The position numbers were made by a program, and so were the translations under genes. A stretch of DNA of 64,000 nucleotides, taken from positions 186,001 through 250,000 of the forward strand of contig NZ_CP042305.1 in assembly GCF_007859675.1 (NCBI RefSeq), written 5' to 3'. The notes beneath the pieces are model-generated. The model ran no database searches. It saw only the letters and a list, made by a program, of their open reading frames with translations, and was not told where the DNA came from. Of this stretch, positions 1 to 64,000 are shown one piece after another. The DNA is from Humibacter ginsenosidimutans (lineage in GTDB: Bacteria > Actinomycetota > Actinomycetes > Actinomycetales > Microbacteriaceae). The first letter of the stretch is position 1, and each line of letters begins with the position of its first letter.

Positions 1-1
1 C

Positions 2-292
2 AAGACGCGTGCGTTCTCGTACAGCCCGGCTCTCTTCGACGCGTACGCGACGGTGCTCGAAGACCTCGGACGCGATGCGGAAGGAGTGTCGTGGCGCACG
101 CTCGCCGAGACGGCACGTGAGGCACTGGGCTTCAACGACGAAGAAGATCTGATCGAGGTGGACGTCGAGGAACTCGAATTCGACGCCGACGCTGATGTCG
201 ATGTCGATGTCGTGGACAATGAGCCCGCCGAGGACACCTCGTCGGTGGAGACGGAAGACGAGTCAGTGGACGACGCCGGCGATGCCCGCTGA
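2..292 (+). CDS. C-terminal end of a TPR-like protein (5' truncated)
   Basis: The reading frame is open from base 2 and ends at the TGA at 290-292, so the start lies outside the window. The visible 96 residues begin with a helical stretch of TPR flavour (FDAYATVLEDLGRDAE, then WRTLAETAREALG) and end in a very acidic tail of D, E and V repeats. In related actinobacteria a tetratricopeptide-type protein precedes the HAD phosphatase and tlyA genes; that family call is inference from context and the helical repeat. The frame overlaps the next gene by 11 bases, suggesting co-translation. Confidence 0.6.
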   Translation, partial: KTRAFSYSPALFDAYATVLEDLGRDAEGVSWRTLAETAREALGFNDEEDLIEVDVEELEFDADADVDVDVVDNEPAEDTSSVETEDESVDDAGDAR

Positions 293-1316
293 GGGGCGCA
301 AGGGCGGACTGTTCCGCAAGAACGCCGGCGGCACGCCGCTGGCCGGCATCGATGTGGTGCTCGCCGACCTCGACGGGGTGCTCTACGCGGGCCCCGATGC
401 GATTCCGTACGCCGTCGAGTCGTTGACGGCGGCGCAGCGCGCGGGCATCCGGGTCGGATGCCTCACGAACAACGCCGCGCGCACCGATCGAGCCGTGGCC
501 GACCACCTCTCGCAGCTCGGGTTCGAGGTGCGGCCCGACGATGTGGTCACCTCCCCACAGGCGGCGATGCGACTGCTCGTCGAACTGATCGAACCCGGCT
601 CGACGGTGATGGTCGTCGGCGGGGACGGACTGGTCGCCGAGGTGGACAAAGCCGGGTTCGAGGTGACGCGCTCTGCGCACGACAAGCCGGTGGCCGTCGT
701 GCAGGGGTTCGCGCCCGAGGTGGGGTGGCTGCAGCTGGCCGAGGCATCCTTCGCCCTCGCCGACGAGGCGGTGCACTGGGTGGCGACGAACACCGACTGG
801 ACGATCCCGCAGGCACGCGGGGTGGCGCCGGGCAACGGCACCCTGGTCTCCGCGGTGCACACGGCGGTCGGACGACTGCCCGTCGTCGCCGGCAAGCCCG
901 AGCGGCCGATGTACGACCTCGCGGTCGAACGATTCGGTGCGGCGTCGCCGCTGGCGATCGGCGATCGGCTCGACACGGACATCCTCGGTGCGAACAGAGC
1001 CGGCATCCCCTCCGTTCTGGTGCTGACCGGCATCGACAAGGCGAAGCAGGTGCTCGCGGCAGGTGAAGAGGAGCGTCCGCGCTACCTGCTCGCCGACCTG
1101 CGCGAACTCGACGAGCCGTACCCGGAGCCGAAGATCTCCCGCTCGGGCGATGCCGTGCGCGTGCGCGAGGCATCGGTGCGGCTCGAGGGCAGCGCGGTGC
1201 GCATCGTCGATCGCGGCTCCAGCGAGATCGATCTGCTGCGTGCGGCGAGCACGCTCATCTGGAACAGCGGGCGACCGATCTATGCGCTCGAGGTGCCGGA
1301 AGAGCTTTACGCCTGA
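282..1316 (+). CDS. HAD-IIA (NagD-like) family hydrolase
   Basis: A probable phosphatase of 344 residues, cytoplasmic. The HAD nucleophile motif DLDG is at about residues 29-32, the threonine/asparagine motif CLTNNA follows at about 62, and the C-terminal GKPERPMYDL and GDRLDTDILGANRAG motifs at about 202 and 226 carry the conserved lysine and the Mg-binding aspartates. This arrangement with a C2-type cap between motifs is the NagD/PGP subgroup. The ATG at 282 is chosen because homology begins shortly after it. It overlaps the upstream gene and precedes the tlyA-NAD kinase-recN group. The substrate cannot be told from sequence. Confidence 0.85.
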   Translation: MPAEGRKGGLFRKNAGGTPLAGIDVVLADLDGVLYAGPDAIPYAVESLTAAQRAGIRVGCLTNNAARTDRAVADHLSQLGFEVRPDDVVTSPQAAMRLLVELIEPGSTVMVVGGDGLVAEVDKAGFEVTRSAHDKPVAVVQGFAPEVGWLQLAEASFALADEAVHWVATNTDWTIPQARGVAPGNGTLVSAVHTAVGRLPVVAGKPERPMYDLAVERFGAASPLAIGDRLDTDILGANRAGIPSVLVLTGIDKAKQVLAAGEEERPRYLLADLRELDEPYPEPKISRSGDAVRVREASVRLEGSAVRIVDRGSSEIDLLRAASTLIWNSGRPIYALEVPEELYA

Positions 1317-1424
1317 CAGGGTGCGCGACCGATGACACAGGTCGCTCGCGAGCTCGGCGGCCGGAACGAGAGTCGTGCGCGAGTGGGTGCGGGCGGTGTC
1401 GGCGAGGCGGGGTAGCGTTGAAGG

Positions 1425-1592
1425 ATGCCGGAGCATCCCGATACCGACCAGAACGCCGACGACGCGTTGCTGTCGCGGCTGCGACTGATCGAGGAGCGTC
1501 CTCTCGAGGAGCGCGCCGACGCCTACTCGCGCATCCACACCGAGTTGGTCGACGCGCTCGAGGGCCAGGACTCCGACCGGCAGGATGTCTGA
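1425..1592 (+). CDS. Small acidic conserved-type protein (55 aa)
   Basis: A 55-residue frame from ATG 1425 to TGA 1590-1592, highly charged (EERPLEERADAYSRIHTEL in the middle, acidic ends). It overlaps the start of tlyA by 8 bases, which is the pattern of translationally coupled genes here. A short acidic protein commonly sits between the HAD phosphatase and tlyA genes in related actinobacteria. I do not recognise a domain. The function is unknown. Confidence 0.6.
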   Translation: MPEHPDTDQNADDALLSRLRLIEERPLEERADAYSRIHTELVDALEGQDSDRQDV

Positions 1593-2382
1593 GTCCCGTC
1601 TCGACGCGGCGGTGACCGCCCGCGGACTCGCGCGTTCTCGCACGCACGCGGCGAGGCTCATCGCCGAGGGTCGCGTGAGCGTGGATGGCCGGCCGGCGGT
1701 GAAGGCATCCACCAAGGTAGCGGATGAGAGTGCGATCACCGTCGCCGAGGCAGACCACTACGTGAGCCGCGCTGCGCACAAGCTGATCGCGGCGCTCGAC
1801 GGGTTCGGCATCGACCCTGCGGGCGTGACGGCGTTGGATGTCGGCGCGTCCACCGGCGGGTTCACGCAGGTGCTCCTCGAGCGTGGAGCGCGGCACGTCG
1901 TCGCGCTCGACGTGGGGCACGGACAGCTGAATCCGACGATCGCGACGGACCAGCGGGTCACCGTCGCCGAGGGCGTGAACGTGCGGTATCTCGACGCCGC
2001 CGAGTTGGGCGTGCTCACCGGAGAACGCGCCGTCGACCTCGTGGTCGGCGACCTCTCGTTCATCTCGCTCACCCTCGTGCTGCCGCCGCTCGTCGGGGCC
2101 GTCGGACGCGATGCCGAGTTCGTCGTGCTCGTCAAGCCGCAATTCGAGGTGGGGCGCACGGGCATCAAGGAAGGCATCGTGCGCAACAGCGCGTTGCGGG
2201 AGGATGCCGTCACCTCCGTGATGTGGGCCGCGTGGGATCTCGGGCTGCCGACCGCCGGCATCCTTGCGTCCCCCATTGTCGGAAGTCACGGCAATCGCGA
2301 GTACCTGTTGTGGCTCAGCGCGCGCGAGGGCCGGCATCCGACAGAATGGTTGGACGAGATCGGCGCGATGGTGGGAGAGTGA
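1585..2382 (+). CDS. tlyA: TlyA family rRNA 2'-O-methyltransferase
   Basis: 265 residues. The N-terminal S4 RNA-binding domain occupies about residues 1-60 (ARSRTHAARLIAEGRVSVDG). An FtsJ-like SAM-dependent methyltransferase domain follows, with DVGASTGGF at about 85 and a VVGDLSFISL motif at about 152. TlyA methylates the 2'-OH of ribose in 16S and 23S rRNA, which in mycobacteria gives capreomycin sensitivity; that role is known for the family. The length is normal. The ATG overlaps the stop of the small upstream gene, and the end overlaps or abuts the NAD kinase gene. Confidence 0.93.
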   Translation: MSESRLDAAVTARGLARSRTHAARLIAEGRVSVDGRPAVKASTKVADESAITVAEADHYVSRAAHKLIAALDGFGIDPAGVTALDVGASTGGFTQVLLERGARHVVALDVGHGQLNPTIATDQRVTVAEGVNVRYLDAAELGVLTGERAVDLVVGDLSFISLTLVLPPLVGAVGRDAEFVVLVKPQFEVGRTGIKEGIVRNSALREDAVTSVMWAAWDLGLPTAGILASPIVGSHGNREYLLWLSAREGRHPTEWLDEIGAMVGE

Positions 2383-2387
2383 GGCGC

Positions 2388-3306
2388 GTGGGCGAAACCG
2401 GGCGATACTTCCTCGTGGTTTCGCACACGGGTCGAGGAGACTCGCTGCTGGCCGGCATCCAGGTGTGTCGTCAGCTCCTTGCCGCAGGGGTCGTGCCCGT
2501 TCTCGGCACGGACGAGCGCGATGAGCTCATCGAGGCCGCCGGCGATCTCGCCGACCTGCCGGTGCTCGGCAGAGACGTCATGGCGGAGGAGCTCGAGCTC
2601 GTCATCGTGCTCGGCGGCGACGGCACCATCCTGCGGTCCGCCGAGACGGTGCGCGGCTGCGACGTTCCCCCTGCTCGGAGTGAACATGGGGCACGTGGGA
2701 TTCCTCGCCGAGAGCGAGCGGGATGACCTCGAGCTCGCCGTCACCAGAGCCCTCGCCAAGGACTACACGGTAGAGGAGCGGATGACGCTCGCCGTGCGCG
2801 TGAAGGCCGGCACCGAGGTCGTCTACGAGAGCTGGGCGCTCAACGAGGCGAGCATCGAGAAGGCGAGCCGGGAGCGCATGATCGAGGTCGTCATCGAGGT
2901 GGACGGGCGGCCGCTCTCGAGCTTCGGATGCGACGGCGTCGTCATGTCGACGCCGACCGGGTCCACCGCCTACTCGTTCTCCGCAGGCGGCCCCGTCGTG
3001 TGGCCGACGCTCGACGCGCTGCTGCTCGTTCCGCTCAGCGCCCACGCCCTCTTCGCCAGACCGCTCGTCGTCGCAGCGGACTCCGTGCTCGCCGTGGAGC
3101 TGCTGCGCCGCACCGACACTCCTGCCGTGCTCTGGTGCGACGGGCGGCGCGCCTTCGATCTGCCGCAGGGAGCGCGCGTGATGGTGTGGCGTTCCGACAC
3201 CTCGGTCAAGCTCGCGCGGCTGCACACCGCTCCGTTCACCGACCGGCTGGTGCGCAAGTTCGACCTGCCGGTCACCGGATGGCGGGGGCCCAACGCGCGT
3301 GATTGA
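2388..3306 (+). pseudogene. nadK: NAD kinase, reading frame broken by one extra C
   Basis: NAD kinase makes NADP from NAD with ATP or polyphosphate. The first part (GTG 2388, or GTG 2379 overlapping the tlyA stop) encodes VSHTGRGDSLLAG and the catalytic GGDGT motif, then leaves frame. The remainder is in the +1 frame from about 2671: PLLGVNMGHVGFLAE, DGVVMSTPTGSTAYSFSAGG and a normal C-terminus. The switch lies at a run of five C at 2667-2671; four C would restore one continuous protein of about 305 residues. NAD kinase is essential in most bacteria, so a sequencing error, or less likely slippage at the C run, is more plausible than loss. It lies between tlyA and recN, the usual order. Confidence 0.85.
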
Positions 3307-5020
3307 GGAGATTTCGATCAGGGACCTCGGCGTGATCGAGTCGGCGACGCTGCCGCTCGGTGCGGGCTTCACCGCGCTCACGGGCGAGACCGGTGCTGGC
3401 AAGACCATGGTCGTCACGGCGCTCGGGCTGCTGCTCGGGCAGCGCGCCGACAGCGCCGTGGTGCGCTCGGGTGCCGGTCAGCTGTGGGTGGAGGGCCGTT
3501 GGCAGGTCCCGGTCGACGGCGAGGTCGCCGAGCGGGTGCGGGATGCCGGGGGAGACCTCGACGACGCGGGCGAGGCATCCATCGGGGAGCTGGTGCTGAG
3601 CAGGTCGGTGGCGGCAGAGGGCCGGAGCAGGGCCGTCGTCGGCGGCCGCGGCGCGCCGGTGAGCGTGCTCGCCGAGCTCGCGGAACAGCTCGTGGTGGTG
3701 CACGGGCAGTCCGACCAGATCAGACTTCGCTCGGCGACGGCGCAGCGCGAGGCGCTCGATCGATTCGGCGGGGCCGGACTCGACTCGGTGCTCGCCGCAT
3801 ACCAGTCCGCCTACCGGCGGTGGAACGCGAACAGCGCCGAGCTTGCGGAGCTCATCGATGATCGCGACCGCCGCGCGCGCGAGGCTGACGACCTCAGGGT
3901 CGCACTCAGCGAGATCGAGGCCGTCGCACCCGAACCGGGCGAAGACGAGACACTCGCCGAACAGGCCGAGCGGCTGACGAATCTCGAGACGCTGCGCCTC
4001 GGAGCCGCCGTGGCCAGGGAGGCGCTGTCGACGGAAGACGCCGAAGGGCCCGACGTGCGCGGCCTGCTGGAGACGGCGCGTCGCGAGCTCGAAAGGGCGG
4101 GGGCGCACGATCCCGCCCTGCAGGAGCTCGCCGAGCAGGTCGCGGGTCTCGGGTTCCAGGTGGACGACGCTGCTGCTCAACTCTCGACCTATCTCGCTGC
4201 GCTCGACGCGGACGGCGCGCACGATCTCGAGGTGATCCAGGAGCGTCGAGCCGAGCTCTCCGCTCTGGTGCGCAAGTACGGGCCCACGCTCGACGAGGTC
4301 ATGGAGCAGGCGGCGAGCGGCGGCAAGCGACTCGCCGAGCTGGAAGGCGACGAGGAGCGCATCGAGCAGCTGACGTCGACGGTGCGAGACGATCTCGCGG
4401 AGGTCGAGAGGTGCGGGGCATCCCTTTCCCAATTGCGCTCGACCGCGGCCGCCTCGCTCGCCGAGCAGGTGACAGCGGAGCTCGGGGCTCTGGCGATGGC
4501 CGACGCCGAGATCGTGGTCGACGTGCAGCAGCGCGACGAGTTCACGCTCACGGGGCGTGATGCGGTCTCGATCCTGTTGCGTCCGCACAACGGTGCGGAG
4601 CCGCGGCCGCTCGGCAAGGGCGCGTCCGGCGGCGAGCTGTCGCGAGTGATGTTGGCGATCGAGGTGGTGCTCGCCGGCAACGATCCGGTGCCCACGTTCG
4701 TGTTCGACGAGATCGACGCGGGCGTCGGCGGCGCCGCAGCGATCGAGATCGGTCGTCGACTCGCCCGACTGGCGCGGTCGGCGCAGGTGATCGTCGTGAC
4801 GCACCTGGCCCAGGTGGCGGCCTTCGCGACGAATCATCTCACCGTCGTGAAGGCCGGCGACGGGTCGGTGACGGCGTCCAGCGTGCGACAGCTGACCGGC
4901 GACGAGCGCGTGGCGGAGATGGCGAGGCTGCTCTCCGGACTGCCCGACTCGGAAAGCGGGCTCGCGCATGCGCGCGAACTCATCGAGCTGGCCGAGGAGA
5001 AGGCCGCAGCTTCGCGCTGA
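3299..5020 (+). CDS. recN: DNA repair ATPase RecN
   Basis: 573 residues, the usual RecN length. It is an SMC-like ABC ATPase acting early in double-strand break repair. Walker A GETGAGKT is at residues 29-36, a long coiled-coil middle rich in E, A and R spans about 150-370, the ABC signature SGGELSR is near 442 and Walker B VFDEIDAGVGG near 465, followed by VIVVTHLAQVAA. The GTG at 3299 overlaps the NAD kinase stop. It converges on the AarF-like gene with only 24 bases between. Confidence 0.95.
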   Translation: MIEEISIRDLGVIESATLPLGAGFTALTGETGAGKTMVVTALGLLLGQRADSAVVRSGAGQLWVEGRWQVPVDGEVAERVRDAGGDLDDAGEASIGELVLSRSVAAEGRSRAVVGGRGAPVSVLAELAEQLVVVHGQSDQIRLRSATAQREALDRFGGAGLDSVLAAYQSAYRRWNANSAELAELIDDRDRRAREADDLRVALSEIEAVAPEPGEDETLAEQAERLTNLETLRLGAAVAREALSTEDAEGPDVRGLLETARRELERAGAHDPALQELAEQVAGLGFQVDDAAAQLSTYLAALDADGAHDLEVIQERRAELSALVRKYGPTLDEVMEQAASGGKRLAELEGDEERIEQLTSTVRDDLAEVERCGASLSQLRSTAAASLAEQVTAELGALAMADAEIVVDVQQRDEFTLTGRDAVSILLRPHNGAEPRPLGKGASGGELSRVMLAIEVVLAGNDPVPTFVFDEIDAGVGGAAAIEIGRRLARLARSAQVIVVTHLAQVAAFATNHLTVVKAGDGSVTASSVRQLTGDERVAEMARLLSGLPDSESGLAHARELIELAEEKAAASR

Positions 5021-5044
5021 CCGGGAGCGCCCTGGGTGTGCGCG

Positions 5045-6805
5045 TCAGCGCGAGCCGCCGCCTGCACCGCCGAAGACCGCGTACGCGAGCGGTACGACAG
5101 ACACGCACATCAGCACGATGCCGAGCGGGGCGACCTGCGGCAGGAGAAGAACGCCGCCGACGAGGAATCCGGCGAAGATCACCGCCCCGACCGCACGGCG
5201 AACGAGACGCTCCAGCCGGCTGAGACGCCGATCGATCGCCGGGGTGGCGACGGTGATGGACCCCTCGTTGAACCGTGTGATGAGCGCGTCGATGCGGCCG
5301 GGAAGCCGCAGTGTGACACCGGCGATCGAGGCGACCTCCTTCACGGCGGCCACGACGGCGTTGCCGCTCTCGTCGCGCAGCAGCCTCGAGGCGTAAGGCT
5401 CGATGGCATCCCACACGTTGAACTCGGGATCGAGCGCGCTGCACACGCCGGAGGTGAGCGACATGGAGCGGATGACGAGCAGGAAGTTCTCCGGCAGCTG
5501 CAGGGGGAGTGAGCGCACCACGGCACCGAACTCCTTGCCGAAATCGCGGAACTCGCGTTGATCGACCTTGCGCAGTTGGGCGAAGCCCATGCCGCCGAAG
5601 CGGTCGAAGAGCTGGGTCATGGCATGTTCGAGTTCGGCGGTGTCGGTGGTCGGCAGCAGGATCCCCACATCCTGGATGCTCGCAACGAGCCCGCGTCCGT
5701 CGCGCCGGGCGACAGCGATCAGCAGTCGCCGCAGGCCATCCCGCAGCTCGTCGGTGACCTCGCCCATCATGCCGAAGTCGAGGAACGTGAGCCGCCAGGC
5801 CGTGCTGTTTGAGGCACTCGACCCGGCAGACTCCGCCCAGGAGGCATCCGGCCGCGAGAAGGGGACCGGCGTGACGAAGATGTTGCCGGGATGCGGATCG
5901 GCATGGAAGTAGCCGTGGCCGAAGAGCTGCTCGAACATCACCTCGGCGAAGACCGAGGCGACCTCGGCCGGGTCGATGCCCGCCGCGCGCAGGCCGTCGA
6001 CGTCGTTGATCTTGATGGCGGTGACGTCGGAGAGCGTGAGCACTCGTCGCGATGTGCGCTCCCACACGACCTCAGGAACGGCCACGCGGGGATCGTCGGC
6101 GAACATCGCGCCGAACCGTTCGGCGCCGAGCGCCTCGTGCAGATAGTCGATCTCCTCGAGGCTCGTTCTCGCGAACTCGGCGACCAGGGCGTGCGTGTCC
6201 ACGTGGCTCGACACGATGCGCAGACGACTGAGCCAGCCGGAGACCCTGCGCAGCGCCGCGAGATCGACGTCGACGATCGCCTGGATGCCCGGCCGTTGCA
6301 CCTTCACCACCACCTCGGCGAATCCGCTCGCTGCGGCATCCACAGCGACGAGAGTCGCTCGATGCGCCTGGCCGAGGGACGCCGCGGCGACCGGTGCCTC
6401 GTCGAACGTGGCGAACGCCTGCGCGAGCGGAACGCCCAGCTCGGCCTCTGCGAGCCGCCGGATCGCGTCGAACGGCGCGGGCGGCACCTCATCCTGGAGC
6501 CCGGCGAGCTCTTTGGTGATCTCGGGAGGAAGCACGTCGAGCCTCGAAGAGAGAAACTGTCCGACCTTGATCATCAGCCCGCCGAGCTCCACGGCGAGCA
6601 CGTGGAAGCGCTGGGCGAGGCGGGTGAGCCTGGCGGCCCGTCCGCGCTCGGAGAGTCGCGCGAGGCCGATGCGCGGCAGCACGAGTTCGAACCACCAGGT
6701 CTGCACCAGATAGCGCAGGGCGAATCGGAGGATGCGCCGATAACGGGCGCGCGTCTCCGGGGCGTCGGGCGCCTCCCGCGCCCGCGTCTCGGATGCCGGC
6801 GGCAT
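5045..6805 (-). CDS. ABC1/AarF/UbiB family atypical kinase
   Basis: 586 residues. The UbiB signature features are present: KVGQ at residue 80, the alanine-rich nucleotide loop AAASLGQAHRA in place of a glycine-rich P-loop, HADPHPGN near 300 and DFGMMGE near 341. Two C-terminal hydrophobic segments (FAGFLVGGVLLLP and LGIVLMCVSVVPLAYAVF) should anchor it in the membrane. The family supports ubiquinone synthesis in proteobacteria. In actinobacteria, which use menaquinone, the role is not settled. It lies 4 bases after the PadR regulator gene and is probably co-transcribed with it. Confidence 0.88.
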   Translation of the reverse strand: MPPASETRAREAPDAPETRARYRRILRFALRYLVQTWWFELVLPRIGLARLSERGRAARLTRLAQRFHVLAVELGGLMIKVGQFLSSRLDVLPPEITKELAGLQDEVPPAPFDAIRRLAEAELGVPLAQAFATFDEAPVAAASLGQAHRATLVAVDAAASGFAEVVVKVQRPGIQAIVDVDLAALRRVSGWLSRLRIVSSHVDTHALVAEFARTSLEEIDYLHEALGAERFGAMFADDPRVAVPEVVWERTSRRVLTLSDVTAIKINDVDGLRAAGIDPAEVASVFAEVMFEQLFGHGYFHADPHPGNIFVTPVPFSRPDASWAESAGSSASNSTAWRLTFLDFGMMGEVTDELRDGLRRLLIAVARRDGRGLVASIQDVGILLPTTDTAELEHAMTQLFDRFGGMGFAQLRKVDQREFRDFGKEFGAVVRSLPLQLPENFLLVIRSMSLTSGVCSALDPEFNVWDAIEPYASRLLRDESGNAVVAAVKEVASIAGVTLRLPGRIDALITRFNEGSITVATPAIDRRLSRLERLVRRAVGAVIFAGFLVGGVLLLPQVAPLGIVLMCVSVVPLAYAVFGGAGGGSR

Positions 6806-6809
6806 CCGG

Positions 6810-7379
6810 TCAGTCCTGCGCGAGGATCGTGTAGAGCTTGCGCCGGGCCTCGTCGAGCACGGTCACCGCCTGCTGCACCTGCTCGTCGCTGCCGGTGCGG
6901 CGCACCTGCGCGGCGGCCTGTGCCAGCGCCATGCCCGCCTTGGGCAAGGCGCCCAGGCCGGGCCCGTCTCCCGTGCCGGAGGCCTCCCACGGAGCCGGGC
7001 GGTCGGCCGCGGCATCGGCCTCCGCTCGCCCTTCATCCGTCAGTGAGTAGGTCTTGCGGCCGTCCGCGGCCTCCGCGCCGATGAGGCCCTCGTCGGCCAA
7101 CAGCTGAAGGGTCGGATACACCGACCCCGGGCTCGGCTTCCACGCGCCTCCGCTGCGCTGCTCGATCTCCGCGATGATCTGGTAGCCGTGCATCGGCTGC
7201 TCGGCGAGCAGAGCGAGCACGGCGGCACGCACGTCTCCGCGCGCCATGCGCGGCGCGACCCGCTGCTCGAATGCCGAGCGCAACTGATCGATGACCTCGG
7301 CGAGGTGCTGTCCGGATGCCGCGCCCCCTCCGCCGAAGCCGCGGGCGCCGAATGCTCCGCCTTGATACGAATCGTTCAT
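6810..7379 (-). CDS. PadR family transcriptional regulator
   Basis: 189 residues. A Gly/Ala-rich N-terminal tail of about 25 residues precedes a PadR winged-helix domain: LALLAEQPMHGYQIIAEIEQ, then GSVYPTLQLLADEGLI, typical recognition-helix and wing sequences. A C-terminal helical part follows from about 110. The ATG at 7379 is preceded by GGGAGG at the right distance. It is first in a unit with the AarF-like gene, and an AT-rich palindromic element lies about 70-90 bases upstream. Confidence 0.88.
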   Translation of the reverse strand: MNDSYQGGAFGARGFGGGGAASGQHLAEVIDQLRSAFEQRVAPRMARGDVRAAVLALLAEQPMHGYQIIAEIEQRSGGAWKPSPGSVYPTLQLLADEGLIGAEAADGRKTYSLTDEGRAEADAAADRPAPWEASGTGDGPGLGALPKAGMALAQAAAQVRRTGSDEQVQQAVTVLDEARRKLYTILAQD

Positions 7380-7448
7380 GACGACCTCCCATCGTTGTGT
7401 CGTCACGTTCGCGACGCTCCGACAGGAGCGGTGAATGCGCGGATGGCG

Positions 7449-7468
7449 ACATATCACGATATATCGTC
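7449..7468. promoter_or_regulatory. Candidate PadR operator upstream of padR-aarF
   Basis: The segment contains ATATC-AC-GATAT (7451-7462) and the overlapping perfect palindrome CGATATATCG (7457-7466). It is strikingly AT-rich against the surroundings and lies between the PadR start and the end of the SRPBCC gene. PadR repressors commonly bind such ATAT-type dyads and regulate themselves. Binding is inferred, not shown. Confidence 0.5.
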
Positions 7469-7490
7469 GAGTACGGTTTGTCGCTGAGAA

Positions 7491-7952
7491 CTATCCGGCG
7501 GAGGCGAGAGCGGTGCCCAGGGCATCCAGCTGCTGTCCGATGCCCTGTTTGCGATACTCCGGCTTGTCTTCACCGTCGAGGAAGACGCCGTGCTCCGTGA
7601 GCACGAGTCGCGTGCCGTCGCCGGTGCGCAGGAACTCCACGCTGGTGAGCGAGGCCGAGATGCGGGTCTCGCCGCGCAGCATGAAGTTGGTGTAGACGAT
7701 GCGCGAGTTCGGAACGATGTCGACGTACTGAGCGTCGTAGGTGTAGATGTCGTCGGAGCCGGCGGGGCCACCGCGGGACACCTCGTGGCCGCCGACGCTG
7801 AAGTCCAGCACGTAGTCGCCCTCGGAGGATCCGCCGGTGAACCACTCGCGCTTCTGCGCGGGGTCGGCCCAGGCCTCGAACACCCTCTCGGGGCTCGCGG
7901 GATAGTCGCGCTCGAGGCGCATGGTGTCGTGGGTGGTGAATCGCTCGGTCAT
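7491..7952 (-). CDS. SRPBCC (AHSA1/START-like) domain protein
   Basis: 153 residues with the AHSA1-like hallmarks: RLERDYPASPERVFEAWADP at the N-terminus, the REWFTGG turn, and a C-terminal GTRLVLTEHGVFLDG strand-helix region. The fold binds a hydrophobic ligand in a deep cavity; the ligand is unknown. The ATG at 7952 has AGGAG upstream and overlaps the stop of the ArsR gene by 4 bases (ATGA), so the two are translationally coupled. ArsR plus SRPBCC pairs of this type are widespread in actinobacteria. Confidence 0.85.
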   Translation of the reverse strand: MTERFTTHDTMRLERDYPASPERVFEAWADPAQKREWFTGGSSEGDYVLDFSVGGHEVSRGGPAGSDDIYTYDAQYVDIVPNSRIVYTNFMLRGETRISASLTSVEFLRTGDGTRLVLTEHGVFLDGEDKPEYRKQGIGQQLDALGTALASAG

Positions 7953-8317
7953 CGTCTGTTCTCCTTGTCGTCGTGTTCGTGACCCTCGCGCCCGCCATGG
8001 TCGTCGTCGCGTGCGAGGTGCTCGCCCAATCGGTCGAGGCGGTCGTTCCACTCGGTGCGCCGCTGCAGGAACCACGACTCGGCCCGCGTGAACAGTGCGC
8101 GGTCGAGGCTGCAGGTGCGCACCCGCCCGGTCTTGCGACTGTGCACGAGACCGCTGGCCTCCAGCACACGCACGTGCTGGAGCACCGCGGGCAGCGACAT
8201 CGTCAGCGGCTCGGCCAGCTCGCTCACCGACAGATCGCCTGCCGAGAGACGTTCGACCATCGACCGGCGCGTGGAATCGGCGAGAGCGTGGAACACTCCG
8301 TCCAATTGGTTAAGCAT
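7949..8317 (-). CDS. ArsR family regulator paired with SRPBCC gene
   Basis: 122 residues with a winged-helix domain: [27 protein letters not shown], then [17 protein letters not shown]. None of the cysteine or histidine metal motifs of metal-sensing ArsR proteins is visible, so it is probably a non-metal ArsR. Its start region contains two GGTTAA half sites (8307 and 8319) and a GTTAAC palindrome, possible autoregulatory elements. It is divergent from pyrG. Confidence 0.85.
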
Positions 8318-8402
8318 GTGGTTAACTAATCATGCGACACGGGGGATGTCAACGCCGAACGGCGTGCGGAGGGAGCCCGGCCGTGCGATAGGATGGAAGC
8401 CC

Positions 8403-10112
8403 GTGGTGGATAAAACTGACGCGGGCCCCTCGAGCACAACAAATCAGCCGAACGGCACTACCAAACACATTTTCGTGACGGGTGGTGTCGTTTCTTCGTT
8501 GGGCAAGGGACTGACGGCCGCCAGCCTGGGCAATCTGCTCACCTCGCGAGGTCTGCGCGTCGTGATGCAGAAACTCGACCCGTACCTCAATGTCGATCCG
8601 GGCACGATGAACCCGTTCCAGCACGGCGAGGTGTTCGTCACCGACGACGGTGCGGAGACCGATCTCGACATCGGGCACTACGAGCGCTTCCTCGACATCA
8701 ACCTGAGCCAGGCCGCCAACGTGACGACCGGGCAGATCTACTCGCAGGTGATCGCCATGGAGCGACGCGGCGAGTACCTCGGCGACACCGTGCAGGTCAT
8801 TCCGCACATCACCGATGAGATCAAGCGGCGCATGCGGCTGCAGGCATCCGATCACCCGAAGCCCGACGTGATCATCACCGAGATCGGCGGCACGGTCGGC
8901 GACATCGAATCGCAGCCGTTCATCGAGTCCGCCAGGCAGGTTCGTCACGAGCTCGGACGCCAGAACTGCTTCTTCGTGCACGTGTCGCTCGTGCCGTTCA
9001 TGAACGCCTCGGGAGAGCAGAAGACGAAGCCGACGCAGCACTCGGTCGCGGCGCTGCGCTCCATCGGAATCCAGCCCGACGCGCTCGTGCTGCGCAGCGA
9101 CCGTCCGGTCTCGGAGAGCAACAAGAAGAAGATCGCGCTGATGTGCGACGTGGACGAGCGGGCCGTCGTGAACGCGATCGACGTTCCGAGCATCTACGAG
9201 ATCCCGAACATGTTGCACGAGCAGGGCCTCGACGACTACATCATCGCCCAGCTCGGCCTGGCGTCGAACGAGCCGGACCGGGAGAGCTGGGATGCCCTGC
9301 TCAAGGTCGTGCACGAGCCGAAGCACGAGGTCACGATCGGCCTGGTCGGCAAGTACGTGGACCTGCCGGACGCCTATCTGTCGGTCACCGAGGCGCTGCG
9401 CGCCGGCGGGTTCGCCAACCGCGCCAAGATCGCGCTGAAGTGGATTCCGAGCGACGAATGCCAAGACCCGGAGGGCGCCGCTCGGGAGCTCGCCGACGTC
9501 GACGGCATCTGCGTGCCGGGTGGCTTCGGCATCCGCGGCATCGAGGGAAAGCTCGGCGCGTTGCGGTTCGCCAGGGAGAACGGCATCCCCGCGCTCGGGC
9601 TGTGCCTCGGACTGCAGTGCATGGTCATCGAGTACGCGAGGCACGAGACCGGGCTGGAGGGGGCATCCTCGAGCGAGTTCGATCCCGACACGACGAACCC
9701 GGTCATCGCGACCATGGCCGAGCAGGTGGAGATCATCGCGGGCGGCGACCTTGGCGGCACGATGCGCCTCGGGCTGTACCCGGCGAAGCTGCAGGGCGGC
9801 TCGATCGTCGCCGAGCTCTACGGTGCGGACGCCGCGTCGGAGCGCCACCGTCACCGCTACGAGGTGAACAACAACTACCGCCAGCAGATCGCCGACTCCG
9901 GCCTCGTGTTCTCCGGCACGTCGCCCGACGGCCACCTCGTGGAGTACGTCGAGCTGCCGCGCGACGTGCACCCGTTCTACGTGGGCACGCAGGCTCACCC
10001 GGAGCTGCGGTCGCGGCCGAACCGCGCGCATCCGTTGTTCCGCGGTCTGATCGCCGCCGCCCTCGACCGTCAGGAGTCGACCAGGCTGTTCGAGGTGAAA
10101 GAGGATGCCTGA
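8403..10112 (+). CDS. pyrG: CTP synthase
   Basis: 569 residues from GTG 8403 (a second GTG follows at 8406). The synthetase domain begins [17 protein letters not shown] and contains the conserved [11 protein letters not shown] and GGTVGDIE motifs. The glutaminase domain carries the nucleophile motif GLCLGLQ near residue 402 and a C-terminal His-Glu pair around AHPEL. It converts UTP to CTP using glutamine and ATP. It overlaps the nudix gene by 8 bases, starting the long core operon-like block. Confidence 0.96.
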
Positions 10113-10773
10113 CCTCGCCGACGAGCCCCACGCCGGCGACGTCGTCGAGTCCGAGGTCGTGCACGACGGCCGCGTCTGGGACATCCGGCGTGACACCGTC
10201 GATCTCGGTCACTCCACCGTCGTGCGCGAATACGTGGACCACACCGGTGCCGTCGGCGTGCTCGCCATGGACGACGCCGAGCGGGTGCTGCTGATCAGGC
10301 AGTACCGGCATCCGATCCGCAGCAGGGACTGGGAGCTGCCGGCCGGCCTGCTCGACATGGCGGGGGAGCCGCCGCTGGTCGCGGCGCAGCGCGAGCTGGC
10401 CGAGGAGGCGGACACCGTCGCCTCGACATGGAACGTGCTGACCGAGGTGGCGCCGAGCCCAGGCGGAAGCAACGAGATCATCCGCATCTATCTGGCGCGG
10501 GGCATCCGGCGAGCCGAGCAGGCCTTCGACCGTGAGGACGAAGAGGCCGACATCGAGGTGCGCTGGGTGCCGATCGACGAGGTGGTGCGTGGTGTGCTGG
10601 AGCGTCGGCTGCGCAACGCGGCCCTGGCTGTCGGCGTGCTCGCCGCGGTGGCGTCGCGCGCGACCGGCTATGAGACGCTCGGCGACCCGGACCTGCCGCT
10701 GGAGCGCGGCTCCTGGCTCACCAGGCCTCTGCACCACTGGTCGCCGAGCGCCGAGGATGATTCGGCGCGATGA
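10105..10773 (+). CDS. NUDIX hydrolase, ADP-ribose pyrophosphatase type
   Basis: 222 residues. The Nudix box region reads [21 protein letters not shown] with the REL-EE metal-binding core at about residues 95-101, following [17 protein letters not shown] typical of ADP-ribose pyrophosphatases. It would hydrolyse ADP-ribose or related nucleoside diphosphate sugars. It overlaps pyrG upstream and xerD downstream by a few bases, a conserved actinobacterial arrangement. Confidence 0.88.
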
Positions 10774-11687
10774 CGCCGGACGCCGCGATCGAGGCGTACC
10801 TCAGGCACGTCGGGATCGAACGCGGCCTGTCGCGCAACACCGTCGCGGCGTACCGGCGCGACCTGGCGAGGTACGCGGCGTGGCTGGAGGGGCGGGGCAT
10901 CCGCGATCTGCGCACCGTGGGTGTGCGCGACATCGACGAGTACGGGCGCGACCTCGCGACGGCCGTCGACGAGGACGGTGAGCGACTGCTCGGCCCCGCC
11001 TCGATCGCGCGCATGCTCTCCACGGTGCGCGGCCTGCACCGCTTTCTGCTCGACGAGGGCGAGGTGAGTGAGGATGCCACGCGCGAGGCCCGCGCCCCCA
11101 AGCTGCCGTCGCGGCTGCCCAAGGCGCTCAGCATCGCCCAGGTGGAGGCGCTCCTGGCGGCCACCGACGGCGACGACCCGGCTCGCATCAGAGACAAGGC
11201 GCTGCTCGAGCTGCTCTACGCGACGGGCGCACGCGTGTCGGAGGCCGTCGATCTCAACGTGGACGATGTGATCGACCGCGAGGTGATCAGGCTCACCGGC
11301 AAGGGGAGCAAGCAGCGCATCGTGCCGCTGGGCAGCTATGCGCGCGCCGCCGTCGACGACTACCTCGTGCGCGTACGACCGCTGTACTCGGCACGGGGGC
11401 ACGCGACACCGGCGCTGTTCCTCGGCGCTCGGGGCGCTCGGCTGGGCAGACAGAGCGCGTGGCTCATCATCAAGGCGGCGGCGGAGCGGGCCGGGCTGAC
11501 GGCATCAGTGTCGCCGCACACCCTGCGGCATTCGTTCGCCACGCATCTGCTCGAGGGCGGGGCCGACGTGCGTGTCGTGCAGGAGCTGCTCGGTCACGCG
11601 TCGGTGGCCACGACGCAGATCTACACCATGGTGACGGCAGACACTCTGCGGGACATGTACACGACAGCGCATCCTCGAGCGCGGTAG
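10770..11687 (+). CDS. xerD: Site-specific tyrosine recombinase XerD
   Basis: 305 residues, standard size. The N-terminal SAM-like core-binding domain includes GLSRNTVAAYRRDL. The catalytic residues are visible: Arg in ATGARVSEAVDL, Lys in TGKGSKQRIVPLG, the HTLRHSFATHL box, the LGHASVATTQIYT box with nucleophile Tyr. With XerC it resolves chromosome dimers at dif. The position beside parA-scpAB fits a housekeeping XerD, not a phage integrase. Confidence 0.93.
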   Translation: MTPDAAIEAYLRHVGIERGLSRNTVAAYRRDLARYAAWLEGRGIRDLRTVGVRDIDEYGRDLATAVDEDGERLLGPASIARMLSTVRGLHRFLLDEGEVSEDATREARAPKLPSRLPKALSIAQVEALLAATDGDDPARIRDKALLELLYATGARVSEAVDLNVDDVIDREVIRLTGKGSKQRIVPLGSYARAAVDDYLVRVRPLYSARGHATPALFLGARGARLGRQSAWLIIKAAAERAGLTASVSPHTLRHSFATHLLEGGADVRVVQELLGHASVATTQIYTMVTADTLRDMYTTAHPRAR

Positions 11688-11693
11688 GCCGGG

Positions 11694-12695
11694 TCAGCGC
11701 ACCTGGTCGAGCATCCATCTCCAGGTGGGTGCGAAGACCATGGTTCCCGAGGCCGTGCGCGGGCCGTAGTCGTTCACGGTGTGCCCGTGCGACTCCTTCG
11801 GCGTTCCGACGTCGAGGGAGCTGAGCAGCACGTGGCTGCCGGTCGGCACCGCGGTCGCCGTTCGCGCGTTCGGCGTGCCCATGCCGAGTCGGCGCCATGA
11901 TCCGGTGATGCGCGAGAAGTACATGTCGTGCACGTCGTCGAACCCGTACATGCGAGAGGCCGGTGTGGCGCCGGGGGTGGACATCCAGGCGGCGGGCACC
12001 CCGTGGTAGGTGTCGACGGGCGATGAGTACATCAGCACGCCGCGCACGCGGTGGAGGTGGGCGATGAATGCCGACTCCCCGCCGCCCTGCGAGTGGCCGG
12101 CGAGCACGATATTGCGCCACACGGGCTGGCCGTCGTCGAGATACCGGCCCCAGTACCCTGTCGGATCCTGTTGCTCGAGGTAGCCGATGGCCGCGCGATA
12201 CCGGCGCAGGATCGAGTTGTGGATGCCGACCCGGCTGAACCGGGACGGGCTGGCGCCGTTGAATCGGTTGCGCTGCAGGTCGGAGTAGCACTGCGGGTCG
12301 GCCCTGCAGGTGCGCGTGACGGAGAGACCCACGTTCCAGTAGTCGAGGCCGAGCACGCTGTAGCCGGCGGACACGGCGGTGGCGAGGTAGTCGCGGTAGT
12401 CGTTCGGCACCTCGCCGGTGGCTGGCAGGAAGAGAAGCAGCGGGCCGTCTCCCGCGGCGTGCTGAGCGATCTCCTGGGCGTTCGGATCGTTCACCCGGTG
12501 CTCCAGGTAGGGCAGCGTGAAGCTCAGCACGGTGCCGTCGTGCTTCGGAGTGCCTGTCGCGTCCACAGCGGCCTGTCCCGAACCGTCGGATGCGGTCAGC
12601 GCGCGGGGAAGAGGAGTGGCGCCGGACGTGAGCGCGGCGGCGAGCAGCACGATCGCGCCGACGACCGTCGGCCAGAGCGCGGACCTGCTTCTCAC
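11694..12695 (-). CDS. Secreted or anchored alpha/beta hydrolase
   Basis: 333 residues from GTG 12695. A hydrophobic N-terminal segment (LWPTVVGAIVLLAAALTSGA) is a signal peptide or anchor. The nucleophile elbow GHSQGG lies near residue 195, with a preceding LLLFLPATGEVPNDYRDYL strand-oxyanion region and a candidate catalytic His near the C-terminus in SHGHTVNDYG. Two cysteines (TCRADPQC) may form a disulphide, consistent with export. The substrate is unknown; esterase or lipase activity is inferred from the fold. Confidence 0.75.
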   Translation of the reverse strand: MRSRSALWPTVVGAIVLLAAALTSGATPLPRALTASDGSGQAAVDATGTPKHDGTVLSFTLPYLEHRVNDPNAQEIAQHAAGDGPLLLFLPATGEVPNDYRDYLATAVSAGYSVLGLDYWNVGLSVTRTCRADPQCYSDLQRNRFNGASPSRFSRVGIHNSILRRYRAAIGYLEQQDPTGYWGRYLDDGQPVWRNIVLAGHSQGGGESAFIAHLHRVRGVLMYSSPVDTYHGVPAAWMSTPGATPASRMYGFDDVHDMYFSRITGSWRRLGMGTPNARTATAVPTGSHVLLSSLDVGTPKESHGHTVNDYGPRTASGTMVFAPTWRWMLDQVR

Positions 12696-12880
12696 GGCCG
12701 ACAACGTATCAGCGGGCGGCTCCCTCACGCTGCAGACGGGGCCGCGTGCGGATGCGAGCTTGCTCAGGCATCCTCGCACCGCGGCCCGTGCGGGCGATTG
12801 GCGGTGTTCCTGCCTGTTCACGAAGCGGATGCTCGCTAGACTCATTGCGCGTATCCAGTGAGAGTCGAAGCGGAGAAGTC

Positions 12881-13777
12881 GTGACCCGAACCCCAGCCGA
12901 TGAGCAGGAACTGCCCGGCTTGGCCGGCGTCGATCTCGGCGAACTGGGGCCGACGGGTCGGCCTCTCCGCACCTTCGCGGAGCCTCCCGCTCTGAGCGCC
13001 CACGGTCCGGCGCGCGTGATCGCGCTGTGCAACCAGAAGGGCGGTGTCGGCAAGACCACCTCCAGCATCAACCTGGGCGCTGCGTTGGCGGAGTACGGCC
13101 GCCGTGTGCTGGCGATCGACTTCGACCCGCAGGGCGCGCTTTCCGCGGGCCTCGGCGTGCCGACGCACGAGGCGATCACCATCTACGACCTGCTGCTGTC
13201 GACTGCACACGACCCGTCGGAGGCGATCCAGAAGACCGCGACACCCGGTCTCGATGTGATCCCCGCCAACATCGACCTCTCGGCCGCCGAGGTGCACCTG
13301 GTGAACGAGGTGGCTCGCGAGCAGGCGCTGGCGCGCGTGCTGCGCAAGGTCTCGGCCGACTACGACGTGATCCTGATCGACTGCCAGCCGTCGCTCGGCA
13401 TTCTCACGGTCAACGCCCTGACCGCCAGCCACGGTGTGCTCATCCCTCTTGAGTGCGAGTACTTCGCGTTGCGCGGTGTCGCCCTGCTCATCGAGACCAT
13501 CGACAAGGTGCGGGAGCGGCTGAACCCGGCGCTCGAGCTCGACGGCATCCTCGCCACCATGTACGACGCGCGCACCCTGCACTCGCGCGAGGTGCTCGAG
13601 CGGGTCGTCGACGCGTTCGGCGACAAGGTGCTCGAGACCGTCATCACGCGCACGGTCAAGTTCCCCGACGCCACGGTCGCCGCGACCCCGATCACCCAGT
13701 TCGCGCCCGACCATCAGGCGGCCGACTCCTATCGTCAGCTGGCGCGGGAACTGGTGTTCCGTGGCGCGGTCGCCTGA
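12881..13777 (+). CDS. ParA family chromosome segregation ATPase
   Basis: 298 residues from GTG 12881, with GGAGAAG just upstream. The deviant Walker A KGGVGKTT is near residue 50, followed by IDFDPQGALSAGLG and the Walker B region DVILIDCQPSLGILT. This ParA-like ATPase is encoded directly upstream of scpA and scpB in many actinobacteria and is distinct from the oriC-linked parAB. A role in chromosome partitioning or condensin function is inferred. It overlaps scpA by 17 bases. Confidence 0.9.
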   Translation: MTRTPADEQELPGLAGVDLGELGPTGRPLRTFAEPPALSAHGPARVIALCNQKGGVGKTTSSINLGAALAEYGRRVLAIDFDPQGALSAGLGVPTHEAITIYDLLLSTAHDPSEAIQKTATPGLDVIPANIDLSAAEVHLVNEVAREQALARVLRKVSADYDVILIDCQPSLGILTVNALTASHGVLIPLECEYFALRGVALLIETIDKVRERLNPALELDGILATMYDARTLHSREVLERVVDAFGDKVLETVITRTVKFPDATVAATPITQFAPDHQAADSYRQLARELVFRGAVA

Positions 13778-14624
13778 GAACGACGAGCGCAACGCCGTCG
13801 GCACCGCCAGCGTGCCTGTCGCCCCTGCAGAGCGCGACGGCGTTGCGCCGGCGTTCCGCGTTGCGCTCGAGGTCTTCGAGGGCCCCTTCGACCTGCTGCT
13901 GAACCTCATCGGCCGGCACGAGCTCGACATCACCGAGGTGGCGCTGAGCCGCGTGACCGACGAGTTCATCGCCTATCTGCGCGACATCGACACCGCCGAC
14001 GAGCTCGACCAGGCGAGCGAGTTCCTCGTGGTGGCCGCCACGCTGCTCGATCTGAAGGTGGCAGGGCTGCTGCCCCAGGGCGAGCTCGTCGACGCGGAAG
14101 ACGTCGCGCTGCTGGAGGCCCGGGATCTGCTCTTCGCCAGGCTGCTGCAGTACCGCGCGTTCAAGGAGGCGTCCGCCTGGTTCGGCGGGCGACTGGAGGC
14201 GGAGGGCGGCAGGCATGCTCGCATCGTGCGGCTCGACGAGAAGTACCGGTCGCGGGAGCCCGAGCTCAAGTGGACGCTGAGCGTCGAGGACTTCGCGGCG
14301 CTCGCCGAACTCGCGTTCGCGCCCAAGAGCATCCCGGTTCTCGAACTGAACCATCTGCATGCGCCGCTGGTGAGCGTGCGCGAGCAGGCGGCGCTCGTGG
14401 TGTCGCAGCTTCGCCGAGGAACGCCGCACACGTTCCGCGAGCTCATCGCCGGCGCCGACCGCAAGGGCGTGGTCGTCGCCCGCTTTGTCGCGGTGCTCGA
14501 GCTGTACCGCTTCGCCGCCGTCGCGTTCGAGCAGCTGGAGCCGCTCGGCGAACTGACGATCAGGTGGGTGGCGGATGCCTGGTCGGACGAGAACCTGGCG
14601 AACCTGGGGGCCGACTATGGATGA
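13761..14624 (+). CDS. scpA: Segregation and condensation protein A (kleisin)
   Basis: 287 residues. The N-terminal kleisin signature FEGPFDLLLNLIGRHELDIT is at about residues 39-58, followed by the helical region ASEFLVVAATLLDLK. The C-terminal winged-helix part (PHTFRELIAGADRKGVVVARFVAVLELYR) contacts Smc heads. Together with ScpB and Smc it forms the chromosomal condensin. The gene overlaps parA and scpB. Confidence 0.94.
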   Translation: MARSPENDERNAVGTASVPVAPAERDGVAPAFRVALEVFEGPFDLLLNLIGRHELDITEVALSRVTDEFIAYLRDIDTADELDQASEFLVVAATLLDLKVAGLLPQGELVDAEDVALLEARDLLFARLLQYRAFKEASAWFGGRLEAEGGRHARIVRLDEKYRSREPELKWTLSVEDFAALAELAFAPKSIPVLELNHLHAPLVSVREQAALVVSQLRRGTPHTFRELIAGADRKGVVVARFVAVLELYRFAAVAFEQLEPLGELTIRWVADAWSDENLANLGADYG

Positions 14625-15303
14625 TGCAGGCGAGGAGAACGCACAGCAGGTGGATGCCGAGACAGAGTCGGCGACGGCCGACGACTTCGACCTGGAGACC
14701 CCGCCGGAACCCGGCGACGAGGCCGCGCAAGAACGCGAGGCGAAGACCGTCTACGACGTGCCTAGAGCGATCGAGGCCGTGCTCATGATCGCCGACCAGC
14801 CACTGTCGCTCGTGACACTCGCGACGTCGGTCGGGGCGCCGGTCGCCGCAGTGCGTCAGGCGATCGACGCTCTCGTGGAGGACTACGACGGCCTGGGCGA
14901 CGGTCCCCGTCGGGGCTTCGAGCTGCGCGAGGTCGGCGGCGGGTGGCGCCTGTACGTGCGGGAGGAGTTCGATCGGCTCGTCGCCGACTTCGTCAGCGAA
15001 CAGGCCCCGGCGAAGCTGTCGCAGGCGGCGCTCGAGACGCTCGCCGTGATCGCGTACCGGCAGCCGATCACCCGCGGTGCCATCGCGTCGATCCGCGCGG
15101 TCAACGTGGACTCCGTGGTGCGCACCCTCGTCTCGCGCGGGCTCATCACCGAACTGTTCTCCGACGCCGAGACCGGCGCCATCAACTACGGCACCACCGA
15201 TCTGCTGCTCGAGCAGCTCGGCATCAACGCGATCGAGGAGCTTCCGCTCATCTCGCCGCTGCTGGCCGACGGTGCGGAAGGATTCGACGGCGATGTGCGC
15301 TGA
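14617..15303 (+). CDS. scpB: Segregation and condensation protein B
   Basis: 228 residues from ATG 14617, which overlaps the scpA stop. An acidic N-terminal extension of about 40 residues precedes the two winged-helix domains, with AIEAVLMIADQPLSL and the highly conserved LSQAALETLAVIAYRQPITR motif. ScpB is the KITE partner of the ScpA kleisin in the Smc complex. It overlaps the pseudouridine synthase gene by 11 bases. Confidence 0.94.
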   Translation: MDDAGEENAQQVDAETESATADDFDLETPPEPGDEAAQEREAKTVYDVPRAIEAVLMIADQPLSLVTLATSVGAPVAAVRQAIDALVEDYDGLGDGPRRGFELREVGGGWRLYVREEFDRLVADFVSEQAPAKLSQAALETLAVIAYRQPITRGAIASIRAVNVDSVVRTLVSRGLITELFSDAETGAINYGTTDLLLEQLGINAIEELPLISPLLADGAEGFDGDVR

Positions 15304-16063
15304 CCAGGATCGCTCGGGCGACGCCTCGGCAGAGGGCGAACGCCTGCAGAAGGTGATGGCGGCGGCGGGCGTCGCCTCCCGCCGGGTGAGCGAGCAGCTC
15401 ATCGTGGAGGGGCGCGTGCGGGTGAACGGCACCGTCGTGCGCGAGCTCGGCCGCCGCATCGACCCCGCCGTCGACGAGCTCGAGGTGGACGGCACAGCGG
15501 TGCAGCTGGACCCCTCCAAGCGCTACGTCATGCTCAACAAGCCCACCGGCGTGGTGAGCACCATGCGCGACGACCGCGACCGGCCCGACCTGCGCCGCTA
15601 CACCGACCAGTACGAGGAGCGCCTCTTCAACGTCGGGCGACTGGATGCCGACACCAGCGGCCTGCTGCTGCTGACCAACGACGGCGAGGTGGCGAACGTG
15701 CTCGCCCACCCGTCGTTCGGCGTCACCAAGACATACATCGCGACCGTGCGTGGAGCTGTGGTGCCCGCGACCCTGTCGAAGCTGATGCGGGGGATCGAAC
15801 TCGAGGACGGGGAGGTCGCGGCCGACAAGGCGCGGCTGGTGCAGGCATCCGCGACCCAGAGCATCGTGGAGGTCACGCTGCACTCCGGGCGCAACCGCAT
15901 CGTTCGACGCATGCTCGCGGCCGTGGGGCATCCGGTGACCGCGCTGGTGCGCCGGCAGTTCGGGCCGTTGCGGCTGGGAACGCTGAAGTCGGGGGCCACC
16001 CGGGACTTGACTAAAATCGAGCTCGGCCAGGTGCTCACTCTCGCCCGGTCGAAATCGGAGTGA
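15293..16063 (+). CDS. rluB: Pseudouridine synthase, RluB/RsuA family
   Basis: 256 residues. An S4 domain ([20 protein letters not shown]) is followed by the catalytic domain with the active-site aspartate in [19 protein letters not shown] and the [16 protein letters not shown] motif. This class modifies a uridine in 23S rRNA (RluB type), in keeping with scpB-rluB linkage in Gram-positive genomes. It ends with a 4-base GTGA overlap with tyrA. Confidence 0.92.
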
Positions 16064-17157
16064 ATGTGACCCAGAACCTGCCCGCGCGCCTCGACGGCAG
16101 CGTGCGCGTCGTGGGCGCCGGCCTGCTGGGCGCGTCCATCGGGCTCGGCCTCAAGCGGCTCGGCGTCGACGTGATCTTGGCGGATGCCTCGCGCGCCGGC
16201 CTCAACCTCGCCATCGACTACGGTGCGGGCCGACTCGCGGCCGAGGGCGACGATCCCGCGCTCATCATCGTCGCGGTGCCGCCGGACGCCACGGCATCGG
16301 TCGTCGCCGCGGAGCTCGCCGCCTACCCGAACGCCACCGTGACCGACGTCGCGAGCGTGAAGGTCGCGCCGCTGGCGGAACTCGAGGAGCTCGGCGCCGA
16401 CCTCAGTCGCTACGTGGGGTCGCACCCGCTGGCAGGCCGGGAGCGCGGCGGCGCCATCTCCGCGCGCGCCGACCTCTTCGTCGGCCGCCCGTGGGTGGTG
16501 TGCCCGCGTCCCGAGGTGGGGCGCGAGCGCGTGGTGCTGATCGAGCACCTGGTCCTCGACCTCGACGCCACACCGGTCACGCTGGATGTCGACGCGCACG
16601 ACGCGGCGGTCGCGCTCGTGTCGCACGCGCCGCAGGTCGTGTCGTCGCTGATGGCCAAGCGGCTGGGTGCGGCGCCCGCCGGCGCGCTCGGACTGGCGGG
16701 CCAGGGCGTGCGCGACGTGACGCGCATCGCTTCCAGCGACCCCGAGCTGTGGGTGCAGATCCTCGCGGCGAACTCGCCTGCGGTGGTCGAGATTCTGCGC
16801 GCGTTCCGCGACGACCTCGACGACGTACTGCGCGCGCTCGGCGATGTGGAGGCATCCGGTGCCCGGCGCGTCATCGCGCAGGAGCTCGCGGCGGGCAACG
16901 CCGGAGTGGCGGGTCTGCCGGGCAAGCACGGTCAGGATCGCCGCTATTCGAGCGTGGTCGTCATGGTCGACGACACGCCCGGCGAGCTCGGCCGGCTCTT
17001 CTCGGAGCTCGGCGAGATCGGCGTGAACATCGAAGACCTGCGGCTCGAGCACTCGCCGGAGGCGCAGATCGGCCTCGCCGAGATCGCCGTGCTTCCCGAG
17101 GCGAAGGCGCGCACCATGGACGACCTGTCCGCGCGAGGATGGAGGATCGCCGGATGA
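16060..17157 (+). CDS. tyrA: Prephenate dehydrogenase
   Basis: 365 residues. The Rossmann motif [15 protein letters not shown] is at about residues 16-30, the substrate-site histidine in [11 protein letters not shown] near 128, and a helical dimerisation domain follows. A C-terminal ACT-like domain from about residue 300 ([19 protein letters not shown]) suggests feedback control by tyrosine. It oxidises prephenate to 4-hydroxyphenylpyruvate in tyrosine synthesis. It overlaps cmk. Confidence 0.92.
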
Positions 17158-17894
17158 GCGCCACATCGTTCCCGGAGCGGGCACAGCGAGCCGACGGGCC
17201 CTTCGTGGTGGCCGTCGACGGGCCGGCGGGCAGCGGCAAGTCGAGCGTGAGCAAGGCCGCGGCCGCCAAGCTCGGCTTCGCCTTCCTCGACACCGGCGCC
17301 GCCTATCGGGCCCTCACCTGGTTCGCGACGCAGCGGGGCATCGACGTGACCGACGCTGGCGCCGTGATCGACGCGATCGCCGACTTCGACTACCGCATCG
17401 ACACCGAGCCGGGCAGGCAGCGCGTGTTCGTCGGGGAGACCGATGTGACCGGGGCGATCCGCGATCCCGAGGTGTCGGCTCGCGTCAGCGCTGTGGCCCG
17501 CATCGCGGAGGTGCGGCTGCGGTTGAACGAGATCTTCCGCGGCATCCTCACCGGCGACGGTCACGACGGCATCGTGGCGGAGGGCCGCGACATCACGACG
17601 GTGGTGGCGCCGGACGCGCCGGCGCGCATCCTCTTGACCGCATCGCCCGAGGTGCGCGCGGCTCGTCGGGCCGGCGAGCTCGACGGGCACTCGGTCGCCG
17701 AGGTGGCCGCGCAGCTGCACGCCCGCGACCACGCCGACCTTCAGGTCGTCGACTTCATGACCGCCGCCGACGGAGTGACCACAGTGGACTCCACCGACTT
17801 GAACTTCGATGAGACCGTCGATGCTGTGATCGACGTCATCAAGGCAGCCCGCAACGCGGGCGCCGCACCGTCCCTGGGAGGAACGGATGTCTGA
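17154..17894 (+). CDS. cmk: (d)CMP kinase
   Basis: 246 residues. The P-loop GPAGSGKSS is at about residues 23-31, followed by [13 protein letters not shown] and [14 protein letters not shown], all diagnostic of cytidylate kinase. It phosphorylates CMP and dCMP with ATP. The ATG at 17154 overlaps the tyrA stop and its end overlaps der by 8 bases. Confidence 0.95.
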
Positions 17895-19410
17895 CACCAG
17901 CCAGAACGGCCGAAGCGACGAATTCGAGGCAGGTCCCGACGACCTCGCCGAGCGTCTCGCGAACGTGGACGAGGAGCTCGCGCACCAGCGGGCATCCGCC
18001 CTGCGTGCGGGCCTCGAGGACTACGAACTCGATGACGCCGACCTCGACGTGCTCGATGCCGCCACCGAGAACCCCGACGAGATCCACTACCTGCCCGCGC
18101 TGCCGGTCGTGGCCATCGTCGGACGGCCGAACGTGGGCAAGTCGGCACTGGTCAACCGGATTCTCGGACGCCGCGAGGCGGTCGTCGAGGACACTCCCGG
18201 CGTCACGCGCGATCGCGTGACGTACCAGGCCGAGTGGAACGGGCGACGCTTCAGCGTGGTCGACACCGGCGGTTGGGAGCCGGATGCCCGCGGCATCGAC
18301 GCCTCCGTCGCCGCGCAGGCCGAGGTCGCTATCGATCTGGCCGACGCGGTGATGTTCGTCGTCGACTCCAACGTGGGCGCCACGGCGACCGACGAGCACG
18401 TGGTGCGGCTGCTGCGCAAGACGAAGAAGCCGGTGTTCCTCGTGGCGAACAAGGTGGATGACGCCAGACAGGAAGCGCAGGCGACCGAACTGTGGTCGCT
18501 GGGGCTGGGGGAGCCGCATCCCGTCAGCGCCCTGCACGGACGCGGTGTCGCCGACCTGCTCGACGACGTGCTGAAGGTGCTGCCGACCGAGTCGGCCTAT
18601 GCGCAGCGCGAGGTGGGCGGACCGCGCCGCGTCGCGATCGTCGGACGGCCGAACGTGGGCAAGTCGAGCCTGCTGAACAAGGCGGCGGGCGAGGAGCGCG
18701 TGGTCGTCAACGAGCTCGCCGGCACCACCCGCGACCCGGTGGACGAGCAGATCGAGCTCGGCGGCCGGGTGTGGCGGTTCGTCGACACCGCGGGCATCCG
18801 CCGTCGCGTGCACCTGCAGCAGGGCGCCGACTTCTACGCGTCGCTGCGCACCTCGACCGCGCTGGAGAAGGCGGAGGTCGCTGTCGTCGTGCTCGACGTG
18901 ACCCAGCCGATCAGCGAGCAGGACGTGCGCATCATCGACCTGGTGCTGGAGAGCGGTCGAGCCCTCGTGCTCGCCTACAACAAGTGGGATCTGCTCGACG
19001 ACGATCGACGTCGATACCTGGAACGGGAGATCGAGCAGGATCTCGCGCATGTCGCGTGGGCGCCGCGGGTGAACATCTCGGCCCGCACGGGTCGGCACCT
19101 CGAGAAGTTGGTCCCCGCGCTGGAGACGGCGCTAGAGTCATGGGACACGCGTATTCCGACGGGCAAGTTCAACGCGTTCCTCGCGGAGCTCACGGCGGCG
19201 CATCCGCACCCGGTGCGCGGCGGAAAGCAGCCGCGCATCCTGTTCGGCACGCAGGCGGCGAGCCGTCCGCCGACATTCGTGCTGTTCACGACCGGATTCC
19301 TCGACCCCGGCTACCGGCGCTACATCCAGCGCCGGCTGCGCGAGATCTACGGCTTCGAGGGGTCGCCGATCGTGCTCAACATGCGTGTGCGGGAGAAGCG
19401 GCGCAAGTAG
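17887..19410 (+). CDS. der: Ribosome biogenesis GTPase Der
   Basis: 507 residues, longer than the usual 440-490 because of an acidic N-terminal extension of about 75 residues. Two consecutive GTPase domains are seen: [12 protein letters not shown] with [14 protein letters not shown] and NKVD, then [12 protein letters not shown] with [16 protein letters not shown] and NKWD. A C-terminal KH-like domain follows. Der acts in 50S subunit assembly. Confidence 0.95.
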
Positions 19411-19427
19411 AGCGGGGCGAGGTCTCG

Positions 19428-20810
19428 TCAGATCTCGCCGCGCTTCATCGCCTTGCGCAGGGTGTTGTAGTCGGCGACCGCCTGGTCGGCGTACGCGGAC
19501 GCCCACTCCGCGACGGCTGAGTCGAACTGCGTGCCCTCTCCGAGGTATCCGGCGATGAACGGAGCGTTGGGGGACTGCGCGTGGGCGCGGGCGAGAACCG
19601 TGCCGCAGGCATCCACGTAGTCGGTGAACGGTCGGAAGTCGAGCGTCTCGGTGTCGATGGAGACGTTCTGGTCTCGGAACTGGCGCACGTAGAAGGCGTG
19701 GCCGTCTTTGCGCACCCAGCCGAGGAACGGGTCGCTGACGGACTGCAGAACGCGCTGGTTGGCGACGACCCGGTGTCCGTGGTCTTCTGGGCCGGCGTGC
19801 GTGTCGTAGATCGGGGCGCGTCCCGCCGTCGCGTCGCCGAACTCGACGGCGACGGAGTCGGTCGCCTCCTTCACCTGGAGCACGAGCGACTCGCCCGCCG
19901 GACCGGTGAGCACGATGATGTAGCAGCGGGTGCCGACGCTGCCGACGCCGACGACGCGGCGCACGGCATCCGTCGCGACGTACTGCGACAGCAGCACAGC
20001 GATGTCGGAGGGCACGGTCTCGAGGTACTCGCGGGCGATGTCGAGGATGTTCTGCTCCGTGCCCTCCGCGACGTGGCTGAGCACCGGCGGGTTCTCGATG
20101 ATGGAGACCGTGCCGTCGGCGGCACGCTCCGTGATCTTGCGCACGACGCGGGCGGAGGTGCGACGGGATGCCGCGTCGATGGCGTGATCGAGCACCTTCT
20201 GCGAGCTGGCGGCGCGCTGGCCCCTGTGCACATCGGCCCTGATGTAGTAGCGCTCGAGCACGCCGAGCTGCGTGATCTGCCGCAGTGCGATGCGATAGCT
20301 CGCCGCGGCCTCCAGGGCGGCCGTCTGCACCTTGGATTCCTTGAACCCGCGCTGGCGGGCTGCGATGACGACGCTGCCGACGAAGCGTTTCACGTCCCAT
20401 TCCCACGGGCCGTACGCGGATTCGTCGAAGTCGTTGAGGTCGAAGGTGAGCGCTCGCTCCGGCGAGGCGTAGATGCCGAAGTTGGCGATGTGGGCATCGC
20501 CGCAGATGGTGACGTCGACGCCGGTGCGCGGGGCATCCTTGAGGTCGGCGGCCTGGATGGCGGCTGAGCCGCGGTAGAACGCGAACGGGTTGGCCGACAT
20601 GCGCTCCAGGCGCAGCGGGACGAGCTCCTGCACGCGGTGCTCGTGCTGCGCCTTGAGGATGCCCATGGGGTCGCGATCCTTCGCCGGCACGTACTCGGCG
20701 TGTGCGGAGCGCGGAATGTCGGCGCGCGCAGCCTTGCCTGCCTCGACGAGGTCGTCGGCGCTGTGGATGGCGGCGTGGTCGAAGCGAAGGCGACCCTTGT
20801 TCTCGCTCAT
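19428..20810 (-). CDS. DUF2252 domain-containing protein
   Basis: 460 residues, one DUF2252 domain over nearly the full length. Conserved pieces include RMSANPFAFYRGSA, ICGDAHIANFGIY and FDLNDFDES, which resemble kinase-like (aminoglycoside phosphotransferase fold) active-site strings. The biochemical function of the family is not established. It stands alone and converges with der with 17 bases between. Confidence 0.85.
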   Translation of the reverse strand: MSENKGRLRFDHAAIHSADDLVEAGKAARADIPRSAHAEYVPAKDRDPMGILKAQHEHRVQELVPLRLERMSANPFAFYRGSAAIQAADLKDAPRTGVDVTICGDAHIANFGIYASPERALTFDLNDFDESAYGPWEWDVKRFVGSVVIAARQRGFKESKVQTAALEAAASYRIALRQITQLGVLERYYIRADVHRGQRAASSQKVLDHAIDAASRRTSARVVRKITERAADGTVSIIENPPVLSHVAEGTEQNILDIAREYLETVPSDIAVLLSQYVATDAVRRVVGVGSVGTRCYIIVLTGPAGESLVLQVKEATDSVAVEFGDATAGRAPIYDTHAGPEDHGHRVVANQRVLQSVSDPFLGWVRKDGHAFYVRQFRDQNVSIDTETLDFRPFTDYVDACGTVLARAHAQSPNAPFIAGYLGEGTQFDSAVAEWASAYADQAVADYNTLRKAMKRGEI

Positions 20811-20903
20811 GAGCGGCTCCTCATCGTGGGCATGAAGTACGCGCTCGTTTGCGCATGCACCAAGACTAGGGGCGCGCGACCGCGATCGGCCGTCGCCGAC
20901 ACG

Positions 20904-21596
20904 TCACAGAATTCGACTGACCACCGCCCGTCCCGCGCTGGGCCGGGAGACGACCCCGAAACCCGCCTTCTCGAACTGCACGAGCGCCCCGTGATAGAGG
21001 TCGCTCGAGGATGCCTTGCGCTCGCTCGTGTCGATCGGATACCCCTCGAGAACCCGCGCGCCGCCCGCCTTCGCGTGCGCGACTGCGGCGTCGAGGAGAG
21101 CGGATGCCACGCCCCTGCGACGGAATCCCACCCGCACGACGAAGCACGTGACGCTCCAGACGTCGGCAGCGTCCTTCGGTTCCGCGCTGCCGTCGATGAC
21201 GATGCGTGTCCGATGCAGGCGCGGGTACGCGGAGCGGGGCTCGACGGCGACCCACCCCACGGGTTCGTCGTCGAGGTAGGCGACGAGACCCGGCCCCGCT
21301 CCATGCTGCGACTGCTCGCGGAGTGCGGACTGGCATCCAGCCGCGCCGGCCTCGTCCATCTGCGCGTTGGTCAGCTTGAACCACTGGCACCAGCAGGTCG
21401 ACGCGTCTCCGCGTGTGCCGAACACCGTCTGCACGTCGCTCCAAGGCGCATCAGCGACGGCGATGACGCGGATGCCCGCGGTCGCGTCCGCCTCGGACCC
21501 GGAACTGGTTCGCGCGTTGCTGCTCGCTGTGGCGTTCCTTGCTTCGGCCTTGTCGCCGCCCGCCGTCGCGCCGTCGCCAGAGTCGGTCTCACCCAT
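20904..21596 (-). CDS. GNAT family N-acetyltransferase
   Basis: 230 residues from ATG 21596. The first 45 residues are low-complexity, rich in A, G, S and T. The GNAT domain shows VTCFVVRVGFRRRGVASALLDAAVAHA, the acetyl-CoA-binding R/Q-x-x-G-x-G/A type loop (RRRGVA), and the preceding substrate strands around DEPVGWVAVEPR. A CWCQWF string near residue 68 is typical of one actinobacterial GNAT subgroup. The substrate is unknown. Confidence 0.82.
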   Translation of the reverse strand: MGETDSGDGATAGGDKAEARNATASSNARTSSGSEADATAGIRVIAVADAPWSDVQTVFGTRGDASTCWCQWFKLTNAQMDEAGAAGCQSALREQSQHGAGPGLVAYLDDEPVGWVAVEPRSAYPRLHRTRIVIDGSAEPKDAADVWSVTCFVVRVGFRRRGVASALLDAAVAHAKAGGARVLEGYPIDTSERKASSSDLYHGALVQFEKAGFGVVSRPSAGRAVVSRIL

Positions 21597-21742
21597 GTCG
21601 CCAGAGAGTAGTCCGCGCCCCCGACAACCGGCACCCACGTCATTCGGCCGCTTAGTCGGTCTCGTGGATGCCCGTGCCCGCCCGGGTGTCATTCCGCACC
21701 CCTCGCAGCCTGTAAACTACTCAAGGCCGTTTCGGCGGCCAA

Positions 21743-21816
<74 letters not shown>

Positions 21817-21817
21817 C

Positions 21818-21863
21818 GGTATGCGAAGAGGGCCGGTCAAGAGACCGGCCCTCTTCGCATACC
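21818..21863 (+). terminator. Perfect 21-bp hairpin after tRNA-Pro
   Basis: Two 21-base arms (21818-21838 and 21843-21863) are exact reverse complements around an AAGA loop, immediately after the tRNA. There is no U tract, so it may be a factor-assisted or stem-only terminator as often seen after actinobacterial tRNAs. Confidence 0.75.
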
Positions 21864-22350
21864 TCGCTGCTGACAGGCGGAGTCCTCGCCCTGGGTCCCT
21901 GGGCGCCGCAACGCGGCATTCGGGGGAAGGATGGGGCTCGGCCTGACCGAACCTGATACCTGATACCTGATACCTGATCGGAAGGTATTTGCATAAGGTC
22001 GAGGGGTCGGCGTTTGCGCCGGTCTTGGATCTTTATTTGTACCTGTTGAACCCCTTGAATTGACATGGCCAAGGGGTCAGACGCTTCTGGCTACTCATCG
22101 TGGCCTCCGAGGGCGTTCATTCATCCGTGCCGCAGCGCTCTGCAGCGCCGTGTTGGCCACAGCGCCCTGCAGCGCCGTGTTGTCAGTGTGAAGGTATGCA
22201 CGCGTCGCCTCGACCAGTGCATGCCCGAGGATGCCGCTCACAACGTGGAGGGAATTCCGGCATTGGCGAACCGAGTGGAGCCTGCATGCCGAAGGTCGGC
22301 CGCTCGTTGTACGGGTTGCCGTGGCGTTCCCTCGCGGGGAGACTAGTTAG
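21864..22350. other. Non-coding segment between tRNA-Pro and copper island
   Basis: About 490 bases with no convincing gene. It contains the ACCTGAT tandem repeat, a lower-GC stretch around 21980-22070, and two 16-base direct copies of CTGCAGCGCCGTGTTG at 22140-22155 and 22167-22182. No integrase gene or copy of the tRNA 3' end was recognised. Confidence 0.6.
21951..21978. repeat. Four tandem copies of ACCTGAT
   Basis: Bases 21951-21978 consist of the 7-mer ACCTGAT repeated exactly four times. It lies in the non-coding segment between tRNA-Pro and the copper island and has no evident coding role. Confidence 0.9.
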
Positions 22351-23190
22351 GTGGTTGTGGTCGGTCTGGCGTGCCTGTTTGCCGTGGCACTCGTGACCGT
22401 GATGACGGCACCGACCGTGATCACCCGAGGAGGATGGCGGCTGAGGTTTCCCCGTCTGGCTCTGGCGGTTTCTCACGCGCTCACTTTGGTGGGGCTGGCC
22501 TGCGCCGCGTCGACGCTGGTGTGGACTCTTGCCGAAGTCGTTTCGGGTGGGGATCGATCGGGGGGAGCGTTCTGGCTGCAGCCGACCGCACTCACGTTGT
22601 TCGGTTGGGTGGGATTGGCCGCCGTGGGTGGGCTGATCACTGTGATCGTCACCAGCGCGGAACCTATGACGGAGTCGGATCGTCGGCTCCGACTCGAGTT
22701 CTCGTTGCTCGAGGCTCGAGGCACGTCGGTGGTGCGGGATGGCATACGCGTGGTGACTGTTCCCTCGGATCGGCCGGTTGCCTTGAGCGTGCCTGGACCG
22801 CAGCATCGGATCCTGATCGCTTCAGGGTTGATGCGTTTGCTGACCGAGGATCAGTTGCGGGCGGTCGTGGAACATGAGCGTGCGCACTTGGTACAGCATC
22901 ACGGCATGCTGACCAGGCTGGCCCGGCTGAATAGGGCGTGCTTCGCCTTCATTCCGGGGACGAGCGAGATCGAACGCAGCACTCGGATGCTGGTTGAACT
23001 AATCGCTGACGATACGGCAGCCCGTCACGCAGGTGCCGTCAACTTGGCGAATGCGCTCTGGAGGGTGGGCTCAGCCTCCGAGGATGCTGCGCTGCGGCTT
23101 CGGGCGCGACGTCTGGCATCCCACCCGCCACGCGGAAGTTCCACACTCTCATCGCGAGTGCGTCACACACTGGCCGCCTCGTCGATCTAG
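22351..23190 (+). CDS. M56 family (BlaR1-like) membrane metallopeptidase
   Basis: 279 residues from GTG 22351, directly after an in-frame stop, with GGGGAG upstream. Three N-terminal transmembrane segments (about residues 2-23, 35-62 and 78-103) precede a cytoplasmic zinc protease domain with the HERAH motif (HExxH) near residue 182 and a downstream ELIAD glutamate ligand. There is no penicillin-binding sensor domain, so the signal is not obviously a beta-lactam. BlaR1/MecR1 proteases inactivate the BlaI/MecI repressor; here blaI follows and copper genes surround it, so a copper or envelope-stress role is inferred. Confidence 0.82.
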   Translation: MVVVGLACLFAVALVTVMTAPTVITRGGWRLRFPRLALAVSHALTLVGLACAASTLVWTLAEVVSGGDRSGGAFWLQPTALTLFGWVGLAAVGGLITVIVTSAEPMTESDRRLRLEFSLLEARGTSVVRDGIRVVTVPSDRPVALSVPGPQHRILIASGLMRLLTEDQLRAVVEHERAHLVQHHGMLTRLARLNRACFAFIPGTSEIERSTRMLVELIADDTAARHAGAVNLANALWRVGSASEDAALRLRARRLASHPPRGSSTLSSRVRHTLAASSI

Positions 23191-23230
23191 GGTGCGAGGC
23201 CGCTGTTTCATGTCATGAGACGAGTAGCAT

Positions 23231-23249
23231 GTTCCACATCATGTGGAAC
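23231..23249. promoter_or_regulatory. Operator site 1, perfect dyad upstream of blaI
   Basis: GTTCCACAT-C-ATGTGGAAC is a perfect 9-1-9 inverted repeat located upstream of the small membrane protein and blaI genes. It fits the pattern RTTCYACANNNYGTGKAAY shared with 23843-23861 and 31585-31603. The ACA...TGT core resembles BlaI/MecI and CopY cop-box operators, so autoregulation by the adjacent BlaI protein is inferred. Confidence 0.7.
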
Positions 23250-23290
23250 ACCCGATTCGCTTGTTCCGGAATGTCTGTGAATCATGGACA

Positions 23291-23455
23291 GTGCGTCTGG
23301 TGATACAGATCGTTCAAGGGATCGCGGCGTTGACGCTGGTGCTGGTGCTGGCGCTGGGCTCCACCGCAGCACAGGAGTCGCACACGACCCGTCGACGAGG
23401 CGACCCTCGACCAGTTGAATGGATGCGTCGATTGCGACGAAAGGGAAAGCGATGA
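23291..23455 (+). CDS. Small single-span membrane protein coupled to blaI
   Basis: A 54-residue frame from GTG 23291 (an in-frame GTG at 23243 lies inside the operator and is less likely). It has one hydrophobic segment (IAALTLVLVLALGSTAA) followed by a very basic tail (RRLRRKGKR). Its stop overlaps the blaI start in an ATGA, the same coupling seen in other operons of the window, which is the main support. No Shine-Dalgarno sequence is obvious and no family is recognised. Confidence 0.4.
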   Translation: MRLVIQIVQGIAALTLVLVLALGSTAAQESHTTRRRGDPRPVEWMRRLRRKGKR

Positions 23456-23832
23456 CGGAACAGCGCCGCCCGCACGGCGGGTTGAAGGCCCGCATCGTCG
23501 ACCTCTTGTGGCAGAACGGTAAGGGCCTGACGGCGAAAGAGCTCCAGGCACGGTTCGGCGACGATGGTCAGATTCCGGCGCTCTCGACGATCCTGACTGT
23601 GCTTGAACGATTGAGGAAATCCGGTGATGTTATCCGGGTTCCAGGAGATGCAGGCGAGTATCTGTACTCTCCGACGCCGGCAGAGGCGGACGAAGCCGTT
23701 GAGTCGATGCTGGGGGCTCTGATGAAGAGCTCGGATCGCACGGATGTGCTGCTCGGTTTCGCTGGGAGCCTCGACGCGGATGATCTGGAGACGCTGCGCA
23801 AGGCGATCGATCGTGCAGGCCCGGACCACTGA
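23452..23832 (+). CDS. BlaI/MecI/CopY family transcriptional repressor
   Basis: 126 residues from ATG 23452. The winged-helix domain (ARIVDLLWQNGKGLTAKELQ, then ALSTILTVLERLRKSGDVIR) is typical of BlaI/MecI/CopY. The C-terminal dimerisation helices contain LLGFAGSLDADDLETLRKAID. No cysteine hook of the CopY type is present, so direct copper binding is not indicated; proteolytic control by the M56 protein is more likely. Matching operators lie before and after this gene and before copZ. Confidence 0.88.
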   Translation: MTEQRRPHGGLKARIVDLLWQNGKGLTAKELQARFGDDGQIPALSTILTVLERLRKSGDVIRVPGDAGEYLYSPTPAEADEAVESMLGALMKSSDRTDVLLGFAGSLDADDLETLRKAIDRAGPDH

Positions 23833-23842
23833 TTTGCGCCCC

Positions 23843-23861
23843 GTTACACAATTTGTAGAAT
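23843..23861. promoter_or_regulatory. Operator site 2, upstream of the DUF5134-ycnI-copCD unit
   Basis: GTTACACAATTTGTAGAAT; its reverse complement aligns with sites 1 and 3 (ATTCTACA-AAT-TGTGTAAC). It contains TACA-N5-TGTA and lies 36 bases upstream of the next start codon, a normal repressor position. Confidence 0.65.
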
Positions 23862-23896
23862 GAGGGTGTGCTTGTAGCCACCCTGGTGTCGGACCG

Positions 23897-24532
23897 ATGA
23901 TCGCGGTCGTTGTGACCGTGTTGTTCGCGATCACGGGCGCCTATTGCCTGGTGCGGGTGGCCGTCGGGTATTCGTGGATCGACCGGGTGAGTAACGGCGT
24001 TCACGTGGTGATGAGCCTGGTGATGCTGGCGATGCCCTGGCCTTGGGTATCGGTGTTCGCGACGGCGGCCCAGATCGCTTTCTTCACCGCGGCGGCCCTG
24101 TGGTACGTCTACCTTGCGCTGTTCGATGTGCACGCGGATGCCGGCCCGGGTGAAGGTCATCACCGGGGGCCCGCGTTGCTGTGGTATCACGCCGGGATGA
24201 TGGCGGCGATGGTTTGGATGGCGGTGGCCATGACGCCGTTCGCTGCGCAGCCTCAGATGCCCGGCATGGACATGTCGCACATGCAGATGACCATGAGCAG
24301 CGGGTCCGGGATGACGGCGATGACCGCCGGCCAGCCGTGGGCGATAACCATCACCTGGGTCTTCGGCATTCTGTTCTGCCTGGCAACGCTGTGGTTCCTC
24401 ATCCGTCTGGTTCGCCAGGCGATCGCCGCCGACTCGCTGTCGGGGCGTGAGGGCGTCGTGCTCCTGGACTCGCTGGTGAGCGCCGTGATGGCGGCGGGCA
24501 TGGCGATCGCGTTCCTGATCTTGATGACTTGA
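23897..24532 (+). CDS. DUF5134 family membrane protein, Met/His-rich
   Basis: 211 residues with about five transmembrane segments. A central loop PQMPGMDMSHMQMTMSSG is rich in Met and His, the usual ligands for Cu(I)/Cu(II), and a second His cluster EGHHRG lies near residue 92. The family occurs with copper genes in mycobacteria and relatives. Transport or periplasmic copper binding is inferred. The stop overlaps the frame of the next gene region; it is first of three same-strand copper genes. Confidence 0.72.
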   Translation: MIAVVVTVLFAITGAYCLVRVAVGYSWIDRVSNGVHVVMSLVMLAMPWPWVSVFATAAQIAFFTAAALWYVYLALFDVHADAGPGEGHHRGPALLWYHAGMMAAMVWMAVAMTPFAAQPQMPGMDMSHMQMTMSSGSGMTAMTAGQPWAITITWVFGILFCLATLWFLIRLVRQAIAADSLSGREGVVLLDSLVSAVMAAGMAIAFLILMT

Positions 24533-24576
24533 TTCGACCCTCTACCACTGATCCACCTCGTGAAGGAGAACACCCC

Positions 24577-25344
24577 ATGATTCGCAGCACGCATCACGAC
24601 GGTTCTGGGAGCCGGGTCCGGCGTCTGATGTCCCGAGTTGGTATCGGTGCCGTCCTCGGCGTGGCCGGGGTGCTCGTTGTTGCCGGGGTCGCATCGGCGC
24701 ATGTGAAGGTCTCCGGCGTCGACACCACGCAGGGCGGATACGGTGTGCTCACGTTCCGGGTGCCGTCGGAGTCCGCTACCGCCTCGACCACCGAGCTCAC
24801 CGTGACCTTCCCGTCGGACACCCCGATCACGTCGGCCTCGACGCAACCGATGCCCGGGTGGACGGCGACCGTGAAAACAGCGAAGCTCGCGAAACCGCAG
24901 AAGACCGACGATGGCACGATCGACACTTACGTGTCGCAGGTCGATTGGAAAGCGGACAACGCGGCCGCGGCGATCCCACCGGGCCAGTTCCAGATGTTCA
25001 ACCTGTCCGTCGGACCGCTCCCGAAGGAGCCGTCGGTGTCGTTCCCTTCGTTGCAGTACTACAACGACGGCAGCACCGTTAACTGGAACGAGAAGTCCAC
25101 CGGCGGTGCGGAGCCGGAGCATCCGGCGCCGGTACTGCAATTGGCGGCCGCGACCGACGCCACCTCCGGTTCGACATCGACACCGACCGTAACGGCGCAG
25201 GCCAGTGGCTCGACCATGGACATGAATTCGTCGAATGACACGGCCTGGACCGGCATCGTCGGCTTGATCGCCGGGATCCTGGGTCTGATCGCCGGAGCGA
25301 TCGCCCTGGTGCGCAGCGGCCGGAAACCGGCAGCCGAGAAGTGA
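24577..25344 (+). CDS. YcnI-type DUF1775 copper-binding membrane-anchored protein
   Basis: 255 residues from ATG 24577 with GAAGGAG upstream. A signal sequence (VLGVAGVLVVAGVASA) ends just before His in HVKVSG; in YcnI a histidine brace at this position binds Cu(II). The DUF1775 domain spans about 45-190, then a Thr/Ser-rich linker and one C-terminal membrane anchor (WTGIVGLIAGILGLIAGAIA). It is an extracytoplasmic copper chaperone by family knowledge. It overlaps copCD by 4 bases. Confidence 0.88.
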   Translation: MIRSTHHDGSGSRVRRLMSRVGIGAVLGVAGVLVVAGVASAHVKVSGVDTTQGGYGVLTFRVPSESATASTTELTVTFPSDTPITSASTQPMPGWTATVKTAKLAKPQKTDDGTIDTYVSQVDWKADNAAAAIPPGQFQMFNLSVGPLPKEPSVSFPSLQYYNDGSTVNWNEKSTGGAEPEHPAPVLQLAAATDATSGSTSTPTVTAQASGSTMDMNSSNDTAWTGIVGLIAGILGLIAGAIALVRSGRKPAAEK

Positions 25345-27035
25345 CATCTCAGCACGCTCGATCTCAGCACAGCCGGGCTCGAGCGCTGCTTGCCGCCGCG
25401 TCTGTGGCAGCGGGGCTGCTTCTGGGAGGTGTGGGCGGCATCCAGAGCGCGTCCGCCCATGCTGTGCTGGTCTCCAGCACGCCCGCCGACGGCAGCCGCG
25501 TCGACTCCTCGCCGAAGCAGGTCGTTCTCACCTTCGACGAGAACATCCAGCTGGTCCCCGGCACTGCCCGCGTGCTCTCCTCCACAGGAACCCGGGCGGA
25601 CGCCGGCGGTGCGCATCTGACCGCCGCGGGCACGGGAATCACGATTCCGTTGCACCCGAACCTGCCTCGCGGCAGCTACACCGTGACCTGGCGCGTGGTG
25701 TCCGCCGACACCCACATCGTGGCCGGCTCGATCGCATTCGGTGTGAGGCAACCAGCCTCCGAACAGGCGCGAGCGGCGGCACCGCCGAGTTCACCGGATG
25801 TTGTCGCGCAAACCGCGCAAGGTTTCGCGTATGCCGGAGTCATCCTGTGCTTCGGGATCCCGGCTCTGACCCTGACCCTGTGGCGTCGCCGGCGACATGC
25901 CCAAACCCTTCGAACACTCACCCGCGTCGGCTGGTTGGCGCTTCTTACCGCGACCGTGGTCGACTTCGCGTTGCAGGGCCCGAGGGCCGCGGCCGCCGGA
26001 TGGGCCGGAGTACTTCGCCTCACCGACGCCGGTCAAACCGTGGCGAGTGTATACGGGGTGGCCTTGATCTGTCGCGCTGCGCTTCTCGTCGCGATCGCAC
26101 TCCTGGCCACCGTTGTCCGCCGACGTCGATGGACCCCGATCGTTGCTGCGGTTCTGGCGGTGGGTGTGTTGATCACCATCGGGGTGGGTGGACACGCCGG
26201 GACCGGGGGCGATGTGGTCGTCGCGCTGCTGGCGGCCACCGTGCACCTGGCTGCAATGGCGGTCTGGATCGGTGGTCTCCTCGTGCTGCTGATCGGTGTG
26301 CTGCCCGGCTTCATCGCCGACACGGAGAACCTGGCCCGGCTACGTCGCTGGTCGCAAGTCGCCTTCATCAGCGTTGTCGCCTTGATCCTCAGCGGCGAAT
26401 ATCAGGCCTGGCGGCAGATCCAACCGTTGCCATCGCTCTGGTCCACGCCCTACGGCATCACCCTGCTGGTCAAGCTCGCCCTGGTAGCCGCGGCCCTCGT
26501 CTTCGCGCTCCTCGCACAGCGCGCACTCCATGCTCGAGTACAGCCGGCGAGCCGCGAAACACACCCCGAGACCGGTTCGGAGGCACCCGCGCAGCCTGGC
26601 TTGGCACGGAGGATCCGTCGATCCGTCGTCGCGGAGGCGGTGATCGTGACCGCGGTCGTGGTGGTCACCACGGTGCTCACCGCCCTTCCCCCGGCATCCG
26701 GCACCTACGGTCCACCTACCTCGCGGACCGCGGCGTTGGGCTCCGACAGTCGCCTTGTCGTCGACGTCGATCCGACACAGCGCGGCCCGCAACAGATCAC
26801 CATCACCCCGGAACGCGACGACGGCACACCCGAACACGTTCAGAGCATCGCTGCGACGCTGTCCTCCGAACAGAACGGCGTCTCGGCCATCGCCGTTCGG
26901 CTGCGCAGAGACGGGAACCTGTGGCGCAGCGTGAACACGGTCGTGCCGCTGGCAGGAACCTGGACGATCACCTTCGACGTGTCAGTGGATCAGGCCTCCG
27001 GCTATGCGACCCAGGTCGCCTATCAAGTGTGGTGA
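25341..27035 (+). CDS. CopC-CopD fusion, copper resistance/import protein
   Basis: 564 residues. A signal peptide of about 33 residues is followed by a CopC domain starting at HAVLVSSTPADGS, where the N-terminal His would coordinate copper, with a second ligand region ADTHIVAGSI. Eight or so membrane segments of a CopD domain span about 150-430. A soluble C-terminal domain from about 440 follows. CopC-CopD proteins bind periplasmic copper and move it into the cell. It is third in the blaI-side unit and converges with the ATPase gene. Confidence 0.9.
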   Translation: MTSQHARSQHSRARALLAAASVAAGLLLGGVGGIQSASAHAVLVSSTPADGSRVDSSPKQVVLTFDENIQLVPGTARVLSSTGTRADAGGAHLTAAGTGITIPLHPNLPRGSYTVTWRVVSADTHIVAGSIAFGVRQPASEQARAAAPPSSPDVVAQTAQGFAYAGVILCFGIPALTLTLWRRRRHAQTLRTLTRVGWLALLTATVVDFALQGPRAAAAGWAGVLRLTDAGQTVASVYGVALICRAALLVAIALLATVVRRRRWTPIVAAVLAVGVLITIGVGGHAGTGGDVVVALLAATVHLAAMAVWIGGLLVLLIGVLPGFIADTENLARLRRWSQVAFISVVALILSGEYQAWRQIQPLPSLWSTPYGITLLVKLALVAAALVFALLAQRALHARVQPASRETHPETGSEAPAQPGLARRIRRSVVAEAVIVTAVVVVTTVLTALPPASGTYGPPTSRTAALGSDSRLVVDVDPTQRGPQQITITPERDDGTPEHVQSIAATLSSEQNGVSAIAVRLRRDGNLWRSVNTVVPLAGTWTITFDVSVDQASGYATQVAYQVW

Positions 27036-27045
27036 CCAGCTGGAA

Positions 27046-29318
<2,273 letters not shown>

Positions 29319-29319
<1 letters not shown>

Positions 29320-31358
29320 CAGCGTCTCTCCTCAGTCACGGGTGCGGTGTTCGCAGCAGCCTGAGCTGCCCGCGGAGCCTGGTCCTCTCGCTGGGCGAGG
29401 CGGGAGAGCATCTCGTTGTAGGCGGAGAAGCTGTCGTCCAGTCCTTTGTCGATCGTGCGATCAGTACGCCGGGCCTGCCGTTCGTCCTGTCTGGCCCACT
29501 GGGTGACCAGCACGATCACAACGAACAGGAGCGGAATCTCACCTGCCGCCCACGCGATTCCACCGCCCAAGTACTGGTCGGCGTGCAGATCGTGCATCCA
29601 CGGTGCGTCGATGTACTGGTAGAACTCCTTGGCGATGACCGTGGAGCTCATCATCACGACCACGCCGAAAAACGCGTGGAACGGCATCGCCGCCAGCACC
29701 AGCCCGAGTTTGCCGATGTGCGGCAGCGGCCGTGGCGTGTGGTCAACGCCGATCACCAGGCCGTAGAACATGTACCCGACGACAAGGAACTCCACGTTCA
29801 TCACCTGGTGCGCCCAGTGATAGCGCAGCGCCTGCGCGAAAAGGCCCGTGAGGTAGAGCAGATAGTACGAGCCGATGAACCGGACGAACACGAACAACGG
29901 GTTGTACAACCCGCGCGAGAATCGCCAGTTCAGCAAACCGGTCACCCATTCATGTGGTCCCGCATACCTGCGTTCCGGATGCGCCGTTGTCGCCCGCAGC
30001 GCCAGGGTGACCGCTCCGCCGAGCACTAGCAGCAGCGGGCCGATCATGTTCAGGCACATGTGCAGCACCATGTGGATGCTGAACGCGGCATTCGAGTACC
30101 GCCCGATCCCCGATGACGTCGTCAGCACGATGACGATCCATCCGGCCAGCCACGCCACCGTTCGCCCTATCGGCCACACGTCACCGCGCCGCCGCAATCG
30201 CGTGACACCGAACAGGTACGCCGTGCAACCCACCGCGGCCATCACGAGGAAGAGGATGTTCGGCCGCCAGTCGAAAGCCAGCGCGAGCGGTGTGGGCGTC
30301 GCGTTCGCGTTGTAGCCGAAGAACAACTGCATGATCGAGGTCGGCACGAAATATTGCGGAGGCGGAATCCGCGAACGAATGACATCGATTCCGACATACG
30401 CGGCCATCACGAACAGCCCGACCGTCAACGGCGCAGCACGTACGAGAAGGGAAGCCGAGTCCGGTCGCCCCCACCGCGCAACCGACGGCAACGCACACAG
30501 TGCGAGCACGAGGAGCAACCCGAACTGCACCAGCATCAGCATGCCCGTCCGCGACGCCAATGGCGAGCTTCCGGCAAGCTCGAACATCATGACCACGACG
30601 CCGCTCGCCGACGTCACCAGCCAGCAGGTCGCCCAGGCCAGACGGAACCGCCCGACGGCGGCCGGCGAGGGGCGCGGCCCCCGCCAAACCCGTAATGCCA
30701 TCACCACCGTGGCGCCGAACCAGATCGCTTGAGCAGGTGCACCGAGAATCGTGGCGTCGCTGCCGAAGTCATGGTTCGGCCCCACCAGAACCTGCGTCAC
30801 CAGCAACGGAGCGAGCAAGGCGACGATCGCGGGCACCAGCAAACCCGCCAAAGACTGCCAACTGGTCGCGAATACGGCAGCCACAAAGACGAAGCCCACC
30901 AACAGCGCGACGACGATCCACGCCGCCGGAAGATACGACGCCTGCACCAGATAAGGCAACGCACCAGGATCCAGCAGCTTTGACAACGGCTCACCATTGG
31001 CGTCGGCAGCATCCACAGGGATCAGAGCGACCGCGGCGGACGCCCACACGATGGCGGCCCACCGGACCACACCGAAATCCGTGCTTGGATCCGCTGACAA
31101 CCGCCGCGGACCCAACCTCGTGCGAATGAACGCACCGTAGAACAGGCCTCCGATGCACACCGTTCCGGCCACAGCGACCACCAGGTGCAGAACGGCGCTC
31201 GTCATCGACGTCTCGATACCGGGAACGCCGCGGTCCAACGCACGGTAGGGCTGACCGCCGAGCAACACGACCGCGACGATGACAGCCACGACCGGGAGGA
31301 TCAGCGCGAGCCCGAGCAGCAGCGAAGAGCGTGTCGAGCCGGAGAGACCCTCAGACAC
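29319..31358 (-). CDS. CopD plus CtaG-type membrane protein
   Basis: 679 residues from GTG 31358, which overlaps the copZ stop by 8 bases. The N-terminal half is a CopD-like multi-span domain; the C-terminal half is a caa3-type CtaG domain with conserved HMVLHMCLNMIGPLLLVLGG and HWAHQVMNVEFLVVGYMFYG. A charged cytoplasmic tail follows from about 625. The same two-domain architecture occurs in mycobacteria next to P-type ATPases. A role in copper delivery or membrane copper traffic is inferred. Confidence 0.85.
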
Positions 31359-31557
31359 CGACCAGCTCGTAACCGGCCTCGACCACGGCGTCGCGGACGG
31401 CCGAGAGCTGCAGCGCCTCACCGGACTCGATCGTCACGGCGCCCGTCTCCAGGCTCACCTCGACAGCGCTCACCCCGCTCACGGCCAGCAACTCGCCGCG
31501 CACACGATTGACGCAATGCTCACAGCTCATACCGCTGACAGACACGTTCGTGATCAC
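31351..31557 (-). CDS. copZ: CopZ-like copper chaperone
   Basis: 68 residues, a single heavy-metal-associated domain. The metal site GMSCEHC lies at residues 9-15 after the first beta strand ITNVSVS, and the rest fits the beta-alpha-beta-beta-alpha-beta fold. It would hand Cu(I) to the P-type ATPase or the repressor system. It is first of the leftward copper unit, with operator site 3 about 28 bases upstream of its start. Confidence 0.92.
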   Translation of the reverse strand: MITNVSVSGMSCEHCVNRVRGELLAVSGVSAVEVSLETGAVTIESGEALQLSAVRDAVVEAGYELVGV

Positions 31558-31584
31558 TTGCTCACTCCCAGATCGACGACAACG

Positions 31585-31603
31585 ATTCTACAATACGTGG
31601 AAT
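31585..31603. promoter_or_regulatory. Operator site 3, upstream of copZ
   Basis: ATTCTACAATACGTGGAAT matches the pattern RTTCYACANNNYGTGKAAY of the two sites around blaI, 8 kb away. It sits between copZ and the divergent lipoprotein gene and would place the copZ-copA unit under the island BlaI protein. Confidence 0.65.
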
Positions 31604-31661
31604 GGTCGGCATGATGCGGGCGCAAAGGGAACGGACACGGCCGGGCTCCGAGCGGGCGCGT

Positions 31662-32177
31662 ATGAGCAGCATTCGTGCGTGCGCGAAGCGAACGTGGCGA
31701 AATCTCGGGTGTGTGGTGGTCGTCGCGGCGACCGCGCTGCCCCTGGCGGCATGCTCCGGTAGTGGCAACCCGGGTGCGGTCCACGCATGGCGTGTGCATG
31801 ACGGATGTCCGAGTCCGGCAGCCGCGGCACGGGCGAGCAACATGGACAGCTTGATGTTCGAGTACACCGCACCGCGGGAGAAGTCGGCGACGACATCCGG
31901 TTGCACCTATGTCGCGCGTCACGCCTCGGTGTCGATCGAGGCCGAACGTGGCGGACCATCGAATGTGGACTACAACACAGCGGCCGGAATCCGCGACACG
32001 AACATGCCCACATGGGGTGCCGGTGCCCACACCGGAACCTCCCGCAACTTCTGCGGAGCGGCCGTTCCGACAACATCCGGCAACACGCTCGAAGTGACCA
32101 TCACGACGCGAGACCGGACCATAGCCGACTGTGCAGCCCTCGCTCCGCTCGTGCGACTATCCGCCACCAGGCCATGA
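31662..32177 (+). CDS. Small secreted lipoprotein of unknown function
   Basis: 171 residues if translation starts at ATG 31662; upstream ATGs at 31602 and 31614 are alternatives. A signal sequence ends in the lipobox LAAC (ALPLAACSGSG). The mature part has three more cysteines (GCPSPAA, GCTYVA, NFCGAA, DCAALAP region), suggesting disulphides, and resembles small actinobacterial lipoproteins of the DUF3558 sort, though I cannot confirm that. It is divergent from copZ. Confidence 0.6.
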   Translation: MSSIRACAKRTWRNLGCVVVVAATALPLAACSGSGNPGAVHAWRVHDGCPSPAAAARASNMDSLMFEYTAPREKSATTSGCTYVARHASVSIEAERGGPSNVDYNTAAGIRDTNMPTWGAGAHTGTSRNFCGAAVPTTSGNTLEVTITTRDRTIADCAALAPLVRLSATRP

Positions 32178-32539
32178 CCTCCGCCGGCAGTCGGCGGACC
32201 GAGGCCACGGTCTTTAATTGTGGATGCCTTCTTGTCGGCGACGCTGCCTTCCAGGTCGCTGGGTGGAGCGACTGGATGGCGCTTGACGACCCGGACCGCA
32301 TTCCTAGCAAAGGGGACCCGCCGCCCCGGGCGATGATGCTCGGAGCAACGTTGCCTGCGGCATGGGTTCGCAACGGCAGCATCGGCCCGATCACTGACGT
32401 CCTTGTGGCGTGGTGTGATCCGAAGAATCCTTCCTCGGTATTGGGCCGCAAGGCTATCCCGGTCATACCGCCGCTGTCGCAACGCGCCATTTCGCGCCCC
32501 AGTAACCTCACACGCGATGGATGGCCGGAGCAGGTGCCG

Positions 32540-32864
32540 ATGCCTGTCGAACTCGAGTTCGCGGACGCCCCGGCCCGGTCGTGGCGGCGCCGCGCGAACG
32601 GCGTGGGTCGAGCTGGCTGCGGCCGTGGCGCGCGACGAAAAGCCGGTGGCGAATCGGCTCAAGATCACGTACATCGGGCCCCGCGATGCGGACGTCACGG
32701 AGGTTCACGAGGTCGTCGTCAGAGGATCTTGCCTTGTGCCAGTATCCGATGCCACCGGCGACTGGACGATCGAGCGGGACGTCTTCGATGCGAACATGGA
32801 GGCCAGCGTGCTTCCGGCGCGACGCACCTATTGGCGCTCACGTTCTCAGAAGCTTGAGTTCTGA
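32540..32864 (+). pseudogene. Frameshifted remnant of a hypothetical gene
   Basis: The frame at 32540 begins MPVELEFADAPARSWRRR and then loses sense. A plausible continuation in another frame runs from about 32608 (WVELAAAVARDEKPVANRL, then ITYIGPRDADVTEVHEVVV) to the TGA at 32862-32864. Neither part alone looks like a whole gene. I do not recognise the family. Confidence 0.3.
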
Positions 32865-33312
32865 CAAGGAGTACCGGTCAGCCTCGAAAGCGGATCGGCT
32901 CGCGGGCTGGCGGCGATCTTCGTGTCTCAAGCGTGCGCACAGCTAAAGTCGCCGTGTGCAACACGTGGCCGGCACTCCTACGCGCAGGACTGTGACCCTG
33001 ATGGATGGGTCGGTCCTTGAGGTCTGAGCGGACGCTGTTCAAGGTCTGGACGGATCCGAACCCAACCTGGTTTTCGATTGTCTGATGGACGTCGAAACGG
33101 TCGATCAGCAAAGCCTCGACATGAGCTGCCGAACCTCGTCGAACCCGAAGCGCGTCGGCGTTGTCGTAGCGAAGCTTCCACGCGCGATCGTCCGAGGCGT
33201 ACTCGGCAGTTGATGCCGAGGCGATAGAGCCCGCAGCGGGATCCCGTTCCGAGATTGTCCGTCGGTTCGCGAGGGGCTCTGTGGACCCACGGGTTCGGGG
33301 GATGATGGGCTC
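32865..33312. other. Non-coding or decayed segment
   Basis: About 450 bases, lower in GC than the rest. A leftward open stretch around 33080-33220 gives protein-like text (RAWKLRYDNADALRVRRGS) without a recognisable start or family. I see no RNA gene or clear regulatory element. Confidence 0.4.
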
Positions 33313-33921
33313 GTGTTGTTGTTGGTGACGGGCGCTAGCGGTGTGGGCAAGTCGACGGTGCGTACCTTGGTGTCCGGCACGCTGGCTCCGGTGGTGGAAA
33401 GCGTGGAGCTCGCGCACGTGTTGCCGCTGAGAGCCGCTCCGACAAAAATGTGGCGCCAGCAGGCCGCGGAGCAGGCAGTGCGGCGTGCCGTCGAGCTTCA
33501 GACGGCCGGGCGGCATCTGCTCTTGTCCAGCGACCCCGTCCCTGCCGCGGAAATCGTCGCCGCACCGTCGGCGCCACAGCTGGACGGCATCGCCGTCTGC
33601 CTCCTCGACGCGTCACCCGAAGCGCAGACCGCTCGGCTGACGGCGCGAGGCGACGATCCCAGCGTCCTGCATCACCACCATGCCTTCGCCGAGTGGATGC
33701 GCAAGGCCGCAACCGACCCGCTGCACATGCCCGAGGTGATCACCACCAACGGGTGGGATCAGATGCGCTGGGACCGTCTCGAGCGTGCCGCCGACTCCTG
33801 GCGCGTGACGACCATCGACACCAGCGAGCTCTCGCCGGCACAGGTCGCGGAGGCGGTGAGCACCTGGTGTCGCGCCTCAATAGACGGTGACATCCCGACC
33901 ATTCATGTCACTCATCTGTAA
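33313..33921 (+). CDS. P-loop nucleotide kinase-like protein
   Basis: 202 residues. The Walker A motif GASGVGKST is at residues 7-15, right after the first beta strand MLLLVT. An Arg-rich LID-like part and the DPSVLHHHHAFAEWMRK string follow, and a C-terminal helix ends near SPAQVAEAVSTW. This is the shape of small-molecule kinases such as gluconate or shikimate kinase-like proteins, but the substrate cannot be assigned. It is isolated among decayed sequence. Confidence 0.7.
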   Translation: MLLLVTGASGVGKSTVRTLVSGTLAPVVESVELAHVLPLRAAPTKMWRQQAAEQAVRRAVELQTAGRHLLLSSDPVPAAEIVAAPSAPQLDGIAVCLLDASPEAQTARLTARGDDPSVLHHHHAFAEWMRKAATDPLHMPEVITTNGWDQMRWDRLERAADSWRVTTIDTSELSPAQVAEAVSTWCRASIDGDIPTIHVTHL

Positions 33922-34254
33922 CAACGAAAGAGGAACAGCTCGCGAGATCTACGTGCGTAGCGTGTAAGTTGCCGGATCCCGAAGCGATGCACGGCGGGTC
34001 GATGACCGGGACGATGCCGGTCTCGCCTGTGAGGCGGTCGAGGTGTGCGGGGCAGGGAGTTGTACACCCCGGCGCTGCACAGCCGACCGTCCTGGACGAA
34101 CTCGGCTATCGCCAGCCAGCTAGAGATGTAGTCGCCGCCGCACCGAGTCGGCATGGGCCAGTGGATCAGGATCAAATCCACGTACAGGAACTGAAGGGTC
34201 TGGTCGAAGCTGCGGTGCACATTGTCCAGCGCATGATTTCAAGCCGCCGTCGTG
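33922..34254 (-). pseudogene. Aldo-keto reductase remnant
   Basis: On the minus strand, ALDNVHRSFDQTLQFLYVD followed by LILIHWPMPT and SWLAIAEFVQDGRLCSAGV match the central TIM-barrel part of aldo-keto reductases (LDYVDLYLIHWP...). After about 34060 the match continues in another frame as HLDRLTGETGIVPVID. The N-terminal Tyr-Lys catalytic portion and the C-terminus are missing, so this is a truncated, frameshifted gene. Confidence 0.7.
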
Positions 34255-35658
34255 TCATGGCGTGCCGGATGGGCGGCCGACCAGGTCGTAGAGATGCTCG
34301 GTCGCTGATGTCCACATCGGCTCGATCGTCACGCTCTCGCCCAGTTGGGGTGCGGCGAGGATCATGTTGTGGCCGAGGTAGATGGCGACATGCGGGAAGC
34401 TCCCGTCGTCTCCCTGCCAGAAAATCAGGTCGCCGCGCTCACGATCGTTGAAGGGCAGGAGGCGTCCTTCGCTTCTCATGACCGACAGTTGGGCGGGCAC
34501 GAAGTGTGCGCCGATGTCGATGCCCGCTGCCAGATACGCCGCCTTCGTCAGCCCGGAGCAATCCCACGAGTCGGGTCCCGCGCCATCGGTGGCGTAAGGC
34601 TTTCCGAGCTGCGCCTCCGCGAAGGCGATCGCCCCAGCGACCTGCGTAGCGTTCGGGGTGAAGCCACCGCCGCTGTCGTCCGGGCCCGGGTCGGTCTGCA
34701 CGCCCGAATCAAGCCCGAAGTCATCGATGAAGTCGGTGTCGGTGTCACCGTCCGATTCCGCCAGCATCGCGTCCGTCGCGGCATCCAGTGCCGACTGGGC
34801 GGCATCGACGGCGCTCGCTGCAGCCTTCTTCGCGGCACTCTTCTCGGCCAACGGGATTGCCTCGAGGGCGGCATGGGCTTGTGTCGCGGCGGCTCGGGCG
34901 GCATCCGCGTGCTTAGCGGTGGACGCCGCGCGCGCCGCCAACGTGGCAAGCGGTCCGTGCATGCTGCCGAGTTGGTTCGCGGCGGTCAGGCGCTGGAGAA
35001 GGTTGCCTCCGCTCGGACCGTCGTCCAGTAGAGCGCCGAGCGTCGTGGTCGTCGAGTCGGAATGGCCCTGCTGCAGTGCCACCAGGAACGCGGCGGCCGC
35101 GGCCTTGGCGGCCTTCGTCGCCGACGCCGAGATCTTCGTCGTGGAGGCATCCAGTGCCTTGGCGCTTCGGTAGGCGGTGCGGGCCGCGTCGTAGTCGTCG
35201 GTGGCGCCGTCTTTCACCGTCTGGGCGGCATCCACTGCGGCCTGCGCCTTGTCGACGGCGTTCTCGAGAGCGTCGGACACCTCGTCGTCTGCATCGGAGT
35301 CGGCGTCGTCAGCGGAGTCGTCATCGCCGGCAGTCGGTACGGCGGTCGGATCGTCGGTGTCCGTCGGCGACGGCGTGCTCGTCACGGGCGGTTTCGGTGT
35401 GCTCGTGTCGGTCGGCGATCCCGGAGTCGGCGTGGCCTCGGTGGGGGTCGGAGTCGGGGAAGCAGTGCCGATTCCGCCGTCGCTCGGCGTCGGAGTCGAT
35501 GTTGCACATGCGGCCGAGCAGTCGTCCAGCGGCGATGCACCGAAACCCACGAACCCAGTTGCGAGCACGACAACGCACAGGAGAGCACGCTCTCGCAGCC
35601 CACGACGTTTCGGCGCACGCCAGCTCGACGCGTTCGCTCTCAGCCTGGTGCCGAACAT
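34255..35658 (-). CDS. Secreted NlpC/P60 peptidoglycan hydrolase with Ala-rich stalk
   Basis: 467 residues from ATG 35658. A signal peptide (ALLCVVVLATGFVGFG) is followed by a Thr/Pro/Ser-rich and then Asp-rich linker (about 45-120) and a long Ala-rich helical region (about 120-310). The NlpC/P60 domain ends the protein: catalytic Cys in WDCSGLTKAAYLAAG near residue 365 and catalytic His in FPHVAIYLGHN near 421. It would cleave stem peptides of the cell wall. Upstream start codons exist in frame, so the exact start is uncertain. The Fur-family gene ends 100 bases upstream. Confidence 0.82.
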   Translation of the reverse strand: MFGTRLRANASSWRAPKRRGLRERALLCVVVLATGFVGFGASPLDDCSAACATSTPTPSDGGIGTASPTPTPTEATPTPGSPTDTSTPKPPVTSTPSPTDTDDPTAVPTAGDDDSADDADSDADDEVSDALENAVDKAQAAVDAAQTVKDGATDDYDAARTAYRSAKALDASTTKISASATKAAKAAAAAFLVALQQGHSDSTTTTLGALLDDGPSGGNLLQRLTAANQLGSMHGPLATLAARAASTAKHADAARAAATQAHAALEAIPLAEKSAAKKAAASAVDAAQSALDAATDAMLAESDGDTDTDFIDDFGLDSGVQTDPGPDDSGGGFTPNATQVAGAIAFAEAQLGKPYATDGAGPDSWDCSGLTKAAYLAAGIDIGAHFVPAQLSVMRSEGRLLPFNDRERGDLIFWQGDDGSFPHVAIYLGHNMILAAPQLGESVTIEPMWTSATEHLYDLVGRPSGTP

Positions 35659-35758
35659 TCCCAACGATCCATGTATCACCGCGACGGTCGAGAGAACGGC
35701 CCTCGTGCTGGCAGTCTCGCACCAGTGCCCCGGCGCGGCACCCGTGCGGAGAATGAGT

Positions 35759-36190
35759 TCAGCATTGTGTGCAGTTTCGGCATCGTCCGTGCACGGCGAT
35801 CGGTGAGCCGCCCGTGAAGAACTCCGCCAGCTCGGGCGCGACACGGGAACGTCGCGCGATCTCCTCGGTGCGCCCGCAGTGGTCGCAGACCAGCACGTCC
35901 GTCGCGGTGAGCTGGTAGGCGGCCTCGGTGCCGATGCGGATCTCGTAGATGCGCCGCTCCAGTGCGAGGGCGTGCAGCTCGCGGTAGACGGTCGCCAGGC
36001 CAACGCGCGCTCCGTCGGACCGGATCAGGGTGTAGAGGTCCTGGGCGGATGTCGGGCCGGTGCAGCGCCCGAGCGCATCGAGAACGACGGATCGATAGCG
36101 ATGTACGCGACCGACGCGTGCCGGTCCGAGCGCCCCTGACGGTCCCGGCGCTTCACTGCCGACCACGGCGCCACCAACCCTTCGGCTCAC
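35759..36190 (-). CDS. Fur family metalloregulator (Zur-like)
   Basis: 143 residues from GTG 36190 (TTG 36202 is possible). The DNA-binding domain contains GPTSAQDLYTLIRSDG and VGLATVYRELHALALE; structural zinc cysteines are in VCDHCG and RCRNC. It is divergent from the znuA importer gene, with two Zur-like boxes between them, so it is most likely the zinc uptake regulator for that operon. The N-terminal 30 residues are Gly/Ala-rich. Confidence 0.85.
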   Translation of the reverse strand: MSRRVGGAVVGSEAPGPSGALGPARVGRVHRYRSVVLDALGRCTGPTSAQDLYTLIRSDGARVGLATVYRELHALALERRIYEIRIGTEAAYQLTATDVLVCDHCGRTEEIARRSRVAPELAEFFTGGSPIAVHGRCRNCTQC

Positions 36191-36194
36191 TATG

Positions 36195-36217
36195 TATAAC
36201 AAGAATCGTTATCAATA
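36195..36217. promoter_or_regulatory. Zur-like box 1
   Basis: On the minus strand the site begins TATTGATAACGATTCTTG, with ATAAC and GTTAT arms. It matches box 2 at most positions of TATTGAKAAYGATTCTYG and lies just upstream of the Fur-family gene start, consistent with autoregulation. Confidence 0.65.
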
Positions 36218-36254
36218 GGATTAGACCAGAAACGAGAGCCGGAGTATCGTCCAT

Positions 36255-36276
36255 TTGCGAGAATCATTCTCAATAA
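36255..36276. promoter_or_regulatory. Zur-like box 2 upstream of znuA
   Basis: GAGAAT-C-ATTCTC (36259-36271) is a perfect dyad; on the minus strand the site reads TATTGAGAATGATTCTCG. It lies about 45 bases upstream of the znuA start, suited to zinc-dependent repression of the importer. Confidence 0.75.
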
Positions 36277-36318
36277 GAGACGAGCGGGAGCGCGACTCCC
36301 TGGAAAAGGAACACGTCA

Positions 36319-37239
36319 GTGAGCATCAAGAGAAGAGCGGTGGCACTCGGCCTGGTCGCGGTCGCGGTGGCCGTCGCGTTGAGCGGTTGCACGGACTCCG
36401 CCAATGCGGGCAGCGGCAAGATCGTGGTCGTCGGCGCGGAGAACGAGTACTCCGACGTCGCGGCGCAGATCGGCGGCAAGTACGTCGACGCCAGCGCCAT
36501 CATGAGCAACCCGAACACCGACCCGCACACGTTCGAGGCCAGCGCAAGCGTCGCGAAGGAGCTCAGCACGGCGCAGCTGGTGGTGCAGAACGGCGTCGGC
36601 TACGACGACTTCATGGCGAAGCTGGAGAAGGCGTCGCCGAACAAGGACCGCAAGGTGGTCGTGGCGCAGGACGTGCTGGGCCTGCCCGACGACACGAAGA
36701 ACCCGCACCTCTGGTACGACCCCAAGACGATGCCCGCCGTTGCCGAGAAGATCGCCGCCGACCTCGGTGCGATCCAACCGTCGCACAAGGCCTACTTCCA
36801 GAGCCGGCTGGCTGCGTTCAACGACTCGATGAAGACCTGGACCGACGCGCTGTCCACGTTCAAGCAGTCCTACGCCGACACCCCCGTCGCGGTCACCGAG
36901 CCCGTGGCGGACTACATGCTGGAGGCCGCGGGGATCGACGTGAAGACGCCGTGGTCGCTTCAGGCGGCCATCATGAACGACACCGACCCGTCGCCCCAGG
37001 ACTCCGCGGCGCAGGATGCCCTGTTCACCGGCAAGAAGATCAAGGTGTTCCTGTACAACCAGCAGGTCACCGACTCCATCACGTCGCACTTCCTGAAGCT
37101 CTCGCACGACAACGACATCCCCGTCGTCGGGGTCTACGAGACGATGCCGACCGGCTACACGTATCAGAAGTGGATGCAGGCCGAGCTGGATGCCCTGCAG
37201 AGCGCGATCACGTCGGGCACCTCGACCGAGAAGCTGTGA
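36319..37239 (+). CDS. znuA: Zinc/metal ABC transporter substrate-binding lipoprotein
   Basis: 306 residues with a lipoprotein signal ending LSGC (cleavage before Cys24). SBP_bac_9 fold: metal ligands expected at DPHTFE and NPHLWYD; the third His of E. coli ZnuA is replaced by the TEPVADYML motif, as in many Gram-positive relatives, and an acidic ligand near QQVTD. A classical His-rich loop is absent. It starts the operon znuA-C-B-B and overlaps the ATPase gene by 4 bases. Confidence 0.9.
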   Translation: MSIKRRAVALGLVAVAVAVALSGCTDSANAGSGKIVVVGAENEYSDVAAQIGGKYVDASAIMSNPNTDPHTFEASASVAKELSTAQLVVQNGVGYDDFMAKLEKASPNKDRKVVVAQDVLGLPDDTKNPHLWYDPKTMPAVAEKIAADLGAIQPSHKAYFQSRLAAFNDSMKTWTDALSTFKQSYADTPVAVTEPVADYMLEAAGIDVKTPWSLQAAIMNDTDPSPQDSAAQDALFTGKKIKVFLYNQQVTDSITSHFLKLSHDNDIPVVGVYETMPTGYTYQKWMQAELDALQSAITSGTSTEKL

Positions 37240-38093
37240 GCCGGGCCGACCGCGGGGCCGATGTCCCGGGCGGCGTGGTGTCCGCCCGGGGCATCCGCGT
37301 CGTGCTCTCCGGCAAGGAGATCCTCGACGGGGTCGACCTCGCGGTGGCGCCGGGGGAGTTCGTCGGCCTGATCGGGGCGAACGGCGCCGGCAAGACGACG
37401 CTGCTGCGTGTGCTGCTCGGTGTGCTGAAGCCGTCGGCCGGAACAGTCTCGCGACCGCGGAGGGGCGGCGCCGTAAGCGGCATCGGCTACCTGCCGCAGA
37501 AGGTGGCTCTCGACCCGGATGCGCCGCTGCGCGCACGCGACGTGGTGGCGCTCGGTGCTGATGGCGGCCGGCTCGGACCACCGCTGCGCTCCGCGACGCT
37601 GCGTCGCAGGGTCGAGGAGACGCTGCAGGCGGTAGGCGCGTCGCAGTTCGCCGACCAACGGATCGGTGAGCTCTCGGGGGGCCAACAGCAGCGGGTGCTC
37701 CTGGCGCACGCCCTGATCAGCGAGCCGGCCCTGCTGCTGCTGGACGAGCCGCTGGCGAACCTCGATCCCGGCAGTGCGCACGACATCGTGCTGCTGCTGG
37801 ATGAGCTGCGTCGCCGCCGGAACGTCGCGATCGTGATGACCGCGCACGACATGAACGTGCTGCTGCCCGTGATGGATCGCATCGTCTACCTCGCCGCCGG
37901 CCACGCCGTCACGGGTCCGCCCGACCAGGTCGTGCGCACCGAGACCCTGACCAGGCTGTACGGCAGACCCGTGCGGGTGCTGCGCGCCGAGGGCCGAGTC
38001 ATGGTGCTGGCGGACGACGAGGCACCGCAGCTGCCGGAGGCGGCGCATCACCGACAGCCCTTCGACGAGCCCGCCGATCGGGTCGGGACATGA
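37236..38093 (+). CDS. znuC: Metal ABC transporter ATP-binding protein
   Basis: 285 residues from GTG 37236. Walker A GANGAGKTT is near residue 46, the signature LSGGQQQR near 145 and Walker B LLLLDEPLANLD near 165, followed by the H-loop MTAHDMNV. It powers the two permeases that follow. Both ends overlap neighbours by 4 bases. Confidence 0.92.
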   Translation: MSRADRGADVPGGVVSARGIRVVLSGKEILDGVDLAVAPGEFVGLIGANGAGKTTLLRVLLGVLKPSAGTVSRPRRGGAVSGIGYLPQKVALDPDAPLRARDVVALGADGGRLGPPLRSATLRRRVEETLQAVGASQFADQRIGELSGGQQQRVLLAHALISEPALLLLDEPLANLDPGSAHDIVLLLDELRRRRNVAIVMTAHDMNVLLPVMDRIVYLAAGHAVTGPPDQVVRTETLTRLYGRPVRVLRAEGRVMVLADDEAPQLPEAAHHRQPFDEPADRVGT

Positions 38094-39013
38094 CCGGCGT
38101 GCAGAGCGTGCACGCCGCGCTCGGCGACTTCCTCACCAGCCCGACCGTGCACACCGCGCTGATCGTCGGCGGCTTCGTGGCCGTCGTCACCGGAGTCGTC
38201 GGCGTGTTCACGGTCATGCGCGGACAGTCGTTCGCCGGCCACGCGCTGGCCGACCTGGGCGCGGTGGGCGGCTCCGGCGCCTTCCTCGTCGGGATCAGCC
38301 AGCTGTGGGGCTTCGTCGGGGCGGGCATCCTGGCGGCGCTCCTGATGGAGCTGATCGGCATCCGCCGCATTCAGGGCCGCGATGTCGCCACCGGGATCGT
38401 CTTCGGCTTCGGACTCGGCCTGACCGCACTGTTCCTGTACTGGGACACCACCATCGGCGACTCCAGCAACGCGGCGGTCTCCGTGCTGTTCGGATCCCTC
38501 TTCGTGATCGACCCCGGCGTGATCCCGACCGTGGTCGTGCTCAGCGTGCTCGCCCTCGTCATCGTGGTGGCGATCTACCGCTGGCTGCTCATCGAGTCGC
38601 TCGACCGTGACCTCGCGATCGCGCGCGGCGTGCCGGTGCGGCTCGCGGGCATCCTGTTCCTCGTCGCGCTCGCGCTCGCCGTGGAGCTGTCCGCGCTGAC
38701 GATCGGCGCGATCCTGTCCACCGCCCTGCTGATCGGCCCGGCGGCGACCGCCCTGCTGCTGACCAGGCGCTTCGGCGTCGCCGTGCTGATCGCCGCGGGG
38801 CTGGCCGTGGGCACGACGTGGATCGGATGCCTGGTCTCGTACGAGAGCTACTACTGGTCGTCCCGTCACGACAACTGGCCGGTGAGCTTCTGCATCGTCG
38901 CGTTGGTCTTCGTGACCTATCTCGCCGTCAGGGCGGGAAGCGCGCTGCGTCGTCGGTCGATGTCGGCCGCCGCGCTGCGCGACGGCGTCCCCACCGCAGA
39001 GACGGCGGTGTGA
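38090..39013 (+). CDS. znuB: Metal ABC transporter permease (ZnuB family) 1
   Basis: 307 residues with about eight membrane segments. ABC-3 family features include the VMRGQSFAGHALADLGAVGGSG stretch early and the LSALTIGAILSTALLIGPAATALLL coupling region. It is followed 2 bases later by a second, different permease, so the channel is probably a heterodimer. Confidence 0.9.
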   Translation: MTGVQSVHAALGDFLTSPTVHTALIVGGFVAVVTGVVGVFTVMRGQSFAGHALADLGAVGGSGAFLVGISQLWGFVGAGILAALLMELIGIRRIQGRDVATGIVFGFGLGLTALFLYWDTTIGDSSNAAVSVLFGSLFVIDPGVIPTVVVLSVLALVIVVAIYRWLLIESLDRDLAIARGVPVRLAGILFLVALALAVELSALTIGAILSTALLIGPAATALLLTRRFGVAVLIAAGLAVGTTWIGCLVSYESYYWSSRHDNWPVSFCIVALVFVTYLAVRAGSALRRRSMSAAALRDGVPTAETAV

Positions 39014-39014
39014 C

Positions 39015-39866
39015 GTGTTCGCGCCCTTCATGATCAATGCCTGGGCGGCCGGCACGATCGTCGCCCTGATCGCCGGTGCCGTGGGGTTCTTCGTCGTGCT
39101 GCGCGGCAACTCCTTTCTGGCGCACGCCGTTCCGCACGGCGCGTTCGCCGGCGCCGCCGGCGCGGTGCTGATCGGCGTCGACCCGCTGATCGGGCTCGGC
39201 GTGTTCGCCGCCGCCGGCGCCCTGACGATCTCGGCGCTGGGCCGGCGTGCGCGCAGCGACGTGATCACGGCGCTCGCGCTGTCGATGATGCTCGGCCTCG
39301 GCGCGTTCTTCTTGAGCCGGTCCAGCGAGTACTCGGCCGAGGTGTTCGCTCTGCTGTTCGGGCAGATCCTCGGCGTCGCGAGCATCGAGATCGTGCCCAT
39401 GCTCGTGCTCGGAGCGCTCTGCGTGCTCGCCATCGTGGTGCTGTACCGACCGCTGCTGCTCGCCTCGGTGCTGCCCGACATGGCCGCGTCGCAGGGGGTG
39501 AGCACGCAGTGGCTGTCCGTGTGCTTCGGGCTGATCCTGGCGTGCGCGACCACGATGAGCGTTCCGATCGTCGGAGCCCTGCTGATGTTCGCCCTGCTCG
39601 TGGGCCCGCCCGCCGCAGCGAGGCTTATCACCCGACGTCCGGCCACGGCTATCGCGCTGTCCATTGTGCTGGCGGTTGCGACGGTGTGGGCATCCATCGC
39701 GCTGGCGTACGCGACTGACTGGCCAGTCGGATTCTTCGTCACCGCGGTCAGCGCCCTGCTCTACCTGCTCGGCCGCCTGACGGCGTGGCGCATGCGAACC
39801 AGGGGCGGCCCGGCGGCGGCTGAGACGGATGCGGCCGTCGAAGTCGGAGAGAGGGCGACGGTCTGA
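39015..39866 (+). CDS. Metal ABC transporter permease (ZnuB family) 2
   Basis: 283 residues, ABC-3 family, with VLRGNSFLAHAVPHGAFAGAAG and TTMSVPIVGALLMFALLVGPPAA. It is not a close copy of the preceding permease. The C-terminus is charged and cytoplasmic. It completes the importer operon; the next frame is a broken oxidoreductase fragment. Confidence 0.88.
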   Translation: MFAPFMINAWAAGTIVALIAGAVGFFVVLRGNSFLAHAVPHGAFAGAAGAVLIGVDPLIGLGVFAAAGALTISALGRRARSDVITALALSMMLGLGAFFLSRSSEYSAEVFALLFGQILGVASIEIVPMLVLGALCVLAIVVLYRPLLLASVLPDMAASQGVSTQWLSVCFGLILACATTMSVPIVGALLMFALLVGPPAAARLITRRPATAIALSIVLAVATVWASIALAYATDWPVGFFVTAVSALLYLLGRLTAWRMRTRGGPAAAETDAAVEVGERATV

Positions 39867-39867
39867 G

Positions 39868-40080
39868 ATGAACGGAGACACGAACGTGAACTGCGATGCC
39901 ATCGTGATCAGCGGCAAACCCGCAGGCCTGTCCGCCGCGCTGATGTTGGGACGGTCACGGCGACGCGTGCTGGTCGTGGACGCCGGTGTGCTGCGCAAAC
40001 CGGTTCGCCGACCACATGCACGGGGTCCTCGGCAACGAGAAGACTTCGACCGCGCGGTCACCGCGCGGGTCGCCGTGTGA
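39868..40080 (+). pseudogene. Fragment of an FAD-dependent oxidoreductase
   Basis: The first 45 residues resemble the N-terminus of thioredoxin reductase-like flavoproteins (DAIVISGKPAGLSAALMLGRS, then RRRVLVVDAG), but the second glycine of the GxGxxG motif is replaced (GKPAG). After about 40003 the homologous text continues in another frame (NRFADHMHGVLGNE). The body of the protein is absent. It is a truncated, frameshifted remnant. Confidence 0.7.
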
Positions 40081-40092
40081 TCGACGGGGCAG

Positions 40093-41127
40093 GTGCACGT
40101 GGCGTCCAACGAACTAGACCGCCTCCCCGTGATCGCCGTCACCGGGCCGCTCGGCGCGGGCAAGACCACCGTGACGAACCACCTGCTGCGCAGGGTCGGC
40201 GCACGCCTCGGGGTGGTCATGAACGACTTCGGCGCCATCAACGTGGACGCCGCGCTCGTGACCGGCCAAGTCGACGAGATGGCGGCGATCTCCGGCGGAT
40301 GCCTGTGCTGCCTCCCCGACTCCGGCGGCCTCGACGACGCCCTGGCGAAGCTCGCCCATCCGCGTCTCCGGCTGGATGCCGTGCTCGTCGAGGCGAGCGG
40401 CGTGGCCGATCCGGTCGCGCTGGCCCGGCTCATCCGCTTCAGCGGCGTCGACCGGGTGCGCCCGAGCGGCGTGGTCGAGGTCGTCGATGCCGTCAACCTC
40501 GACGCCGCCGACGCGGGCGCCGACGCGTCGAACCGGTACCGAGCGTCGACGCTCGTCGTGATCACGAAGACCGACCTGCTCGAGCCCGCGACGCGCGACT
40601 CGGTCGTGGAGCGCATCCGAGATCGGGTGCGGCGGGCCAACCCGGACGCCGAGATCGTGGTGGCGCCGCACGGATCCGTTGATCCGCAGCTGGTGTTCGA
40701 CGCCGCGAGGGAGGAGGAGCCGGCCGACGAGCTCCCGCTCGCGCGACTGGTTCGCGACGATCATGCGGGTGCCCACCATGAGCATGCCCACTCGGCGAGC
40801 GTCGTCGCCTCCGGCCCCGTCTCGCCGAGCGCCTTGATCGACCTGCTCGAGCATCCGCCGGCGGGGGCGTACCGCCTCAAGGGCCGGGTCGGCGTTCTCA
40901 CGCCCGGAGGCGTGCGCGGCTACGCCGTGAACCTCGTCGGCGGGCTCATCCACGTGGCACGCATGGCGGCGCCGCCGAGGCCGGCCGGTGAGCTCGTCGC
41001 CATCGGACTGCGGCTGGACGAGGCCGTCGCTGGAGCCCGACTCCACGACGTGCTCGCGACGCCGGCGACCCGTCCCGATCCCGCCGGCCTGCGCCGTCTG
41101 CAGCGCTACCGCCGCCTCAGCGACTGA
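40093..41127 (+). CDS. CobW/G3E GTPase, probable zinc metallochaperone
   Basis: 344 residues from GTG 40093 (GTG 40099 is an alternative). P-loop GPLGAGKTT at 18-26, the metal-binding CxCC motif in GGCLCCLP near 70, and the nucleotide motif TKTD. A His-rich stretch (DDHAGAHHEHAH) near residue 225 could store zinc. A C-terminal CobW_C domain follows. G3E GTPases of this group deliver zinc to client enzymes when zinc is scarce; the placement between the zinc importer and two zinc-type regulators fits. Confidence 0.88.
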   Translation: MHVASNELDRLPVIAVTGPLGAGKTTVTNHLLRRVGARLGVVMNDFGAINVDAALVTGQVDEMAAISGGCLCCLPDSGGLDDALAKLAHPRLRLDAVLVEASGVADPVALARLIRFSGVDRVRPSGVVEVVDAVNLDAADAGADASNRYRASTLVVITKTDLLEPATRDSVVERIRDRVRRANPDAEIVVAPHGSVDPQLVFDAAREEEPADELPLARLVRDDHAGAHHEHAHSASVVASGPVSPSALIDLLEHPPAGAYRLKGRVGVLTPGGVRGYAVNLVGGLIHVARMAAPPRPAGELVAIGLRLDEAVAGARLHDVLATPATRPDPAGLRRLQRYRRLSD

Positions 41128-41150
41128 TCCGAACCGCGCACGCCAGTGAC

Positions 41151-41504
41151 TCAGGCGGACTCTTCGCTCAGCTCGTGCCGGTGCGCCGAGCCGAGGCCGC
41201 GCGGCTCCTGCACGTGCACGACGGCGTCCGCGATGACGTGGGTCACGTGCAGGTCGGCGACCTGATAGGTCACCTCCTTGCCGCGACGCTCGGCCGTCAC
41301 CAGACCGGCCTGGCGCAGGGTGCGCAGATGCTGCGACACCAGCGGCTGCGACATCCCGGTCGCCTCCGTCAGGCGACCAACCGTGGCCGGAGACTCGCTG
41401 AGCAGACGGAGGAGCCGGAGTCGGGATTCGTTGCCCAGCACCTTGAACAGGTCGGCCGCCTCCGCCAGGCCCGGTTCCGCACTCACGCTCAGATCCCACC
41501 ACAT
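41151..41504 (-). CDS. ArsR/SmtB family zinc-sensing repressor
   Basis: 117 residues from ATG 41504 (GTG 41486 has a better ribosome-binding site). Winged helix: LFKVLGNESRLRLLRLLSE and MSQPLVSQHLRTLRQAGL. The last helix DLHVTHVIADAVVHVQE fits the alpha5 metal motif D-x-H-x10-H-x2-E exactly, the Zn(II) sensing site of SmtB/CzrA proteins. It is divergent from a second Fur-family gene. By family, zinc releases it from DNA, so it would repress efflux or storage genes. Confidence 0.88.
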   Translation of the reverse strand: MWWDLSVSAEPGLAEAADLFKVLGNESRLRLLRLLSESPATVGRLTEATGMSQPLVSQHLRTLRQAGLVTAERRGKEVTYQVADLHVTHVIADAVVHVQEPRGLGSAHRHELSEESA

Positions 41505-41529
41505 GTATAAGAGAATTGCAATGTGTCTA

Positions 41530-41549
41530 CTATTGAGTGAGGTTCTCAG
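41530..41549. promoter_or_regulatory. Possible Zur-like box 3 between arsR and fur
   Basis: CTATTGAGTGAGGTTCTCAG has TGAG and CTCA arms and agrees with box 2 at about 13 of 16 core positions. It lies 20 bases upstream of the second Fur-family gene. The match is weaker than the other two boxes. Confidence 0.4.
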
Positions 41550-41569
41550 TTCGATCGGAGGGCGAGACC

Positions 41570-42013
41570 GTGCCAGCATCAGAGATTCGCGAGGAGCGCC
41601 GGACGGCGCAGAAGGATGCCGTCCGCCGTGCGTTGGGCGAGGAGAGCGGCTTCATCTCCGCTCAGCAGCTGCATCAGCGCCTGAGCGACAACGGCGCATC
41701 CGTCGGGCTGGCGACCGTCTACCGGCAGCTGAACGCGCTGGTCGACTCGGGTCTCGCCGACGCCATCCCGGTATCGGGCGGCCAGCTGTTCCGGGCGTGC
41801 GAGCAGCGCGAGCATCACCACCATCTGGTGTGCGAGAACTGCGGCAGGGCGGTGGAGATCGACCCGCCATCGGAGAAGTGGATCCGCACCGTCGCGAAGG
41901 ACCACGGCTTCACGGTCAACAGGCACGTGCTCGAGGTGTTCGGGCTCTGCGCGGACTGTCACAACGCCGGCGTCGAGCCGAACGACCGTCCGGAGGCGTT
42001 CCGCGATTCCTAA
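41570..42013 (+). CDS. Fur family metalloregulator, second copy
   Basis: 147 residues from GTG 41570 with GGAGG upstream. DNA-binding part SAQQLHQRLSDNGASVGLATVYRQLNALV; the metal part has REHHHHLVCENCG and LCADCH, with both CxxC pairs. Sequence differs clearly from the Fur-family protein at 35759. Which of the two is Zur cannot be decided by eye; the HHHH-V-CxxC arrangement is common in Zur. Confidence 0.87.
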   Translation: MPASEIREERRTAQKDAVRRALGEESGFISAQQLHQRLSDNGASVGLATVYRQLNALVDSGLADAIPVSGGQLFRACEQREHHHHLVCENCGRAVEIDPPSEKWIRTVAKDHGFTVNRHVLEVFGLCADCHNAGVEPNDRPEAFRDS

Positions 42014-42451
42014 GCGGGTCCTCGTCACGGAGGAGAGGTCGGTCGGAGAAGACTGGTCACACTACCGGCGCTTGTCGTTTCAATCGCAAATGCCATCAAA
42101 CAGTGCCTGCGGGTCGTTCGCGAGAACGCAAGTTGCTTGACGTCGACGCGTTTCCGTGGATTGTTCCGTTCTGTGGTCGGGCCGGAAGTCCTGTCCACAG
42201 ATGTTTGAGGGAACGGTGTTGGCGTGAGTGGAGTTCGGGCGCCAAGGTGAGTCAGGTTACAACACGATCGAGGCCCTCATCTTGGAAGCGTCAGCGCAGA
42301 AGGCGGAACAGAAGTAGACGATGTCGACACAGAAAAACCCCGGAACGACGAGGAACTCGAGGGCCTCGGGGGTTCTGCATTTCACGGCTCAGCGGCTCGC
42401 GCGGGGCCCATCGGTCCGAACGGGCCGGTAGAGGGGAAGGGCTGACATCCG
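42014..42451. other. Non-coding segment, no gene seen
   Basis: About 440 bases of lower GC between the second Fur-family gene and the alpha/beta hydrolase. No start with ribosome-binding site and sustained coding text was found. One DnaA-box-like CTGTCCACA occurs near 42192, without others nearby. Confidence 0.5.
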
Positions 42452-43354
42452 TCAAGGGAGGGATTCCGACTTTGCCTGCGTGACGAGCGCCCGTACCCTC
42501 TCGGCGAATGCGCGCGGGTGGCTGAGGTTGCCGTTGTGTCCTCCGGGCATCTGCTCGACCGGTGTGCCGAGAAGATCAGCCAACGCGATCGCGCATCGGT
42601 GGTCGTAGACGGCGGGAGGCGTCTGCTCGCCGGCGGCGGGCACCACCGGTACCGATGTCTGACGCAGGCGCTCCAGATCGAGTTCGTCTTCGATGATCGC
42701 CGTGAAATCGTGCCGGATGAAGTGGTCGAAGTTCCGTTTTCGCTGCGCGTCGAGAGGCTGCGGGGTGAGCCCGGGCTCGGCGTCGTCAGGAGTCTGCACG
42801 ATGCCCAGTGCGTCCCGGATCAGAGGGACGGCGGCGAACAGGCCCTGGTCGACGTAGGTCGACTGAATGCTGGAGAGTTCGTGCCGTTGGCGAGCACGAT
42901 CCGTCTCAGGCAGCAGGCTCGGCGCGACGGGTTCATGGGCGATGAGCAGCTCGACCTGCTCCGGGTGTCGCACCGCAAGATGCAACCCGATCACGGCACC
43001 GATGCTCAAGCCGAGCATGCTCACCGGCCCGTCTGCAACCACTTTGAGAAGGTGGTGCACATCGTCGGCGTGGTCGGACATCGTCGCTGACGCATCGGCT
43101 GACGTCGTGCGGCTGCGGGAGAGCCCTCGCCGGTCGTAGGTGAGTACGGTGAAGTCCCCGGCAAGAGCGTCGACGAGATCGACACTGCGGTCGGCGTCTC
43201 CTTCTCCGCTCTCGGCGATCAGCAGGAGGGGACCCGATCCACGCTTCTGGTAGTAGAGGACGGCGCCGGGGACCTCCAGTCGGCCGCTCGGCTGGGAGCT
43301 GGTGCCGACCTGGCTCGGGTGCAACGGGGACGGACTGATGCTTGGCGTTGTCAT
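42452..43354 (-). CDS. Alpha/beta hydrolase
   Basis: 300 residues. Fold landmarks: LLLIAESGEGDAD oxyanion region, TYDRRGLSRS strand, nucleophile elbow GLSIGA near residue 117 and the C-terminal catalytic His in MPGGHNGNLSHP. No signal peptide, so cytoplasmic. It is divergent from a MarR-like gene with a palindromic operator between them, so its substrate may be the regulator's ligand. Confidence 0.85.
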   Translation of the reverse strand: MTTPSISPSPLHPSQVGTSSQPSGRLEVPGAVLYYQKRGSGPLLLIAESGEGDADRSVDLVDALAGDFTVLTYDRRGLSRSRTTSADASATMSDHADDVHHLLKVVADGPVSMLGLSIGAVIGLHLAVRHPEQVELLIAHEPVAPSLLPETDRARQRHELSSIQSTYVDQGLFAAVPLIRDALGIVQTPDDAEPGLTPQPLDAQRKRNFDHFIRHDFTAIIEDELDLERLRQTSVPVVPAAGEQTPPAVYDHRCAIALADLLGTPVEQMPGGHNGNLSHPRAFAERVRALVTQAKSESLP

Positions 43355-43391
43355 GAGGCATGAGCGTAGAGCAGTTACATCGAAATAGATA

Positions 43392-43405
43392 CATCGAATT
43401 CGATG
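43392..43405. promoter_or_regulatory. Palindromic operator between hydrolase and marR
   Basis: CATCGAATTCGATG is a perfect 14-base palindrome; a second ACATCGAA copy lies 13 bases to its left (43377-43384). It overlaps the region just before the MarR-like start and would serve both divergent genes. Confidence 0.55.
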
Positions 43406-43407
43406 CT

Positions 43408-43860
43408 ATGGTTCGTGTCGTGAACTCGGTCGAGCTGTTCCTTCTGGGAAGGGTCCTGATGAAGCTGGGTGAGCAGGGGATGCCCCAGCTCACCGATGCC
43501 CAGCGTGGCGGCGGGGGAGACCGCGTCGCACTGGTCGTCGCCACCGAGATCGCGATGTACCCGGGCACGACCGCCGCTGAGGTCACCGTGCGAACCGGAT
43601 TCCCGCAGAGTCAGGTCTCTGCGGCCGTCGCACAGTTGGTCACCGCAGGCTCGGTCGAGGCGAGCCGGGATCCCGGCGACGGTCGCAGAACGCTGCTGCA
43701 TCCCGCACGCCGTGTGTCGAGCCGTGTCGCCGAGGTTCGCGCCGCAAGCGTCGACGGCATCGTCGCGGAACTCGTCGGAGAGGCGGACCTGCGCCGCGTG
43801 ATGGACGCGCTCGAGTTCTTGGCCGCGACGCTCAACCCGGCGAAGGCCGGCGGTCGATGA
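43408..43860 (+). CDS. MarR-like winged-helix regulator
   Basis: 150 residues from ATG 43408 (GTG 43420 is possible). Central winged helix: YPGTTAAEVTVRTGFPQSQVSAAVAQLVTAGSVEASRDPGDGRR, with the DxRR wing typical of MarR. A dimerising C-terminal helix ends the protein. It probably controls itself and the divergent hydrolase through the palindrome between them. Confidence 0.75.
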   Translation: MVRVVNSVELFLLGRVLMKLGEQGMPQLTDAQRGGGGDRVALVVATEIAMYPGTTAAEVTVRTGFPQSQVSAAVAQLVTAGSVEASRDPGDGRRTLLHPARRVSSRVAEVRAASVDGIVAELVGEADLRRVMDALEFLAATLNPAKAGGR

Positions 43861-43926
43861 GGGAGTGCTGCGGGAGTCTCTGCATCCCGTGACGACACCG
43901 TTCGTCTACGTCTGTAGAATCCACGC

Positions 43927-44838
43927 ATGGCGATCTCGACGGTGATGACCGTTCTCGGCCCCGTGCCGGTGACCGAACTCGGGCGCACGATGCCGCACGA
44001 GCATGTGCTGTGCAAGGAGCTCGGCATGGGGGAGGGCCCGCTCGACGACCTCGGCGGCGCGGTCGACGACCTCAGGGTGCTGAAGGATGCCGGCGGCGGC
44101 ACGATCGTCGACGTCACGTCCGGTGACCTCGGGCGCCGCCCCGCGCTGATCCGCGAGGCGTCGGAGCGCTCGGGCGTGAACATCGTCATGGGTGCCGGCT
44201 GGTATCGCGAGTCGTTCTATCCAGAGGACTTCAACCAGGTATCGCTCGACGAGCTCACCGAGCGGCTGCTGGCCGACATCGCCGAGGGTGAGGACGGTGT
44301 GCGTCCCGGCGTGATCGGCGAGATCGGTGCCGACCACGGCTACCTCTCTGCGGTGGAGGAGCGCGTGCTGCGTGCCTGCGCCAGGGCGCAGCGCGAGACC
44401 GGGCTTGGCATCGTGCTGCACGCCGTGATGAGCGAGGTGGGTGCGTGGCAGCTCGACGTGCTCGAAGACGAGGGCGTCGACCTTCGCCGCGTGGGCGTCG
44501 GCCACTGCGACCTCTACCCGAACGTCGACTATCACGTACGGCTCGCCGAGCGCGGCGCCTTCGTGATGTACGACACGCAGAGCTTCCCGAGCCCGGAGCT
44601 CGACGCCGCTCGCATCGCGAACGCCGCCGAGCTGGTGCGGCGAGGCTTCGGCTCGCAGCTGCTGATCTCCCACGACGTGTGCACCCCGAGCGGACGCCGC
44701 GTCGGCGGCGGCCCCGGCTACTCGCGCACGATCACCGACGCCATGCCGGCCCTCATCGAGGCCGGGGTCCCCGCCGAGGTCACCGAGCAGATCATGACCA
44801 CCAACGCCTGGCGGCTGCTGGCCGGCGAATCCGTCTAA
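43927..44838 (+). CDS. Phosphotriesterase-family metallohydrolase
   Basis: 303 residues, amidohydrolase TIM barrel. The first metal motif PHEHVL is near residue 23, later histidines in VLHAV and VGHCD, and the last aspartate in ISHDVCTPSG. At the bridging position the family lysine is replaced by glutamate in VIGEIGADHG, as in E. coli PHP. Activity on lactones, esters or phosphoesters cannot be told apart here. It converges with the next gene with a 4-base overlap. Confidence 0.85.
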   Translation: MAISTVMTVLGPVPVTELGRTMPHEHVLCKELGMGEGPLDDLGGAVDDLRVLKDAGGGTIVDVTSGDLGRRPALIREASERSGVNIVMGAGWYRESFYPEDFNQVSLDELTERLLADIAEGEDGVRPGVIGEIGADHGYLSAVEERVLRACARAQRETGLGIVLHAVMSEVGAWQLDVLEDEGVDLRRVGVGHCDLYPNVDYHVRLAERGAFVMYDTQSFPSPELDAARIANAAELVRRGFGSQLLISHDVCTPSGRRVGGGPGYSRTITDAMPALIEAGVPAEVTEQIMTTNAWRLLAGESV

Positions 44839-45806
44839 GCCGCGTCGTCGCAGGGAGGCGACGTTGTGACACGGGATACGATGAGGTCGCGCACCACGTA
44901 GAACCCGGGCTTGGGCGTGTAGTCGTCGCGGAGCATCCCGAATCTGCTGCGCCAGGTGCTCGAGCTGAGCCCGTCGCGCAGGCCGAAGAACTCGTAGGCT
45001 CCGATGTTGGCGTCGGCATCGAGCACGGCCTCTGCCACGGTGACGAGCACGCGCGCCTGCGTCTCTTCGTCGCGTTCGTCGTCGGTGGGCCATCCCGTCT
45101 CCGTGATGTGAATGGGCGTCTGCGCCGGCACGCCCACCTCCGACGTCACCCGGCGGAACGTCGAGACCAGAAAGCGCACCGCACTCTCGAGCTGCTCCTC
45201 GGGAATGGGGCGGAAGACATCGGGGAACATGTCGAGACCGACGTAATCCAGTTCGCGGAGCCGCCGTTCTCCCAACGCGTCGGCCAGTCGGCGCCAGAAC
45301 GTCGGATCGGCCAGCCCCGCGGAATTCACGCCGATGCGCACCGGGGCCGCCAGCCGCGCGCGCTCGTCGAGGGCGGCATCCACTCCCGCAGCGATCGCTT
45401 CGAGGCATCCTGGGGAGCCGCCATCGAGTGGTGCAGGCACGTTGGGTTCCTCGCCCACCTGAACGTTGCCGCCGCCCCACTCGGCGACGTCGCGGACCGC
45501 TCGGCGAACGAACTGCGCGAAGCCGTCGGGATCGGGGCTCGAGCTCTGGTAGCAGGCGACGAGGTCTGCGCGTCGGCCCTGGCCCAGATAGGCGCGTGGG
45601 TCGTGCGGGGTCGCGGGGTCGTCGACGCGGCCGTCGCTCTGCCGGCCGAAGTGCCGATAGCAACGGATGAGAAAGCCGTGCCCTTCCATCTGCAACTGCT
45701 CGATCGCCTGAACCGCTCGCCGCGGGTCTTCAGGCGGGCAGTCCAACGGTTGGAACTCGACGAGGTCGGCGCTCACGACGCCGGGCCAGATTCCGAAAAT
45801 CATCAT
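44835..45806 (-). CDS. Glycoside hydrolase-like TIM-barrel protein
   Basis: 323 residues without a signal peptide. Clan GH-A landmarks: acid/base Glu in QVGEEPNVP near residue 120, and a nucleophile Glu in IHITETGWPTDDE near 236, plus LDYVGLDMFPD between them. The exact family and sugar are not recognised. The PadR gene upstream is divergent, and two near-identical PadR-type palindromes sit between them, so expression is probably PadR-controlled. Confidence 0.7.
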   Translation of the reverse strand: MMIFGIWPGVVSADLVEFQPLDCPPEDPRRAVQAIEQLQMEGHGFLIRCYRHFGRQSDGRVDDPATPHDPRAYLGQGRRADLVACYQSSSPDPDGFAQFVRRAVRDVAEWGGGNVQVGEEPNVPAPLDGGSPGCLEAIAAGVDAALDERARLAAPVRIGVNSAGLADPTFWRRLADALGERRLRELDYVGLDMFPDVFRPIPEEQLESAVRFLVSTFRRVTSEVGVPAQTPIHITETGWPTDDERDEETQARVLVTVAEAVLDADANIGAYEFFGLRDGLSSSTWRSRFGMLRDDYTPKPGFYVVRDLIVSRVTTSPPCDDAA

Positions 45807-45816
45807 AACTCCTTAT

Positions 45817-45832
45817 TAGCCGTATACGGCTA
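45817..45832. promoter_or_regulatory. PadR operator A
   Basis: TAGCCGTATACGGCTA is a perfect 16-base palindrome 11 bases from the glycoside hydrolase start. A near copy lies 31 bases away, about three helical turns, so two dimers would bind the same DNA face. Confidence 0.7.
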
Positions 45833-45847
45833 GGAGCTTAGACGCAC

Positions 45848-45863
45848 TAGCCGTATACGGTCA
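45848..45863. promoter_or_regulatory. PadR operator B
   Basis: TAGCCGTATACGGTCA, identical to operator A except in the last arm. It lies 23 bases upstream of the PadR start codon. Confidence 0.68.
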
Positions 45864-45885
45864 ATTGGTCGGGTACGCTGAAGCC

Positions 45886-46431
45886 GTGCCGTCGAACGCC
45901 CTCGCGAACCCGCTCGTGCTGCCGATACTCGGTCTGCTCGTCGAGCAGCCACGCCATCCCTACGCCGTGTTCTCGGAACTTCGCGCGCGCTACGACTTCC
46001 TGAAGGTGCGCAACGCGACCGTCTACACGCTGCTGAACACGCTCACTCGCGCAGGCTGGATCATCGAGTCCCCGCAGCAGGACTCCCCGGTGCTCTCCAC
46101 GACCGTCGCAGGGCGTGAGGCGCTCGCGGAGCGGGTCACGGTCGGACTGAGAGGCGGCGCACTCTCCGCGGACGCCGAATTCATGACGGCGCTCGCCTAT
46201 GTGGGCATCCTGGCCCCGAAGGATGCTGTGGCAGCGCTCCAGGATCGTCGTGATCGCCTGCGCGACGAACTCGCTCGGATCCGCCGTGTGCTCGATGACT
46301 CGCCGGCACTGGAGCTGCACATGATCGAGGTGCACTACTACCACGACAGGCTTCGCCACGACCTCGCATGGATCGAGCGCACCATCACACGGATGGGCGA
46401 CGGCAGCCTCGCGTGGCCCCGTCGGGGCTGA
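45886..46431 (+). CDS. PadR family regulator, divergent from the glycoside hydrolase
   Basis: 181 residues from GTG 45886. PadR winged helix: LPILGLLVEQPRHPYAVFSEL and NATVYTLLNTLTRAGWI. The C-terminal helices (LQDRRDRLRDELARIRRVL and HYYHDRLRHDLAWIERTI) form the PadR dimer domain. It is divergent from the enzyme gene and preceded by two palindromes. Confidence 0.85.
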   Translation: MPSNALANPLVLPILGLLVEQPRHPYAVFSELRARYDFLKVRNATVYTLLNTLTRAGWIIESPQQDSPVLSTTVAGREALAERVTVGLRGGALSADAEFMTALAYVGILAPKDAVAALQDRRDRLRDELARIRRVLDDSPALELHMIEVHYYHDRLRHDLAWIERTITRMGDGSLAWPRRG

Positions 46432-46537
46432 GCGCGACGCGAGCTACTCGTCCTCCACAGCCGATGAGTTTCGGGAGCTTTCCACAGAGCGCGCTCTCGT
46501 GTCGCCCGGGCGTCCGGTCAGCGGCCAGCCTGGGGCG

Positions 46538-46990
46538 ATGACCTCACGAAAAGCGACTGACCTGCGCGAGCGTACGTGCGAGCGCGACGACGACCTGCGG
46601 GACGTCCTGCGATTTCTTCTGAAGCGCGCGAACATGCGGCAGATGTGGCTCATCTTCCTCGACGATGAGAACCGCATCGGCGACCCGTTGATGCCGATGG
46701 ACGGCTACCCGGACGACCCCGAAGAGCTGGTGACCACGGATGATCTCGGGGAGCTCACGCACGGCCGGCTGCTGATGCATCGAGCCGGGATGCTCCGCGA
46801 GCTCACCGGCAACGCGGCGATCGTTCTCGTCTGGGAACGCACGGGGCGCGATGCGGTGGATGAGGAGACGCGCCACTGGGCCGGCGCGATGGCGGAAGCG
46901 GCGCACGACCTGGGCGTCCCGCTGCGTGCGCAGTTCCTGTTGCACGACTCGGGCATCCGCCAGCTGCAGGTCGACGACTACGTGAGGTAG
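46538..46990 (+). CDS. Hypothetical protein
   Basis: 150 residues from ATG 46538. Soluble, with alternating strands and helices (MRQMWLIFLDDENRIGDPLMP, LMHRAGMLRELTGNAAIVLVWER, HWAGAMAEAAHDLGV). Coding quality is good and similar proteins occur in Microbacteriaceae, but no family is recognised. It stands alone. Confidence 0.65.
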   Translation: MTSRKATDLRERTCERDDDLRDVLRFLLKRANMRQMWLIFLDDENRIGDPLMPMDGYPDDPEELVTTDDLGELTHGRLLMHRAGMLRELTGNAAIVLVWERTGRDAVDEETRHWAGAMAEAAHDLGVPLRAQFLLHDSGIRQLQVDDYVR

Positions 46991-47093
46991 GGACCGCGGT
47001 CTGGCGAGCGCCGACGTCCAGCTTCACGACCGGTTCACGGGCTGAAATCGGACTCGGACTGAGAACAGACGCGGGCGCTCGAATCCCGCACGA

Positions 47094-47816
47094 CTACGTC
47101 AGGCGAGCCGCCGAGAGGAGCAACACGACGGAGACGAGCGCGATCACGATCACCAGTCCGACGACGGCCCAGCCGATGATCACGGCCGCGAGAGCCAGTC
47201 CGTGGCCGGGTTGGCCGGTTCGCTTGATCTGACTGAGCGCAACGTGGCCAAGGATCAGCCCGACGACGCTGCTGAAGAAGACGACGATGAGCGCGGCGAT
47301 CGCGAGACCGTTCGTCTGCTCGACCTGCTGGGTGGCTGGCTGAGCCCCGATGACAGGGGACGCGGCTTCCGCCGCGAGCTGTCCGCTGCGTGTGCTGCTC
47401 CTGCTGATGACTTCAGCGACAACGGCGACGATGATCGGCACGACGATTCCGAGGATGAACGCGAAGACGATGGCGATCATGGCGGAAGGGGCGAGGACTC
47501 CGAGGAGCCCGAGAAGGCTCACGGCGACGAGCCCCCACGTTGAGGCGCGAAGCCGCCTGATCAAGATCCATCCCGATGTCAGCGCTGCCGCTCCTAGAAC
47601 GAGGGAGACACCGAATGCGATGCGCCAGATCGGCATGAGTGCTCCCGTGGAGGGCAGCAGGAATGGACCGGGACTGTGCAGATCCGGATTGCCCCGCAAG
47701 AGATCGAATGCGGTGAAGACGAAGAAAACACCGACGACCAGCAGAACAATGCTGATGACGCGGCTCGCTGGAGTGGAGGCGGTGTTGACAGCGGCGGGGC
47801 TCGGGTTATCGGTCAT
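47094..47816 (-). CDS. DUF4190-type membrane protein
   Basis: 240 residues from ATG 47816. Three or four hydrophobic segments in the first 130 residues, a Ser/Ala linker, then a DUF4190 two-span domain: GLAIAALIVVFFSSVVG, LGHVALSQIKRTGQPGHGLA and a last span. Function unknown; such proteins are common in actinobacterial membranes. Confidence 0.75.
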   Translation of the reverse strand: MTDNPSPAAVNTASTPASRVISIVLLVVGVFFVFTAFDLLRGNPDLHSPGPFLLPSTGALMPIWRIAFGVSLVLGAAALTSGWILIRRLRASTWGLVAVSLLGLLGVLAPSAMIAIVFAFILGIVVPIIVAVVAEVISRSSTRSGQLAAEAASPVIGAQPATQQVEQTNGLAIAALIVVFFSSVVGLILGHVALSQIKRTGQPGHGLALAAVIIGWAVVGLVIVIALVSVVLLLSAARLT

Positions 47817-48008
47817 GGAGGTCCTCTCGGTGGCGCAGGTATCCCGATCGTGGCGTGCGAATCGTGGGCGGGCCATCCCAACTTCTGGGGGCGTCGTCGC
47901 GGTGCACCGCCGAGGTCGGCCACGCAGGCACTGCGGGTGCGCTCACGCCCGTCCGGACCCGCTCGCCCCTGCCCAGCCCGACCCCCGCCGCCCAGTACGC
48001 TTGATCCG

Positions 48009-49484
48009 ATGTCGAACACGCGGGCCGAGGCTGCCTACCTGCGCTCCCTCGCCGCGTTCCGCACTCCCACGCTCGACCTGCTGCACGGACGGTACGCGCC
48101 GTTCGTCGTCGCCGTGTTGTCCATCGTGTTCACGGTCGATCGGCCGACGGTTGCGGTGTCGGATGCCCATGCCGAGATCGCAGAGATCATCGACGAGCTG
48201 CGCGCGGCCGGCTACGACGAGGACGACCGTTCGCTGCCGTCGGGCAGCGCGCGCGAGATCTGCCGCTACTGGGTGCGGGTCGGCTGGCTCGTGCCGCAGA
48301 TCGACGGCGACGTCGAGGTGTACCGGCTCACCGCGCATGCGGTGGGCGCGCTGGAGATCACCGGCCGCACCGGCGGCGGACGCACGCGGGTGTCGAACTC
48401 GCGGGTGCGCACGTTGCTGGAAGCGGTAGAACGGCTCGCGGCCGACGCGGAGACCGATCCCGAGCTGAGATTGCAGCGGCTGGTCGAGGAGCGCGCGGCG
48501 CTGGACCGTGAGATCGCGAGACTGTCGACGAGTGGCGAATCCGCACCGGTCGACGACGAGGTGCTGCTCGAGGAGGCGGAGAACATCCTGCACCTCGCAC
48601 GAGAGCTTCCGGCGGACTTCGCCCGCGTCGCCGAGTCGATCAAGGCCATGCAGCGCGACGTCGTCGCGGACCTGCGGCGCGACGTGCGCCCCACGGGTGA
48701 GGTGCTGCGCGAGTATCTCGAACGCGGCCAGCACGTGATGCAGGCCACCGCGGAAGGCCGCGCGTTCGCCGGTGCCCTGCGGCTGATCGGTGATCCGGAG
48801 CGCATCGACGACCTCACCGACCAGCTGCACACCGTGCTCGCACAACCGTTCGCCCGGCTGATGGACGCACAGCAGCGCGGCGAGCTCGACGCCATCGGGC
48901 GTCGCGTGGAGCTGGGGGTGCAGGAGGTGCTGACGGCGCAGCGCAGGGCATCCCACGTCATCACCGGCCAGGTGCGCACCCACGACCCTGTGCGCGACAG
49001 ACAGGTCGACGAACTGCTGCGCGACGTGATGGCCGGTCTGCAGAGCTGGACGCAGAGCTCCTCGCCGGATGCCCCTGTCGACCCTGTGCGCAGCCTCCCG
49101 GCCGCCACCGTGGGCCACCTGCGGCAGTCGGTGAGCGACATCCGCCCGCCCGGCGCCCCTGCGCCGTTGACCGTGCCCGACGCCGACGCGGAGCTGCTCG
49201 ATGCCGACACCCGCGCCTGGGGCGGCCCTCGCTACGCCGAGTTGGAGGCCTACGTCTCCCAGCTCGGCGACGAGTTCGACCTGGCCACCGCGTTCGAGGG
49301 CGCGGACGACGACACGCGCCGGCCCGTGGACCTGCTCGGACTGCTCGAGATCGCGCACCGTAACGGCATGAGCGAGAGCGACACGGTCTCGACGGTGGAG
49401 ACACTGCGCCCCGACGGCACGACGCGCCGATTCGCGTTCGGCGCGGTCACGGTACGCGGCACGAAGGAGAACGACGATGACTGA
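48009..49484 (+). CDS. jetA: JetA/MksF kleisin (DUF3375) of an SMC-like complex
   Basis: 491 residues from ATG 48009, DUF3375 across most of its length. N-terminal winged-helix region ([21 protein letters not shown]), then helices with [24 protein letters not shown] in the middle and a C-terminal part [18 protein letters not shown]. In Wadjet/MksBEF systems this is the kleisin that bridges the ATPase heads. It overlaps jetB by 8 bases and starts the three-gene unit. Confidence 0.9.
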
Positions 49485-50280
49485 GGCTGCGGCGATCGAC
49501 GAGGCTCTCGAAGAAGACGAGGCTCTCGAAGAAGACGTCGAGGTGGAGACGCTGAACGCCGAACCGTCCGACCGGCAGAGCGACCCCTTCATCGCGCCCG
49601 TCGCGATGGAAGACGACCTCGGCGAGCTGTTCCCCGGCGACCGCGGCGTGCTCGACCCCGAAGTGCGGCGCGTGCTCGTGCACGTGGTGCAGCGTCGCTT
49701 TCTGCTCGCCGAGCGCGGACGCGACGAGTGGAAGGTGCTGCTCGAGAATCAGCAGCTCATCGAGTCGCGACTGAACGATCTTTTCGTGCGTCTCGTGATC
49801 GACCACGATCGCGGCGTCGCCTACAAGCAGCAGGTGCGCAGCGACGATGTCGATGTGCCGATTCTGCTGCGCGACGCGCCTTACTCGCGTGCCGAGACGC
49901 TCGTGCTCGTGCACCTGCGCACGGTGTATCAACGGGAATCGGCCGCGGGCGAGACCTCGGCCCGTGTCGACATCGAGGACGTCGAGCAGACCGTGCTGAG
50001 CTACTTCGCCGACGCCGACGGCGACACCGCGCGCAGGCAGCGCATGATCCGCTCGGCGATGGCTCGCTTGGCCAAAGACGGCATCGTCGACGAGGAGACG
50101 GCGGGGCGCTTCCGCATCAGCGCGCTCGTGGAGATCGTGCTCAGCGCCCAGAAGCTGCGCGAGCTTCGCGACTGGCTGCGTGCGCAGCCCGCGGTCTCGC
50201 TCGACGAGTCCGCAGCGGATGAGACAGCACTCGACGAGGCAACACCGGAGGAGTCAACACTGGAAGAGGCAGTCCTGTGA
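49477..50280 (+). CDS. jetB: JetB/MksE KITE subunit (DUF4194)
   Basis: 267 residues. An acidic N-terminus precedes the DUF4194 domain (about 45-240) with [38 protein letters not shown] and [13 protein letters not shown]. The C-terminal tail is again acidic (DE/AT repeats). The N-terminal segment contains an exact 18-base tandem repeat. It overlaps jetC by 4 bases. Confidence 0.88.
49501..49536 (+). repeat. 18-base in-frame tandem duplication in jetB
   Basis: GAGGCTCTCGAAGAAGAC occurs twice, back to back (49501-49518 and 49519-49536), coding EALEED twice in the acidic N-terminal tail. Confidence 0.9.
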
Positions 50281-53200
50281 CCATGCTCGACACCCTGTTC
50301 GGGCTCATCCCGGCGGCGTCCCGCGGCCAGCAGTGGCTCGCCGAAGACCTTCAGCTCGTGAACTGGGGCGGCTACGACGGCGCGCACCGGGTGCGCTTCT
50401 CGCCGGGTGCGACGCTGTTGTGCGGCGGATCCGGGTCGGGCAAGTCCACGCTGATGGATGCCTACATCGCGCTCATGATGCCGCACACGACTCCCTTCAA
50501 CGGAGCCTCCAATGGCGGGGTGACCGGGCGTCCGCGCGGCGAAGACCAGCGCAACATCCTCTCCTACGCCCGCGGCAAGCTCGACGAGTCCCGCACCGAG
50601 GACGGCACGAAGATGCGCGTGTTGCGCGGTGACGGCGAGGACACGTGGACGGCGGTCGCGATGACGTGGCTCGACCACGACGGGTCGAGGTTCACTGCGG
50701 TGCGTGCCTGGTACATCCCGGCCGGCGCGCGAGTGCTCGAAGACACCGTGCGCGTGCGTGCGACCGCCGACGACACCTTCGACCTGGCGTCGCTCGAAGC
50801 CGCGGCACCGCAGCGGTTCACCGACACGTCGCTGCGGGCCGTGGGACTCGACCCGGTGGGCACCGACCGCGAGTTCTCGGCTCGACTCCACGCCGTGCTC
50901 GGAATCGGCGCGGCGGGGGCGGGGGCCAAGGCGATGAGCCTGCTCGCGCGCATCCAGGCCGGCCAGCAGATCACGACGGTCGACGACCTGTACAAGCGTC
51001 TGGTGCTCGAGGAGCCCGAGACGATGCTCACCGCCGACGCCGTCGTCGCGCACTTCGACGAACTGGAGAGCACAAGGCAACGGATGCTCACGGCCAGGCA
51101 GCAGGTGAACGCGCTGGAGCCCATTCGCGAGCTGCGCGCGAAGATCGCCGACGCCGCCGAACGTGCCCGCGTGGTCGACGAGATCGGCGGGTTCGGCGAT
51201 CCCGACTCGCTGGCGTCACTGTGGCGGGCGAACAGGCGCCTCGACCTGTTGCGCGAGGTGGAGACCGAGCTCGGCGCACGCAAGCACGAGGTCGACGTGG
51301 CTCTGCGTGAGAAGCGGGCGCTGGCGGATGCCGCGGAGTCGGAACGCGACGGCCTCGCCGACCTGCTGCGCCAGTCGGGCGGCGACCGGCTGGAGACCGC
51401 GCAGCGCGAACTTCGGCAGATCGAGACCAAGCTGACCGCCGTGCAGGAGAACCGCGCGCGACTCGACGACGACCTCGCCGCCGCGGACACCACGGTGTCG
51501 ACGCGCGACCAGTTCGAGGCCCTCGTGGCGCGGGCGCGGGCGGCGCTGGCGGACGGCGACACGAAGCGCGGCGCGCGAGCCGACTTCGCGACCGCCATGT
51601 CGGCGCAGAAGGCTGCGGCGGCCGAGGTCGCGAACCTCGAGAAGGAACGCGAACGAGTCGAGGGCGGACGGGGCAACGTGCCCTCGCACTTCGCCGACGC
51701 GCGCGATCTTCTGGCGCGTGCCGCGGGCATCCAGCCAGAGGAGCTGCCGTTCGTCGCCGAGCTCGTCGAGGTGCGCACCGAGTTCGAGCCCTGGCGCGAG
51801 GCGTTCAACCTCGCACTCGGCGGATTCGCGACGACGCTGCTCATCGATGTGGCCAGGATCGACGACTTCCGCGCTGCGATCGACAGCGTGCGCACCCCGG
51901 TGCGGCTGCGCTACGAAGGCGTGCACACGGGTCTGGATGCCTCGGGCTCCCTCGATACCCGCACCCTCCCCGGCCGACTCGACTACCTGCCGTCCCCGTT
52001 CGCCGGGTGGCTGCAGGAGCGGCTCGACAAGCGCTTCGGCTTCGTCTGCGTCGACTCGCCGGCCGAGCTCGCCCGGCACCGGGACGCCCTCACCATCACG
52101 GGTCAGCTGTCGCAGGGGAGCGCTGGAGCGCACGGCGGACACGGCCGCGACAACGTGCTCGGCTTCTCCAACGAGCACAGGCTGCGCGACCTCGACACCC
52201 GGTTGGCAGCGGCCCGCGCCCGGTTCGCGGATGCCGAGCAAGCGGCTTTTGCGGCGGAGACCCGGCTCGACGAGCTGGAGACCCGACGTGCCCTCTACAC
52301 GAAGGTCGTCGACCTCACCTGGGATCAGGTCGACCTCGACACCGTCACCGCTGAGCGGGACAGGTGGACGGCCGTGCACGACGAGGTCGTTGCCGGCAAT
52401 CCCGAGATCGCGCGCATCCAGGCGCAGATCGCCGAGGTCAAGGCGCGTTCCGCCGGCTTCCAGCGCGACATCGGCCGGCTGGAATCCGAACGCGAGAGCG
52501 TCGAGAACCAGTGGGCGGGGGTCACCGACGACGTCGATGCGAGCCAGGGCGTGGTGGACGAGGCCGAGGAGCAGGAACGCGGGCTCGCCGACGACCAGCT
52601 GGCGTACCTCGACGCTCGGTTCACGCTGGGGGAGAAGGCGGCGGCGGGGCGGGCATCCACGGTGCTCGCGCGCTTCGACGCTGCGCTGGCGGATGCAGGC
52701 CATCGCCTCGACGAGGACCGTCGCGTCGCGCTGCAGGCCCACCTCGAACACCGCGAGTCGTTGCGCCGCATCATGACCGGCTTCCTCGACCGTTGGCCGA
52801 ACCCCAACCTGCTGCCCGACCCGGATGTATCGTTCACCGACTTCGAGCGCATTCTCGAGGCGCTGGAGACGAGCGGTCTGCACGAGCTCGAGTCCGAGTG
52901 GCGGGACAGCCTGCTGGGGCTCTCGGGCAACGATCTCACCAACCTGGACTCGACGCTCAGCAGGTCGTTGCGCGAGATCCGTGAGCGCATCGAGCCGATC
53001 AACAGCATCATGCAGGACCTGCCGTTCTACGACGACGACCACCGGCTGCAGATCACCACACGGGAGAACCAGTCGGAGGCGCGCAAGCGCTTCCGTCGTG
53101 ACCTGCGCGAGGTGCGTGCGCTGATCGAGGCGGCGTCCACCGACGACGACCGCGAGCAGGCGTACCGCCGCATGACCAGGCTGATCGCGAGGATGCGCCG

Positions 53201-53636
53201 CTCGGCGCCCGACTTCGGCGACCTCATCGACGTGCGCAACCACGTGCGCGTCAGCGCCGAGCGGGTCGACGCGGCGACGCGTACGCACGTGGCGTTGTAC
53301 GACCACATCGGCGAGAAGTCGGGCGGCGAGTCGCAGGAGCTGATCGCGTTCATCGTGGGCGCAGCGCTGCGGTACCAGCTCGGGGACGCCGGCGCAGAGC
53401 GGCCGCGCTACGCGCCGGTCTTCATGGACGAGGCGCTCATCAAGGCCGACGCGCACTTCACCAAGCGCGCGATCGGCGCGTGGCGCGGCCTCGGATTCCA
53501 GCTCGTCATCGGCGCGCCGAACGACAAGTACAGCGCCATCGAGCCGCACGTCGACGTCGAGTACGACATTCTCAAGGACACGAAGGGGCGCTCCTGGGCG
53601 AAGCCCAAGGTGGGGCTGCAAGACGACGCCGCGTGA
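50277..53636 (+). CDS. jetC: JetC/MksB SMC-like ATPase
   Basis: 1119 residues. Walker [10 protein letters not shown] near residue 50, long coiled coils on both sides of a central hinge, the signature KSGGESQEL near 1013 and Walker [12 protein letters not shown] near 1048, followed by [18 protein letters not shown]. It is the motor of a Wadjet/MksBEF-type condensin. Wadjet extrudes plasmid DNA loops and JetD cuts it; here no jetD follows. After its stop the next genes are on the opposite strand and unrelated. Confidence 0.92.
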
Positions 53637-53684
53637 GAGTTCGCCCGAGCACGCCGCCGATGGCGGCCGCGCGCGGGCGTCAGC

Positions 53685-54140
53685 TCAGCTCGCCCGCGCA
53701 GCGAACGTGAGGTCGTCGACCTGCTGATACTCGTGGTACTGGAGGGCGCCGAGCGTGAGTGCGCCGTCCGACGTGAGGCGCACCTCGGTTCCCGCCCAGA
53801 CTCCCGGCTGCGTCTCCGTGGCCTTCATGGTCGCGATCGTCCAACGCTCCAGCGGCAGGTCGGGCAGCTCGACGTCGAACGACAGCGCGGGCGCAGGGGA
53901 CAGGGCGATCCAGGGCGACGACAGCGAGGCATCCATCAGTCCGTGGTGACCGAACCAGTGCACCCGTCCGCCGTAGCGCAGGATGCCGTCGGCGCCGACC
54001 TCGACGAACGGGAACCGGAAGGTTCCTTCCGCACTGAGCTCGGCATCCTCCGACACCTCGATCGTGCCGTCGTCGAGCATGCGCACGTACCTCATGAGGC
54101 TCTGCTTGACGCCCCAGTCGAGCGCGTGCGAGGCGGTCAT
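53685..54140 (-). CDS. HtaA-domain protein
   Basis: 151 residues from ATG 54140, a single HtaA domain: ALDWGVKQSLMRYVR, then a GTFRFPFVEVG strand and GRVHWFGHHGLMDASLSSPWI. In Corynebacterium HtaA domains bind heme via Tyr and His; both residue types are present here (YVR and VHWFGHHG), but this copy has no signal peptide or anchor, so it is cytoplasmic. It is coupled to the PadR gene by an ATGA overlap and lies beside a P450 cluster. Heme binding here is inference. Confidence 0.8.
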   Translation of the reverse strand: MTASHALDWGVKQSLMRYVRMLDDGTIEVSEDAELSAEGTFRFPFVEVGADGILRYGGRVHWFGHHGLMDASLSSPWIALSPAPALSFDVELPDLPLERWTIATMKATETQPGVWAGTEVRLTSDGALTLGALQYHEYQQVDDLTFAARAS

Positions 54141-54751
54141 GAGTCGGAGTGGTCGGCCGGCGCCTCGGAGAACGCCTTGAGCGCATCGAGGCGCTCGAGC
54201 GACTCCGTCGCCCACGCGATCTCGAGCTCCGCCCGCTGCACGTCGCCGCTGTAGGCGAGGTCGCGGAGGAGCAGGGTCACCACCTGCTCGGCGCCCTCCT
54301 TGGACTGGATGCGTTGCAGAACGCGCGGGTTCTCGCCGGTGAGCACGCGCTCGCGCATCTCGATGACGCGTTCGCGGCGCTGGGTGAAGTGCTCGCGGTG
54401 GGCCTCGAGGTGGCTGCGGATCGCCTCGATGCCGTTGTTGTCCGAGAACAGCAGCTGGAGGCGTTCGGGATCGCGGTTCGGCCGGTATTGCGGCTTGTCG
54501 GCGGTCCAGCCACGCAGATCCTCCGCGCCTGCGTCGGTGAGCGAGTAGACCCGCTTCTCGAGCCGTTCCCCGACCGTCGTCGCGGTGCCGGAGATGAGGC
54601 CGGCCGTCTCGAGTCGCCGCAATTCGGGATAGATCTGGCTGTGCGAGGCAGCCCAGAACCAGCCGAGACCGCCGTCGAGCTGCTGGACCAGGTCGTAGCC
54701 GGATCCGGTGCCCGAACTCAAATAGCCCAAGATCGCGTATTTCAGGGACAT
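54137..54751 (-). CDS. PadR family regulator of the P450/monooxygenase cluster
   Basis: 204 residues. PadR winged helix: LKYAILGYLSSGTGSGYDLVQQL and SHSQIYPELRRLETAGLISG, and a long C-terminal helical ligand/dimer domain (HLEAHREHFTQRRERVIEMRERVL). An ACATGT-N5-TTGACAT element lies 24-45 bases upstream, and close copies lie in front of the FAH/monooxygenase divergon and the P450 gene, so it is the likely regulator of the cluster. Confidence 0.88.
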   Translation of the reverse strand: MSLKYAILGYLSSGTGSGYDLVQQLDGGLGWFWAASHSQIYPELRRLETAGLISGTATTVGERLEKRVYSLTDAGAEDLRGWTADKPQYRPNRDPERLQLLFSDNNGIEAIRSHLEAHREHFTQRRERVIEMRERVLTGENPRVLQRIQSKEGAEQVVTLLLRDLAYSGDVQRAELEIAWATESLERLDALKAFSEAPADHSDS

Positions 54752-54774
54752 GGCGTCACGCTATCAGTAGAGCA

Positions 54775-54796
54775 GACATGTACACGTTGACATGTC
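54775..54796. promoter_or_regulatory. Cluster operator A upstream of padR-htaA
   Basis: Contains ACATGT-ACACG-TTGACAT followed by GTC. The same arrangement (GACATGT-N5-TTGACAT) recurs at 56227 and, slightly changed, at 60105. It lies just outside the PadR start, consistent with autoregulation. Confidence 0.65.
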
Positions 54797-54827
54797 GGGG
54801 AGTGTCGAAGGTCGCCGTGCGTCGGCG

Positions 54828-55286
54828 TCATGCGATCGGGTCGGTGTCGATCAGCACGAAGAGCACTTTGCAGGGCTTGCCCGACTCGTTGCGCCAGCCG
54901 TGATTGGTTCCCCGCTGCACCAGCACGTCTCCGGCGGAGAGCACGCGCTCCTCGTCGTCGAGCACGGCGACGATGGTTCCGTCGATGATGTAGCAGTAGT
55001 CGAGCGACGGAGTTCGGTGCATGTGGATCTGCTCGCCCGGCTCGCGCGGCGCAAAGTCGACGATTCGGAACACCGAGCCGCCTGCGGGCGGCGGGAACTG
55101 CGTCTCGCCGAGAATCGAGTCGACGAAGTCCGCAGCGTTCTCTGCTCGGTCTGCCGCCTTCCAGAGCTCGTACACGGGTCCGCCGTCCGGCGCCTCCCAG
55201 ACGTTCGGCGTCGGACCATCGGCGACGAAGACCGCGGTTCCGTTCTCGTCGTGCCCGGTGACCAGGCGTCGTTGCTCAGCGGTCAT
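54828..55286 (-). CDS. Cupin-domain protein
   Basis: 152 residues from ATG 55286 with GAGGAG upstream. A single cupin barrel: metal-type motif QIHMHRTPSLDYCYII (H-x-H ... D), later GTNHGWRNESGKPC. The family often accompanies aromatic catabolism genes, but enzyme activity is not established; it may be a dioxygenase or isomerase. It overlaps the FAH gene by 4 bases and shares its unit. Confidence 0.82.
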   Translation of the reverse strand: MTAEQRRLVTGHDENGTAVFVADGPTPNVWEAPDGGPVYELWKAADRAENAADFVDSILGETQFPPPAGGSVFRIVDFAPREPGEQIHMHRTPSLDYCYIIDGTIVAVLDDEERVLSAGDVLVQRGTNHGWRNESGKPCKVLFVLIDTDPIA

Positions 55287-56197
55287 GACAGGTTCTCCTC
55301 GGTGATCGTGGGGTGGTAGGCCCGGAATCCGCCGGAGGCGGGCGCCGGAGCGGCTTCGACGGGGTTGCTCAGGGTTCCGATCCCGTCGATCTCGACCTCG
55401 ACGACATCGCCGTCCATCATGAAGACGGGCGGAGTGCGTCGGAGCCCCACGCCGCCGGAGGTGCCGGTGACGATGACGTCGCCGACCTCGAGCGTCGAGA
55501 CCGTCGAGACGTAGTGGATCAGGTACTCGATGGGGAACAGGAGCTGGTCGACGGTCGTGTCCTGCATGACCTCGCCGTTGAGGCGGGTGGTGATGCGGTG
55601 CGACGTCGGGTCGCCGAACTCGTCGGGGGTGACGAGCCATGGACCGAAGCCGCCGGTCGCGTCGAAGTTCTTGCCCATCGTGATCTGGGTCGTGTGGCGC
55701 TGCCAGTCGCGTACCGAGCCGTCGTTGTAGCACGCGTAGCCGGCCACGTGGCCGAGAGCCTCGTCCATCGGGATGTCGCGACCGCGCGTTCCGATCACCA
55801 CGGCGAGCTCGCCCTCGTAGTCGAGCTGCGACGAGACGTCGGGGAGCCGCATCGGCTCCCCGTGCCCGAGCTGGCTGTTCGCGACCCGCAGGAAGAACAG
55901 CGGATAGTCGGGCACCGGGCGCCCCGCACCTTCCCGCACGTGGCTGAGGTACGTCAGCGCGGCGCACCAGATGCCCTGTGGATTCGGCACCACCGGGAGG
56001 TAGCGGACGGCATCGAGCGGAATCACGGCCGAGGCGTCGGCAGCGTCAGCGTTGAACTCCTTGCCGGGGAGCCACTCCAGCGCGGCGCGCATCGAGGTCG
56101 GCGCATTCTCGGCGAGCGCGCCGAGTGGAACGATGCCGTCGGCCCGAACGATGCCGACGTCATCGACACCGTCGTGCTGGAAAGAAGCGATCTTCAT
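55283..56197 (-). CDS. Fumarylacetoacetate hydrolase family protein
   Basis: 304 residues from ATG 56197. The C-terminal FAH fold has the metal-binding DYEGELAVVIG near residue 122 (E-x-E), GYACYNDGSVRDWQRHTTQ and IVTGTSGGVGLRR. The family cleaves C-C bonds or isomerises products of ring cleavage. With the divergent flavin monooxygenases it probably forms a catabolic route. Operator B lies 30 bases upstream. Confidence 0.9.
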   Translation of the reverse strand: MKIASFQHDGVDDVGIVRADGIVPLGALAENAPTSMRAALEWLPGKEFNADAADASAVIPLDAVRYLPVVPNPQGIWCAALTYLSHVREGAGRPVPDYPLFFLRVANSQLGHGEPMRLPDVSSQLDYEGELAVVIGTRGRDIPMDEALGHVAGYACYNDGSVRDWQRHTTQITMGKNFDATGGFGPWLVTPDEFGDPTSHRITTRLNGEVMQDTTVDQLLFPIEYLIHYVSTVSTLEVGDVIVTGTSGGVGLRRTPPVFMMDGDVVEVEIDGIGTLSNPVEAAPAPASGGFRAYHPTITEENLS

Positions 56198-56226
56198 TGA
56201 GCCTCCTAGGGCGACACGTTCATAAC

Positions 56227-56247
56227 GACATGTCAATCTTGACATAG
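56227..56247. promoter_or_regulatory. Cluster operator B in the FAH/monooxygenase divergon
   Basis: GACATGT-CAATC-TTGACATAG; it contains the inverted repeat TGTCAA-TC-TTGACA. It matches operator A at the outer 13 positions and lies between the divergent FAH and flavin monooxygenase genes. Confidence 0.7.
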
Positions 56248-56348
56248 ATCGCGGCGACTCCGATACTGATCGTGACGGGACGTTCTCGCGGACTCGATGA
56301 CGAGCACCTCGAGCACCGACTCCGTACACACTCGACGAGGGAGACGAA

Positions 56349-57602
56349 GTGGTCACCACCAAACCCGGACGCGTCGGCATCATCGGCAGCGGGCCCGCCG
56401 GCATGGCTGCGGCGATGTCGGTGCTCCAGGCCGGACATCAGCCGACGGTCTTCGAGCGGTATCCGGCGACGGAGCCTCGGGGCAACATCCTCAACCTGTG
56501 GCCGCCGCCCATCGAGGCGCTCGAGCTGCTCGGCGTCGATGTCGAGGACATCGGTGCTCCGTGCCAGACGATCTTCCGCAACAACAAGGGCCGCACGCGT
56601 GCGACCATCCACATCTCCGACGAGCTGCAGCAGAAGTACGGCGGCGACTTCATCGGCCTGCTCCGTCCGGATCTCTACAAGCGCATGTACGACTCGGTCC
56701 CCGAGGGAATCATCGAGCCGAACCTGGCCGTGCAGAGCTTCACGCAGAACGACGACGGCGTGCAGGTCGTGCTGTCCGACGGCACGACACGCGACTTCGA
56801 CGTGCTCGTCGGGGCCGACGGCATCCACTCCGTCGTGCGCAAGACGCTCTGGGGCGACCAGCCGATTCGCGAACACAACCTGCACATCTTCGGCGGCTAC
56901 ACGATGAAGCCGTTCCCCGACGTGCAGCGAGGCCAGGTCGTGATCTCGTGGTCGAAGGACAAGCAGGGCAGCTACACGTCCATTCGCAGTCACGGTGACA
57001 GCGGCTTCGAATGGTGGACGATCGAGGCGCACCCGAAGAACACCGAGTTCACCGGCGACTTCCACGCGACCGCAACGCGCATCGCCTCCGAGTTCCCCTC
57101 TCCTCTGCCGGAGCTGGTGGCCGCGACAGACCCGAAGGACATGCACCGCTGGGTGCTGCGCGACCGCAAGGCACTGGAGAAGTGGTCGAGCGGCCGCGCC
57201 GTCATCATCGGTGACGCGGCGCACGCGACATCGCCGTACGCGGGATACGGGGCGGGCATGGCGATCGAAGACGGATACTTTTTCGGGCGCGCGCTCGCCG
57301 GCGTCGACCTGTCGAACCTCGCCGAGGTGCGGTCGGCGCTCGAGGGCTTCGAGGGCCCGCGCATCACGCACACGGCGAGTCTCGCCCAGCGCGCCTACAT
57401 GCTCAGCCAGGTGATGCATCACGCACCGAAGCCGTTGCGTCCGCTGCGCGACCTCGTCATGGATCACACCGGTCTGCTGCAGAAGGTGGCCGCGGACGGA
57501 ACGCCGGGGGAGATCATGGCCCAGGTCGACATCATCCGCGACACCGAGAAGCGGTTCCAGGCCCGGATGAGCTCGGCATCGAACGACGAGAAGGTCGCCT
57601 GA
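56349..57602 (+). CDS. FAD-dependent monooxygenase 1
   Basis: 417 residues from GTG 56349 with GAGGGAG upstream. Group A flavin hydroxylase: GxGxxG in IIGSGPAGMAAAM near residue 13, the DG motif LVGADGIHSVVRK near 156 and the GD motif IIGDAAHATSPYAGYG near 287. Such enzymes hydroxylate aromatic rings with NAD(P)H and O2. The substrate is not known. It ends 2 bases before the second monooxygenase. Confidence 0.9.
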   Translation: MVTTKPGRVGIIGSGPAGMAAAMSVLQAGHQPTVFERYPATEPRGNILNLWPPPIEALELLGVDVEDIGAPCQTIFRNNKGRTRATIHISDELQQKYGGDFIGLLRPDLYKRMYDSVPEGIIEPNLAVQSFTQNDDGVQVVLSDGTTRDFDVLVGADGIHSVVRKTLWGDQPIREHNLHIFGGYTMKPFPDVQRGQVVISWSKDKQGSYTSIRSHGDSGFEWWTIEAHPKNTEFTGDFHATATRIASEFPSPLPELVAATDPKDMHRWVLRDRKALEKWSSGRAVIIGDAAHATSPYAGYGAGMAIEDGYFFGRALAGVDLSNLAEVRSALEGFEGPRITHTASLAQRAYMLSQVMHHAPKPLRPLRDLVMDHTGLLQKVAADGTPGEIMAQVDIIRDTEKRFQARMSSASNDEKVA

Positions 57603-57604
57603 GC

Positions 57605-58720
57605 ATGGCCGCATTGAACATCGCCGTCGTCGGCGGAGGCATCGCGGGTCTGACCGCGGCCACGGCTCTGAGCCGGCAGGGGCACAGAGTCGAGGTGCTC
57701 GAACGGCAGAGCGAGTGGCCGGCGGTCGGATGGGGTCTCACCCTCACCGGTCCCGCGCTGCGCGCCCTGCGATCGATCGGGCTGGATCAGGCGTGCATCG
57801 CCGTCGGCTACCCGATCGACTCGATCAACAACTGCGACGTGCGCGGAGTCACCTTCCATACGGTGGAGCCGCCGTCTCTGCTGGGACCGGGCGAGCCGGT
57901 GATGGTCGGCATCGGCCGGCCGGCACTGTCTCGCGTTCTGCGTGAGGCGGCACAGAACGCGGGTGCCACGCTGACGCTCGGCGCGAAGGTCGTGTCGATC
58001 GACGACGAGGGCGACAGTGCGACTCTCGTGCTCGACGACGGAACGCGCAAGACCGTCGATCTGGTCGTCGCCGGCGACGGCGTGCACTCCGCGGCGCGCA
58101 CCGCGATCGGCATCGACGAGGAGCCCCGTTTTCTCGGCCAGGCGGTCTGGCGCACCACGGTGCAGCGGCCCTCGTCGATCGACCGGCTCACGACGTTTAA
58201 CGGCCAGGAGCACTCGTCGGGCATCATCCCGATCTCCGAGCACGACGCCTACGTGTTCACGACGCAGATCGTCGACGATCGTTCGGCAGACGCCGATGTC
58301 GACCTGGCCGCTGACCTGCGGGAGCTGCTGTCACCTCTCGAAGGGGAGATGGCCGCGCTTCGTGACGGCATCGTCGACTCCGAGCGCGTCGTGCGACGTC
58401 CGGTCATGGCGATCATCGTCGAGGAGCCCTGGTACCGCGGCCGAACGGTGCTCATCGGCGACGCCGCACACACCTGTGCCCCCGGAATGGTCAGCGGGGC
58501 GGCGTTGGCGATCGAGGATGCCGTGACTCTCGCCGATGAGCTCGGCGCGCGCGAGTCCGTGGCCGGCGCGCTCGACGCGTTCTTCCGTCGCCGGCTCGAT
58601 CGGGCCCGTCTCGTCGTCGAGGCGTCGGAAGAGATGACGAAGGCCGAGTTCGAGCATCGCTACGCCGAAGAGCACGAGATTCAAGACCGCGCCTTCGCCG
58701 CCCTGGCGGCTCCGGCATGA
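57605..58720 (+). CDS. FAD-dependent monooxygenase 2
   Basis: 371 residues. GGGIAGLTAATAL at the N-terminus, DG motif VAGDGVHSAARTA near 158 and GD motif LIGDAAHTCAPGMVSGAALAI near 285. It is shorter than the first and not a recent duplicate. Its stop overlaps the ferredoxin start (ATGA), so it may be made together with the P450 redox chain. Confidence 0.9.
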   Translation: MAALNIAVVGGGIAGLTAATALSRQGHRVEVLERQSEWPAVGWGLTLTGPALRALRSIGLDQACIAVGYPIDSINNCDVRGVTFHTVEPPSLLGPGEPVMVGIGRPALSRVLREAAQNAGATLTLGAKVVSIDDEGDSATLVLDDGTRKTVDLVVAGDGVHSAARTAIGIDEEPRFLGQAVWRTTVQRPSSIDRLTTFNGQEHSSGIIPISEHDAYVFTTQIVDDRSADADVDLAADLRELLSPLEGEMAALRDGIVDSERVVRRPVMAIIVEEPWYRGRTVLIGDAAHTCAPGMVSGAALAIEDAVTLADELGARESVAGALDAFFRRRLDRARLVVEASEEMTKAEFEHRYAEEHEIQDRAFAALAAPA

Positions 58721-58935
58721 CGACCATCGGGAGCAGGACCATGCAGATCGACATCAACCTTTCGAAGTGCGAGGGCCACGGGCTGTGCGAGCAGCTGGCG
58801 CCGCAGGTGTTCGGACTCGATGACGAGGGATACGTGTTCCTCAAAGTGGATCAGCCCATCCCGGCCGAGCTCGAAGAGGCGGCTGCCGCCGGCGCGCGGG
58901 TCTGTCCGGTCGCAGCGCTGCGAGTGCTCCGATGA
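58717..58935 (+). CDS. P450-type ferredoxin
   Basis: 72 residues; an internal ATG at 58744 is a possible shorter start. Three cluster cysteines are in CEGHGLC and RVCPVAAL; with only three ligands a [3Fe-4S] cluster (or [4Fe-4S] with a non-Cys ligand) is expected, as in ferredoxins serving actinobacterial P450s. It overlaps the reductase gene by 4 bases. Confidence 0.9.
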   Translation: MTTIGSRTMQIDINLSKCEGHGLCEQLAPQVFGLDDEGYVFLKVDQPIPAELEEAAAAGARVCPVAALRVLR

Positions 58936-60065
58936 CACTCGACCACATCGTTGTCGCAGGCGGCTCGATCGCCGCCGTGACAGCGGCCGGAGCGCTGCGA
59001 ACGGCCGGCTTCGGCGGGCGTGTCACGCTCGTCAGCGCCGAACGGGCGGCACCGTATTCGCGCGTGCCGCTCTCCAAGGGCGTCATGATCGGCACGGAGA
59101 CGCCGGAATCGGCAGCACTGCCCGCGCTGCCCGACGACGTCGAGCTCATGCTCGGCACTGCCGCAGCCGGGCTGCGAGTCGATCGGCGCGAGCTGATCCT
59201 CGCCGGCGGCGGGGTCGTGGACTACGACGGGCTCGTGATCGCGACCGGTGCTCGTGCGCGTCGTCTCGCCGCACCGGGACAACGGGGCGAGCTCGTCGTT
59301 CGCACCCTCGCCGATGCGGAGGCGATCGCCGAACGTCGAGCGGATGCGTCGAGCGCGGTGGTCGTCGGCGGCGGGTTCCTCGGTATGGAGGTGGCCTCGA
59401 CGCTGCGTCACCACGGTCTCGAGGTCACCGTCGTCGACATGGAGCCCCCGCTTCGACGGCTGCTCGGACCGTGGCTCGCGGAGTACGTCACGAAGGCGGC
59501 GCTGGAGCACGGTGTGCGCCTGGTCATCTCGGAGGGCGGCGTCGTGCTGGAAGGCGACCCGATCTCGGGTGTTCGCCTGGGCAATGGCGAGTTCATCGCC
59601 GGCGACCTCGTGGTGTCGGCGGTGGGCGACATCCCCAATGCCGAGTGGCTCGAAGGCTCCGGACTGCGCCTGGCCAACGGCGTCGTCGTCGACGAGCGAT
59701 GCCGCGTGGCACCGGCCATCACCGGCGCCGGGGACGTCGTCTCCCGCGAGGTGTCGCCCGGCGTCTTTCGCAGAACGCCGCACTGGAGCAACGCCGTCGC
59801 TCAGGGCCGGGCCGCCGCGACGAGCCTGCTCGACGATGGCGCCTCGCCGTACGTCCCCGATCACTACTTCTGGACGGAGCAGTACGGACTCGACGTGAAG
59901 ATCGCCGGCGAGCCGCCCCTTGTCGGCGAGCCGGATGTGCTCGCGGGCGATCTGGACGGCCGGGAGGTCCTGCTGCGCTGGTCGAACACCGACGATGCGA
60001 CCACGGCCGTCGTTTCGATCAACTACCGGATGCCGGCAGCCCGCCTCCGGAAGATGGTCGCCTAG
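58932..60065 (+). CDS. Ferredoxin reductase (NAD(P)H, FAD)
   Basis: 377 residues. FAD motif VVAGGSIAAVTAAGALR at the N-terminus, active-site PYSRVPLSKGVM, second Rossmann motif VVVGGGFLGMEVAS near residue 140, and GAGDV near 270. The first motif is GGSIAA rather than the usual GxGxxG, as in several P450-linked reductases. It passes electrons to the ferredoxin encoded just before it. Confidence 0.88.
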   Translation: MTLDHIVVAGGSIAAVTAAGALRTAGFGGRVTLVSAERAAPYSRVPLSKGVMIGTETPESAALPALPDDVELMLGTAAAGLRVDRRELILAGGGVVDYDGLVIATGARARRLAAPGQRGELVVRTLADAEAIAERRADASSAVVVGGGFLGMEVASTLRHHGLEVTVVDMEPPLRRLLGPWLAEYVTKAALEHGVRLVISEGGVVLEGDPISGVRLGNGEFIAGDLVVSAVGDIPNAEWLEGSGLRLANGVVVDERCRVAPAITGAGDVVSREVSPGVFRRTPHWSNAVAQGRAAATSLLDDGASPYVPDHYFWTEQYGLDVKIAGEPPLVGEPDVLAGDLDGREVLLRWSNTDDATTAVVSINYRMPAARLRKMVA

Positions 60066-60102
60066 CACCTTCCAGCGCGGCGATCCATCGACACGCAACT
60101 TC

Positions 60103-60124
60103 AAACATGTAACTATGTACATAA
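60103..60124. promoter_or_regulatory. Cluster operator C upstream of the P450 gene
   Basis: Contains ACATGT-AACTA-TGTACAT (60105-60122), the same spacing as operators A and B with TGTACAT instead of TTGACAT. It lies about 60 bases upstream of the P450 start in an AT-rich promoter-like stretch. Confidence 0.55.
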
Positions 60125-60182
60125 TTTGGATTCGATGCCTCCGTCGGATCGCAACCCGTCAATGAAGACCGAGGAGCATGAG

Positions 60183-61373
60183 ATGGCGCTAGCCACCACG
60201 ACGCCGCAGACCGACGCCGATCCGTTCGCCGCCGACTGGGTGGCGGACCCGTTCCCGCGGCTCGCGGAGATTCGCGAGCAGACGTCTGCGATGTATTTCA
60301 AAGACTTCGACTTCTACATGCTCACGCGTTACGACGACGTACGCCGAGCAGCCGACGACTGGCAGACCTTCAGCTCCGCGGAGGGCGTCGCGCTCACCCC
60401 GGAGATCAACTATGCGATCGACGGCTCGATCCTTCATCTCGACCCGCCAGAGCACACGGCGCTCCGTGATGTGCTCGGGCCCCAGCTCGCGCCCCGTGGG
60501 CTGCGCAAGCTCAACGCCCAGATCGCCGACTACGCAGACAGGCTCGTCGCCGAGCAGGTGGCCGCCGGGGAGTTCGACGCCGTGCACACGATCTCCCGGG
60601 TCTTTCCGATCAACGTCGTCGCCGATCTTCTCGGACTTCCGGCGGAGGGGCGCAACACCCTGCAGCCAGGAGCCGACGCGATGTTCGCCGCCTTCGGGCC
60701 GTGGGGCGACTACCTGATCTCGCACATCCAGGAGATGGCCGACTATCAGGAGTACCTGAACTCCATGGATGACCGCGCCAAGTTCTCGCCCGACGGCTGG
60801 GGCGCGGCGATCATGGACGCCATCGACGATGGCGCGGTGACGCAGCTTCAGGGGCTTCGACTCATCAACGGCTACCTCACGGCAGGCATGGACACGACGG
60901 TCAATGCGATCGGTGCGATGCTGCGGCTGTTCGCCGAACGCCCAGAGGTGTGGAACGCGCTCAAGGCCGATCCGTGGCGCGCTCCCGCGGTGTTCGAGGA
61001 GACGCTGCGGTGGCATTCGCCGGTCGTCGGATTCTGGCGCGTCGCCACCCGTGACGTCGAGATCGGGGATGTGACCGTTCCGGCGGGCAAGCAGGTCATG
61101 CTCAACTTCGCTGCGGCGAATCACGACCCTGAGAAGTTCTCGAACCCCGAGGAGTTCCAGATCGAGCGCAATCCCCTCGACCATCTCGCCTTCGGCTACG
61201 GGACTCACGGCTGTGCGGGCCAGGGACTCGCCCGCATGGAGGCGCATACGCTGTTGAAGGCGCTCACCGAGCAGATCGACACGATCGAGCTGACCGGTCC
61301 GGCAGCGGCGAGTTCCAACCCGATCGTTCGTGGCTTCGAGTCCGTGCCCGTGCGCGTGACCCCCGCCGCCTAG
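60183..61373 (+). CDS. Cytochrome P450
   Basis: 396 residues from ATG 60183 (ATG 60162 is possible), with GAGGAG upstream. The I-helix AGMDTT is near residue 234, the ExxR motif EETLR near 273, and the heme-ligand loop FGYGTHGCAGQGLARME near 337-353. Length and soluble character fit a class I bacterial P450 fed by the ferredoxin and reductase upstream. The substrate is unknown; aromatic or terpenoid oxidation is a guess from the cluster. Confidence 0.93.
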   Translation: MALATTTPQTDADPFAADWVADPFPRLAEIREQTSAMYFKDFDFYMLTRYDDVRRAADDWQTFSSAEGVALTPEINYAIDGSILHLDPPEHTALRDVLGPQLAPRGLRKLNAQIADYADRLVAEQVAAGEFDAVHTISRVFPINVVADLLGLPAEGRNTLQPGADAMFAAFGPWGDYLISHIQEMADYQEYLNSMDDRAKFSPDGWGAAIMDAIDDGAVTQLQGLRLINGYLTAGMDTTVNAIGAMLRLFAERPEVWNALKADPWRAPAVFEETLRWHSPVVGFWRVATRDVEIGDVTVPAGKQVMLNFAAANHDPEKFSNPEEFQIERNPLDHLAFGYGTHGCAGQGLARMEAHTLLKALTEQIDTIELTGPAAASSNPIVRGFESVPVRVTPAA

Positions 61374-61415
61374 CGAACACCAACACCGACTCGAAGAATA
61401 CGAAGGAGTAGAACC

Positions 61416-61718
61416 ATGGCTGATGTCGACGGAGTGTCGGAGATCGTCATTGCGAGTCCGATCGGACGTCAAGAGGTCACTCTGACGCTGGCCTCGGAAG
61501 GATCGACGGTGACGGGCAAGGCGCAGACCAGCGCTGAGCTGGTCGACGTGAACAACGGCAAGTTCGACGGCGGGGTGCTGACCTGCTCGGTCGACCTGCG
61601 CAAGCCGTTCCCGATGACCGTGACGTACACGCTCACGTATGAGGGCGACGCGATCACGGGCAAGGCGAAGGCGGGTCCGTTCCCCGCCTCGAACGTGACC
61701 GGCAACAAGGTCTCGTAG
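61416..61718 (+). CDS. Small beta-rich protein linked to the P450 gene
   Basis: 100 residues, no signal or membrane segment. Alternating strands (QEVTLTLASEGSTVTGKAQT, then FPMTVTYTLTYEGDAITGKAK) end with GPFPASNVTGNKV, a repeat-like beta-sandwich. Similar short domains occur next to catabolic oxidoreductases in actinobacteria, but the role is unknown. A strong hairpin follows. Confidence 0.65.
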   Translation: MADVDGVSEIVIASPIGRQEVTLTLASEGSTVTGKAQTSAELVDVNNGKFDGGVLTCSVDLRKPFPMTVTYTLTYEGDAITGKAKAGPFPASNVTGNKVS

Positions 61719-61738
61719 CCGAGACCGCCCCGCAGAAG

Positions 61739-61769
61739 CAGTGCCCCGCGAACCCGACGCGGGGCACTG
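61739..61769 (+). terminator. 12-bp hairpin after the P450 cluster
   Basis: CAGTGCCCCGCG and CGCGGGGCACTG are exact complements around the loop AACCCGA, 20 bases after the small gene. It likely ends the P450 transcript. Confidence 0.75.
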
Positions 61770-61846
61770 TCGTGCTTACGCCGGGACCTCGCCGACGTTC
61801 GCGTCGAGTAACGTCCTTCCCATCAGCAACGGCGAGAAAGAGACTC

Positions 61847-63376
61847 ATGGACAACAGCACGCCCGAGACGAGTGCCGACGTCGACCGAGACGGTGACGCG
61901 CCGCAGCATCCCGAAGTGCAGACCGCCGCGGGGCGCGTTCGCGGACGGTGGCGCTCGACCACGGGTGGTCGTGGGAACTCGCGGTCGGCGGCGTTCCTCG
62001 GCATCCCGTTCGCCGAAGCGCCCGTCGGCGAGCTTCGGTTCGCCGCACCGGTGCCCAAGGCGCCGTGGGACGGCGTGCTCGACGCCGTCGAGTTCGGGGC
62101 GACGGCGCAGCGCGGAGACCAGGGGGTGACGCTCATTCCCGAGCCGAGCATCCCCGGCGACTCCACCTTGAACGTGAACGTGTTCACGCCGTCGCCCGAG
62201 GCCACGGCGCCGGGCGAGGGGCTGCCCGTGCTGGTGTGGATTCACGGCGGCGGCTACTTCGCGGGATCACCCGCCAGCCCCTGGTACGACGGGCGCAACT
62301 TCAACCGCGATGGCGTCGTCACGGTGTCGATCTCGTACCGGCTCGGCTTCGATGGCTTCGGGTGGATTGAGGATGCCCCGTCGAACCGCGCCGTGCGCGA
62401 CTGGCTGCTCGCCCTCGAGTGGGTGCAGCAGAACATCGCCGCCTTCGGTGGCGACCCGTCGCGCGTCACCATCGCCGGTCAGTCAGCAGGCGGCGGTGCG
62501 GTGCTGACGCTGCTCGGCATTCCGCAGGCTCAGCACCTGTTCCACGCCGTCTACGCCGTCTCCGGCGTACTCGCCGACGTGAAGCCCGCGAAGGCCGAGG
62601 CGTTCGGACGCGCCCTCGCCGAGGCCGCGGGCGTCGCGCCCACCCGCATCGGCTGGTCGACGCTCTCGGAGGAGCGTGTTCTCGAGTTGCAGAAGAAGGC
62701 GACCCAGCTCGATGGGGATGCCCTGAACACGGTGGCCGACGACGGGCTGCCGCTCGGTCCGGCCATCGACGGCGAGCTGCTGCAGATGTCCACGCCCGAC
62801 TCGTTGCGCTCGGGGGTCGGCGCGGACAAGCCGCTCGTACTGGGCGCGACGGACGACGAATTCACCATGGCCACGGCCGACGCCGAGAAGTCGTTGCGGT
62901 GGGTGCCGAAGGGGCTGCTGCTGAGCAAGCTCGGCGTGCCGAAGGCTGCGCGCAAGGCGTACCTGGCGGCGAACGCCGACGTGGTCGCCAAGGGCAAGGC
63001 CCGCCTCGCCGGTCGCGTGGTGACCGATCGACTCTTCCGCGTCGGCGTGCTGAGGATCGCCGCCGCCCGCGGCTCCGCGCCGACCTGGGTCTACCGCTTC
63101 TCGTGGCCGTCAGGGCATTTCGGCTACGCGGAGCACTGTCTCGACGTGCCGTTCTTCTTCGACTGCCTCGACGGGCCGGCGATCGACCACCTCGCCGGAG
63201 ACCACGCACCGCAGTCGCTCGCCGACGATATCCATTCGGCGGCCGTCGCGTTCGTCGTCGGCGGCGATCCGGGGTGGGAGCGTTACGAGACGGCATCCCA
63301 CGCGACGAGGGTGTGGGACGTGCCGAGTCGCGACGACGCGAACGCCTACGCGTCGGTGCGGCCGCTGCTCAGGTAG
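61847..63376 (+). CDS. Type-B carboxylesterase
   Basis: 509 residues from ATG 61847. Carboxylesterase/lipase family landmarks: FLGIPFAEAPVGELRF, oxyanion HGGGYF near residue 133, nucleophile GQSAGGGA near 210 and the catalytic His in GYAEHCLDVPFFF near 430. No signal peptide. It could cleave ester substrates feeding the P450 cluster, but it is separated by a terminator and keeps the genome-typical heptamer density, so it is probably independent. Confidence 0.9.
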   Translation: MDNSTPETSADVDRDGDAPQHPEVQTAAGRVRGRWRSTTGGRGNSRSAAFLGIPFAEAPVGELRFAAPVPKAPWDGVLDAVEFGATAQRGDQGVTLIPEPSIPGDSTLNVNVFTPSPEATAPGEGLPVLVWIHGGGYFAGSPASPWYDGRNFNRDGVVTVSISYRLGFDGFGWIEDAPSNRAVRDWLLALEWVQQNIAAFGGDPSRVTIAGQSAGGGAVLTLLGIPQAQHLFHAVYAVSGVLADVKPAKAEAFGRALAEAAGVAPTRIGWSTLSEERVLELQKKATQLDGDALNTVADDGLPLGPAIDGELLQMSTPDSLRSGVGADKPLVLGATDDEFTMATADAEKSLRWVPKGLLLSKLGVPKAARKAYLAANADVVAKGKARLAGRVVTDRLFRVGVLRIAAARGSAPTWVYRFSWPSGHFGYAEHCLDVPFFFDCLDGPAIDHLAGDHAPQSLADDIHSAAVAFVVGGDPGWERYETASHATRVWDVPSRDDANAYASVRPLLR

Positions 63377-63400
63377 TGCAGCGGAGGGCGTCCGGTCGCG

Positions 63401-64000
63401 TCACAGCACCTTGAGGATGTCCTCCACCCGTTCTTTCGCGTCGCCGAACAGCATCTGCGTGTTCTCCCGCCAGAACAGCGGGTTGGGCACGCCTGCATAG
63501 CCGGAGGCCATCGACCGCTTGAACACGATGACGTTCTCCGCCTCCCAGACGCGCAGCACGGGCATCCCGGCGATCGGGCTGCCCGGGTCTTCGGCGGCGG
63601 CCGGGTTGACCGTGTCGTTGGCGCCGATGACGAGCACGACCGAGGTCGAGGCCAGGTCGTCGTTGATCTCGTCCATCTCGAGCACGATGTCGTACGGCAC
63701 CTTCGCCTCCGCAAGCAGCACGTTCATGTGCCCCGGCAGGCGCCCGGCGACCGGGTGGATGCCGAACCGCACCTCGACGCCCCGCTCGCGCAGCCGCTTG
63801 GCCAGCTCCGCCACCGGGTACTGGGCCTGCGCGACGGCCATGCCGTAGCCGGGCGTGATGACCACGGAGGATGCCCCGGCGAGCAGCGAGGCCGCCCCCT
63901 CTGCATCGATCTCGCGGTGCTCGCCGTGCTGCTCGTCGCCGCCCTTCGGCGCCTCGATGCCGAAGCCGCCGGCGATGACAGACAGGAACGACCGGTTCAT
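63401..64000 (-). CDS. pntB: NAD(P) transhydrogenase beta subunit, C-terminal part
   Basis: The stop is at 63401-63403; the N-terminal part lies beyond the window end. The visible 199 or more residues are domain III, the NADP-binding domain: [34 protein letters not shown], and [14 protein letters not shown], ending [13 protein letters not shown]. With the membrane part it would couple proton flow to hydride transfer between NADH and NADP. Confidence 0.92.

What the first reader, a model, noticed from the sequence alone, without database searches (positions are those of the whole stretch)
54775..60124. Shared PadR-type operator before three transcription units of a P450/monooxygenase cluster
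GACATGT-N5-TTGACAT occurs at 54775 and 56227, and ACATGT-N5-TGTACAT at 60105. These sit before padR-htaA, in the FAH/monooxygenase divergon, and before the P450 gene. The units together encode two flavin monooxygenases, a P450 with its own ferredoxin and reductase, an FAH-family enzyme and a cupin: a plausible, undescribed oxidative degradation pathway.
Basis: partly seen in the sequence, partly recalled or inferred. Interest (0 to 1): 0.75.

Follow-up and report, generated by a model that had tools for sequence, protein, structure and literature searches.

The report
PadR-controlled aromatic catabolism regulon, two loci
Three copies of a known type of repressor-binding site stand before a cluster of oxygen-using enzymes, and a fourth copy 2.9 million bases away stands before the ring-cutting genes that the cluster lacks, so together they look like one scattered pathway for breaking down a plant-type phenolic compound.

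Summary
The three sites exist as described and fit the published PadR operator ATGT-N8-ACAT. The genome has 27 such 16-mers; three lie in this 5.35 kb (Poisson P about 7e-6, post hoc). A stricter form, ACATGT-N5-TNN-ACAT, occurs at six places.

The operator tracks this PadR. Leucobacter sulfamidivorax (PadR 75% identical) has two exact strict sites in its genome, both between padR and the flavin monooxygenase MO1. A Microbacterium-like genome (70%) has two, both between FAH and padR. Leucobacter's padR site lies 34.5 bp from the start codon, as here, and its other site overlaps the -35 box of the same TTGACA-N17-GATACT promoter.

A fourth site lies 2.89 Mb away before an extradiol dioxygenase operon; orthologues of that dioxygenase and of a C-C hydrolase sit inside the single Leucobacter cluster. 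So the window holds half of a split, probably PadR-repressed, meta-cleavage pathway.

The substrate is unproven; parallels with the isoflavone ifc pathway, and C-glycoside-cleaving genes in 11 of 80 MO1-homologue loci, suggest plant polyphenols. The P450 is CYP199-like without its carboxylate-binding residues; HtaA looks intracellular with heme ligands kept. Gene content varies among relatives. New variant of a known kind.

The parts
54776..54795 (.). Operator W1, ACATGT-N8-ACATGT, before padR-htaA
   Evidence: exact; same 34.5-bp distance to the padR start in Leucobacter
56214..56245 (.). Operator W2 in the FAH/MO1 divergon, with a degenerate upstream box at 56214-56219
   Evidence: overlaps the MO1 promoter
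56239..56267 (+). MO1 promoter TTGACA-N17-GATACT; its -35 box is the right half of W2
   Evidence: same hexamers and spacing in Leucobacter
60105..60122 (.). Operator W3 before the P450 gene
   Evidence: no counterpart seen before the Leucobacter P450; no promoter found by the scan there
53685..54140 (-). HtaA-domain protein, 151 aa, no evident signal peptide
   Evidence: Pfam PF04213; hemin-contact residues kept in 3 of 3 orthologues
54137..54751 (-). PadR regulator, 204 aa, the presumed binder of W1-W3
   Evidence: Pfam PF03551 and PF10400; closest solved sequences 6lg2 and 5z7b
54828..55286 (-). Small cupin, 152 aa
   Evidence: Pfam PF07883; 68% identical in G970
55283..56197 (-). FAH-family enzyme, 304 aa
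   Evidence: Pfam PF01557; 60% identical in G970
56349..57602 (+). MO1, FAD-dependent monooxygenase, 417 aa, GTG start
   Evidence: Pfam PF01494; closest solved 6-hydroxynicotinate 3-monooxygenase; 81% in Leucobacter
57605..58720 (+). MO2, FAD-dependent monooxygenase, 371 aa
   Evidence: Pfam PF01494; 66% in Leucobacter
58717..58935 (+). Single-cluster ferredoxin, 72 aa
   Evidence: Pfam PF13459
58932..60065 (+). Ferredoxin reductase, 377 aa
   Evidence: Pfam PF07992
60162..61373 (+). Cytochrome P450, CYP199-like (start 60162 or 60183)
   Evidence: 40.9% identity to CYP199 9g9q over 394 residues
61416..61718 (+). 100-aa protein, predicted eight-stranded barrel
   Evidence: no Pfam match; 76% in Leucobacter; model pLDDT 90

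Best explanation
The PadR protein at 54137-54751 represses its own gene and a regulon for oxygen-dependent breakdown of an aromatic, probably plant-derived polyphenolic or aryl-ketone compound. A PadR dimer binds ATGT-N8-ACAT over the core promoter (overlap seen in sequence at MO1, inferred elsewhere), and a pathway compound releases it (inferred from the family; ligand unknown). The regulon has two places in this chromosome: the window cluster (FAH, cupin, padR, htaA; MO1, MO2, ferredoxin, reductase; P450 and a barrel protein), and an operon 2.89 Mb away with an extradiol dioxygenase, a beta-keto-acid cleavage enzyme, a second VOC dioxygenase, an MhpA-like hydroxylase, an Ayg1/DHPON-hydrolase-like C-C hydrolase and an MFS transporter. 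Inferred order: P450 and flavin monooxygenases hydroxylate the ring, an extradiol dioxygenase cuts it, the C-C hydrolase, FAH protein and cupin process the product, and the beta-keto-acid cleavage enzyme feeds CoA metabolism. Shown: the sites, their conservation, the gene families, and the linkage of the two loci's core genes in Leucobacter. Inferred: binding, repression, order of steps, substrate. Taken apart: a real PadR regulon about 0.9, repression 0.75, a plant-polyphenol substrate about 0.45.
For: Published consensus with an 8-nt spacer. Six strict places in this genome against 43 strand matches in 248 other family genomes, at most two per genome. The only two exact sites of the Leucobacter genome and of G970 lie in padR intergenic regions. 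Conserved 34.5-bp distance and TTGACA-N17-GATACT promoter. The distant site precedes a dioxygenase gene whose orthologue (84%), with that of the hydrolase (75%), lies in the Leucobacter cluster. G970 has FAH, beta-keto-acid cleavage enzyme, VOC2 and MhpA-like genes in a row behind the operator. Enzyme classes parallel ifc; C-glycoside-cleaving genes in 11 of 80 MO1-homologue loci.
Against: No binding data. Two exact strict sites of this genome (80984, 3253173) have no link to the regulon. W3 has no counterpart before the Leucobacter P450. The promoter scan finds nothing at W3 or before the dioxygenase, so overlap is seen only at MO1. FAH and cupin are absent from the Leucobacter locus, MO1 and MO2 from the part of the G970 contig read (first 10 kb not read); G970's best match to the dioxygenase is 36%, on another contig. 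No GMC homologue in the three genomes (no positive control). The strict pattern was written after seeing the window and Leucobacter sites.
Confidence: 0.7

Rival explanations
1. The operator is real but serves another of the genome's PadR proteins, or several share it, so the apparent regulon is a crosstalk network.
For: 16 PadR-domain matches in the genome, 14 over the Pfam cut-off, a second one in this window at 45865-46431; ATGT-N8-ACAT is common to the family.
Against: In three genomes the exact strict sites cluster at the gene of this PadR orthologue, and same-family genomes rarely have them.
Confidence: 0.08
2. PadR is an activator here, or acts both ways, and not a simple repressor.
For: The C-terminal domain is named after virulence activators (PF10400); AphA, an activator, is among the solved relatives.
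Against: The operator overlaps the -35 box of the MO1 promoter in two genomes.
Confidence: 0.15
3. The regulation is real but the cluster detoxifies or modifies varied aromatics and is not one ordered pathway; gene content is a mosaic.
For: FAH, cupin, MO1, MO2 and P450 come and go among relatives.
Against: Ring-cleaving dioxygenase and C-C hydrolase travel with the monooxygenases in Leucobacter and share the operator here.
Confidence: 0.2
4. The sites are chance, or only -35 boxes.
For: W1, W2 and the distant site contain TTGACAT, a -35 hexamer.
Against: The ACATGT half is conserved too; W3 and both G970 sites lack TTGACA on the strand shown; chance P is 7e-6 to 7e-8 for the window and about 6e-11 for Leucobacter (pattern partly fitted to these sites).
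Confidence: 0.02

Closest known systems
PadR-family regulators with ATGT-N8-ACAT operators
   Same: PadR and C-terminal domains; the same inverted repeat with an 8-nt spacer (passages of PMC5050560 and PMC3506622); autoregulatory position.
   Different: The target genes; a second locus 2.89 Mb away under the same site. The closest solved PadR sequences, 6lg2 and 5z7b, are recalled as VanR of Corynebacterium glutamicum, whose operator I recall as different.
Isoflavone catabolism cluster ifc of Variovorax (and fde of Herbaspirillum)
   Same: Flavin monooxygenase, glyoxalase-type dioxygenase, DHPON-hydrolase-like protein and small cupins as classes (PMC11069340, Results read).
   Different: Here a P450 with ferredoxin and reductase, FAH, beta-keto-acid cleavage enzyme, HtaA, PadR control and an actinobacterial host. 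No direct sequence comparison with Ifc/Fde proteins was made. The ifc hydrolase mutant still degraded daidzein.
C-glycoside catabolism (CarA/CarBC, PurA/PurBC)
   Same: GMC oxidase plus sugar isomerase and/or DUF6379 genes accompany MO1 homologues in 11 of 80 loci, one of them Microbacterium trichothecenolyticum (L064), a species with a tested deglycosidase MtCGD (PMC8563793 passages).
   Different: No GMC homologue found in this genome (no positive control); at most the aglycone-handling part is shared.
CYP199A P450s
   Same: 40.9% and 37.3% identity to CYP199 9g9q and CYP199A2 2fr7.
   Different: The residues aligned with the benzoate-carboxylate contacts are Ala85, Gly88 and Gly237; the partner ferredoxin is a 4Fe-4S/3Fe-4S single-cluster type, while the CYP199A ferredoxins are recalled as 2Fe-2S.

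Membership tests
PadR regulator | PadR winged-helix domain | tested here: met
   PF03551, 54.4 bits, cut-off 27
PadR regulator | ATGT-N8-ACAT operator at its own gene | tested here: met
   W1; same in Leucobacter and G970
PadR regulator | binding to the operator, release by a ligand | not testable with these tools
   needs a gel shift
CYP199 P450 | about 40% identity to CYP199 members (usual family rule, recalled) | tested here: inconclusive
   40.9% and 37.3%, at the border
CYP199 P450 | carboxylate-binding Arg92, Ser95, Ser244 of CYP199A4 | tested here: not met
   aligned positions of 2fr7 (R94, S97, S247; equivalence to CYP199A4 numbering inferred) are Ala85, Gly88, Gly237 here (PMC11854964 passages)
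ifc/fde-type flavonoid pathway | monooxygenase, VOC dioxygenase, DHPON-hydrolase-like protein and cupin together | tested here: inconclusive
   all four classes in the regulon, but spread over two loci and not compared with Ifc/Fde sequences
ifc/fde-type flavonoid pathway | activity on flavonoids | not testable with these tools
   no assay
HtaA/CR-domain heme protein | Ser and axial Tyr four residues apart, helper His | tested here: met
   Ser14, Tyr18, His65 invariant in 3 of 3 orthologues; weak match to HtaA CR2 8smu, E 6.4e-05; PMC12494546 passages
HtaA/CR-domain heme protein | secreted or surface-displayed | tested here: inconclusive
   no hydrophobic N-terminal stretch seen by eye in 3 of 3 sequences; no signal-peptide program was run

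The most novel reading that the evidence does not exclude
A PadR regulon that holds a complete, undescribed polyphenol-degrading pathway together although its genes are scattered and reshuffled between genomes, and that includes two unusual helpers: an intracellular HtaA-type heme protein that loads or guards the P450, and a small avidin-like barrel that binds or isomerises a pathway intermediate.
Probability: 0.2. Interest if true: 0.7.

Novelty: new variant of a known kind. Interest (0 to 1): 0.5.

Why it matters
If true, one short DNA motif lets the scattered parts of an uncharacterised aromatic pathway be collected from genomes and metagenomes, including a ring-cleaving operon that gene neighbourhood alone would miss. 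It also gives a named regulator whose inducer can be found by a gel shift or reporter screen, which would identify the substrate. An intracellular HtaA protein tied to a P450 would be a new role for a family known from heme uptake.

Tried and rejected
Other ATGT-N8-ACAT sites as regulon members: 24 besides the three in the window. 18 lie inside genes by the crude gene caller. The pair at 2922869 and 2924572 flanks a LacI-type regulator gene (named by eye from its N-terminus) and is read as its operator. 3253173 recurs identically in G001 of the same genus, in which MO1 was not found. 80984 (between two genes, one of which looks by eye like a phosphate transporter) and 2552168 (between genes, not strict) stay unexplained. 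Only 3137170 was kept.

A tandem array of boxes every 14 bp: offset -14 averages 2.71 of 6 matches over 7 sites against a background of 1.45 (sd 0.59), and is good in only some sites; not claimed as general.

C-glycosides as the direct substrate: no GMC homologue at E 1e-20 in 3 genomes, without a positive control. PadR on plasmids: no match. VOC2 on plasmids: 3 records, all under 32%. P450 on plasmids: 30 records, all under 60%, not informative.

Literature: no paper describing this cluster among the listings of searches. The Leucobacter genome paper PMC6868719 has no occurrence of 'cytochrome P450', 'PadR' or 'catechol' in the main text. Most subscription journals are outside that library.
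Full report
OBSERVATION. The three sites are in the sequence as described. They share ATGT-N8-ACAT, which the literature gives as a conserved PadR binding motif (passages of PMC5050560, and PMC3506622). The 4.18-Mb genome has 27 such 16-mers. Three in 5,350 bp gives Poisson P = 6.7e-6, calculated after the fact.

GENES. Minus strand: FAH-family enzyme, cupin, PadR, HtaA. Plus strand: MO1, MO2, ferredoxin, ferredoxin reductase; then, after W3, a P450 and a 100-aa protein. Flanks: Wadjet jetABC on the left, a carboxylesterase and pntB on the right.

CROSS-GENOME TEST. An alignment of MO1 relatives found 117 loci in the 84,980-species collection, of which the tool keeps 80. One of the 80, Candidatus Leucobacter sulfamidivorax (L015), has MO1 81%, PadR 75%, HtaA 61%, ferredoxin 79%, reductase 75%, P450 80%, the 100-aa protein 76% and, about 9 kb on, MO2 66%. 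PadR, HtaA, ferredoxin and the 100-aa protein each reach E 1e-20 in 1 of 80 loci, P450 in 10, MO2 in 37, FAH in 39, cupin in 4. MO1 was found in 1 of 5 genomes of the window's genus, its own, and at E 1e-130 in 5 of 398 of the family, the other four at 51-56%. PadR at E 1e-40 was found in 1 of 396 genomes of the order, the window's own, and in 1 of 366 of genus g85, namely G970. That genus is taken to be Microbacterium because G970's contig length, 36,744, equals the one listed for the PadR of Microbacterium sp. CPCC 204701.

THE OPERATOR FOLLOWS PADR. After seeing the window and Leucobacter sites I wrote the strict form ACATGT-N5-TNN-ACAT. The G970 sites were not used in writing it; the 3137170 site was already in the list of 27 but had not been looked at. 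Exact sites per whole genome: window genome 6 places; Leucobacter 2, both between padR and MO1; G970 2, overlapping, both between FAH and padR. Of these 10 places, 8 lie at promoters of padR, MO1, FAH, P450 or the dioxygenase. Control: among 248 other genomes of the family 40 have a match, 43 strand matches in all, at most two per genome. The Leucobacter padR site is centred 34.5 bp from the start codon, exactly as W1. Before MO1 both genomes have TTGACA-N17-GATACT with the -35 box inside the operator; that geometry suggests a repressor. Against: the same scan finds no promoter at W3 or before the dioxygenase, and W3 has no counterpart before the Leucobacter P450.

THE MISSING HALF. The window cluster has no recognised ring-cleaving dioxygenase. 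The strict site at 3137170-3137187 lies about 50 bp before an extradiol dioxygenase gene at 3137235 (start codon chosen by likeness to Leucobacter), followed by a beta-keto-acid cleavage enzyme, a second VOC dioxygenase, an MhpA-like hydroxylase, a FrsA-family hydrolase and a transporter that looks like an MFS protein. The dioxygenase resembles catechol 2,3-dioxygenases (TIGR03211, 245 bits, under its cut-off of 320). The hydrolase is closest to Ayg1/Yg1 proteins and, more weakly, to 2,6-dihydroxypseudooxynicotine hydrolase among solved sequences. In Leucobacter the orthologues of this dioxygenase (84%) and hydrolase (75%) sit between the P450 and MO2 of the single cluster. In G970 the beta-keto-acid cleavage enzyme (76%), second VOC (66%) and MhpA-like (63%) genes run behind FAH from the operator-bearing region, but G970's best match to the dioxygenase is 36%, on another contig. 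Gene sets vary; the operator and PadR stay. This is the main evidence that the two loci are one regulon.

SUBSTRATE. Unproven. (i) The published isoflavone cluster ifc has a group A flavin monooxygenase, a glyoxalase-type dioxygenase, a DHPON-hydrolase-like protein and small cupins (PMC11069340, Results section read); its hydrolase mutant still degraded daidzein, so that gene's role there is open. No Ifc or Fde sequence was compared directly. (ii) Of 80 MO1-homologue loci 11 carry a GMC oxidase together with sugar-isomerase and/or DUF6379 genes like those of C-glycoside cleavage, among them Microbacterium trichothecenolyticum, a species with a tested deglycosidase (PMC8563793 passages; whether it is the same gene was not checked). 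Homologues of the dioxygenase lie near such genes on plasmids of Arthrobacter sp. StoSoilB13 (63%) and Deinococcus aetherius (60%). The Leucobacter locus itself is not among the 11. (iii) The P450 is CYP199-like but lacks the carboxylate-binding residues, against a simple benzoate. Against C-glycosides as such: no GMC homologue in three genomes (no positive control).

HELPERS. The HtaA protein keeps Ser14, Tyr18 and His65 in 3 of 3 orthologues, the positions that contact hemin in corynebacterial CR domains (PMC12494546 passages; correspondence from the alignment), with no signal peptide evident by eye; an intracellular heme role beside a P450 is an inference. The 100-aa protein is predicted as an eight-stranded barrel (pLDDT 90, 9 sequences) of avidin/calycin-like shape.

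VERDICT. The operator is real and the first interpretation partly right. The regulator family and enzyme classes are known; the composition, the two-locus layout and the helper proteins are new to the searches made here. New variant of a known kind.

Noticed in passing
48009-53636 (+): Wadjet jetA, jetB and jetC (PADLOC models) with no jetD reading frame before the catabolic cluster starts at 53685 on the other strand; jetD may be missing or displaced. Not searched for elsewhere.
   Followed up: partly
45865-46431 (+): A second PadR-domain gene in the same window (PF03551, 34.1 bits).
   Followed up: partly
L091 (G000:3130000-3144000), 1005-2156: A tyrosine phage-type integrase gene lies about 5 kb from the second regulon locus, which may mark a mobile origin.
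   Followed up: no
L090 (G000:2915000-2932000), 7870 and 9573: A pair of ATGTCA-N4-TGACAT palindromes flanks a LacI-type regulator gene, probably that regulator's own operators.
   Followed up: no
G000:80984-81001 (L093:2485): An exact strict operator between two genes, one of which looks like a phosphate transporter; not explained by the regulon.
   Followed up: partly
L119 (Deinococcus aetherius pDAETH-1, 354853-375848): Dioxygenase, cyclase, FAH, FrsA-like, two flavin monooxygenases and a P450 stand beside a GMC oxidase, sugar isomerase, DUF6379 and sugar ABC transporter genes: a candidate C-glycoside-to-ring-cleavage cluster outside Actinomycetota.
   Followed up: partly
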